Assembly (NCBI GenBank): GCA_947066815.1
Contig: CAMSZT010000035.1
Span: 1 to 33,957 of the forward strand
DNA: 33,957 nt
Direction: 5' to 3'
Source: an uncultured Lachnotalea sp.
Lineage (GTDB): Bacteria > Bacillota > Clostridia > Lachnospirales > Lachnospiraceae
The translations under genes and the position numbers were made by a program. The notes under the pieces are model-generated. The model was not told where the DNA came from. It saw only the letters and a program-made list of their open reading frames with translations, and ran no database searches. Within the stretch, counting starts at the first letter, position 1; every line of letters starts with the position of its first letter. This document shows, one piece after another, positions 1 to 33,957 of this stretch.

Positions 1-8
1 TTTATCAA

Positions 9-14
9 CCACCT
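9..14 (-). promoter_or_regulatory. Ribosome binding site of a gene starting beyond the left edge
   Basis: On the minus strand AGGTGG lies eight bases before the window edge and directly after the stop of the small lipoprotein. The spacing fits a start codon just outside the window, so the minus-strand operon probably continues to the left. The start itself is not visible. Confidence 0.35.
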
Positions 15-38
15 TTCTTGGAATTCCCTATGTTTGTA

Positions 39-308
39 TTATACAGGAAGCTCCTCTGTTACAGAAAATACCGCTGTCTCCGGAATGGTCCCGGTCTCCG
101 TTCCGGTCTCTTTTTCCGGCAGTCCAGTTTCTCCCGCCTCTTCGGTTCCGGCCGTTTCCGTCTCCCTGACAGCTTCCTCTGTTCCGGCTCCCTCTTCCAC
201 GACTTCTGTCTCCAGTCCAGTTTCCCCTGTTCGGATATCCTCCTTTCCGCCGCATCCCGTAAACAGAAGCGCTACGGATAAAAGGAAAAATAATTTTTGT
301 ATCTTCAT
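39..308 (-). CDS. Small Glu/Thr-rich lipoprotein of the mobile element
   Basis: Predicted 89-residue lipoprotein. The start is the ATG at 306-308, preceded by AGGTGG at good spacing; an upstream in-frame ATG at 404 lacks this support. The N-terminus is a typical lipoprotein signal: MKIQK, a hydrophobic stretch, then the lipobox FTGC with Cys19 as the lipidated residue. The mature part is low complexity, rich in Glu, Thr and Gly, with no domain I recognise; it probably forms an extended acidic linker outside the membrane. It is the last visible gene of the parM-like operon. It could be an entry-exclusion or surface protein of a conjugative element, but nothing in the sequence proves a function. 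Confidence 0.6.
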   Translation of the reverse strand: MKIQKLFFLLSVALLFTGCGGKEDIRTGETGLETEVVEEGAGTEEAVRETETAGTEEAGETGLPEKETGTETGTIPETAVFSVTEELPV

Positions 309-316
309 ATATTCCA

Positions 317-343
317 CCTGTCCTCTCTCCCAAAGGGGACAGG
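317..343 (-). promoter_or_regulatory. Hairpin just upstream of the lipoprotein start
   Basis: CCTGTCC at 317-323 pairs perfectly with GGACAGG at 337-343, with a 13-nt loop. In the minus-strand mRNA the inner arm touches the AGGTGG ribosome binding site of the lipoprotein, so it could limit its translation. A second, competing GACAGG copy lies at 363-368. No U-run follows, so a terminator is unlikely. Confidence 0.35.
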
Positions 344-366
344 CCGGCGGCTCACATTTTGCCCTG

Positions 367-483
367 TCAAAAGAAGCATGCCATATGGACGGCATTTCCC
401 CCATGGGTAACCTTTTTCTTATTGTTCTGCTTTTTGAGCCCTATGCCTGTCCCGGCTTTGGGGCTGTCCCGAATCCGGTTCAT
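367..483 (-). CDS. Possible 38-residue basic protein
   Basis: A short ORF of 38 codons begins with ATG at 481-483. It is preceded by a strong AGGAGG site eight bases away, which overlaps the TAG stop of the membrane protein gene upstream. The product is basic in its centre (several Lys around residues 17-24) and ends in ACFF. I do not recognise a family. The good ribosome binding site and its place in a compact operon favour a real gene; the short length, lack of a domain and a following 58-nt spacer argue for caution. Confidence 0.35.
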   Translation of the reverse strand: MNRIRDSPKAGTGIGLKKQNNKKKVTHGGNAVHMACFF

Positions 484-493
484 CTTCCGCCTC

Positions 494-667
494 CTATTCT
501 CCGGCTGACACGCAGGCCAGCACGATCCCTGCCGCACACAGGAGCAGCCGTAAGAATGACCGCAGGCCCAGGCAGGCCAGTTTCAGCGCCAGAAATAATA
601 ACGTGAAACATCCTTTTATCAAAAAGAGTGCTGCCTTTCCTGCCTTCCTTATGATCCGTCCTGCCAT
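494..667 (-). CDS. Small hydrophobic membrane protein of the mobile element
   Basis: Predicted 57 residues from the ATG at 665-667, with GGAG nine bases upstream. The first ten residues are basic (MAGRIIRKAGK) and are followed by about 40 hydrophobic residues rich in Leu, Ala, Phe and Cys, enough for one long or two short membrane segments with a few Arg/Lys between. It lies 19 nt downstream of the ParR-like gene, in the same operon. Longer in-frame starts exist up to 976, but those would read through the ParR-like gene in another frame and are rejected. Small membrane proteins in this position occur on conjugative elements; the function is unknown. Confidence 0.55.
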   Translation of the reverse strand: MAGRIIRKAGKAALFLIKGCFTLLFLALKLACLGLRSFLRLLLCAAGIVLACVSAGE

Positions 668-686
668 GATCCCATCTCCTTCCCTA

Positions 687-1106
687 CTATCCCCAGGAAG
701 AGGCAAGCCCGATGGTCGTCTCGTCTGCCGCATCTTCCTCTTCCCTTCTGTTACCTGCTCTTTCCGTTTCATTTGCCGGGACCGTTCCGAAGGCCGGCGG
801 CATCCTTCCCCCTGCCAGCGCCATCCCGAGCGTCCGGATGATCTCCCTCTGAAGCTCCTCCCGGATCTCCTTCCGGACCTGCTCAAGCTCCTCTCTTGTA
901 ACATAGGGACACTCCCGTTTTTCTGTCCGGACCGTCTCCTGGCCCCCAAGCCCCCGGATATAGGCGTCTGCCGCATCTACCAGAAATTGATTGACCGATT
1001 TATGGATGTCCGTATTCAGGTCTGCAAGAACCGCATGCACCCGCCGGTGCTGTTCGTTATCCAGGTTCATCCGAAGGCTGTGGTAAACAATGTTCCCCTT
1101 CCCCAT
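687..1106 (-). CDS. Ribbon-helix-helix partition adaptor (ParR-like)
   Basis: Predicted 139 residues. The N-terminal 50 residues (NIVYHSLRMNLDNEQHRRVHAV... ) fit a ribbon-helix-helix DNA-binding domain, followed by a charged helical region (residues about 70-95, rich in Glu, Arg and Lys) and an acidic flexible tail. The start chosen is the ATG at 1104-1106, with GAGGTGA six bases upstream; a GTG at 1115 that overlaps the parM-like stop is the alternative. In type II partition systems the RHH protein binds centromere repeats and links them to the ParM filament through its C-terminus. The direct coupling to the ParM-like gene supports this role. No centromere-like iterons are evident nearby. 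Confidence 0.7.
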   Translation of the reverse strand: MGKGNIVYHSLRMNLDNEQHRRVHAVLADLNTDIHKSVNQFLVDAADAYIRGLGGQETVRTEKRECPYVTREELEQVRKEIREELQREIIRTLGMALAGGRMPPAFGTVPANETERAGNRREEEDAADETTIGLASSWG

Positions 1107-1111
1107 CCGGC

Positions 1112-2044
1112 TCACCTCAGTCCCAGTTCTTTCCGGTGGGTGGAAAGGTACAGCTTCCCCAGGTATTCATACCCCTTCGCATTTGCCCGGATATCCTCAA
1201 TGAACTGGATATTGCCGCCCTTTCGCCCTCCAAACTGCTTCATGACCGCCGCACCTCCGCCGACAAACACGACCTGCGTGAGGTCAAGGTTATAGCCGTG
1301 CTCCAGCAGGATGTTATATACCCTCTCTGCATACTCTTTCAGACATGTCTCCACGATCTCCATGTACCTAGGCGGAAGTTTCCCTTGCTTTCCGTCCCGG
1401 ATGGCTTCCTGGATCTCTTCCTCCCCAATCCTGCTCCCATACCGGCGGATACATTCGTCGCGGATGATCCCCATGCATTTGATCAGCCCCTCCTGCAGAG
1501 TGATGCACTCCCCCTCATTCGGGGCGGAATCCTCGATCGGCATAATGTCAATGGTCCAGCTCCCGATATCCACGACCACCATCCGCTTCGGGAGACTCCT
1601 CAGCCGTTCCGCGACTGCCGCATAGCATTGCGGGAATACGGACACCCTCGCGATATTCATCCGGTATGCCTCCCCGCCAAACCGGAAGGCAACTTCCTTC
1701 TCTTTGGACAGATAATCAATGAACCCCTGCTTTTCCGCCCCAAAGCGGGTAAGGGGCAGTCCCACGGATAAGAGGACATCCGCCCTCCTCATTCCCCGCC
1801 GGCCAAGCTCCTTTGCCGCTGCCGCCAGGGTGAGGATGTAGAAATTGAGGTTTGTTGTTTTCAGCTCCCGGACCTCTAACCGCCTGCCGCCCACCCTGTA
1901 ATACATACCTTCGTACTCAACCACGTTTTCCCAAAACGCAGGTTCCGTCGTGATCTCTTTCACCCCGCTGGTAAATACCTGGCTGGCCGTTTTCATTCCC
2001 GACCACCCGTGGTCGATCCCGATCACTTCTATCTGTTTATCCAT
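1112..2044 (-). CDS. ParM/StbA-like actin-type segregation ATPase
   Basis: Predicted 310 residues with the actin/Hsp70 ATPase signature: phosphate-1 loop IGIDHGWSGMKT near residues 8-19, phosphate-2 loop VVVDIGSWTID in the middle, and an adenosine motif VVFVGGGAAVM near the C-terminus. ParM filaments push plasmid or excised-element copies apart. The start at 2042-2044 has AGGAGG nine bases upstream and fits the family N-terminus. A second in-frame ATG at 2162-2164, also with a good site (GGAGACAGAGGA), would add a basic 40-residue extension; both may be used. The stop overlaps the possible GTG start of the ParR-like gene. It is the first gene after the element terminus. Confidence 0.85.
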   Translation of the reverse strand: MDKQIEVIGIDHGWSGMKTASQVFTSGVKEITTEPAFWENVVEYEGMYYRVGGRRLEVRELKTTNLNFYILTLAAAAKELGRRGMRRADVLLSVGLPLTRFGAEKQGFIDYLSKEKEVAFRFGGEAYRMNIARVSVFPQCYAAVAERLRSLPKRMVVVDIGSWTIDIMPIEDSAPNEGECITLQEGLIKCMGIIRDECIRRYGSRIGEEEIQEAIRDGKQGKLPPRYMEIVETCLKEYAERVYNILLEHGYNLDLTQVVFVGGGAAVMKQFGGRKGGNIQFIEDIRANAKGYEYLGKLYLSTHRKELGLR

Positions 2045-2243
2045 CTCTTTCTTCCTCCTGCTCTTCAAGAACAATCTTTTTCCCGTTCCTTTCCGCTTTT
2101 CCTCAAGGATCTTTATATACTTTTCGGATGACAGATCAAACCAGCTCTTTTTCCCAATGCCCATTCCTCTGTCTCCTTTCTCCTGAAACGAAAAAAGCAG
2201 GACCAGATCAGCAATGCCGGGACGGATTTCCCGTCGTGGGAGC

Positions 2244-2463
2244 TGATTTAGTCCTGCCTAAATCTCAATTATTGGGTTATCACCTCGCATTTCGTAAAAG
2301 CCATAGAATGACCGTATCAGTAAGCGATCATAACTTGACTTTCATAATGTAGGTTTTCGATTTTGTTCAGCGCTGTCCTAATCTTGACCTAAATGGGCTA
2401 ATAAAAATAGGACTAAATCAGTGCAAACCCTTGATTTCGTTGGGTTTCTCTTGATTTAGCCCT
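2244..2463. repeat. Three copies of a 12-bp motif at the element end (recombinase arm-like sites)
   Basis: TGATTTAGTCCT occurs at 2244-2255, as its exact inverted complement at 2409-2420, and with one change at 2452-2463. The last two form a 13/14 inverted pair (2407-2420 and 2452-2465) around a 31-nt centre. That centre holds a perfect AAACCC/GGGTTT hairpin (2425-2430, 2442-2447). The first copy is also part of a local palindrome, GATTTAG-6-CTAAATC (2245-2264). TTGATTT repeats directly at 2431 and 2451. This arrangement resembles integrase or excisionase arm sites. The 2165-2417 gap holds no convincing gene. Confidence 0.55.
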
Positions 2464-3632
2464 ATTATACCACCACCATCCCCGTAGTAGACGAATATCT
2501 CCGCCGCCTCCGTAAAAAAACGGCTCACCGGCTGGGCCCGGCTGAAAGGGCCGAACCGCTCCCCCCTCGGGGTGACCAGCTGGATGGTGAATTCGTCCAC
2601 ATAGGATTTCCAGATCTGCAGATTGAGCCCGGTCTCGTATTCCCCTATGGTCAGCTGCACCCTGGTGCTTCCCATTTCCGTGCCGATCCCTTCCGGCAGA
2701 TTGGTGAGAACGCCGGAAACATGGCCGCCGCTGCCGCCTTCGTTGCCGCTTCCCACGCAGATAGACAGTTTTCCCAGGTTGGAGATATCGTTCAGATAGG
2801 ATTCCAGAAGAGAATTTCCTTCATGGGAGCCGTAGGTATTCCCGAAACTTAGATTGATGACCATCGGAAATCCCTGCTCCAACATTTTTCGGACCGCGTA
2901 ATCCACCGCCTCCATAAGCTCCACGGTGCGCGGAAAACCCCCGCCGGTATTCCCCAGCTTTACCACGATCAGATTGCTCTCCGGGGCCACTCCCCGGTAA
3001 CGGCTCCCTCCCAGACTTCCCCGACCTGCGGCGATCCCCGCCACCGGTGTCCCGTGATTCTGAACATCCTGGGAAGGCACCAGGGAACGGTTCCCGGTGG
3101 CAATGGCCTCATTGATCTGTTCTCTCGTGTATTCTGCGCCCAGCTGATAACCCGCCGGAGGTGTCCCGACGGCCGTCTGATCCCACAAAAACAAGATTCG
3201 GCTCTCGCCCATTCCGTTCTGAAAATCCTCCAGCCAGTAATCCAGACCGGAATCGATGACGGCGATCACCACCCCCGCCCCGAAGAGGGAATTGCTTCCC
3301 GACTGCAGAGGATTCACGCAGGAGACGCTTCTTGCGTTTGCCACCGCAAAGGTGAGTCCCTTGGGTTTCTCCACGTATTCGATCTCCGGCTGTCTGGAAA
3401 AATCCCTCACCTCGTTCTCCGGAAGGGTCACGATGGCATAGCCGCCGAGAAGCTCCGTAATCCGTATGCTCTCACCAGCCAGCCGTCTGATGTCCCCCGT
3501 ATACCGCACAATCAGATCCCAGGTATTCTCTTCCTCATTATAGCCCACGTCCAGATCCAGGGATTTCTCCCGCTCTGCCTGGGGCACATTAAGTGCCAAA
3601 TTCAACACATTCTCCAGCTTTTCGTCCTGCAT
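2418..3632 (-). pseudogene. S8 (subtilisin/Csp-like) peptidase, C-terminus cut off by the mobile element
   Basis: The 404-residue frame begins MQDEKLENVLNLALN and contains an N-terminal prodomain-like region (1-100) and the first part of an S8 catalytic domain: catalytic Asp127 in VIAVIDSGLDYW, His193 in NHGTPVAG, and oxyanion Asn297 in VGSGNEG. The frame then runs through the family's beta-rich insert and at about residue 386 (VYYGDGGG) turns into sequence unlike the family, stopping 18 codons later. The segment with the catalytic Ser (GTS) is missing, so no active protease can form. Intact clostridial members are roughly 550-600 residues. The start has AGGAA upstream, and the gene lies just after the yggS terminator. 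The missing 3' part should lie beyond the far end of the element. Confidence 0.8.
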
Positions 3633-3668
3633 GGCCGACTCTTTTCCTGCTCTTTCTTTTATATCTAT

Positions 3669-3702
3669 GAAAAAAGCAGCTCCGGGATACTCCGAAACTG
3701 CT
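3669..3702 (-). terminator. Rho-independent terminator after yggS
   Basis: On the minus strand AGCAG (3698-3702) pairs with CTGCT (3675-3679), with further pairing of the inner CGG/CCG, and is followed at once by a run of T. It separates yggS from the S8 peptidase gene, so that gene needs its own promoter. Confidence 0.6.
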
Positions 3703-3790
3703 CTTCCTCTCTCTTTCTGCCTCTTATCTGCGGTATACGTCGGACCGCAAGGCTTCCGTGAAAATCTCCCGCCTGGCCTTTCCGATCACC

Positions 3791-4483
3791 TCAGACAGCG
3801 TACTGCCTGGCTCCGAAAATGGCGGTCCCCACCCGCACCATGGTGGCGCCCTCCTCGATGGCCGCCTCGAAATCCCCGGTCATTCCCATGGAGAGCTCCC
3901 TCATCTCCACGCCGGGAATCTGCTCCGCCTTCACGTCCTCAAAAAGCTTTCGCATCTCTTTGAAATATCCCCTGGCCTCCTCCGGCTCCTCCACCGCAGG
4001 CGCAATGGTCATCAGGCCCTTTACCTTCACGCGGGAGAGCTCTGCGATCTCCCGGAGTAACGGGATCGCCTCCTCCTTCGGGATCCCGTCCTTGCTCTCC
4101 TCGCCGCCGATGTTGATCTCGATCAGGACCGGACAGACCACATCACATTTTTCGGCCTCCTTCTGGATCTCCCTCGCCAGGCGGAGGGAATCCACCGAAT
4201 GGATCATATAGGCCTTGTCCACGATGTATTTCACCTTGTTTCTCTGCAGGTGGCCGATGAGATGCCAGCGGAGCGGTTCTGAGATCTCCTCGATCTTTCC
4301 GCACAGCTCCTGCACCTTGTTCTCTCCAAAATCCGCCACGCCGCAGTCCATGACCTCCCGGATGGCCGAGACCGGCTTCGTCTTACTGACCGCGATGAGC
4401 GTCACGTCCTCCCGCTTCCTTCCGGCCCGCTCACAGGCCGCCGCCACCCGCCGTTCCACTTCCTCCAGATTTTCCTTTAACAT
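3791..4483 (-). CDS. yggS: YggS/PLPBP-family pyridoxal-phosphate homeostasis protein
   Basis: 230 residues, full length for the family. It folds as a single alanine-racemase-like TIM barrel that binds PLP but has no firm enzyme activity; family members buffer PLP and affect amino and keto acid balance. The PLP lysine is Lys34 in AVSKTKP. Further signatures are FGENKVQE, WHLIGHLQRNK, a SMGMTGDFEAAIEEGATMVRVGTAIFG block near the C-terminus that binds the phosphate, and LIEINIGGEESKDG. The start has AGGTGA five bases upstream. In many Firmicutes it precedes sepF or division genes, but here an S8 peptidase gene follows after a terminator. Confidence 0.93.
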   Translation of the reverse strand: MLKENLEEVERRVAAACERAGRKREDVTLIAVSKTKPVSAIREVMDCGVADFGENKVQELCGKIEEISEPLRWHLIGHLQRNKVKYIVDKAYMIHSVDSLRLAREIQKEAEKCDVVCPVLIEINIGGEESKDGIPKEEAIPLLREIAELSRVKVKGLMTIAPAVEEPEEARGYFKEMRKLFEDVKAEQIPGVEMRELSMGMTGDFEAAIEEGATMVRVGTAIFGARQYAV

Positions 4484-4569
4484 CCTCTCACCTCAACCAC
4501 CGCCGCTTCGGGCTGATATTTTCAAATTCTCTCTGATTTTACCATATCCTGCCCGAAGTCCGCAAGGCT

Positions 4570-5448
4570 TCAGCCGACAATCTTCCGGAGCTTTGCGTGG
4601 ATCTCCTTCGCAAAGAGGATGGGATCCTCCTCCGCCTCTTCCTTTGAGAAAGTCTCGTAGGCCCACCAGCCGTCAAAGCCCGTCTCCTTGACAGCCTGGA
4701 TCCACTCTCTGACCGGCACCGAGCCCCGTCCCAGCCTCACATTGCGCAGAACCGGCTCCACCGGCACCTCCCCCTCTTTTATGTCCAGGGAATCGCAGAC
4801 ATGTACCCCCAGGATCAGCTCCGGCTCGATGGTGCGGATAAAGTCCGCCGTGACCCCTCCGATATAGGCGTGGAAAAAGTCAAAGACGATCTTCATGTTT
4901 TCCCGCTCCACCTGCCTGCAGATGGGGACGCTCTGGAGTGGGGAAGCGATGGGCGTCCAGCAGAGGGGCTCAAAATAGATGATCAGGCCGAACTGGGCCG
5001 CCAGGTCGCAGAGAGCCCGGAGATTTTTCACCGTGAGGGCCGTCTGTTCCTCGAGGGCCAGCCCCTGGAGCCCCATATAGCCTCCGTAGGGCGTTCCCCT
5101 CCGGAAAGCCTCCACGGCCCGGTAGTCCGTGGGCCCGCTGAGGACCTCAATGGCCTCCGCCCCGATCTCGGCACTCAGGGCAAAGAGCTTTTCCGCCTCC
5201 CGCATCATGGCCACAAATTCATAGCCCTGGCGCTCACAGTTCTCCAGCCAGCTCACGGCAGAAAGCTTCAGGCCCCCCGCCAGCTCCTTTACATCTTCCG
5301 CCTGATAGCCGGCATCCAGAAAATACTGAAGCTGGATCTTGGTCGGCTCCGCATAATCAAACCCCGCCGCCTTCGCCGCCTGAAAAAAGGTACGCAGGTT
5401 CGCCCTGCCCACATCGGAATTGTGTAAAGATAAGGGTACGTGTCTCAT
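4570..5448 (-). CDS. Sugar phosphate isomerase/epimerase (xylose isomerase-like TIM barrel)
   Basis: 292 residues of the AP-endonuclease-2/xylose-isomerase-like family. Visible features: the N-terminal strand MRHVPLSLHNSD, an internal Glu strand IIYFEPLC, a metal-ligand-type strand MKIVFDFFHAYIGG (Asp, His), HVCDSLD, the GRGSVPVREW motif near residue 240, and the closing GFDGWWAYETFS. These match the metal site of isomerases and epimerases acting on sugars or inositols. The ATG overlaps the stop of the upstream PHP gene by four bases (ATGA), which indicates translational coupling. With the divergent AraC regulator this suggests a small catabolic operon; the substrate is unknown. Confidence 0.82.
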   Translation of the reverse strand: MRHVPLSLHNSDVGRANLRTFFQAAKAAGFDYAEPTKIQLQYFLDAGYQAEDVKELAGGLKLSAVSWLENCERQGYEFVAMMREAEKLFALSAEIGAEAIEVLSGPTDYRAVEAFRRGTPYGGYMGLQGLALEEQTALTVKNLRALCDLAAQFGLIIYFEPLCWTPIASPLQSVPICRQVERENMKIVFDFFHAYIGGVTADFIRTIEPELILGVHVCDSLDIKEGEVPVEPVLRNVRLGRGSVPVREWIQAVKETGFDGWWAYETFSKEEAEEDPILFAKEIHAKLRKIVG

Positions 5449-6351
5449 AAGATTCCTCCTTCTTTTAACGCCCGCAGCGTAAGCTCCCCGGCACGACCAC
5501 CCCCATGAGCCGCCGCCTCACCCAAGGAGATGGCCGGTTTCGTCTTCCCGTGAAAATCACTCCCGCAGGTGACAAGCTTCCCAAACCGGCCGGCCGCCTC
5601 CAGAAAATAGTTCTCCTGAATTTCATTGTGATAGCTGCTGAACACCTCGATGCCGTCAAAGTCCAGGACCGCAAGCTCTTCCAACAGGTTCTCCCGCCCC
5701 TTTAAGTTGGCGCCCGGGTGGGCCAGGACGGCGATGCCGCCGGCCTCGTGGATCCCCTCGATCATCTCCTCCATGGACGGATAGGTGACGGCCCCGTAAC
5801 AGGGCTTCCCCTGGGAATAAAAGTCCCAATAAATATTCACATAAGGATTGCCGCTCCGTTTCCCGCCCTCCCGATAAGGTGCAAGCAACGGATGTCCTTC
5901 GTATTCCGGTTTGGAAAGGAGCACCTCTCCAAACATCTCCCCGGTCCACTTTCCCTTCCGGAACTCCTCCGAGGACAGCCCATCCAGTTCCTCCTCCGTC
6001 ACGGAAAATCCCAGCGCTCTGGTCTTTTCCAGCATCTCCAGGGAAGCCCGCCGGCTCTGCGATTCCACAGCCCGCTCCACCCCGGCAAAAAAATCCTTCC
6101 CGCAGTCGATGCCGTACCCCAGCATGTGAAAATTCCTTCCATTATAAGTACAGTCAAACTCCCCGCCAGAAAGATACGTAAGCCCAAGCCTCTCTGCCGC
6201 TTCCCTGGCCTCAGAGTCCGCCCGGACACAGTTGTGGTCCGTGACTGAAAGGAAGGATATGGATCCCCTTCTCCTTACACTGAAAAATCAGATTTTCCGG
6301 CGTGAATTCCCCGTCGTCGCTGTAAAGGCTGTGCATGTGCAGATCGATCAT
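5445..6351 (-). pseudogene. PHP-domain phosphoesterase, frameshifted by a 4-bp tandem duplication
   Basis: Two frames together encode a PHP protein of about 300 residues. The first begins at ATG 6349-6351 (AAGGGAG site) with MIDLHMHSLYSDDGEFTP and reads to KGIHIL. The second continues SVTDHNCVRADSE... to the end and holds GGEFDC, IAVLAHPGAN and CGSDFHGKTKP. These are the metal ligands expected of PHP phosphoesterases (nucleoside 3',5'-bisphosphate phosphatase-like). The break is at 6249-6256, where AAGG occurs twice in tandem. Removing one copy gives an unbroken frame, GIHILSVTDHN, so the lesion is a recent duplication, a phase-variable site or a sequence error. The stop overlaps the isomerase start. 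Confidence 0.85.
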
Positions 6352-6399
6352 CCCATTCTCCCTTTCGTTTCCGTGTGTTGCAAGTTTCCGCACTCTGTA

Positions 6400-6416
6400 T
6401 TATGCTTATAGCATAA
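6400..6416. promoter_or_regulatory. Palindrome in the intergenic region between PHP and araC genes
   Basis: TTATGC-5-GCATAA is a perfect 6-bp inverted repeat midway between the divergent PHP and AraC genes. It overlaps possible -10 sequences on both strands (CATAAT on minus, TATGCT on plus, the latter 17 bp after TTGCAA). It may be an operator that controls both directions. AraC proteins more often bind direct repeats, so the binder is uncertain. Confidence 0.35.
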
Positions 6417-6487
6417 CAGAAAAAAGAAGCTTCCGTTAGGAAATATCCGCCCGGAAACTATGATAAAACCGTCAGAAAGGAGACCAC

Positions 6488-7429
6488 ATGAGCATATCCT
6501 CCTGCACCGCCCTGGCAGACGAACAGGGAAAAGAGCTTGCCCGCCACGGAACGCCTGCCTTTCCCGCCGCCTGCTACCGTGACGATCTCAACGAGCTGTC
6601 CGTCCCCTGGCACTGGCACGAAGAGCTGGAGCTTGTGACCGTCGCCGAAGGGACCATGTCCGCATCCGCGGGCGGCGCCGTCCTCACCATAAAACAGGGA
6701 GACGGGATCTTTCTCAACAAGGGGATCCTCCACCAGATGCAAAAAGGGGAGGACGCCTCCTGCAGGCTCCACTCCCTCGTCTTCCACGGCCGCCTGGTGG
6801 GCGGCGGCATGGAGAGCATCTTCTGGCAGAAATACCTGGAACCCCTGCTCTTCGACGCCGGATTTCCTTTCTGTCTCTTGAGCCGCAGCATCCCCTGGCA
6901 GGAAGAAGCCCTCCTGGCCGCAGAAAAAGCCTGGCGCTCCTGCTCCGAGGAACCTCCAGGCTTCGAATTCTCCGTCCGGAACGCATTGTCGGACTTCCTG
7001 TATCTCCTGCACGCCAACCGGCCCGCCGTCAGGCAAAGCCGTCCCTCCCCCAAAGCCCTGCGGGAACAGGAACGGCTCAAACAGATGCTGGCGTACATCC
7101 ACGGCCACAGCTGCGAGGAACTCGACGTCCGGAGGATCGCAGAAAGCGCCCTCATAAGCGAGAGCGAATGTCTCCGCTGTTTCAAACATGTCATCGGGAC
7201 AACACCAATCCGCTACGTGAGACAATACCGCCTCCAGAAAGCCGCCGGACTGCTCGCATCCTCCGACGAGCCCGTCGCCGCCGTCGCCGCCTCCTGCGGG
7301 TTCCAGGAAATGAGCTACTTCGCCAAGGCTTTCCGGGAGGCCCACTCCATGACCCCCACCGCCTGGCGGAACACTCACAGACGGTCAAGCAGCCCGGAGA
7401 CGCCCTCCTCCTCGAAGATCTCCCGGTAG
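6488..7429 (+). CDS. AraC-family transcriptional regulator with cupin sensor domain
   Basis: 313 residues. The N-terminal cupin (about 20-130) includes WHWHEELELVTVAEG and GDGIFLNKGILHQM, typical of sugar-sensing AraC proteins. The C-terminal double helix-turn-helix (about 195-295) includes DVRRIAESALISESECLRCF and the signature ASCGFQEMSYFAKAFREAHSMTP. The start has AAAGGAG seven bases upstream. It diverges from the PHP/isomerase operon, which it probably controls. Oddity: the conserved domain ends near residue 297 and the last 16 residues (Ser/Arg-rich) are read through the 3' end of the convergent gene, giving a 55-bp antisense overlap; a shorter ancestral end is likely. Confidence 0.88.
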   Translation: MSISSCTALADEQGKELARHGTPAFPAACYRDDLNELSVPWHWHEELELVTVAEGTMSASAGGAVLTIKQGDGIFLNKGILHQMQKGEDASCRLHSLVFHGRLVGGGMESIFWQKYLEPLLFDAGFPFCLLSRSIPWQEEALLAAEKAWRSCSEEPPGFEFSVRNALSDFLYLLHANRPAVRQSRPSPKALREQERLKQMLAYIHGHSCEELDVRRIAESALISESECLRCFKHVIGTTPIRYVRQYRLQKAAGLLASSDEPVAAVAASCGFQEMSYFAKAFREAHSMTPTAWRNTHRRSSSPETPSSSKISR

Positions 7430-8976
7430 TAGCCGACCTCATTCTGAATCAGCTCGTCGATCACAGACATGCCGAGAAGCTCCACCGGGGCTTTGTCATC
7501 TGTCAAAAGATACGAGCCCCGCTCATACGTCGAAAGGCCGCCGGCCACCTTTTCCATCATGGCCCCGAGCTCCCCCTGCCCGGGCTCCAGGGCCGACCGG
7601 TCAAGCCGCTCCGGGCCACCCTCCTTCACGCAGGCAAACAGCTCCCGGTTGGTGGTGTGGGGCACCTCCACCGTGTAGACCTCTGGAAACACCGACGCAA
7701 TGGTATCCGAGAGATACTGGTTGATGTTCCCCTCCTTCTCCGTATGCATGTTCATGTTCACCACCATGACACCGTCCTCCGTGAGATGATCCCGCACCAT
7801 GGTAAAAAACTCCTTGGAGGACATCTGAAAGGGAATGGTGATGTCCTGATAGGCGTCCACCATGATGACATCGTATTTCTCCCGGTCCACATTCAGATAG
7901 GCCCGCCCGTCATAGGTGGCCACTTTAACCGTCTGCGGCAGGGCAAAATACGTTCCCGCCAAATCGGTGATCTTCTGGTCGATCTCCACCCCCTCCACTG
8001 CCGCATGAGAAAAATATCGGCCGCATTGGGTGGCAAAGGTTCCCGTCCCCATGCCGAGGATCAGGATCTTTGGAGCCTCCTTTTCCGGAACCCCCGCCAT
8101 AACCGGAGCCGCCAGGGCATAGTCGTAATACATTCCCGTCAGGCTCTCGTCCTTTTTCATGATGGACTGGACGCCGAACAGCACGTTGGTGGAAAGGATC
8201 ACGCTGTCGTCCGTCTCCTTCACCTGAAGATAATTGTAAATGGATTCCCCCTCGTAGAGCAGATCCTTCTCCCAAAAGGCAAAGCTGTCAAAAAAGGCCG
8301 ACACGCTGCATCCCGCAAACAGCAGGACACAGACCACGCTCTTCACCAGCCTGGTCTTCGCACTGATGAAATACACCAGCCCCAGAAGAAGCAGAATGCC
8401 GGAAAAGATCAGAAAAGTCACCGAGGTGCCCACCGCCGGGATGGTCACGAAGGTGGGGAGAAAGGTGCCGATGATGCTCCCGATGGTGTTGAAGGCCCCC
8501 AGGGTGCCCACCACCTTCCCGCTGTCGTCCAGGCTGTCCACCGTATACTTGACCAGGGACGGTGTCACCGTCCCCAGCAAAAAAAGCGGAAACACGAAGA
8601 TCACCATGCAGGTGAAGAACGCCGCCCAGATCAGCAGGTTGCTGTTCACCGCAAATACCAGAAGGGCAGAGATCCCGATGATAATGTATTTTCCCACCAG
8701 GGGAATGGCGGCAATCCAGACGGCCGAGATCATCAGCCTGGCATAGAGCCTGTCAGGATTGGGATTCTTATCCGCCGTCCTCCCGCCCCAGATATTCCCC
8801 AGGGCCATGGCGATCATTACCGTCCCGATAATAATTGTGTAGACGATCTGGGACGAACTGAAATAAGGTGCCAGAAGCCGGCTCGCCGCCAGCTCCACAG
8901 CCATCACGGACATTCCCGCAAAGAATTCCGTCAGATACAGGTAATATTTGTTCTTTAAAATCGTTCCGGTCTTCAT
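7375..8976 (-). CDS. Membrane protein fused to a spermidine synthase-like domain
   Basis: 533 residues from the ATG at 8974-8976 (GGAGACTTTC site). Residues 1-225 hold about seven hydrophobic segments with MFS-like loops (ALGNIWGGRTADKNP, LLGTVTPSLVKYTVD). Residues about 240-500 form a Rossmann methyltransferase fold of the spermidine synthase type: ILILGMGTGTFATQ at 304-317, VEGVEIDQKI, and DVIMVDAYQDITIPFQMSSKEFF. Such fusions are common in bacteria and their substrate is usually unknown; the putrescine-site residues are not clearly kept. The start was chosen because the promoter at 9010-9038 would place transcription only a few bases before two earlier ATGs. The 3' end overlaps the araC gene. 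Confidence 0.82.
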   Translation of the reverse strand: MKTGTILKNKYYLYLTEFFAGMSVMAVELAASRLLAPYFSSSQIVYTIIIGTVMIAMALGNIWGGRTADKNPNPDRLYARLMISAVWIAAIPLVGKYIIIGISALLVFAVNSNLLIWAAFFTCMVIFVFPLFLLGTVTPSLVKYTVDSLDDSGKVVGTLGAFNTIGSIIGTFLPTFVTIPAVGTSVTFLIFSGILLLLGLVYFISAKTRLVKSVVCVLLFAGCSVSAFFDSFAFWEKDLLYEGESIYNYLQVKETDDSVILSTNVLFGVQSIMKKDESLTGMYYDYALAAPVMAGVPEKEAPKILILGMGTGTFATQCGRYFSHAAVEGVEIDQKITDLAGTYFALPQTVKVATYDGRAYLNVDREKYDVIMVDAYQDITIPFQMSSKEFFTMVRDHLTEDGVMVVNMNMHTEKEGNINQYLSDTIASVFPEVYTVEVPHTTNRELFACVKEGGPERLDRSALEPGQGELGAMMEKVAGGLSTYERGSYLLTDDKAPVELLGMSVIDELIQNEVGYYREIFEEEGVSGLLDRL

Positions 8977-9009
8977 CTGAAAGTCTCCATCCATAAACAT
9001 AATATCCTT

Positions 9010-9038
9010 ATTATACCTGTTCCGGAGAGAGGGTTCAA
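9010..9038 (-). promoter_or_regulatory. Sigma-A promoter of the spermidine synthase-like gene
   Basis: On the minus strand TTGAAC (9033-9038), 17 bp, then TATAAT (9010-9015). Transcription would begin near 9003, which supports the ATG at 8976 rather than those at 8994 or 9000. Confidence 0.7.
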
Positions 9039-9100
9039 GAGCGGATTTTTCCGCTTTTGTTCCGGAAAGGATCCTGCCTGTATTTCCTTTGCTGCAGCAC

Positions 9101-9129
9101 TTGACAGAAAAACCGCGGAAGTATATAAT
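9101..9129 (+). promoter_or_regulatory. Consensus sigma-A promoter of the PepSY lipoprotein
   Basis: TTGACA (9101-9106), exactly 17 bp, then TATAAT (9124-9129): a perfect consensus promoter. An AAAAGGAG ribosome binding site follows at 9147-9154, ten bases before the ATG at 9165. Confidence 0.8.
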
Positions 9130-9164
9130 TCCTATGAATCTTTCAGAAAAGGAGCTCTTTTTTA

Positions 9165-9989
9165 ATGCAAAAAAAATCTTTTTTCTCACTGTCGGACGGA
9201 CCCTCTCGTTTTGTCGTCCGATCCATTCTCCTGTTCACCCTTCTGGGTGCCGGAGCCTTGCTGACGGCTTGCTCTTCTTCTGAGCATTCCGGCATCAGTA
9301 CGGAACAAAACACCCAGACGCCACAGACAGGACCTGCAGTGTCGGACACGGTCCCCCAGGAAAGCCTGACCGTTTCTGAAGCGGCAGAGCAAACGGCGGC
9401 AGCGCAGAATGTCGCTTCCATGCCGGACACGACGGCCCGACCGGAGCCGGCACAGTCTGACACGGCAGCTTCCAATATGACAGATACCGCAGCTTCCGGA
9501 TCCTCCGGCCAGATCAGTCTGGACGCGGCCAGGCAGACCGCCCTCTTAGACGCAGGTCTGGACGGCTCGGAGGTCACCCACACAAAGGCCGATCTGGACC
9601 AGGACGACGGGATCTTCGTCTATGAGATCGAATTTTATACGGCAGCCCACGATTATGAGTATGAGATCGACGCGGCGACCGGCGAGATCCGCCACAAAGA
9701 GCAGGACGCCCACCACGCGGGCCAAAACGGACACCGCACTCCGGGAGAAACGGCTGCCGCCTTTTCCTCCGAAGGTTCCGATATCGGTCCGGAAGCCGCA
9801 AGATCCATCGCCGCAGAGCATGCAGGCGTTTCCGTCTCCGAGATCGTTTTCACCAAAGCCGAGCGGGAATATGAGGACGGACGTTTGATATACGGGATTG
9901 AATTTCGGAAGGACAGGATGGAATATGAATACGAAATCGATGCAGTGTCCGGAGAAATCCTAAAGATGGATCTTGATCACGACGACTGA
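9165..9989 (+). CDS. Lipoprotein with two PepSY domains
   Basis: 274 residues. A long signal peptide (1-35) ends in lipobox LTAC, with Cys36 lipidated. A Ser/Thr/Ala/Gln-rich linker (37-105) follows. Two PepSY repeats come next: about 107-165 (ISLDAARQTALLDAG ... YEYEIDAATGEIRHKE) and about 205-272 (IGPEAARSIAAEHAG ... YEYEIDAVSGEILKMD). Between them is a His-rich stretch. PepSY domains are found in protease propeptides and extracellular proteins and are thought to inhibit proteases or bind partners at the cell surface. The gene stands alone with its own consensus promoter and a terminator hairpin, so strong expression is likely. The target is unknown. Confidence 0.88.
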   Translation: MQKKSFFSLSDGPSRFVVRSILLFTLLGAGALLTACSSSEHSGISTEQNTQTPQTGPAVSDTVPQESLTVSEAAEQTAAAQNVASMPDTTARPEPAQSDTAASNMTDTAASGSSGQISLDAARQTALLDAGLDGSEVTHTKADLDQDDGIFVYEIEFYTAAHDYEYEIDAATGEIRHKEQDAHHAGQNGHRTPGETAAAFSSEGSDIGPEAARSIAAEHAGVSVSEIVFTKAEREYEDGRLIYGIEFRKDRMEYEYEIDAVSGEILKMDLDHDD

Positions 9990-10008
9990 CTTGAGAATTG
10001 CAGATAAG

Positions 10009-10038
10009 GGGGCGGGAGCCACTAGCGAATCCCGCCCC
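10009..10038. terminator. Hairpin between the convergent PepSY and EF-G-like genes
   Basis: GGGGCGGGA (10009-10017) pairs perfectly with TCCCGCCCC (10030-10038) with a 12-nt loop. It lies 20 bp after the PepSY stop and 35 bp after the EF-G-like stop, and probably ends both transcripts. U-runs on either side are poor, so efficiency is uncertain. Confidence 0.6.
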
Positions 10039-10072
10039 TTACCTGTTTATAAAAAGCAGCTATTTTCTGTTT

Positions 10073-12154
10073 TTAATCTTCTGCCGCCCTGGCCGCGATC
10101 TCCTTGGCCTGAACATCGCTGGGTGCCTGCTCGTAGCGGGCGAACTCATACTCGAAATGTCCGATGCCGCCGGTCATGGAGCGAAGGTCGGTGGAGTATC
10201 CGATCAGTTCGGACATGGGAATGTCCGCCTCGATGATCTGATTGCCCTTGTGGTCCGGGTTCATGCCCAGCACACGGCCTCTTCTCTTATTCAAATCGCC
10301 CATGATGTCGCCGGTGAACTTATCCGGCACCTTCACCTTCAGGGAAGCGATAGGTTCCAGGAGCACCGGCTTCGCATCCGGCTCGGAAAAGGCTTTCTTC
10401 ACCGCAAGGATCGTCGCCATCTTGAAGGCCATCTCCGAAGAGTCCACCGCATGGTAGGAACCGAATACCAAAGTCGCCTTCATGCCCACGACGGGGTAGC
10501 CCGCAAGCGGCCCCTTGAGCACGGATTCCTGGATGCCCTTCTCCACGGCGGGGAAATAATTCTTGGGAACCACGCCGCCCACGATCTTCTCCTCAAACAC
10601 ATAAGGCTTCTCCAGATCGCCGGAAGGCTCGAACTCGATGACCACGTCGCCGTATTGGCCGTGTCCGCCGGACTGCTTCTTGTGCTTGCCCTGCACCTTC
10701 ACCTTGCCCCGGATGGTCTCCCTAAAGGCAACCTTCGGCCTGGAAAGCTCCGCCTCCACCTTGTAACGGTTCAAAAGTTTGCTGATGACCACCTCCAGCT
10801 GCTGGTCGCCGATGCCGTAAAGAAGAGTCTGACGATTTTCCTTGTCGTTGACGCTCTTCAAGGTGAGATCCTCCTCCATCAGCTTCTGAAGGGCACCTGC
10901 GATCTTATCCTCGTCGCCCTTGTTCTTCGCCTTATAGCTCATATAGGTATAAGGCTTGGAGATCTCCGGGCGGTCGTACATCACCGGCACCGCTTTGGTC
11001 GCCAGCGTATCTCCGGTCACAGTCACGGAAAGCTTGGGAATGGCGCCGATGTCGCCGCTCCGGAGGGCCGACACCTCGATGGCTTCCTTCCCCCGCATCA
11101 CATAGATCTTGTTTAACTTCTCCTCCGCCTCTTTATTGACATTGTAAAGGGCGCTGTCGGAACGGAGCACGCCGGAGCAGACCTTCACATAAGAATACTT
11201 TCCGATAAAAGGATCCACCAGGGTCTTCCAGACCTTTAAGGTCAGCGGATTGGCATCCTGGTAATTGGCCTCGAACACGTCGCCCGTGGCCGTATTGGTC
11301 CCGGCGATCTCAAGCTTCTCCGGGGATGCGAAGTATTTCTCCACGGCCTGTAAGAGCATGGTGGTGCCCTGCCCGTTGACGCCCGCGCCTATCAGCACGG
11401 GAACGATGGCTCCGTCCATGACATGCTGGCGCAGGGCAATGGAAATCTCGTCGTAGGTGAATTCCTCACCCGCAAAATAACGGTCCATGTATTCCTCGCT
11501 GGTCTCCGCCACGGCCTCCATGAGAGCCTCCCTGCAGGTCTCCAGGTTCTTCATGGAATAATCGGGAATCTCGCACTCCTCGTAATCGCTTAAACTTAAG
11601 AACCGTCTGCCCTTCATCTTCACCACGTTCACGAAGCCCACAAACCGCTCGTTCTCACGGATCGGCAGGTGGAAGGGGGCGATCTTCTTGCCGTAAAGTC
11701 CCTCCAGATCCTCGATGATCTGGCGGTAGCTGGCATTGTCGTCGTCCATGTTGGTGACGAATATCATCCTCGGCAGATTGTATTTCTCGCAGAATTCCCA
11801 CGCCTTCTGGGTTCCCACCTCGACGCCGGACTTTCCATTTATCACGATGATCGCCGCATCTGCGACGCTTAAAGCCTCTTCCACTTCTCCCACAAAGTCA
11901 AAATAGCCGGGAGTATCTAAAAAATTGATCTTGACACCTTCCCACAGAATGGGAACCACGGTTGTGGAAATCGAAAACAGACGCTTTGTCTCCTCTTTAT
12001 CGAAATCGCTGATGGTGTTTCCATCGGTAATTTTTCCCTGACGTGTGGTCACTCCTGTTACATGGGCCATCGCCTCTACCAGAGTAGTCTTGCCTGCGCC
12101 GCCATGCCCCAATAATACAACGTTACGAATTCTTTCCGATTCAAAAACGTTCAT
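10073..12154 (-). CDS. Elongation factor G-like GTPase (FusA2-type)
   Basis: 693 residues with the EF-G domain order: G domain (1-260), domain II (about 290-380), then III, IV and V (about 400-690, including GGHGQYGDVVIEFEP and GRVLGMNPDHKGNQII). It is not classical FusA: the P-loop is GHGGAGKTT (16-24) instead of AHVDAGKTT, and the guanine-specificity motif is TNMD (134-137) where canonical factors have NKxD. DTPG is present at 80-83. The EF-G-like clade is a second EF-G in many bacteria; its ribosome role is poorly defined. The start has GGGAGGA seven bases upstream and a promoter at 12239-12267. The gene stands alone, with no rpsL/rpsG/tuf neighbours, which fits a paralogue. Confidence 0.92.
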   Translation of the reverse strand: MNVFESERIRNVVLLGHGGAGKTTLVEAMAHVTGVTTRQGKITDGNTISDFDKEETKRLFSISTTVVPILWEGVKINFLDTPGYFDFVGEVEEALSVADAAIIVINGKSGVEVGTQKAWEFCEKYNLPRMIFVTNMDDDNASYRQIIEDLEGLYGKKIAPFHLPIRENERFVGFVNVVKMKGRRFLSLSDYEECEIPDYSMKNLETCREALMEAVAETSEEYMDRYFAGEEFTYDEISIALRQHVMDGAIVPVLIGAGVNGQGTTMLLQAVEKYFASPEKLEIAGTNTATGDVFEANYQDANPLTLKVWKTLVDPFIGKYSYVKVCSGVLRSDSALYNVNKEAEEKLNKIYVMRGKEAIEVSALRSGDIGAIPKLSVTVTGDTLATKAVPVMYDRPEISKPYTYMSYKAKNKGDEDKIAGALQKLMEEDLTLKSVNDKENRQTLLYGIGDQQLEVVISKLLNRYKVEAELSRPKVAFRETIRGKVKVQGKHKKQSGGHGQYGDVVIEFEPSGDLEKPYVFEEKIVGGVVPKNYFPAVEKGIQESVLKGPLAGYPVVGMKATLVFGSYHAVDSSEMAFKMATILAVKKAFSEPDAKPVLLEPIASLKVKVPDKFTGDIMGDLNKRRGRVLGMNPDHKGNQIIEADIPMSELIGYSTDLRSMTGGIGHFEYEFARYEQAPSDVQAKEIAARAAED

Positions 12155-12238
12155 AAATACTTCCTCCCTTAGTTCGTATTAGCCCGCACGCCGCCTAAGG
12201 AAAAGCGGCAAGATGTCTTCATCCCGTGACTTAGATAT

Positions 12239-12267
12239 ATTGTACTAAAAAATTTCGAAAATAGCAA
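12239..12267 (-). promoter_or_regulatory. Promoter of the EF-G-like gene
   Basis: On the minus strand TTGCTA (12262-12267), 17 bp, TACAAT (12239-12244). It gives a leader of roughly 75 nt in which GCCGC/GCGGC can form a small hairpin before the ribosome binding site. Confidence 0.6.
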
Positions 12268-12305
12268 CAAAAACATGAAATCTGTATAAGTGCCCCCAAT
12301 TGGCT

Positions 12306-12331
12306 CAACACTTTAACGTGTAAAAGTGTTG
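12306..12331 (+). promoter_or_regulatory. Palindromic operator candidate overlapping the tyrA -35 element
   Basis: CAACACTTT (12306-12314) and AAAGTGTTG (12323-12331) form a perfect 9-bp inverted repeat with an 8-nt centre. The right arm covers the first three bases of the -35 hexamer (12329-12334), a position suited to repression. The regulator is not known. Confidence 0.5.
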
Positions 12332-12357
12332 ACAAAGCGCTTTTTCTGCAATAAAAT
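12329..12357 (+). promoter_or_regulatory. Sigma-A promoter of tyrA-aroA
   Basis: TTGACA (12329-12334), 17 bp, TAAAAT (12352-12357). The leader to the ATG at 12432 can form CTCCT/AGGAG and GCAGGC/GCCTGC stems; no T-box or known riboswitch core is recognised. Confidence 0.7.
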
Positions 12358-12431
12358 AGTGCTGGTGCAGGCAGAGCTCCTGTCTGAGGAGAGTTTTTAC
12401 TGTTCGGCCTGCAGAAAGGAAACGGACCATC

Positions 12432-13529
12432 ATGAACAATCTGACCATCGGTTTTATCGGCCTGGGCCTGATCGGCGGCTCCATCGCCAAAGGGCTCAAG
12501 AGGGCCAATAAGGGACATTACATCATGGCATTTGCCCGCCATAGAGAAACACTGGAAGCGGCCCTCTCGGACCGCGCCATCGACGAAGCCCTGGACGGTG
12601 TCGGCGAAGCGCTCCTTCGCTGTGACTATATCTTCCTCTGCACGCCTGTTTCCTATAACGAAGAATATCTGACCGCGATCCGTCCTTTTTTGCGGAAGGA
12701 TGCCATTTTAACAGATGTGGGAAGTGTCAAGGGCAGCATCCATGAGGCGGTAAAGCGGATGGGCATGGAGGCGAATTTTATCGGCGGCCACCCCATGGCC
12801 GGCTCGGAAAAGAGCGGTTATGCCTACTCCACGGACCATCTGGTAGAAAATGCCTACTATGTCATCACCCCCACGCCCCTCTCCCCCGCGGACAAGGTGG
12901 AGGAACTGAAAGGACTGGCCCTTTCCCTGTCGGCCCTGCCCCTGATCCTGGATCACAAGGAGCACGATTATATCGTAGCCGGCATCAGCCATCTCCCCCA
13001 CCTGATCGCCGCAAGCCTGGTGAAGCTGGTGAAAGACAAGGACACGCCGGAGCAGACCATGAAACTGGTGGCCGCCGGAGGCTTTAAGGATATTACCAGG
13101 ATCGCCTCCTCCTCCCCCGTCATGTGGCAGCAGATCTGCGCCGCCAACCGGGAACAGATCGGCTCCATCCTCGGCGATTACATCGAAGCCCTGGGCCAGG
13201 TGCGAAAGGCCGTGACCGGGGGCTGCGACCGTGCTGTTTATGATCTCTTCGACGTCTCCAGAGAATACCGGAATTCCATCGCGGACCGTTCTTCGGGCCC
13301 CATCAAAAAAGAATTTGCCGTCTACTGTGACATCGTGGACGAATCCGGCGCCATCGCGACCATCGCGACCATCCTGGCCGCCCACCAGATCAGCATCAAG
13401 AACATCGGCATCATCCACAACCGGGAGTTTGAGGAGGGTGTCCTGAAGATCGAATTTTACGGGGAGGACGCCTCCCTGCAGGCGGCAGAACTTCTGACTC
13501 AGTGCCGCTATACCATATACCGGAGATAA
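12432..13529 (+). CDS. tyrA: Prephenate dehydrogenase with C-terminal ACT domain
   Basis: 365 residues. It converts prephenate to 4-hydroxyphenylpyruvate with NAD(P), the committed step to tyrosine. The Rossmann motif GFIGLGLIGGSIAKGL is at 5-20, followed by LTDVGSVKG and the catalytic-site stretch FIGGHPMAGSEKSGY; GISHLPHLIA carries the family's histidines. A C-terminal ACT domain (about 292-365, DIVDESGAIATIATIL...) suggests allosteric inhibition by tyrosine. The start has AAAGGAAA upstream. aroA follows 68 bp later and is probably cotranscribed. The upstream palindrome suggests transcriptional control. Confidence 0.94.
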   Translation: MNNLTIGFIGLGLIGGSIAKGLKRANKGHYIMAFARHRETLEAALSDRAIDEALDGVGEALLRCDYIFLCTPVSYNEEYLTAIRPFLRKDAILTDVGSVKGSIHEAVKRMGMEANFIGGHPMAGSEKSGYAYSTDHLVENAYYVITPTPLSPADKVEELKGLALSLSALPLILDHKEHDYIVAGISHLPHLIAASLVKLVKDKDTPEQTMKLVAAGGFKDITRIASSSPVMWQQICAANREQIGSILGDYIEALGQVRKAVTGGCDRAVYDLFDVSREYRNSIADRSSGPIKKEFAVYCDIVDESGAIATIATILAAHQISIKNIGIIHNREFEEGVLKIEFYGEDASLQAAELLTQCRYTIYRR

Positions 13530-13597
13530 AAATCCCCCGGTATGACCCGGAAGCCAAAACCTGCTGACAACCCCATGAGTATGAAAGAGGTATTGTT

Positions 13598-14872
13598 ATG
13601 AAAAAGACTCCGCTCCTCGGCGAACTGACCGTTCCCGGCGACAAATCCATCTCCCACAGAAGCATCATGTTCGGCGCCCTGGCAAAGGGCACTACAAAGG
13701 TGGAAAATTTTCTCCAGGGCGCCGACTGCCTCTCCACCATCGGCTGCTTTCGGGCTATGGGGATCTCCGTTGAAAACCATACGGATCAAAACCTGGTGCT
13801 GATCCACGGAAAGGGCCTTCACGGCCTTACGGAGCCAGAATCCGTGCTGAACTGCGGGAACAGCGGCACCACGACCCGCCTGATCTCCGGCATCCTGGCG
13901 GCCCAGCCCTTCTCCTGCGAGCTGACGGGGGACGCTTCCATCCGGAAGCGCCCCATGGGACGGATCATCACGCCCCTCACCGCCATGGGCGCCGACATCT
14001 CCAGCATAAACGGGGATGGCTGTGCGCCTCTCAGGATCCGGGGGCGGCGCCTCACCGGGATCCGTTACCAGTCTCCCGTGGCCTCGGCCCAGGTGAAATC
14101 CTCGATACTCTTAGCCGGCCTCTACGCCAACGGCACGACCACTGTCACGGAACCGTATCTCTCCAGAAATCACACGGAACGGATGCTGGAGGGCTTCGGC
14201 GCGAAAATAACCTGCGACGGCGCTTCCGCCACCCTCATGCCGCCGGAGGAGCTTTTCGCCCGGGAACTTACTGTACCGGGAGATATCTCCTCCGCCGCCT
14301 ATTTTATCACAGCGGCAGCTCTCATCCCCGGCTCAGAGCTGTTCCTCAAAAATGTGGGGATCAATCCGACCCGCGACGGTATCCTCCGGGTCTACCGGGC
14401 CATGGGCGCCGATATTTCCTTTTTGAATGAGCGAACCGTTTCCGGTGAACCGGTGGCTGATCTCCTGATCCATGGAAGCCGCCTTCACGGCACCGCCGTC
14501 GGCGGTCCTGTCATTCCGACCCTCATTGACGAGCTTCCCATCATCGCAGTGGCGGCCTGCTTCGCCGAAGGGGAGACGGTCATTTCCGACGCCGCAGAGC
14601 TGAAGGTAAAAGAGTCCAACCGCATCGCGGTCATGACGGAGGGGCTCTCGGCCATGGGCGCCGATGTCACCGAGACAGGGGACGGCATGATCATCCGGGG
14701 CGGGCGTCCCTTGAAGGCCGCTGTCATCGACAGCCGCCTGGATCACCGCATCGCCATGAGTTTTACCATCGCCGGACTCCTCTGCGGGGAGATGCCGGAT
14801 ATCAGGGGCGGGGACTGTGTAAAGATCTCCTATCCGGGTTTTTATGAAGACTTACAAAAAATAGTTTCTTAA
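13598..14872 (+). CDS. aroA: 3-phosphoshikimate 1-carboxyvinyltransferase (EPSP synthase)
   Basis: 424 residues, normal length. It joins shikimate-3-phosphate and PEP to form EPSP in the shikimate pathway. Signatures include PGDKSISHRSIMFGALA (Lys16 binds PEP), NCGNSGTTTRLISG, GDASIRKRPMGR, LTVPGDISSAAYFITAA, and the C-terminal DSRLDHRIAMSFTIAGL. The start has an AGAGGT site. It follows tyrA in one operon, so the pair covers two branch points of aromatic amino acid synthesis. No clear terminator follows; the downstream gene is convergent. Confidence 0.96.
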   Translation: MKKTPLLGELTVPGDKSISHRSIMFGALAKGTTKVENFLQGADCLSTIGCFRAMGISVENHTDQNLVLIHGKGLHGLTEPESVLNCGNSGTTTRLISGILAAQPFSCELTGDASIRKRPMGRIITPLTAMGADISSINGDGCAPLRIRGRRLTGIRYQSPVASAQVKSSILLAGLYANGTTTVTEPYLSRNHTERMLEGFGAKITCDGASATLMPPEELFARELTVPGDISSAAYFITAAALIPGSELFLKNVGINPTRDGILRVYRAMGADISFLNERTVSGEPVADLLIHGSRLHGTAVGGPVIPTLIDELPIIAVAACFAEGETVISDAAELKVKESNRIAVMTEGLSAMGADVTETGDGMIIRGGRPLKAAVIDSRLDHRIAMSFTIAGLLCGEMPDIRGGDCVKISYPGFYEDLQKIVS

Positions 14873-14972
14873 CAATGGAATGATAGATGGAATCTACTCT
14901 TCGTCCTGTTTCTGAGTCGTTTTTCATATGTGATAGAATTGCTTTTTGAGCTGCCTGTTCAGACGTGTACAT
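14802..14972 (-). CDS. Doubtful 56-residue ORF after the coiled-coil gene
   Basis: An ORF starting MYTSEQAAQKAILSHMKND begins 11 bases after the stop of the coiled-coil gene on the same strand. Its first 35 codons look protein-like and AT-rich, as in that gene, but the last 23 codons lie antisense to the 3' end of aroA. The ribosome binding site is poor. It may be a decayed gene end or a short peptide. I do not recognise it. Confidence 0.2.
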   Translation of the reverse strand: MYTSEQAAQKAILSHMKNDSETGRRVDSIYHSIVKKLFFVSLHKNPDRRSLHSPRP

Positions 14973-14983
14973 TTTGCGGGGTC

Positions 14984-15706
14984 TTATCCCAGCATTTGTA
15001 GTTTTTGGCTGTGTTCCGATACGACTTTTTTCAATATATCGATCTCTACCCATAACTGCCCGATCTGTGCCGCCTCTTTCTCATACTTCTTTGCGGACGG
15101 CACATAATTTTCCGCCAAAAGCTTAAGCTGAGGTTCCATGGTCATCTCCATGTAAAGGCGGGCATTTCTGATATCAATTTTTACAACTTCCAATTCCGTT
15201 TTCAATCCGGCGGCTTCCCTTTTTATTGTCTGCATCTCTGCTTTCAGTTCGACAATGTCAGCCTTCACTTCCTTCATCTCTGTTTTCAATTCGGCGATGT
15301 CGGTTTTTACTTCCTGCATTTCTGCCTTTAATTTTGCGACATCCGTTTTCAATTCCTCAATGTCGGCCTTCACTATCTGCATCTCCGCTTTCAGTTCGGC
15401 GATGTCGGCCTTCACTTCCTTCATCTCCGTTTTTAATTCGGCGATATCGGTTTTTACTTCCTGCATTTCTGCCTTTAATTTTGCGACATCCGTTTTCAAT
15501 TCCTCAATGTCGGCCTTCACCATCTGCATCTCCGCTTTCAGTTCAGCGATGTCGGCCTTCACTTCCTTCATCTCCGCTTTCAGTTCAGCGATGTCGGCCT
15601 TCACTTCCTGCATCCCTGTTTTCAATTCGGCGATGTCGGCTTTGATCGGCTGCAGCTTTTGGTCCAGCATTTCCGACAGGACCGATAATAATTCCCGACT
15701 TGACAT
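14984..15706 (-). CDS. Coiled-coil protein with internal heptad repeats
   Basis: 240 residues from ATG 15704-15706, with a strong GGAAGGAG site. Residues 21-180 are a continuous coiled coil of 14-residue units like KADIAELKAEMQEV, with Ile/Leu/Met at a/d positions and Lys/Glu outside. A 49-residue block (49-97) is repeated directly at 98-146, with a partial third copy. The C-terminal 60 residues (ARLYMEMTMEPQLKLLAENYV...) are not repetitive and end in QKLQMLG. No signal peptide or membrane segment is seen, so it is probably cytoplasmic and oligomeric. It looks like the repeat-rich hypothetical proteins common in Lachnospiraceae. Base composition is lower in GC than its neighbours; the function is unknown. 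Confidence 0.75.
   Translation of the reverse strand: MSSRELLSVLSEMLDQKLQPIKADIAELKTGMQEVKADIAELKAEMKEVKADIAELKAEMQMVKADIEELKTDVAKLKAEMQEVKTDIAELKTEMKEVKADIAELKAEMQIVKADIEELKTDVAKLKAEMQEVKTDIAELKTEMKEVKADIVELKAEMQTIKREAAGLKTELEVVKIDIRNARLYMEMTMEPQLKLLAENYVPSAKKYEKEAAQIGQLWVEIDILKKVVSEHSQKLQMLG
15269..15562. repeat. Two tandem 147-bp repeats inside the coiled-coil gene
   Basis: Units at 15416-15562 and 15269-15415 are nearly identical DNA and encode the same 49 residues with one change (Met to Ile). A third partial copy follows at 15227-15268. The unit is seven heptads, so gain or loss of a copy keeps frame and coiled-coil register. Confidence 0.8.
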
Positions 15707-15879
15707 AGAGTTCTCCTTCCTTGATAGTTTGTATCCTAATCTATCATGTTCTAAAGGAAATGTACACTCATTAATAAGCAGAATAATCATAACTTTAGAC
15801 AGAATCAACAGAACGTGCTCTTCCTCTGCGTCGACGTGTAATTGAGTAGGGAAGGAGCATCCGCCCCTGCTCGCCGCGC

Positions 15880-15922
15880 AGCCCGCACGCCGTTCCTGCA
15901 GCATATTCCTCTGTGCGGGCTT
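15880..15922. repeat. Inverted repeat in the 15707-15931 intergenic region
   Basis: AGCCCGCAC (15880-15888) and GTGCGGGCT (15914-15922) form a perfect 9-bp inverted repeat with a 25-nt loop. It lies between the efp terminator and the coiled-coil gene. No U-run is present. I see nothing else gene-like in this 225-bp gap. Confidence 0.45.
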
Positions 15923-15931
15923 GCGCATAGA

Positions 15932-15971
15932 AAAACGCCGCCCCACGAACTTTCATCCGTAGAAGCGGCGG
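15932..15971 (-). terminator. Rho-independent terminator of efp
   Basis: On the minus strand GCCGC(CG) arms at 15966-15971 and 15937-15942 (CGCCGC/GCGGCG) form a GC-rich stem, followed by five T. It starts 18 bp after the efp stop. Confidence 0.75.
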
Positions 15972-15988
15972 TCACACATTCTATATGC

Positions 15989-16546
15989 TTATGCTCTTGA
16001 CAGATACTCCCCGGTCCTGGTGTCGATCTTGATCTTGTCGCCCTGGTCCACGAACAGAGGCACATAGACAACCGCGCCGGTCTCCACAGTGGCAGGCTTC
16101 GTCGCGCCGGTGGCCGTGTCTCCCTTGAAGCCGGGCTCCGTCTCCGTGATTTCAAGTTCCACAAAAAGAGGCGGTTCGATAGAGAACACCTGTCCCTTGT
16201 GGGAACAGACCTTGACCATCTCATTTTCCTTCACAAACTTGAGCGCATCGCCGATCATATCCCTGCTCAGAGGGATCTGCTCGTAAGTATTCACATCCAT
16301 AAAGTAGAACAGGTCTCCGTCGCTGTAGAGATACTGCATATCCACCCTCTCGATATGTGCATTCTCAAATTTTTCCGTGGGACGGAAGGTCTTCTCGACC
16401 ACGCCGCCGCTCTTAATATTCTTTAATTTGGTCCTCACAAAGGCCGCGCCTTTGCCGGGCTTTACATGCTGGAATTCAATAATCTGAAATACGTTTCCCT
16501 CGATCTCTACCGTAATGCCGTTCCTAAAATCACCAGCTGATACCAT
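15989..16546 (-). CDS. efp: Translation elongation factor P
   Basis: 185 residues, full length. EF-P binds near the ribosomal E site and relieves stalling at polyproline stretches. The KOW-like N-terminal domain has the conserved loop [10 protein letters not shown] with Lys32, the residue modified in other bacteria. The following OB domains include [13 protein letters not shown] and the C-terminal [12 protein letters not shown]...[24 protein letters not shown]. The start has AAGGAGGA ten bases upstream. A promoter lies at 16591-16619 and a terminator at 15932-15971, so it is a single-gene unit. No modification enzyme gene is seen nearby. Confidence 0.97.
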
Positions 16547-16590
16547 GTCCTGATATTCCTCCTTCAGTGTTCAACTTGTCTATCTGTTCT

Positions 16591-16619
16591 ATTCTATCCC
16601 ATATTCCCTACTTTTTCAA
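16591..16619 (-). promoter_or_regulatory. Promoter of efp overlapping the end of the yqeG-like gene
   Basis: On the minus strand TTGAAA (16614-16619), 17 bp, TAGAAT (16591-16596). The -35 and part of the spacer lie within the last codons of the upstream gene. Confidence 0.6.
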
Positions 16620-17117
16620 GGATTTTTTATAGAAATGGAGTACGATCCGCTCCAGATACCGCTTGAGCACGATCTGGATCTCCTCCTTCGGATGGATGGG
16701 CCTCACCAGGATACTGTAGATGCCGCTCCGTTTCGCCCCGTACACATCCGTGAAAAGCTGATCCCCCACGAAGACCGTGGACGACTCGTCCGTTCCCATC
16801 TCCTCCATGGCCCTCCGGTAATTTTTCACAGAAGGCTTATGAGCGTTGCAGATATACCGGGTCTCCATAGCTTTCGCGAAGGGCTCCACCCTGGGCTTCT
16901 GGTTGTTGGAGATCAGACAGGTCTCAAAGCCCATGGTGTGGAGACGCCCAAAAAGGGCGACCGCCTCCTCTGTCTCCGGCTTCCCGTGTGGCACCAGCGT
17001 GTTGTCGATGTCAAAGAGCAGGCCACGAATCCCCCGCCCATACAGGGCGGCGTAATCGATGTCATAAGAAGAATCCACGTACTCGTCCGGATAAAAGCTT
17101 TTAAGCGCCGCCATCAC
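16608..17117 (-). CDS. YqeG-family HAD phosphatase
   Basis: 169 residues. This is a HAD superfamily IIIA protein: motif I LLFDIDNTLVPHG with the nucleophile and acid Asp36 and Asp38, motif II LISNN, and motif III/IV VFVGDQLFTDVYGAKRSG. YqeG proteins are close to mitochondrial PGP phosphatases, so dephosphorylation of phosphatidylglycerophosphate is possible but not shown. The ATG overlaps the nrdR stop by four bases (ATGA), so the two are translated together. The last residues (YKKSLKK) are basic. Confidence 0.88.
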   Translation of the reverse strand: MMAALKSFYPDEYVDSSYDIDYAALYGRGIRGLLFDIDNTLVPHGKPETEEAVALFGRLHTMGFETCLISNNQKPRVEPFAKAMETRYICNAHKPSVKNYRRAMEEMGTDESSTVFVGDQLFTDVYGAKRSGIYSILVRPIHPKEEIQIVLKRYLERIVLHFYKKSLKK

Positions 17118-17575
17118 TCTTTCCTGCCTTTGTAGAGTTTTTCCAGCTCCTTCAAAAAGGTGTTCACATCCTTGAATTCCCGATAGACCGAAGAAAAACG
17201 GACGTAAGCCACCTCGTCTAACTCTTTCAGCTTGTCCATCACCAGATTCCCGATCCTCCTGGTGGTGATCTCCTTTTCCTCACTGTTAAAGGCCTCGTTC
17301 TCCACCTCGTCCACCAGACGGTTGATATCCTGGGTAGAAATAGGCCGTTTATGGCAGGCAAGAAGTACCCCCGCCTCGATCTTGTCCCGGTCATAAGCCT
17401 GCCTGGTATCGTCCTTTTTCACCACCATCAGGGGAATGGTCTCGATCTTTTCATAGGTGGTAAACCGCCTGTGACAGACCTCGCACTGGCGGCGCCTGCG
17501 GATGGCATTGTGTTCCTCCGCCGGCCTGGAATCGATGACACGGATGTTATCGCTGCTGCAAAATGGACATTTCAT
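17114..17575 (-). CDS. nrdR: Transcriptional repressor NrdR
   Basis: 153 residues from ATG 17573-17575, with AGGAGG seven bases upstream; an ATG 42 bases earlier is not supported. NrdR represses ribonucleotide reductase genes according to the ATP/dATP state. The N-terminal zinc ribbon has Cys3, Cys6, Cys31 and Cys34 (MKCPFC ... CEVCHRRFTTYE). An ATP-cone domain follows, about 46-136 (VVKKDDTRQAYDRDKI...), with VAYVRFSSVYREFKDVNTFLKELE at the end. No NrdR box is seen in the window, so its targets lie elsewhere. It is coupled to the yqeG-like gene. Confidence 0.96.
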   Translation of the reverse strand: MKCPFCSSDNIRVIDSRPAEEHNAIRRRRQCEVCHRRFTTYEKIETIPLMVVKKDDTRQAYDRDKIEAGVLLACHKRPISTQDINRLVDEVENEAFNSEEKEITTRRIGNLVMDKLKELDEVAYVRFSSVYREFKDVNTFLKELEKLYKGRKE

Positions 17576-17640
17576 GACAGACCTCCTCTTCTGAATCCCA
17601 TTTACACCTTCATGCACTCACTGAGAAAATGCTCTTGCGG

Positions 17641-17898
17641 CTATTTGCATTTATGCATGCATTCCTCCGTCACGGCCTTCACCAGTACAAAATCCTCACC
17701 GATCTGCTCCACGCAGTGAAAGGGAATGACATACTCCGAATCCCGTCCCAGAAAGCCGCAGATATGGGCCGGACCCGGTATGATAAACGATAAGATGCAG
17801 CCGGTACGGCAGTCAAACTCCACGTCGGTGATGAAGCCGAGCCGTTTGCCGTCACAGATATTGATGACCTCTTTCATCCGCAGTTCGCAGATACGCAT
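17641..17898 (-). CDS. YlmC/YmxH-type PRC-barrel protein
   Basis: 85 residues. The order MRICELRMKEVINICDGKRLGFITDVEFD..TGCILSFIIPGP matches the YlmC/YmxH family, a small PRC-barrel protein common in spore-forming Firmicutes and tied to sporulation genes. It is probably cytoplasmic; the biochemical role is unknown. It continues with GRDSEYVIPFHCVEQIGEDFVLV and a Cys/His-containing tail, MHKCK. It lies 65 bp upstream of nrdR on the same strand. Its presence is one hint that the organism belongs to a sporulating lineage. Confidence 0.85.
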   Translation of the reverse strand: MRICELRMKEVINICDGKRLGFITDVEFDCRTGCILSFIIPGPAHICGFLGRDSEYVIPFHCVEQIGEDFVLVKAVTEECMHKCK

Positions 17899-17992
17899 GG
17901 AAACGCCCTTCCGATCCCGATTCCTTACCCTATCTTATGCGGACCGCCTGTCCCTGGTTCCTGCAAAAAACAAAAATCAACAGGCACTTCAG

Positions 17993-18019
17993 GGAAACTG
18001 TGATTTGATCAGCGTTTCC
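17993..18019 (-). terminator. Possible terminator of prfC
   Basis: On the minus strand GGAAAC (18014-18019) and GTTTCC (17993-17998) pair directly after the prfC stop. A T-rich stretch follows only after about 14 nt, so this is weak. Confidence 0.3.
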
Positions 18020-19627
18020 TTAGTTTCTGGAAAATTCCGCAAGCTCAAGCCCCGGATTCCGGTCCAGGACCATGCCCACGCTCCAGCTGTTGACAAATAA
18101 GAGCAGCGGATTCCCCTTGAGATCCTTGACCCGTTTCATATCGGAGGTTCCCTGGAGCTTCGCTACGTCAACCGCCTCCTTGTTGGCGATCCAGCGGATG
18201 TGCTCGTAGGGAAGGGACTCCAGCTTTACCTCCACGTTGTACTCGTTGTTCAGCCGAAACAGCAGGACGTCAAACTGGAGGACCCCCACCACACCGACGA
18301 TGATCTCCTCCATGCCCGTATTGAACTCCTGGAAGATCTGGATGGCGCCCTCCTGGGCAATCTGGTTCACCCCTTTCAAGAACTGCTTCCGCTTCATGGT
18401 GTCCATCTGTTTCAGTCTCGCAAAATGCTCCGGCGCAAAGGTCGGGATCCCCTCATAGGCAAACTTCTTTCCCGACGAAGTGAAGGTGTCCCCGATGGCA
18501 AAAAGCCCCGGATCGAACACACCGATGATGTCCCCCGCGTAGGCCTCCTCCACGATCTTGCGCTCCTGGGCCATCATCTGCTGGGGCTGGGACAGCTTCG
18601 CCTTCCTCCCCCCCTGGACATGGTTGACCTCCATCCCCGCCTCGAACTTCCCGGAACAGATCCGCATGAAGGCGATCCGATCCCGGTGTGCCTTGTTCAT
18701 GTTGGCCTGAATCTTAAAGACAAAGGCCGAAAATTCCTCCGTGACCGGGTCGACAGGCCCGATGTCCGCATTCCTGGGAAGAGGTGGAGTCGTCATCTTC
18801 AGGAAATGCGTGAGGAAGGTCTCCACGCCGAAATTCGTCAGGGCCGAGCCGAAAAACACCGGGGAAAGCTTCCCCTGTCTCACAAGCTCCATGTCAAGCT
18901 CCTGACCCGCTCCGTCGAGAAGCTCAATGTCCTCCTGGAGCCGGCTGTAAAAGCCCTCCCCCAGGATCTCCGCTGTCTTGGGGTCCGAGAAAGACACCCG
19001 GCTCACCGCCACCTCCTTCTGTCCGTTCATGGCCGCCGTGAAGGTACTGACACACTTCAGATCCCGCTCATAAACCCCCTTAAACTCCTTACCGGAGCCG
19101 ATGGGCCAGTTGACGGGGCAGGTGGCGATCCCCAGAACCGACTCGATCTCGTCCATCAGCTCGAAGGGATCGTTGGCCTCCCGGTCCATCTTGTTGATAA
19201 AAGTAAAGATCGGGATCTGTCTCAGCAGACAGACTTTGAACAGCTTGATGGTCTGGGCCTCCACACCCTTGCCCGCGTCGATGACCATCACCGCCGAGTC
19301 CGCCGCCATGAGCGTCCGGTAAGTGTCCTCCGAGAAATCCTGATGTCCCGGCGTGTCCAGGATGTTGATACAAAACCCCCCGTAGTTAAACTGGAGTACC
19401 GAAGAGGTCACGGAAATCCCCCTCTGCTTCTCGATCTCCATCCAGTCGGAAACCGCATGCTTCGCCGTCTTCTTCCCCTTCACGGAACCGGCCAGATTGA
19501 TGGCCCCTCCATAGAGAAGAAGCTTCTCCGTCAGTGTAGTCTTGCCCGCATCCGGGTGGGAAATGATCGCAAAGGTCCTTCTCTTCTCTATCTCCTGTCT
19601 CAATTGTTCCTGCTTCGATACTGCCAC
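18020..19627 (-). CDS. prfC: Peptide chain release factor 3
   Basis: 535 residues, normal length. RF3 is a GTPase that recycles RF1/RF2 after termination. The G domain shows HPDAGKTTLTEKLLL (G1), the RGISVTSS switch I, DTPGHQDFSEDTYRTL (G3) and FINKMDREANDP (G4), followed by RF3-specific text such as WPIGSGKEFKGVYER, SALTNFGVETFL and GVVGVLQFDVLLFRL. The start has AGGTGG five bases upstream. Upstream lies the palindrome block at 19656-19885. Gene order prfC-ylmC-nrdR-yqeG-efp runs on one strand, but promoters and terminators break it into several units. Confidence 0.97.
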   Translation of the reverse strand: MAVSKQEQLRQEIEKRRTFAIISHPDAGKTTLTEKLLLYGGAINLAGSVKGKKTAKHAVSDWMEIEKQRGISVTSSVLQFNYGGFCINILDTPGHQDFSEDTYRTLMAADSAVMVIDAGKGVEAQTIKLFKVCLLRQIPIFTFINKMDREANDPFELMDEIESVLGIATCPVNWPIGSGKEFKGVYERDLKCVSTFTAAMNGQKEVAVSRVSFSDPKTAEILGEGFYSRLQEDIELLDGAGQELDMELVRQGKLSPVFFGSALTNFGVETFLTHFLKMTTPPLPRNADIGPVDPVTEEFSAFVFKIQANMNKAHRDRIAFMRICSGKFEAGMEVNHVQGGRKAKLSQPQQMMAQERKIVEEAYAGDIIGVFDPGLFAIGDTFTSSGKKFAYEGIPTFAPEHFARLKQMDTMKRKQFLKGVNQIAQEGAIQIFQEFNTGMEEIIVGVVGVLQFDVLLFRLNNEYNVEVKLESLPYEHIRWIANKEAVDVAKLQGTSDMKRVKDLKGNPLLLFVNSWSVGMVLDRNPGLELAEFSRN

Positions 19628-19655
19628 CTGTCCATCCTCTTTTCTGTTATTTGAT

Positions 19656-19885
19656 AGTGAACGACAAAAATTTTTGTTTTTCGGCGTTCACTGCGCCGAT
19701 TTTTGCTGCGCGTGAGCGCAGGATCTATAGCAAACGACAAAAATATTTGCCGTTTACTATGAGCCCTCCGGGGGAAGCGCACGATTTTTGTAAGGTGGAT
19801 TCTGCTCTTACGCGCAGCAAAAATCGGCGCAGCAGACGCTATAAGGAAAAGATTTATATCGTCTGCCATACCTTACAAAAATCGT
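19656..19885. repeat. Block of interleaved inverted repeats between prfC and cls
   Basis: Five inverted repeats are packed into 230 bp. AGTGAACG/CGTTCACT: 19656-19663 and 19685-19692. ATAGCAAACG/CGTTTACTAT: 19727-19736 and 19751-19760 (9/10). A 30-bp pair at 19691-19720 and 19803-19832 (28/30), containing GCAGCAAAAATCGGCGC. A perfect 15-bp pair at 19781-19795 and 19871-19885. GCAGACG/CGTCTGC: 19832-19838 and 19860-19866. The 30-bp and 15-bp pairs cross each other rather than nest. The two small hairpins share the core AACGACAAAAAT. This looks like a non-coding repeat element or a structured RNA; no ORF with a start site is convincing. Confidence 0.75.
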
Positions 19886-19905
19886 ACACATCCCCCGTCA
19901 TGTCC

Positions 19906-21465
19906 TTAGAACAGCGGTTCAAACAAATGCATGGCCGACACGAGGAGCCGTTCATAGACCGGCCGCTTCCTGCAAAATTCCATGGTGATCTCCATCGAAT
20001 GCTCCTCCATAGTCCTCACAAAATCTTCCTTGAGTTCCAGCACCGCCTCCGTCCGGTAGAGGAGCGCCCCGCACTCAAAATGCAGGTACAGGCTCCGGTA
20101 GTCCAGATTGATGCTTCCGACGGCCGCCAGAGAGTCATCCGCCACAAAGGCCTTGGTGTGGAGGAATCCCGGCAGATACTCATAGATCCGGACCCCCGCG
20201 TCCAGAAGCCTGGCATAGTAGGAGCGGGTCAGCATAAAGATCAGCTTCTTATCGGGAATATGGGGCGTCATGATCCGGACGTCCACACCGCTCTTCGCCG
20301 CCAGTTCCAGAGAAACCGCCATCTCCTGATCGATGATCAGGTACGGCGTATAAATATACACATACCGCTTTGCATTGTGAAGGATATTTAAGTATACGTT
20401 TTCTCCGGTACACTCATGGTCCAGAGGAGAATCTCCGTAGGGAAGCACGTATCCCTTCTTCTGAAAACCGAAAGCCGCATCCTTCCCACCGTTCCAAAAG
20501 TCAGGAGCCAGCCGGTAACGGCCATAGTCGAAATCCGTGTGCCGGATAGAATTCCACATACCGAGGAACATGGCCGTGTAATTCCAGACAGCCTCTCCCC
20601 GGATCATCACGCCGCCGTCCTTCCAGTGGCCGAACCGTTCCTTCCTATTAATATATTCGTCCGCCAGATTCAGGCCCCCGCAAAATGCCGTATGGCCGTC
20701 GATCACCGCGATCTTCCGGTGGTCCCGGTTGTTGAACACCGCCGACATGACCGGGCGCAGCAGATTGAACCGCCGGCACACGATCCCCCTCTTCTCCAGA
20801 AACTCCGGGTAATCCCTGGGGAGCAGCCAGATGCAGCCCACATCGTCGTAGAGCAGGCGCACCTCCACCCCCGCCCCCGCCTTTTCCGTGAGGATCGTGA
20901 GGATCGTATCCCACATGTATCCCCGCTCGATAATGAAATACTCCAGAAAGATAAACCGCTCCGCCTGCCTGAGGGCCCTGCAGAGCTCCTCGAAATACTC
21001 TTCCCCGCCGGAAAAATAATGGCTGGACCCATTTCTCCCCGCCGGGTAATGGGCCGTCCGGTACAGATAGGAAAACTGCCTTGCCACCGCCGGATCCACC
21101 GAAAGCAGTTCCTCCGCAATACCCTCCGGCTGTTCCATCAGTGGATAGAGTTCCTCGTCGATCTGTCTGTGTTTCCTCCTCTCGGCGACAATGGTATTTC
21201 CCCGGCCGAAAAACAGATAAAGGATCGTCCCCAGGATCGGAACACTCAGGATCAGGATGCTCCAGGCCAGCTTGTAAGCCGGATTGTACCATTCCTGCGC
21301 AATATACATGACAAAGATCAGCCCAATGAGAGACAGCGCCGCCGTGATCGCCCAGTAATACCGGCCGAGAAACAAAATGGACGCCACGATCCAGGCCACC
21401 TGGAGCATCATCACAATGGCGACCCAGACCATCCGGCTGGTCAAAAATTTAAGAATCCGCCTCAT
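19906..21465 (-). CDS. cls: Cardiolipin synthase
   Basis: 519 residues from ATG 21463-21465 (GGAG site within the coaBC end). It condenses two phosphatidylglycerol molecules, or a related pair, into cardiolipin at the membrane. Three hydrophobic segments lie near 13-33, 36-55 and 65-87. Two phospholipase D HKD motifs are complete: His249-Lys251-Asp256 in DHRKIAVIDG and His436-Lys438-Asp443 in LHTKAFVADD, each followed by the expected Gly-Ser/Asn stretch (GSINLDYRS). Overlap with the coaBC end by 17 bp suggests cotranscription and coupling. No defect is seen. Confidence 0.93.
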   Translation of the reverse strand: MRRILKFLTSRMVWVAIVMMLQVAWIVASILFLGRYYWAITAALSLIGLIFVMYIAQEWYNPAYKLAWSILILSVPILGTILYLFFGRGNTIVAERRKHRQIDEELYPLMEQPEGIAEELLSVDPAVARQFSYLYRTAHYPAGRNGSSHYFSGGEEYFEELCRALRQAERFIFLEYFIIERGYMWDTILTILTEKAGAGVEVRLLYDDVGCIWLLPRDYPEFLEKRGIVCRRFNLLRPVMSAVFNNRDHRKIAVIDGHTAFCGGLNLADEYINRKERFGHWKDGGVMIRGEAVWNYTAMFLGMWNSIRHTDFDYGRYRLAPDFWNGGKDAAFGFQKKGYVLPYGDSPLDHECTGENVYLNILHNAKRYVYIYTPYLIIDQEMAVSLELAAKSGVDVRIMTPHIPDKKLIFMLTRSYYARLLDAGVRIYEYLPGFLHTKAFVADDSLAAVGSINLDYRSLYLHFECGALLYRTEAVLELKEDFVRTMEEHSMEITMEFCRKRPVYERLLVSAMHLFEPLF

Positions 21466-22693
21466 CCTTACTCCGTGCCCCCATCGCATCGCTGCCGCCC
21501 GCAGCCATCTGCCGCAGGATGGCATCCAGGATCCGATGGGCCACTTCCTCCTTGCTCATTTTGGGAAGCGCCTGCTCCCCGTCCCCGGTGAGGAGCGTGA
21601 CCACATTGGTATCCGTACCGAAGCCGGCCCCCTCCACCTTCACATTGTTGGCCACGATCATATCCAGATTTTTTTTCACGAGCTTCTCCCTGGAATGCTC
21701 CAGCATGTGTTCCGTCTCCATGGAAAAGCCGCAGAGAAACTGCCCTTTCCGTTTCCGCTCCCCCAGCGCCTTCAGGGTATCCTCCGTCCGGGAAAGCCGG
21801 ATGGACATCTCTCCCTCCGCCTTCTTGACCTTCTCGCTGCTCACCGCAGACGGCCGGTAATCCGCCACCGCCGCCGCCTTGATGATGATGTCCTGTTCCT
21901 CTGAGCGAGTCAGCACCGCCTCATAGAGCTCCGCCGCCGTGGTGATCTCCACCACCTTCACAAACTCCGGACGTTTTAAGGGCGTGGGCCCGGTCACAAG
22001 GGTCACTTCGGCCCCTCTCTGCATGGCCGCTCTTGCCAGAGCATACCCCATCTTTCCCGTGGAATGGTTGGTGATATAGCGGACCGGATCGACAGCTTCC
22101 CTGGTGGGACCCGCCGTCACCAGAATCTTTCTTCCCGCCAGATCCTTTTCAAAGGCCAGTTCCCTCAATATATAAGCGAGCAGCGTCTCCTCGTCCGCCA
22201 TCTTCCCGTTTCCCGTGTCCCCGTTGGCAAGCATCCCCACCACCGGCTCCACGAACTCATAGCCAAACCCCTTAAGCCTCGCAATATTGTCCTGGACAAT
22301 GGGATTGTTGTACATGTTCGTATTCATGGCCGGGGCAATGAATTTTTTGCAGGGACAGGCCATGATCGTGGTGGTCAGCATGTCGTCCGCGATCCCGCAG
22401 GCGATCTTCCCGATCACATTGGCGCTGGCCGGGGCCAGCATGACAAGATCCGCCTGCTTCGCCAGGGCCACATGCTCCACCGAAAACTCAAAATTCCGGT
22501 CAAAGGTATCGATCAGGCATTTCGTGCCCGTCAGGGTCTCGAAAGTGGTCGGAGTGATGAAATTCGTGGCATGCTCCGTCATCAGCACGTGGACCGCGGC
22601 ATGCTGCTTCTTTAAAAGTCTTGCCAGATTTGCGATTTTATACGCCGCAATGCTTCCCGAAACGCCGAGAAGCACCGTTTTTCCCTTTAACAT
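21449..22693 (-). CDS. coaBC: Bifunctional CoaBC (phosphopantothenoylcysteine synthetase/decarboxylase)
   Basis: 414 residues from ATG 22691-22693, eight bases after GGAG. It performs CoA steps 2 and 3: ligation of cysteine to phosphopantothenate (CoaB, C-terminal) and decarboxylation to phosphopantetheine (CoaC, N-terminal, FMN). CoaC has GVSGSIAAYKIANLAR, catalytic His74 in SVEHVALAKQ and PAMNTNMYNNP (121-131). CoaB has ILVTAGPTREAVDPVRYITNHSTGKMG. Oddity: where the family has a catalytic Cys in an LACG loop (Cys158 in E. coli), this protein reads LANG, with Asn157 (codon AAC). It diverges from coaX across 106 bp and is followed by cls. Confidence 0.94.
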   Translation of the reverse strand: MLKGKTVLLGVSGSIAAYKIANLARLLKKQHAAVHVLMTEHATNFITPTTFETLTGTKCLIDTFDRNFEFSVEHVALAKQADLVMLAPASANVIGKIACGIADDMLTTTIMACPCKKFIAPAMNTNMYNNPIVQDNIARLKGFGYEFVEPVVGMLANGDTGNGKMADEETLLAYILRELAFEKDLAGRKILVTAGPTREAVDPVRYITNHSTGKMGYALARAAMQRGAEVTLVTGPTPLKRPEFVKVVEITTAAELYEAVLTRSEEQDIIIKAAAVADYRPSAVSSEKVKKAEGEMSIRLSRTEDTLKALGERKRKGQFLCGFSMETEHMLEHSREKLVKKNLDMIVANNVKVEGAGFGTDTNVVTLLTGDGEQALPKMSKEEVAHRILDAILRQMAAGGSDAMGARSKDEADS

Positions 22694-22719
22694 GGACATT
22701 TCTCCTTTTTGCAATCCTC

Positions 22720-22748
22720 TTGCACCGCCTGCCGATCCATGCTATAAT
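22720..22748 (+). promoter_or_regulatory. Sigma-A promoter of coaX
   Basis: TTGCAC (22720-22725), 17 bp, TATAAT (22743-22748). An AAAGGA site precedes the ATG at 22800. Confidence 0.7.
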
Positions 22749-22799
22749 CGCACCGTGACCGGCTTCGGCCCGAATTTTTATGGAAAGGACTTCCTGTTT

Positions 22800-23564
22800 A
22801 TGATACTCGCCATCGACATCGGCAACACCAACATCGTCATCGGCTGTATTGACGCCAGACAAACCTATTTTGTAGAACGCATCTCCACCAATCTGAGCCA
22901 CACGGCCCTGGAATATGCCATCACCTTTAAAAATATCCTGGAACTCTATCACATCAATCCCAGAGGCTTAGACGGGGCAATCCTCTCCTCCGTGGTCCCC
23001 CCCATCTCAAAGACCGTCCGCCTTTCCGTGGAAAAAGTCATCGGAAAGCCCTGCCTCATGGTGGGCCCCGGCGTGAAGACCGGCCTCAACATCCTCATGG
23101 ACAACCCCGCCACCGTGGGAAGCGACCTGGTGGTCACCGCCGTGGCCGGTATCCGGGAATACAAGGCTCCCTTCCTGGTCATCGATATGGGCACCGCCAC
23201 CACCATCACCTGCATCGACAAAAACTGCAATTACATCGGCGGCGCCATCATCCCCGGCGTGCGGGTCTCCTTAGAGTCCCTGTCCCAAAAGGCCGCCCAG
23301 CTCCACAATATCAGCCTTGAGCCTCCCAGGCATGCCATCGGGAAAAACACCACGGAATGCATGCGCAGCGGCGTGGTCCTCGGAAACGCCTCCATGCTGG
23401 ACGGCATGATCGACCGGTTCGCCGAAGAACTGGGCGAGGAACCCACGGTCCTCGCCACCGGAGGACTCTCCAAGGTGATCATCCCCCACTGCCGCCACAA
23501 GATCATCATCGACGACGGCCTTCTGCTCAAAGGACTGTGGATCATCTACACAAAAAACCAGTAA
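22800..23564 (+). CDS. coaX: Type III pantothenate kinase
   Basis: 254 residues from ATG 22800; longer frames upstream run antisense to coaBC. It phosphorylates pantothenate, the first step of CoA synthesis, and unlike CoaA is not inhibited by CoA. ASKHA-fold motifs: MILAIDIGNTNIVIG (P-loop-like phosphate 1), ISTNLSHTALEY, LSSVVPPISKT, GPGVKTGLNI, the GSDLVVTAVAG substrate loop, VIDMGTATTITCID (phosphate 2), GGAIIPGV and LATGGLSKVI. The back-to-back arrangement with coaBC places three successive CoA steps under one intergenic region. Confidence 0.96.
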   Translation: MILAIDIGNTNIVIGCIDARQTYFVERISTNLSHTALEYAITFKNILELYHINPRGLDGAILSSVVPPISKTVRLSVEKVIGKPCLMVGPGVKTGLNILMDNPATVGSDLVVTAVAGIREYKAPFLVIDMGTATTITCIDKNCNYIGGAIIPGVRVSLESLSQKAAQLHNISLEPPRHAIGKNTTECMRSGVVLGNASMLDGMIDRFAEELGEEPTVLATGGLSKVIIPHCRHKIIIDDGLLLKGLWIIYTKNQ

Positions 23565-23569
23565 ATTCC

Positions 23570-23601
23570 GGTAAAACCCATAAATTCCAAAGTATTTTAC
23601 C
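23570..23601. terminator. Weak hairpin between convergent coaX and kinase-GNAT genes
   Basis: GGTAAAA (23570-23576) and TTTTACC (23595-23601) form a 7-bp inverted repeat between two converging genes. It is AT-rich and only moderately stable; it may act in both directions. Confidence 0.3.
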
Positions 23602-23622
23602 ATAGAATGACAAAAAATACAA

Positions 23623-24639
23623 TTATAATCCTTTCCTGTAGACCTCCAGTTCGTACGCCTCCCCGCTCCTCCGGTCCGTCCGCTGCTCCGAGTGCCGGTA
23701 AACAAAGCCGCAGGACAGAGCCAGGGCTTTTCCGGCAGCATTATTCCTGCGGGTCGAATAATAAAACTCCCTTCCACCCAGGAGGATGCTCTGCTCCAGG
23801 AGGATCTGCAGGACCTGTTTTCCATACCCCCTCCCCGCATACTCCGGGCCGAGGGCGATGCCCGCCTCCTGGAACACATGGGGGCTTACCTCTTCGATCC
23901 CCGCAAATCCGATGGCCTGCCCGCTCTTCCTCTCATAGACCAGGTACGTATCATGGGTCTTCTCATAGGCGATGGTCCGCTTCATCCTTGCCTTCGCCGC
24001 CTCCTCGTCCTTCGTCACACGCCACAGCATAAACCTGGCCGTCTCCGGCCTAGACCAGACATTCCGGTACATATCCTCCCAGTCCTGAAGCCTGGCCTTG
24101 CCGAGCACCACGTCTCGGTTTCCCATCTCCCCGATCCGCTCCGCCGTCTGCTCCGGAGAAAGGGCGGACACGTCGATCTTCACTGTGTGAAGTCTCCGGT
24201 AAAGCGGCAGCCGCTTAAGGCTCCCCGCAACGGCGTTCTCCTGCCGGATCCCGGCCTCCACATCCCTCCGAAGCCTGGCCCGAAGCTCTTCCTCTCCGCA
24301 GACCAGCGAGATCACATGGACCTCACAGCCGGAAAGCTCCAGCCCCTCGAGGATCCTGTCGATGATCTCCTGCTCATGCATCACCCAGCAGAAGATCACA
24401 TGCTCGTAGGCCGGACAGCGAAGAAAATTGTTTAAGAGAAAGAGGATATTTTCCAGCACCATCCGCTTCGTCTCCGCAGTCACCTGAAAGGGGTGCATAT
24501 CCCAGCACCAGTCCCCGTCCAGAAACACGCTGCGGTCAAGTTCTTCCTTCAAATACTTACAGGCCGTGGTCTTTCCCACTCCCATGGTCCCGCCGACCAG
24601 GTACAGCCTGCGCACCCCGTACCGATCTTCCGTCTCCAT
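23623..24639 (-). CDS. P-loop kinase domain fused to a GNAT acetyltransferase
   Basis: 338 residues in two parts. Residues 10-170 form a P-loop NTPase of the small-molecule kinase type: Walker A GGTMGVGKTT at 16-25 (Lys23), FLDGDWCWD near 39-47 in the substrate region, and a lid-like RARLRRDVEAGIR. Residues about 173-335 form a GNAT N-acetyltransferase of the RimJ/RimL kind, with the acetyl-CoA loop YAGRGYGKQ at 267-275 and the closing NNAAGKALALSCGFVYRH. The substrates are unknown; a resistance or nucleotide/antibiotic-modifying role is possible. The start has GGAGGAGGAG seven bases upstream and lies inside the histidine kinase frame, with an 83-bp overlap. Confidence 0.82.
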   Translation of the reverse strand: METEDRYGVRRLYLVGGTMGVGKTTACKYLKEELDRSVFLDGDWCWDMHPFQVTAETKRMVLENILFLLNNFLRCPAYEHVIFCWVMHEQEIIDRILEGLELSGCEVHVISLVCGEEELRARLRRDVEAGIRQENAVAGSLKRLPLYRRLHTVKIDVSALSPEQTAERIGEMGNRDVVLGKARLQDWEDMYRNVWSRPETARFMLWRVTKDEEAAKARMKRTIAYEKTHDTYLVYERKSGQAIGFAGIEEVSPHVFQEAGIALGPEYAGRGYGKQVLQILLEQSILLGGREFYYSTRRNNAAGKALALSCGFVYRHSEQRTDRRSGEAYELEVYRKGL

Positions 24640-25987
24640 CTTTCTCCTCCTCCCCCTTTTTCGGAAACCGGACCGAAACCTTCGTCCCCTTTCCGGGAGT
24701 GCTGAGAAGCTCCAGCTTTGCCCCGTGCAGGCTCACCGCATGCTTGACGATGGAAAGCCCAAGCCCCGTTCCGCCGATCTCCTTAGAATGACTCTTGTCC
24801 ACCCGGTAGAACCGTTCAAAAATCCGCTCCTGATGTTCGGCCGGGATCCCGATCCCGGTGTCCGCGACCGTGAGAAAAGCTTCTCCCTCCGCCTCCCCCA
24901 CCTCCAGGGAAACGCAGCCGCCCGGAAGATTGTATTTGACCCCATTGTCACAGAGGTTATAGAGGATCCCCTGCAGAAGCTGCCGGATCCCGAAGACGGC
25001 CGCCGGCTCTCCCGCAAAGAGAAAGGCCACCCCCTCCTCCTTTGCCGCCAAAGAAAAGGACTCCGCCGTCTCCTCCGCCAGCGCATACAGATCCACCCAC
25101 TCCCACTCCATATCCCCGGCTCCCTCGTCCAGGTGGGAAAGCCGGAGGATGTCCTCCACCAGCCGGATCATCCGCTTCGCCTCCCCGTAGATCCGGCCGG
25201 AAAAAACCGAAACGTCCTCCGGTCTCACCATCCCCTCCGCCAAAAGCTCCGCACTGCCCGAAATGGTGTGGAGCGGCGTTTTGAGCTCATGGGAAACATT
25301 GGCCGTAAACTCCCGCCGCAGCTCCGAAGTCCGCATCAGCTCCTCCCTCTGCCGGCCGATCTCCTGCTGCTGCGCATGGAGTCTGCCGAGGAGCGGCGAG
25401 AGTTCCTCGTAGGCCCCGCTCGCAAGGGGATCGTCCAGGTCCAGTCCGTTGAGCGGCTCCACGATCTTTTTCGCCAGGCGGGAGGCCAGGAAAAAGGACA
25501 GGCAGACAGCGGCCGCAAAGATCAGGCAGAGGGGCTTAAACATCCCGAAAAACAGCGCCGGCAGGGAGTCCTGGGCGGCAGAGAGCCGGAGCACCGTTCC
25601 GTCCTCCAGCCTTTTTGCACTGTACAGATACCGCTCCGCCAGTGTAAAAGAAGAACGGGCGGCCGTCCCGTAGCCCTCCTCAAGGGCCTCCCTCACTTCC
25701 CTCCGCTCCAGATGGTTTTCCATCTCTCCCGCCTTCGACCTGCTGTCGTAGAGGACGCCGCCGTCCGCCCCGATCCAGGTGATGCGGCAGTCAAGGGTCT
25801 CTAGACCCTCCAGATAGGTAAGCCCCTCATCCCGGACTCCCCTGGCGGCCAGGTCCGTCTGCACCTTGAGTTCCTCCTGCCGCACCACCGAGAAATAGTC
25901 GTAGAGGACCGTCATAAAAAGGGCCACCGAGGCCAGGAACATACTGACTGCCACGAAAAAGACAGTGCGGAAAATCCTCTTTGTCAT
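24557..25987 (-). CDS. Sensor histidine kinase (PhoR-like)
   Basis: 476 residues from ATG 25985-25987, overlapping the response regulator stop (ATGA). Layout: TM1 about 8-28; an extracellular sensor (30-145); TM2 about 147-168; then dimerisation and H box FTANVSHELKTPLHT with phosphorylated His233; N box around Asn347 (LCDNGVKYN); G1 DTGIGI 376-381; and G2 GGTGLGL 405-411. It autophosphorylates and passes phosphate to the regulator encoded upstream. The architecture and the nearby Na/Pi transporter point to phosphate sensing. Oddity: the domain ends near residue 443 (VSVRFPKKG), yet the frame continues about 30 residues into the downstream kinase-GNAT gene. Confidence 0.9.
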   Translation of the reverse strand: MTKRIFRTVFFVAVSMFLASVALFMTVLYDYFSVVRQEELKVQTDLAARGVRDEGLTYLEGLETLDCRITWIGADGGVLYDSRSKAGEMENHLERREVREALEEGYGTAARSSFTLAERYLYSAKRLEDGTVLRLSAAQDSLPALFFGMFKPLCLIFAAAVCLSFFLASRLAKKIVEPLNGLDLDDPLASGAYEELSPLLGRLHAQQQEIGRQREELMRTSELRREFTANVSHELKTPLHTISGSAELLAEGMVRPEDVSVFSGRIYGEAKRMIRLVEDILRLSHLDEGAGDMEWEWVDLYALAEETAESFSLAAKEEGVAFLFAGEPAAVFGIRQLLQGILYNLCDNGVKYNLPGGCVSLEVGEAEGEAFLTVADTGIGIPAEHQERIFERFYRVDKSHSKEIGGTGLGLSIVKHAVSLHGAKLELLSTPGKGTKVSVRFPKKGEEEKDGDGRSVRGAQAVPGRRDHGSGKDHGL

Positions 25988-26688
25988 TCCGTCCTCCCCA
26001 TCCGGTATCCGACACCGCGGACCGTTTCGATATAACTGCCGCATTCCCCAAGCTTCGTGCGGAGGGTACCGATGTGGACGTCCACCGTCCTGGTCTCCCC
26101 CTCATAGCCAGATCCCCAGACCTGCCCCAGAAGCTGATCCCTGGTAAAAACTCTTCCCGGATGTTCCAGAAAAAGGCGCAGAAGCTCATACTCTTTCAGT
26201 GTGAGGGCGATCCGTTCTCCGCAGACAGACACCTGATGGCCGTCCCGGTCCATCAAAAGCTCCCCGATCCGGCAGGATCCTCCTTCCCCCTTCCCGGAAT
26301 CCTTCCTGCTCCCCTCTCTTCCGGCCGTCCGCCTGAGGACCGCCCTCACGCGGGAGACCATCTCCATCATACCAAAGGGCTTCACCAGATAATCATCCGC
26401 GCCCAGGTCCAGGCCGATCACCTTGTCATACTCCGTTCCCTTGGCCGTGGCCATGATGACCGGCACCTCTGCCGCCGCGGATCCGCTGCCCCTCAGACGC
26501 TTCAGGATCGAAATGCCGTCCTCTCCGGGCAGCATGATATCCAAAAGGATCAGCTCCGGCATCTCTTCCCCCAGGGCGGCGAAAAGAGAAATGCCGTCCG
26601 CAAACCCCTTCGCCGCAAAGCCGGCCAGCTCCAGCGCATAGATCATCAGTTCCCGGATCCCGGTATCGTCCTCCACACAGAAGATCAT
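25984..26688 (-). CDS. OmpR/PhoB-family response regulator
   Basis: 234 residues. The receiver domain (1-115) has the acidic pair Asp7-Asp8, phospho-acceptor Asp50 in LILLDIMLPG, Thr81 and Lys103 (YLVKPF). The C-terminal winged helix (about 138-230) has LTLKEYELLRLFLEHPGRVFTRDQLL, TRTVDVHIGTLRTKLG and ETVRGVGYRM. The start has AAAGGAG nine bases upstream. It is coupled to the histidine kinase by an ATGA overlap. With the Na/Pi cotransporter and Pho-box-like repeats next door it is most likely the PhoB/PhoP-type regulator of phosphate starvation, though other OmpR roles cannot be excluded. Confidence 0.92.
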   Translation of the reverse strand: MIFCVEDDTGIRELMIYALELAGFAAKGFADGISLFAALGEEMPELILLDIMLPGEDGISILKRLRGSGSAAAEVPVIMATAKGTEYDKVIGLDLGADDYLVKPFGMMEMVSRVRAVLRRTAGREGSRKDSGKGEGGSCRIGELLMDRDGHQVSVCGERIALTLKEYELLRLFLEHPGRVFTRDQLLGQVWGSGYEGETRTVDVHIGTLRTKLGECGSYIETVRGVGYRMGRTE

Positions 26689-26730
26689 GTCGTCAGCTCC
26701 TTTCCCTTAAGCCTCCACAGACAATTGTGA

Positions 26731-26759
26731 AATACAAAATTGCGAAAATATTCTGTCAA
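26731..26759 (-). promoter_or_regulatory. Promoter of the two-component operon, possible weak Pho box
   Basis: On the minus strand TTGACA (26754-26759), 17 bp, TGTATT (26731-26736). TT-rich hexamers TTGACA, TTTTCG and TTGTAT recur every 11 bp here, which could be a degenerate Pho box for autoregulation. The rest of the 26689-26930 gap holds only a GAAAACAG/CTGTTTTC hairpin (26813-26820, 26837-26844) and no convincing gene. Confidence 0.45.
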
Positions 26760-26930
26760 TATGTCCGTCCAAAGCCTGCTGCGCCAACCATTCCAATGAG
26801 CCCATAAGCACAGAAAACAGTCAGGCATAGGCCCTCCTGTTTTCCATGGTCTCATTTCCATGGCGCAGAGGGCTTTTCCCGGAAATATTGCCAGAATATT
26901 CAATAAACTTTTGAGTTTCGCAATTGCCCG

Positions 26931-28685
26931 TTAAGCATCCATGGCCGGAGCGTATTTTCTCCGGTACTCCTCGAACCTCTCGTGGAACTCCGCATTTCCG
27001 TCCCGGAAGTCGCGCAGGGACTCGTGAAGGTTCATATTCCGCTCCGCGATGTCCGTCACGCACCCGGCGATATTGGAGCAGTGGTCCGCCGTCCGTTCCA
27101 GGTTGGTCAGGATATCCGACCAGACAAATCCGGCCTCGATGGAACAGCTCCCGTCCTGGAGTCTTAAGATATGGCTGGAGCGGAATTTCTCCTTGAGAAG
27201 ATCGATGACCTGCTCCAAAGGCTCCACCCTCCTTGCCGCCTCCAGATCATTCTCCAAAAAGGCTCGGAGAGAAAGCCCCAGGATCTCTTCCACTGCCGCC
27301 GACAAAAGCCCGTACTCCGCCTGCGCTTCCCTGGTGAAGACAAGCCCCTTGCCCTTCAGCTCCTGGGCGGACTCCAAAAGATTTACCCCGTGGTCGGCGA
27401 TCCGCTCAAAATCCCCGATGACCTTGAGGAGCTTGGCCGCCTCCGTGTGATCCGCCTCCGTCACCTGCCGGTTGCTCAGATGGACCAGATAGGTGCCGAG
27501 GAGATCCTCATAGCGGTCCGTCAGCTCCTCCTTCTCCCGGACCGAATCCGCAAGCGCTTCCGAGTATCCTCTCAGGGAAGAAGCCCCCTCCGTGAGGGCC
27601 TCCGCCGCCGCCTCTGCCAGCTCTGCCGCCACCTCCCGGCATCGTTCCAGGGCGATGGAGGGGGTGCCAAGGAAACGCTCGTCAAGCTCCGCCACGGCCT
27701 CCGGCTTTTTATCGTCCCGGATCAGCCGGCAGGCCAGCCGTTCCAGAAAGGAAGCCATGGGCAGCATCAGGAGCGTGCAGAGGAGATTGAACACCGAGTG
27801 GGACATCGCGATGCCGAAAAGGGAGACCGGCCGGTCGAGAGCCGCCGGAGCCAGGAGTACCTTGATCAGGCAAAACACCGTAAGCCACACCGCCGTCCCG
27901 ATCACATTGAACAAAAGATGGACGACGGCCGCCCGCTTTGCATTCCGGTTCGCCCCCACGGAGGAGAGCATCGCCGTCACGCAGGTCCCGATGTTCTGGC
28001 CCATGATGATGGGGACCGCCGCCCCGTAGGATACCTGCCCCGTGGAAGCAAGCGCCTGCAAAATCCCGACGGAGGCAGAGCTTGACTGGATCAGGGCCGT
28101 GAGAACGGCTCCCGCCAGCACTCCCAGGACCGGATTTTCAAACAGCAGGAACAGCTGCCGGAAGGCCGGAACGTTTCCCAGGCCGGCGACCGCCTCCGAC
28201 ATGGTCTCCATCCCGAACATCAACGTCGCAAAGCCCAGAAAGATCATGCCGGTATCCTTTTTCTTGGAGCTTTTGCAAAACAGATAACAGACGATCCCGA
28301 TCAGGGCCAGTACCGGAGTGAACGAGGAAGGCTTTAACAGCCGGATCCACAGATTCCCGCTCTCAATGCCGGCAAGGCTCAGCAGCCAGGCCGTCACCGT
28401 CGTTCCGATATTGGCTCCCATGATCACATGGATCGCCTGTCCAAGAGTCATCAGCCCCGAATTGACAAAGCCCACCACCATGACCGTGGTGGCCGAGGAA
28501 CTCTGGATCAGGGCCGTCACCAGAAGCCCCGTCAAAAGCCCGGCAAGCTTCCCCGTGGTAAGCCTTCCCAGAACCGTGCGGAGCCTGCCGCCCGCCCGCC
28601 GCTCCAGTGCCTGCCCCATGACACTCATCCCGAAGAGGAACAGGCTCAGTCCTCCCACCATCGTCAAACCGTCAAAAATATCCAT
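26931..28685 (-). CDS. Na/Pi cotransporter with C-terminal PhoU domain
   Basis: 584 residues. The N-terminal 320 residues form the NaPi-II-type transporter with two inverted halves, each with a QSSS motif (61-64 QSSSATTV, 200-203 QSSSASVG) and matching GxNIGTT/GQNIGTC segments. Residues about 345-560 are PhoU-like helical bundles (for example LLKVIGDFERIADHGVNLLE and NLERTADHCSNIAGCV), thought to regulate transport. It takes up phosphate with sodium across the membrane. The start has GGAAGGAG nine bases upstream. Upstream Pho-box-like repeats and the neighbouring PhoB/PhoR-like genes suggest induction in low phosphate. Confidence 0.93.
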   Translation of the reverse strand: MDIFDGLTMVGGLSLFLFGMSVMGQALERRAGGRLRTVLGRLTTGKLAGLLTGLLVTALIQSSSATTVMVVGFVNSGLMTLGQAIHVIMGANIGTTVTAWLLSLAGIESGNLWIRLLKPSSFTPVLALIGIVCYLFCKSSKKKDTGMIFLGFATLMFGMETMSEAVAGLGNVPAFRQLFLLFENPVLGVLAGAVLTALIQSSSASVGILQALASTGQVSYGAAVPIIMGQNIGTCVTAMLSSVGANRNAKRAAVVHLLFNVIGTAVWLTVFCLIKVLLAPAALDRPVSLFGIAMSHSVFNLLCTLLMLPMASFLERLACRLIRDDKKPEAVAELDERFLGTPSIALERCREVAAELAEAAAEALTEGASSLRGYSEALADSVREKEELTDRYEDLLGTYLVHLSNRQVTEADHTEAAKLLKVIGDFERIADHGVNLLESAQELKGKGLVFTREAQAEYGLLSAAVEEILGLSLRAFLENDLEAARRVEPLEQVIDLLKEKFRSSHILRLQDGSCSIEAGFVWSDILTNLERTADHCSNIAGCVTDIAERNMNLHESLRDFRDGNAEFHERFEEYRRKYAPAMDA

Positions 28686-28726
28686 GATCCCAGCTCCTTC
28701 CGCTTCACATGTTTTTCATTTCTTCC

Positions 28727-28781
28727 ATGATAACCGTCTTCTGTAAGATCTGTTACCATGGTTTTGTAAAATCCATGTAAA
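28727..28781 (-). promoter_or_regulatory. Pho-box-like repeats and promoter upstream of the Na/Pi cotransporter
   Basis: On the minus strand TTTACA occurs at 28776-28781 and again at 28765-28770, exactly 11 bp apart. It is followed by GTAACA (28751-28756) and CTTACA (28742-28747). PhoB/PhoP proteins of Firmicutes bind TT(A/T/C)ACA-type repeats with about 11-bp period. GTAACA also sits 18 bp before TATCAT (28727-28732), a weak promoter that would need an activator. The rest of the 28686-28888 gap holds a CCGGC/GCCGG hairpin near 28799-28830. Confidence 0.6.
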
Positions 28782-28888
28782 GCTCCTGTCACACTCCGCC
28801 GGCCGCTCCGAAAAGCGAAGCCTCTGCCGGTAGTATTCCACCAAAAGCCGGGATTACTCCCTTTCTGCCGTTTTAAAGGGCGGAACCC

Positions 28889-29506
28889 TTATCCTTTCAA
28901 ATGCAGCAGCACCTTTCCGACGGCCAGCGTCAGCACCGCAGCCACGATCGCCTCCGGCACCCCGTTGGCCACGATGATCGCCAGGATCCCGTCATAGACT
29001 GCCTCGACAGCCACCTCCTTTACCGCGGCATACCGGGCGGCAAAACAGAAATAGATCAGGTTCATGACCAGGATCGTGTTGACCAGGGCTCCCGCCACGC
29101 CAGCCAGGGGCAGGGCCGCAAACTCCGCCGTTTTATGCCCTCTTCCCAGCTTCATCACAGCTTTGTATACAAAATACGGGGCCACACCCACCAGGATCCG
29201 GGGAATAAAACAGATCACAAGGCTCCACAGATTGCCGCCGGAATAAAAAGGCGAGAACGCAAAAGATAGAAGACTGGGATTAAAGGTGTTGTTGATGAGA
29301 CTGGTCAGTCCAAAGACAGCTCCAAGAAACGCGCCCTTTTTCGGTCCTAAGACAACGGATCCGATAATGACGGGTACATGGATCAGGGTAGCCTTGATCA
29401 CCACCAGGTTGATGTAGCCCACGTAAGGCACGAAGGCCATCATGACGATAATGGCTGCAATGGCTGCAGTCAATACCAGGTTTCGGGTTTTTGCCGAAGT
29501 ATTCAT
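28889..29506 (-). CDS. ECF transporter S component
   Basis: 205 residues with about six membrane segments, the fold of vitamin-binding S components. Features: N-terminal KTRNLVLTAAIAAIIVMMAFVP, the HVPVIIGSVVLGPKKGAFLGAVFGLTSLINNTF loop, then FSPFYSGGNLWSLVICFIPRILVG and a C-terminal VPEAIVAAVLTLAVGKVL. The shape is closest to what I know as the pantothenate (PanT-like) group, but the substrate is inferred. S components need a shared EcfA/A'/T module, which is not in the window. The start has AGGAGG upstream, and the promoter is at 29585-29612. Confidence 0.85.
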   Translation of the reverse strand: MNTSAKTRNLVLTAAIAAIIVMMAFVPYVGYINLVVIKATLIHVPVIIGSVVLGPKKGAFLGAVFGLTSLINNTFNPSLLSFAFSPFYSGGNLWSLVICFIPRILVGVAPYFVYKAVMKLGRGHKTAEFAALPLAGVAGALVNTILVMNLIYFCFAARYAAVKEVAVEAVYDGILAIIVANGVPEAIVAAVLTLAVGKVLLHLKG

Positions 29507-29528
29507 TTTTTCCTCCTGCTACTGTTCC

Positions 29529-29552
29529 TCTGCCGGGGCTTTTTCCGGCAGA
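29529..29552 (-). promoter_or_regulatory. Leader hairpin of the ECF S component gene
   Basis: TCTGCCGG (29529-29536) and CCGGCAGA (29545-29552) form a perfect 8-bp stem with an 8-nt loop inside the 5' leader, 23 bases before the ATG. No known riboswitch core is seen. Confidence 0.4.
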
Positions 29553-29584
29553 CCGGATACAATGCGTTTATAGGTTACTCCACG

Positions 29585-29612
29585 ATTATAGCAGAGGAGG
29601 CGGAAAAGTCAA
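29585..29612 (-). promoter_or_regulatory. Promoter of the ECF S component gene
   Basis: On the minus strand TTGACT (29607-29612), 16 bp, TATAAT (29585-29590). The -35 overlaps the last codons of the upstream ABC ATPase gene, so the two genes are separate units. Confidence 0.65.
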
Positions 29613-30301
29613 GCCAGACGATCCGTTCCGTGTGCGCATCCTCCGGCAAATGTTATTTCTTTCCGGCCGGATCCGATCATTTTCCCCCGGTCGATCTCCG
29701 CCACCGTATCGCAGAGCACAGAAATATCCTCCCTGTTGTGGCTGGCCAGGAGAATGGTTTTGCCCTCCGCCTTCAATTTCAGCAGAAGTTCCCGGATATC
29801 TTCCACCCCCTGATTGTCCAGCCCGTTCATGGGTTCGTCCAGGATCAGCAAAGACGGATTCTCCATGATCGCCTGGGCAATTCCCAGCCGCTGGCGCATT
29901 CCCATGGAGTACTTGGAAACCGGTTTTCGATCTGCCGGATTTAATCCCACCAATTTTAACAGCCTTTTTATTTCGTCTTTTGTCATGCCGCCCGATAACT
30001 GAGCCAAAAACATCAAATTCCGAAATCCGCTGTAGCCGGGCAGAAAACCCGGAGCCTCTATGATGATCCCGGCCCCTTCCACCATATCCACATCTTTCCC
30101 GATCCGCTTTCCCCCGACCAGGATTTCTCCTTCTTCCGGATGCATAAACCCACATATACATTTGAACAATACCGTTTTTCCACTGCCGTTTCTTCCGATG
30201 ATCCCGTGAATTTTTCCCTGTTCAAAGGAAATGGAAACCTTGTCCAGCGCTACGAATTTCTGAAACCGTTTCGTCACATTTTTTACTTCTACGTAATCCA
30301 T
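29609..30301 (-). CDS. ABC transporter ATP-binding protein
   Basis: 230 residues. Walker A GRNGSGKTV (36-44, Lys42); a signature in the shortened form YSMGMRQR (131-138), common in BcrA/lantibiotic-immunity-type exporters; Walker B LLILDEP (151-157); and switch His188. It powers the two permeases encoded directly upstream. The C-terminal 20 residues (ITFAGGCAHGTDRLA) are unlike the family and overlap the promoter of the next gene, so the end may have been changed by a frameshift. It is the last gene of the right-edge operon, 16 bp after the permease. Confidence 0.92.
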   Translation of the reverse strand: MDYVEVKNVTKRFQKFVALDKVSISFEQGKIHGIIGRNGSGKTVLFKCICGFMHPEEGEILVGGKRIGKDVDMVEGAGIIIEAPGFLPGYSGFRNLMFLAQLSGGMTKDEIKRLLKLVGLNPADRKPVSKYSMGMRQRLGIAQAIMENPSLLILDEPMNGLDNQGVEDIRELLLKLKAEGKTILLASHNREDISVLCDTVAEIDRGKMIGSGRKEITFAGGCAHGTDRLA

Positions 30302-30317
30302 ATGATTCTCCTCTCCG

Positions 30318-31172
30318 TCAGCCTTCCGTCGACATGACCTCGATCACCTGTCTCCTGAATTTCCAGTGGGCGCAGCAAATAAACAAAAAAATCCACCCGG
30401 CCAAAAATAAAACCGCATATGGAACCGTCGGATAAGGAGACAGGGAATTCTTTCCCAGCATGGTCATCTCCATCCAGGCAGGGGGAGCCACATAATATCC
30501 CGCATACATATCTGAGAAGATATCTGCCAGATAGGGCGTAAAAGCGACTGCCGCCCCCGCTACCGGCCCAAGATAAATATGGCCGAACAGGTTGATGCAC
30601 ATCATCAGCAAGCCGATAAACGTACACACGGAGACTCCCATCGCCACGGAAAACAGCGCCGCCTGCCACGGTTCAAAACCAACGATCAGCTGATAGTCCA
30701 TCCGGATCGTCCCGACCTGATAAAAAGCGTTTGTCTGTGCCAAAGTACCGATCACCTTTCCCCATCCGCCGTCAATTGTCAGGTAGGGCAGGACCAGAAT
30801 CAAACTGACCATGTAAAGCGCCGCACAATAAAGGAACGAATTGACAACGATGTATCCGATCTGGGACCAGAGCCATTTCCTCCGTCCCGTGCGCAATATG
30901 ACATAAGGAGTATTATTTTTGATAAACGGTGCGTCACAAAAAATCAGCACGATCCCCAGAGAAAAAATATTCTGGATATAATGCTCTCCCATAAAGTGCG
31001 GGAACAGCCATGGAGTGACGGCATATCCTGTCTGCGCACAGAACGTCCGGATCGGCCCCGTCATTTGCTGAAACAAGATCGCCACCAGTATCACCGCAAT
31101 ATAAAATCTCGGAGTCCGAAAGCACACGGACAGGTTTCCGCGTATGACCGCCCATATTTTTTTAACACTCAC
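30318..31172 (-). CDS. ABC permease 1 (ABC-2 type), GTG start
   Basis: 284 residues. The start is a GTG at 31170-31172, with GGAGGAAG nine bases upstream, lying within the end of the previous permease gene (11-bp overlap); longer frames read over that gene. About six hydrophobic segments are seen: RFYIAVILVAILFQQ, a second near HYIQNIFSLGIVLIF, then WSQIGYIVVNSFLYCAALYMVSLILVLPY, a pair around AALFSVAMGVSVCTFIGLLM, and VLFLAGWIFLFICC. It is likely to form the membrane channel with the second permease. The family is recognised only by shape; the substrate is unknown. Confidence 0.75.
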   Translation of the reverse strand: MSVKKIWAVIRGNLSVCFRTPRFYIAVILVAILFQQMTGPIRTFCAQTGYAVTPWLFPHFMGEHYIQNIFSLGIVLIFCDAPFIKNNTPYVILRTGRRKWLWSQIGYIVVNSFLYCAALYMVSLILVLPYLTIDGGWGKVIGTLAQTNAFYQVGTIRMDYQLIVGFEPWQAALFSVAMGVSVCTFIGLLMMCINLFGHIYLGPVAGAAVAFTPYLADIFSDMYAGYYVAPPAWMEMTMLGKNSLSPYPTVPYAVLFLAGWIFLFICCAHWKFRRQVIEVMSTEG

Positions 31173-31980
31173 CCTGAATCTTCCTCCTCGCCCGTCCGGC
31201 AAACAAAATCCCCATGAAAACGATCCAAATGGCATAATATCCTGCCGTGTACAATAAATTCTGCCGCCACGGCAACCCCGGAAACACTCCCGTTCTGTGC
31301 GCCTGCCACGCAAGGATATCCGGCAGCCGGAGCGTTCCCGACAAATGATTGTAGACATAGTAGAAAATAACCGGTGCGCTGAGTATCACGAAACGGTTTG
31401 TGGAACAACTCGAGATATACAGCGAAAAGCAGGCCAGAAACGCATACAGGAATGCTTCCGGCAATATGGCAACCAGATAATAAATCTGCGGCACGGAGGT
31501 AAAAGCGGCGTCCGGAAAGGCCGTCGGCGCCAGTTCCATATAATACTGCAGATCCTCCGCCGTCCCCGGAAACAGGGGATAAAATATCCTGAGCGTCAGG
31601 ACAAACAGCAGATACCCAAGAACCGCAGCCAGCAGCGTCCCCGCCGCCACCGTCACTGTTTTTGACAAAAGATAGCATCTTCTTTTTCCCCGGATCAGCG
31701 CCTGTTTATAATACCCATGATCCCAATCCACGGCAAAGCTCATGCAATAGGGCAGGACCGCAAAAAAGATCAAAAGCATTTCAAAAGCGCCCACAACGGC
31801 CCGTCCATTAAACAAATAAAGAACCGTGGTCTCCCTTACCACCCGCATCTCGTCCAGAACGTTTAAAAGATTGATTCCCCAGATTCCCCCGGCGGCGACA
31901 TAAAACGGATATCCGGTGAACAGCCTTTTAAAGTCCACGGCCAGATAACTCCTTTGTTTTCTTTTCCTTACCTTTTCCAT
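31162..31980 (-). CDS. ABC permease 2 (ABC-2 type)
   Basis: 272 residues. A basic start (MEKVRKRKQRSYLAVDFKRLFTG) precedes about six hydrophobic segments, including EMLLIFFAVLPYCMSFAVDW, VAAGTLLAAVLGYLLFVLTLRIF, YYLVAILPEAFLYAFLACFSLYISS and NLLYTAGYYAIWIVFMGILF. A cytoplasmic stretch, DWDHGYYKQALIRGKRRCYLLSK, resembles the coupling region of ABC-2 permeases. Its ATG shares one base with the stop of the lipoprotein gene (TAATG) and its end overlaps permease 1, so all are coupled. The two permeases plus one ATPase make a heteromeric exporter. The substrate is unknown; the secreted protein upstream is one candidate. Confidence 0.78.
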   Translation of the reverse strand: MEKVRKRKQRSYLAVDFKRLFTGYPFYVAAGGIWGINLLNVLDEMRVVRETTVLYLFNGRAVVGAFEMLLIFFAVLPYCMSFAVDWDHGYYKQALIRGKRRCYLLSKTVTVAAGTLLAAVLGYLLFVLTLRIFYPLFPGTAEDLQYYMELAPTAFPDAAFTSVPQIYYLVAILPEAFLYAFLACFSLYISSCSTNRFVILSAPVIFYYVYNHLSGTLRLPDILAWQAHRTGVFPGLPWRQNLLYTAGYYAIWIVFMGILFAGRARRKIQGEC

Positions 31981-33155
31981 TACGACAACAAGAGCTCCTC
32001 CCCCGATTTCGCATGATAATAAGTATAGCTGACTTCCACCGGACGATCCTTCACGTCCTCCTCAAAGGATTTCCTCACTTCTTCCCGTTCCGCCTCGGGA
32101 AGCTCATTATAACCATACAGTTCCATGATCCCGTCAACTGTCCGCTCCTGCTCTGTTTTCACCCTCCAGATCGGAATCAGCTGCAGGCCTCCCTCTTCAT
32201 CAAGCGCCGTCAGATACATCAACTGAAACTCAGAAATTTTCAGATCTCCCGTCATGATCAGCAGGTCAAATTTGTCCTCCAGACGGTCGGCAATCTCTTC
32301 CGCACCCAAAATATCCCATCGATCCGATTCTTTTTGAATCTCCGGACAGCCGTCCACATGCAGGGCAATGATCCCATCTTTCGTATATCTGGCTTCTGTT
32401 CCATATCCCCCGATCTCATTTCCATTTGTATCCGTGTAAAATTTATCATAGACCGGCGCCTGATCCTGCAGAATTTCCAGAGAGATCGTGTACATACCAT
32501 CTTCAGGCTCCCACGTTCCTTTATAGGGATAATTTTTCTCCCTAACTCTTTCTACAAAGTCCGGATCGTCCTTCCAGGTGTCCTCTTTTTCCTGCATGGC
32601 TTTGTAATCGATCGTGCAGGCCTTTTCCAGGCGGAACTGTTCCACCCCCAGCGCTTTCACCGTCTCCTCAACCTTCCGGCACGCCTCTTCCAGAGTGCAA
32701 AATGGCAGGTCTTCCTGTTCCCCCGGTTTTTCCAGGGTCGTAAACTGGCCGTAAAGAACGCTCTCTCTGACAACGGAGTAAGAAAGTCCCGTTCCCACCT
32801 GCAATGTTTCTTCTTCCGTAGAAACATAGGTCCCCCCCTCTTCCTCCCTGACCACCGCTTCTTCGTCCGGCAGCAGCAGCTCTCTCGCCGTATCTGCCGA
32901 GAATTCTTTCAAATTGATATCATAAACCGGAACCGCCTTTCTTCCCAGAGGATTGATCACCTCCGCGTCGATCTCTATCCCGTCTTCCAAAGTCCTTTTT
33001 ATATGCGTTTCCTCCGAAACTGTCTCCGAAACTCCGCCCGTTTCTTTGCAGACAACTTCCTCAGCACTCTCTTCCAGTCCCTTGGTCTCGTTTTCCTTTC
33101 CACATGCAGCCACAAATAACAGCATAAGGATAACCACAGCGCCAATTCTTTTCAT
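31980..33155 (-). CDS. Lipoprotein of the right-edge ABC operon
   Basis: 391 residues from ATG 33153-33155 (GGGAGG site). The signal peptide MKRIGAVVILMLLFVAACGKE has lipobox VAAC, with Cys19 lipidated. An acidic linker (20-60) precedes a larger extracellular domain without motifs I can name, rich in Glu, Asp and aromatic residues, with stretches like VNGIMELYGYNELPEAEREEV near the C-terminus. It resembles uncharacterised lipoproteins found beside ABC exporters in Lachnospiraceae, possibly an immunity or accessory protein. It sits between the secreted protein and the permeases, with its stop sharing a base with the permease start. Confidence 0.72.
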   Translation of the reverse strand: MKRIGAVVILMLLFVAACGKENETKGLEESAEEVVCKETGGVSETVSEETHIKRTLEDGIEIDAEVINPLGRKAVPVYDINLKEFSADTARELLLPDEEAVVREEEGGTYVSTEEETLQVGTGLSYSVVRESVLYGQFTTLEKPGEQEDLPFCTLEEACRKVEETVKALGVEQFRLEKACTIDYKAMQEKEDTWKDDPDFVERVREKNYPYKGTWEPEDGMYTISLEILQDQAPVYDKFYTDTNGNEIGGYGTEARYTKDGIIALHVDGCPEIQKESDRWDILGAEEIADRLEDKFDLLIMTGDLKISEFQLMYLTALDEEGGLQLIPIWRVKTEQERTVDGIMELYGYNELPEAEREEVRKSFEEDVKDRPVEVSYTYYHAKSGEELLLS

Positions 33156-33222
33156 TTTCACGTCTGCCTCCCTGAAGAAAATCTTGAAAGCCGCCATGCA
33201 AATACATGGCGGCTGCAATGCT

Positions 33223-33663
33223 TTATGGACACCAGGTTCCGGTCACCACCAGCGGATATTTATCAGAACCTCCGACACTCCCATAGAGATAATAGGATCT
33301 TCCGGCGTTCCCGGCGCCCGCATCCAGGTACTTTATCTTTTGTGTTTTGTTCAAAACATGTTTTGTCACGGTACAATACTCGGTCGCATATGACCTTCTA
33401 GCGTCATCATTCCGCACCCGAATATAAATCGTTGCGTTATACTCCGCCACGTTCCCGGCTATCCCGCCCGATCTGGCAGTCACATAAGCATACTGATCCC
33501 CTTCCCTCGCTTTTGTCATCCAAGGTTCCCCTTCCGCCATGATGGAACCTTCATTGCCGGAAATAAACCCAAATTTAAAATCCCCGCCATAGGCAAACGC
33601 CTGCATAGATACAGACAAAAGACACAGAACAGCTCCTAAAAACATAAATTTTCTCTTTTTCAT
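33223..33663 (-). CDS. Small secreted protein of unknown function
   Basis: 146 residues from ATG 33661-33663, with TAGGAGG eight bases upstream. A classical signal peptide (1-23) ends in AFA before YGGDFKFG. The mature 123-residue protein is rich in Gly, Tyr and Ser, predicted mainly beta, with motifs NVAEYNATIYIRVRN, SYATEYCTVTKHV and a C-terminal VVTGTWCP. Two Cys remain in the mature part and might form a disulfide. A decayed relative lies directly upstream. Its place before an exporter and a lipoprotein recalls bacteriocin or toxin operons, but no known family is recognised; it may equally be a surface or signalling protein. Confidence 0.72.
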   Translation of the reverse strand: MKKRKFMFLGAVLCLLSVSMQAFAYGGDFKFGFISGNEGSIMAEGEPWMTKAREGDQYAYVTARSGGIAGNVAEYNATIYIRVRNDDARRSYATEYCTVTKHVLNKTQKIKYLDAGAGNAGRSYYLYGSVGGSDKYPLVVTGTWCP

Positions 33664-33673
33664 TCTTTTCCTC

Positions 33674-33870
33674 CTACGGAACCCAGCGTCCCACCGCATA
33701 AACCGGATGGCGCTCCGTACTTTCAAGATTTGCATATAAACGATATGGTTCTCCATATATATCAGCCGATGGATTCAGATATTTTAACTTCTTGGTATCT
33801 CCCACCTCATTATAGCTGATCGTCTTATATTCAGTCGCATATTTCCCAACTCAGCCACATGACCGTCTCC
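33674..33870 (-). pseudogene. Decayed paralogue of the small secreted protein
   Basis: A 55-codon frame (33674-33841) beginning YATEYKTISYNEV and ending HPVYAVGRWVP before a TAG stop is clearly related to the C-terminus of the neighbouring secreted protein (SYATEYCTVTKHV ... YPLVVTGTWCP). It has no Met and an in-frame TGA just upstream. In another frame GGDGHVAEL (33850-33870) resembles GGIAGNVAEY of the neighbour, so an internal deletion with frameshift removed the middle and N-terminus. A ribosome binding site and promoter-like region still lie upstream. Confidence 0.7.
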
Positions 33871-33928
33871 CCCTTTCCTCTTTTATAATTCTACCATATC
33901 AGAAAGACTGACTTATTTCCAGCCCGCA

Positions 33929-33957
33929 GGAATAAACGGTCGTTTTTTGGAATAAAC
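33929..33957 (-). promoter_or_regulatory. Two 9-bp direct repeats upstream of the secreted-protein operon
   Basis: GTTTATTCC on the minus strand occurs at 33949-33957 and 33929-33937, 20 bp apart start to start. A TAGAAT -10 with a weak -35 lies at 33888-33916. Direct 9-bp repeats one to two helical turns apart before a poor -35 fit an activator site, as for LytTR-type regulators. The first repeat touches the window edge. Confidence 0.45.

Follow-up and report, generated by a model that had tools for sequence, protein, structure and literature searches.

We describe a compact five-gene operon in an uncultured Lachnotalea sp. that encodes a small secreted protein (SecP), a lipoprotein, two permeases and an ABC ATPase. 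Within the literature searched this operon is undescribed, and it is a good candidate for a bacteriocin-like system. We consider the chances about even that the cassette couples a bacteriocin-like secreted protein with self-protection of its producer. The gene set, its signals, the fold class, the hairpin, the neighbouring regulators and the divergence pattern reported here were all computed.

Layout of the operon

The operon lies at one end of the window, by which we mean the whole 33,957-nucleotide stretch of DNA that was analysed. Its features are as follows.

29609..30301, minus strand: ABC ATPase, BcrA/LanF-like
30318..31172, minus strand: permease 2, 284 aa, GTG start
31162..31980, minus strand: permease 1, 272 aa
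31980..33155, minus strand: lipoprotein, 391 aa, lipobox VAAC; candidate immunity or partner protein
33189..33214, minus strand: hairpin downstream of secP and ahead of the lipoprotein gene; stem of 11 bp, loop of 4 bases
33223..33663, minus strand: secP, open reading frame of 146 aa whose signal peptide pattern ends in AFA; C-terminus GTWCP
33592..33663, minus strand: predicted SecP signal peptide, 24 aa, ...MQAFA/YGGDF, pattern read from the sequence
33674..33844, minus strand: tandem SecP paralogue, truncated so that just the C-terminal part is present, ending in GRWVP

The cassette is real and intact, with the gene order given in the first-pass annotation, all five genes on the minus strand and zero internal stops. 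The tight joining of the genes described there also holds: the lipoprotein gene overlaps permease 1 by 1 bp and permease 1 overlaps permease 2 by 11 bp, with gaps of 16 bp between permease 2 and the ATPase gene and 67 bp between secP and the lipoprotein gene. The contig ends at position 33957, just upstream of the secP side, where our view stops, and upstream regulators are therefore out of sight. Rfam gave zero matches across the whole window at gathering scores.

SecP and its relatives

The hydrophobic peak of SecP (residues 6–24 by hydropathy) falls within the predicted signal peptide, and cleavage at the predicted site would leave a mature protein of ~122 aa. SecP had been described as a secreted protein without a recognised family, and it indeed goes unmatched by the families of Pfam and NCBIfam; at E up to 1 there was no hit to PF10916 (DUF2712) or to TIGR01653. 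A single AF2 model of the protein is all-beta (pLDDT 75, pTM 0.71).

Searching with the single sequence recovered SecP from its own genome only (1/145 relatives; 1/397 family genomes), and the nearest SecP had no match among the plasmids searched. The idea of a close and widely conserved protein was rejected on these searches; relatives surfaced solely via profiles and gene context. The relatives L176 and L195 are ~40% identical to SecP, whilst the truncated paralogue aligns with its residues 91–146 at 36% identity (E 1e-7). A W-x-P C-terminal ending is found in 22 of 34 SecP relatives, and SecP copies are paired in the window and in loci L195 and L118.

At E up to 0.001, the SecP profile matched 53 of 341 class genomes, its own genome counted, many of these rows being partial and inside much longer frames; 8 clear and 4 weak places were examined. 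Seven of the eight clear places among the 341 genomes lie directly upstream of a gene for this same kind of lipoprotein, and six of these seven have all four downstream genes. The secreted protein of the first-pass annotation does have clear profile relatives in the same setting, whilst the presence of secP itself is variable. The weak matches are mixed. L252 has an ABC set nearby and L254 an agr/FtsX/ATPase set, L253 has no ABC neighbour among the genes listed, and L255 is apparently false, resembling what we take to be a LysM protein.

The lipoprotein and the transporter

A Pfam search at E up to 1 placed the lipoprotein in no family. Its predicted structure suggests a YycI/YycH/YpeB-like fold, and PDB 5coz resembles it both by predicted fold and by sequence. 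This predicted fold is common to the window lipoprotein, YycH, YycI, YpeB and PDB 5coz, but the window protein has no Pfam family and lies in a different gene context. NisI and SpaI were absent among the 50 matches listed in the structure comparison of the model, beyond which other families may still fit. YycI and YpeB regulate a kinase or a wall enzyme. Conceivably, the cassette could serve signalling or wall remodelling directed at the cell itself, SecP being a secreted ligand or glycan-binding protein for the envelope of its producer, the lipoprotein a YycI/YpeB-like receptor or inhibitor and the transporter a sensor; we regard this as distinctly improbable. YpeB is also a germination protein, and the shared fold might speak for a role in sporulation or surface attachment. 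The genes that neighbour the operon in relatives (agr, BlaI/M56, LytTR/HK and ECF) do not suggest sporulation, and such a role seems to us extremely unlikely.

Permease 1 had no match in Pfam or NCBIfam at E up to 1, and permease 2 matched the WxPxxD_TM model NF035952 weakly (E 0.016; 14.9 bits vs a cut-off of 70). The window permeases show 4 and 5 hydropathy peaks, whilst the alignment averages give 5 peaks each, one of double width, which points to five or six helices, where LanFEG permeases have six. The ATPase matches PF00005 (E 1.7e-30), and its best NCBIfam model is TIGR03740 (lantibiotic protection), at 182.8 bits against a cut-off of 309.75. The earlier assignment as BcrA-like is therefore upheld, the protein being BcrA/LanF-like and nearest to TIGR03740 though under its cut-off. 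Glu occupies the Q-loop position (GIIIEAPGF) in the window protein and in the copy from the sister genome G010 alike, and such a replacement of the usual Gln (the E-loop) is a feature of LanFEG-type ATPases. The term "E-loop" was not found in the literature searched.

Distribution across relatives

The lipoprotein, two permeases and ATPase are encoded together in 68 of 111 fetched related loci, and since this four-gene set recurs the arrangement is not a matter of chance. Eleven of the 111 loci were fetched on account of a SecP match, and the tally leaves out 17 of the 20 loci of one earlier set; an earlier tally that included those loci gave 63 full operons in 120, 22 of them with SecP. Related cassettes occur in other Bacillota. 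A SecP relative is present in 27 of the 68 full operons and none was seen in the other 41, a few of which are cut by a contig end; very divergent SecPs could also escape. Thus, the expectation that these genes stay together holds for the four downstream genes, whereas secP comes and goes. The 41 operons without a visible SecP suggest that the job of the transporter is another or a broader one.

These counts bear on the name "exporter", under which the operon was first described. That secP and the ABC genes share one operon would fit export of SecP by this transporter, as would matches of the ATPase to NCBIfam PmtC (the exporter ATPase of phenol-soluble modulins) and to PDB 6xjh, which we take to be PmtCD. 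However, SecP has a Sec-type signal peptide of its own with an AxA cleavage pattern, and its export need not involve the ABC transporter. The 41 operons possess the transporter but no visible SecP, and the closest model to the ATPase is one of protection transporters. The name is not borne out, and we hold such a role to be very unlikely.

Neighbouring regulators and the hairpin

Genes for agr quorum sensing lie beside 4 of the 27 secP operons vs none of the 41 operons without secP, a small contrast; L116, one of the four, had been fetched because of its SecP. At L189, AgrD matches TIGR04223 at 24.8 bits, above the cut-off of 19, and AgrB matches PF04647 at 146 bits. The regulators neighbouring relatives comprise agr, BlaI/M56 (BlaR1-like), LytTR/HK and ECF genes, whilst for 15 of the 27 SecP operons the profiles used found no regulator. 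Among the operons that show no SecP, 19 have LytTR/HK genes in the vicinity and 5 have ECF sigma or anti-sigma genes there, including Bacillus L148, L153 and L157. BlaI/M56 sensors respond to wall stress and are, to our knowledge, not a usual bacteriocin regulator.

The operon could instead be read as a CprABC-like module of resistance to envelope stress or antimicrobial peptides, which would protect against the peptides of others, with SecP as a drug-binding accessory or a reporting signal. The operons that show no SecP, their regulators and the wall-stress sensors support that reading, as do the Cpr operons of Clostridium difficile, in which, according to PMC5786555, a lipoprotein adjoins the ABC genes. 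An ABC transporter, a neighbouring lipoprotein and two-component systems are common to both (PMC5786555), but in the present set a secreted-protein gene heads 27 of the 68 operons. Moreover, such a module would not lead one to expect that mature SecP diverges strongly beside near-constant transporter genes, that SecP copies come in pairs or that agr loci lie solely beside secP, and we consider it unlikely.

The hairpin at 33189..33214 has a z of -2.9, with 4 of 500 shuffles equally good and 1 of 200 in a second test. Hairpins with z below -2 are found in 20 of 27 secP/lipoprotein gaps vs 0 of 27 controls. A consensus scan found 10 terminator-like sites against 4.9 expected (sd 2.3) and 7 promoter-like sites against 5.2 expected; owing to its short T run, the hairpin is outside the ten.

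Divergence, loss and movement

The paralogous operons of genome G578 have signal peptides that are 92–96% identical and mature SecPs that are 50–80% identical, with 78–90% for the lipoprotein and 97–100% for permease 1; the one pair with these genes gives 98% for permease 2 and 99% for the ATPase. The L095 lipoprotein was excluded from the identity values, and L095 and L099 were compared separately. For mature SecP, the point estimates of dN/dS are 0.94, 0.64 and 1.15, compared with 0.02 for the ATPase, 0–0.15 for permease 1 and 0.40 for permease 2. In G578 pair a/b, dS is 0.46 in secP, 0.48–0.72 at the end of the lipoprotein gene and 0.03 in permease 1. Since synonymous sites too have changed far more in secP and at the lipoprotein end than in permease 1, recombination could account for a large share of the contrast.

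Across 28 operons, partial correlations with SecP distance given the ATPase are 0.38 for the lipoprotein, 0.35 for permease 2 and 0.25 for permease 1, each above all 500 permutations. Coevolution specific to SecP and the lipoprotein was rejected, because permease 2 tracks SecP nearly equally.

In L099 and L090, secP is lost and the lipoprotein and transporter are intact. The sister genome G010 carries the operon at 94% identity in a different place, whilst the window flank is 82–89% identical there, consistent with movement of the operon. This copy has lost secP, its lipoprotein is truncated and permease 1 is broken; with the lipoprotein and permease 1 also damaged, protection is not kept there.

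Comparison with known systems

LanI and LanFEG likewise place a lipoprotein and two permeases beside an ATPase (PMC5786555). The window operon shares with the NisI/NisFEG type the lipoprotein, the two permeases and one E-loop ATPase, and its ATPase is nearest to the lantibiotic-protection model, yet below the family cut-off by a wide margin. What differs is the secreted partner, which is of Sec type, has ~120 residues and is far larger in mature form than a lantibiotic, together with the YycI/YpeB-like model of the lipoprotein. Lactococcin 972-type operons also encode a Sec-secreted protein ahead of the ABC genes, but SecP has no TIGR01653 match at E up to 1, and a single SecP relative reaches E 0.063 only.

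On Priestia plasmids we find operons in the order DUF2712, DUF2705, WxPxxD, DUF2705 and ATPase, which presumably resemble yybN-yybJ of Bacillus subtilis and for which we know of no function. Here too, a small secreted protein comes first, followed by membrane proteins and an ABC ATPase, and permease 2 is weakly like the WxPxxD protein, but no lipoprotein of the window's family is annotated. The SecP profile matched one DUF2712 protein at E 7.4e-8, signal peptide included. Without signal peptides the SecP profile reached DUF2712 at E 0.0019, against 0.11 for the best among 1000 shuffles, hhalign of mature SecP against DUF2712 was marginal (probability 11.5, E 0.0026), and the reverse search, from DUF2712 to SecP, did not separate SecPs from shuffles. 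We therefore do not accept SecP as a DUF2712 member. No paper naming DUF2712 was found in the literature searched, and the B. subtilis yybN operon is described as "of unknown function" in PMC11841835.

A proposed model

The first-pass annotation likened this layout to bacteriocin production and immunity. This analogy is the best fit, independently backed by the agr loci, the divergence of SecP and lipoprotein and the operons that have lost secP but retain the transporter; as a whole, the reading stands in part. We propose that the SecP pre-protein is exported via the general Sec pathway and that the released protein, a beta-sandwich of ~120 residues, targets the envelope of cells related to the producer. 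Lying 3′ of secP, the hairpin may allow secP mRNA to accumulate above that of the downstream genes. At the producer surface, the lipid-anchored YycI/YpeB-like lipoprotein would bind SecP, its C-terminal domain being the candidate site, and the LanFEG-like transporter of two permeases and one ATPase would clear SecP or its damaged target from the membrane, so that lipoprotein and transporter jointly confer self-protection. In relatives, agr-type quorum sensing, two-component systems of the LytTR kind or BlaI/M56 sensors could govern expression.

More broadly, it is possible, though doubtful, that the SecP types form an undescribed group of bacteriocins widespread in Clostridia and other Bacillota: non-modified beta-sandwich proteins that are secreted by the Sec pathway and controlled by quorum sensing (agr) or wall stress (BlaI/M56). 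Immunity would then combine a specificity-determining YycI/YpeB-like lipoprotein, with a varying C-terminal domain, and an interchangeable LanFEG-like transporter, and DUF2712/yybN-type operons would be distant members. If this is true, a class of secreted antagonists that are proteins rather than peptides would be added to Clostridia and other Bacillota. The specificity key would be built in, as paralogues within one genome vary in SecP and the lipoprotein and hardly in the transporter genes. It would also offer a testable function for DUF2712, for the 5coz lipoprotein family and perhaps for the B. subtilis yybN operon.

Results

The compact five-gene arrangement described in the first-pass annotation was right: all five reading frames are intact on the minus strand, with the following order and spacing, and are preceded by a further secP-like fragment.

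33674–33844, minus strand: C-terminal portion of another SecP-like protein, upstream of secP (36% identity to SecP residues 91–146, E 1e-7)
33223–33663, minus strand: secP, encoding SecP, a 146-residue protein with a Sec-type signal peptide
31980–33155, minus strand: lipoprotein gene, after a 67 bp gap
31162–31980, minus strand: permease 1 gene, overlapping by 1 bp
30318–31172, minus strand: permease 2 gene, overlapping by 11 bp
29609–30301, minus strand: ATPase gene, after a 16 bp gap

As the window is an entire contig, ending at 33957, whatever drives the secP operon lies outside the visible sequence. A promoter-like site on the minus strand (29585–29612; TTGACT-16-TATAAT, 11/12 consensus match, with TG) sits between the ATPase gene and its downstream neighbour (28889–29506), which encodes a 205-aa hydrophobic protein. 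Further along, a dispersed repeat of ~210 bp (26715–26932) has 53 matches in its own genome, some being inverted overlaps of one place, and about 44 match rows in the sister genome G010. Rfam gave no match anywhere in the window, this repeat included.

The secreted protein had been described as lacking a recognised family, and this was borne out: SecP falls under every Pfam and NCBIfam cut-off, as do the lipoprotein and both permeases. The ATPase belongs to the ABC ATPases; it scores 182.8 bits with its best NCBIfam model, TIGR03740 (lantibiotic-protection ATPase), for which the cut-off is 309.75. At the Q-loop position, occupied by Gln in most ABC ATPases, this protein has Glu, as do all related ATPases in which our script found the pattern (15 rows gave no match), with the exception of locus L087 (Asp). 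Such an E-loop is typical of BcrA/LanF ATPases; the term itself was not found in the literature searched for this link.

A single-sequence search with SecP gave no match outside its own genome among 145 related genomes or 397 family genomes. Relatives of the lipoprotein, permease 1 and permease 2 were found in 9, 20 and 28 of the 145, respectively, own genome counted. Inspection of these neighbourhoods revealed that at many related loci a gene for a small secreted protein lies directly 5′ of the lipoprotein gene. These proteins are very divergent from SecP (14–40% identity), are alike in size, F-x-F start, AYVT-like motif and C-terminus, and nearly all have a signal peptide (that of L094 lacks one). 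The C-terminal W/F/Y-x-P is present in 27 of 34 distinct SecP-type proteins scoring at least 29 bits (W-x-P in 22), a list that includes members of the SecP profile itself.

Variant arrangements were also seen. L118 (7115–11407) has two SecP genes, one 5′ of the lipoprotein gene and one 3′ of the ATPase gene, whilst the first of two tandem copies is split into two fragments in L176 (4147–4553) and both are open in L195. At L155 (3906–10120) one transporter set is surrounded by three lipoproteins of the window lipoprotein's family. L254 (3701–10634) encodes in a row a response regulator, a histidine kinase (HK), AgrB, a small secreted protein with weak similarity to SecP, an FtsX permease of 990 aa and an ATPase, an order that recalls the lactococcin-972 layout, here adjoining agr genes.

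A SecP profile run against 341 class genomes found eight places at E 1e-6 or better besides the window's own, seven of them immediately 5′ of a gene for a lipoprotein of the window lipoprotein's family. Six of the seven have all four downstream genes; in the other, L249, permease 2 and the greater part of the ATPase have been lost. The eighth place (L250) is a DUF2712 protein adjoining a different ABC set. In an earlier profile search of 299 family genomes, five non-own matches had E no higher than 1e-5, and four of these stand first in such operons (L087, L116, L117 and L118), the L087 protein being itself a row of that profile; the fifth (in genome G203) covers the first 69 profile positions only, in a 312-residue protein.

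The lipoprotein, both permeases and the ATPase occur together in 68 of 111 fetched loci, some of which are close kin. A SecP relative is present in 27 of these 68, a count that could miss very divergent SecPs and in which a few SecP-less loci (L092, L165) are cut off a short way 5′ of the lipoprotein gene; eight of the 27 come from the 11 loci (L116–L118, L245–L252) chosen for a SecP match. Among loci chosen by ATPase similarity (the best 80 of at least 587), 42 hold all four genes and 12 of these 42 have one. In three Bacillus loci (L148, L153, L157) the four-gene module is accompanied by an ECF sigma/anti-sigma pair; no SecP was seen there. The constant element is thus the four-gene module, with SecP as an optional head gene, and the expectation that the genes stay together holds for the downstream four but only in part for secP.

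Losses were inspected in three pairs of loci. The G010 copy of the window operon (94% identical over 29679–32819) lies on a different contig from the window's flank, itself 82–89% identical, and lacks secP and the lipoprotein start and has a broken permease 1, i.e. general decay. In the other two pairs secP is lost with the downstream genes intact. L099, in the window's genome, lacks secP, BlaI and M56, all present in L095 of G010; similarity starts at the secP stop codon, and the lipoprotein and transporter are 92–97% identical. Of the secP that is complete in L085 of G009, L090 of G010 keeps no more than the final portion. This is as expected if immunity outlives toxin.

Genome G578 has three such operons, two in L248 (a, b) and one in L249 (c), compared below.

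Divergence among the G578 operons (dN/dS values are estimates from a custom script)
Signal peptide (24 codons): 92–96% identity; dN/dS 0.38–0.76 (few changes)
Mature SecP: 50–80%; 0.94, 0.64, 1.15
Lipoprotein: 78–90%; 0.34–0.39
Permease 1: 97–100%; 0–0.15
Permease 2 (one pair having both this gene and the ATPase): 98%; 0.40 (few changes)
ATPase (same pair): 99%; 0.02

Lipoprotein changes are densest in residues 260–390, the C-terminal domain, in a versus b and a versus c, and are not concentrated there in the closer pair b/c. Judged from sequence, this is the pattern that would be expected of a specificity pair sharing a common transporter. However, secP and the end of the lipoprotein gene also exceed permease 1 by a wide margin in dS, and recombination homogenising the transporter genes, or swapping the operon head, may therefore explain much of the contrast. 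The mature SecP dN/dS fits relaxed as well as diversifying selection. Across 28 operons, the correlation of SecP with lipoprotein distances was no more specific than that with permease 2.

Our script found a single stem-loop in the secP–lipoprotein gap of 26 of 28 loci, mostly of unrelated sequence; a few of the loci (L176/L195, the L248 pair) are too closely related to count as independent. Compared with shuffles, 20 of the 27 scorable gaps gave z < −2 and 15 gave z < −3 (mean −3.7), against 0/27 at z < −2 (mean 0.04) for same-length stretches within the lipoprotein gene. The window hairpin (33189–33214) has z −2.9. The natural reading is that the hairpin would favour secP, either by terminating transcription in part or through processing of the RNA.

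Regulators within about 8.5 kb were scored with our own profiles for 27 operons with secP and 41 without. Agr genes accompany 4/27 versus 0/41 (3/19 versus 0/41 once the 11 SecP-chosen loci are removed), BlaI/M56 6/27 versus 4/41, LytTR/HK (agr present or absent) 6/27 versus 19/41 and ECF/anti-sigma 1/27 versus 5/41; none was recognised in 15/27 and 14/41. The clearest agr case, L189, has in a row a divergent HK and response regulator, AgrD (above the TIGR04223 cut-off), AgrB (PF04647), secP, lipoprotein, permeases and ATPase. BlaI in L094 and L082 and M56 in L096 were confirmed by Pfam.

Discussion

A possible cousin operon on Priestia plasmids reads DUF2712 - DUF2705 - WxPxxD - DUF2705 - ATPase; in another Priestia plasmid record the second gene of the DUF2712 operon is a hypothetical protein, not DUF2705. 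A distant relationship between SecP and DUF2712 is possible; sequence similarity between their mature parts is marginal. DUF2712 is also present in B. subtilis, where we take its gene to be yybN. According to PMC2978689, Rok targets include the yybN operon, which appears there alongside sdp, sunA and sboA-alb genes; PMC11841835 terms it "of unknown function", and PMC11466899 enters YybJ2KL as "Unknown".

The closest described architecture is the lantibiotic immunity set LanI+LanFEG (lipoprotein, two permeases and ATPase; PMC5786555). The transporter had been labelled an exporter, which is probably wrong. The accompanying suggestion of bacteriocin production and immunity fared better: a bacteriocin encoded with its immunity genes is the best of the readings weighed, and we hold it with middling confidence.
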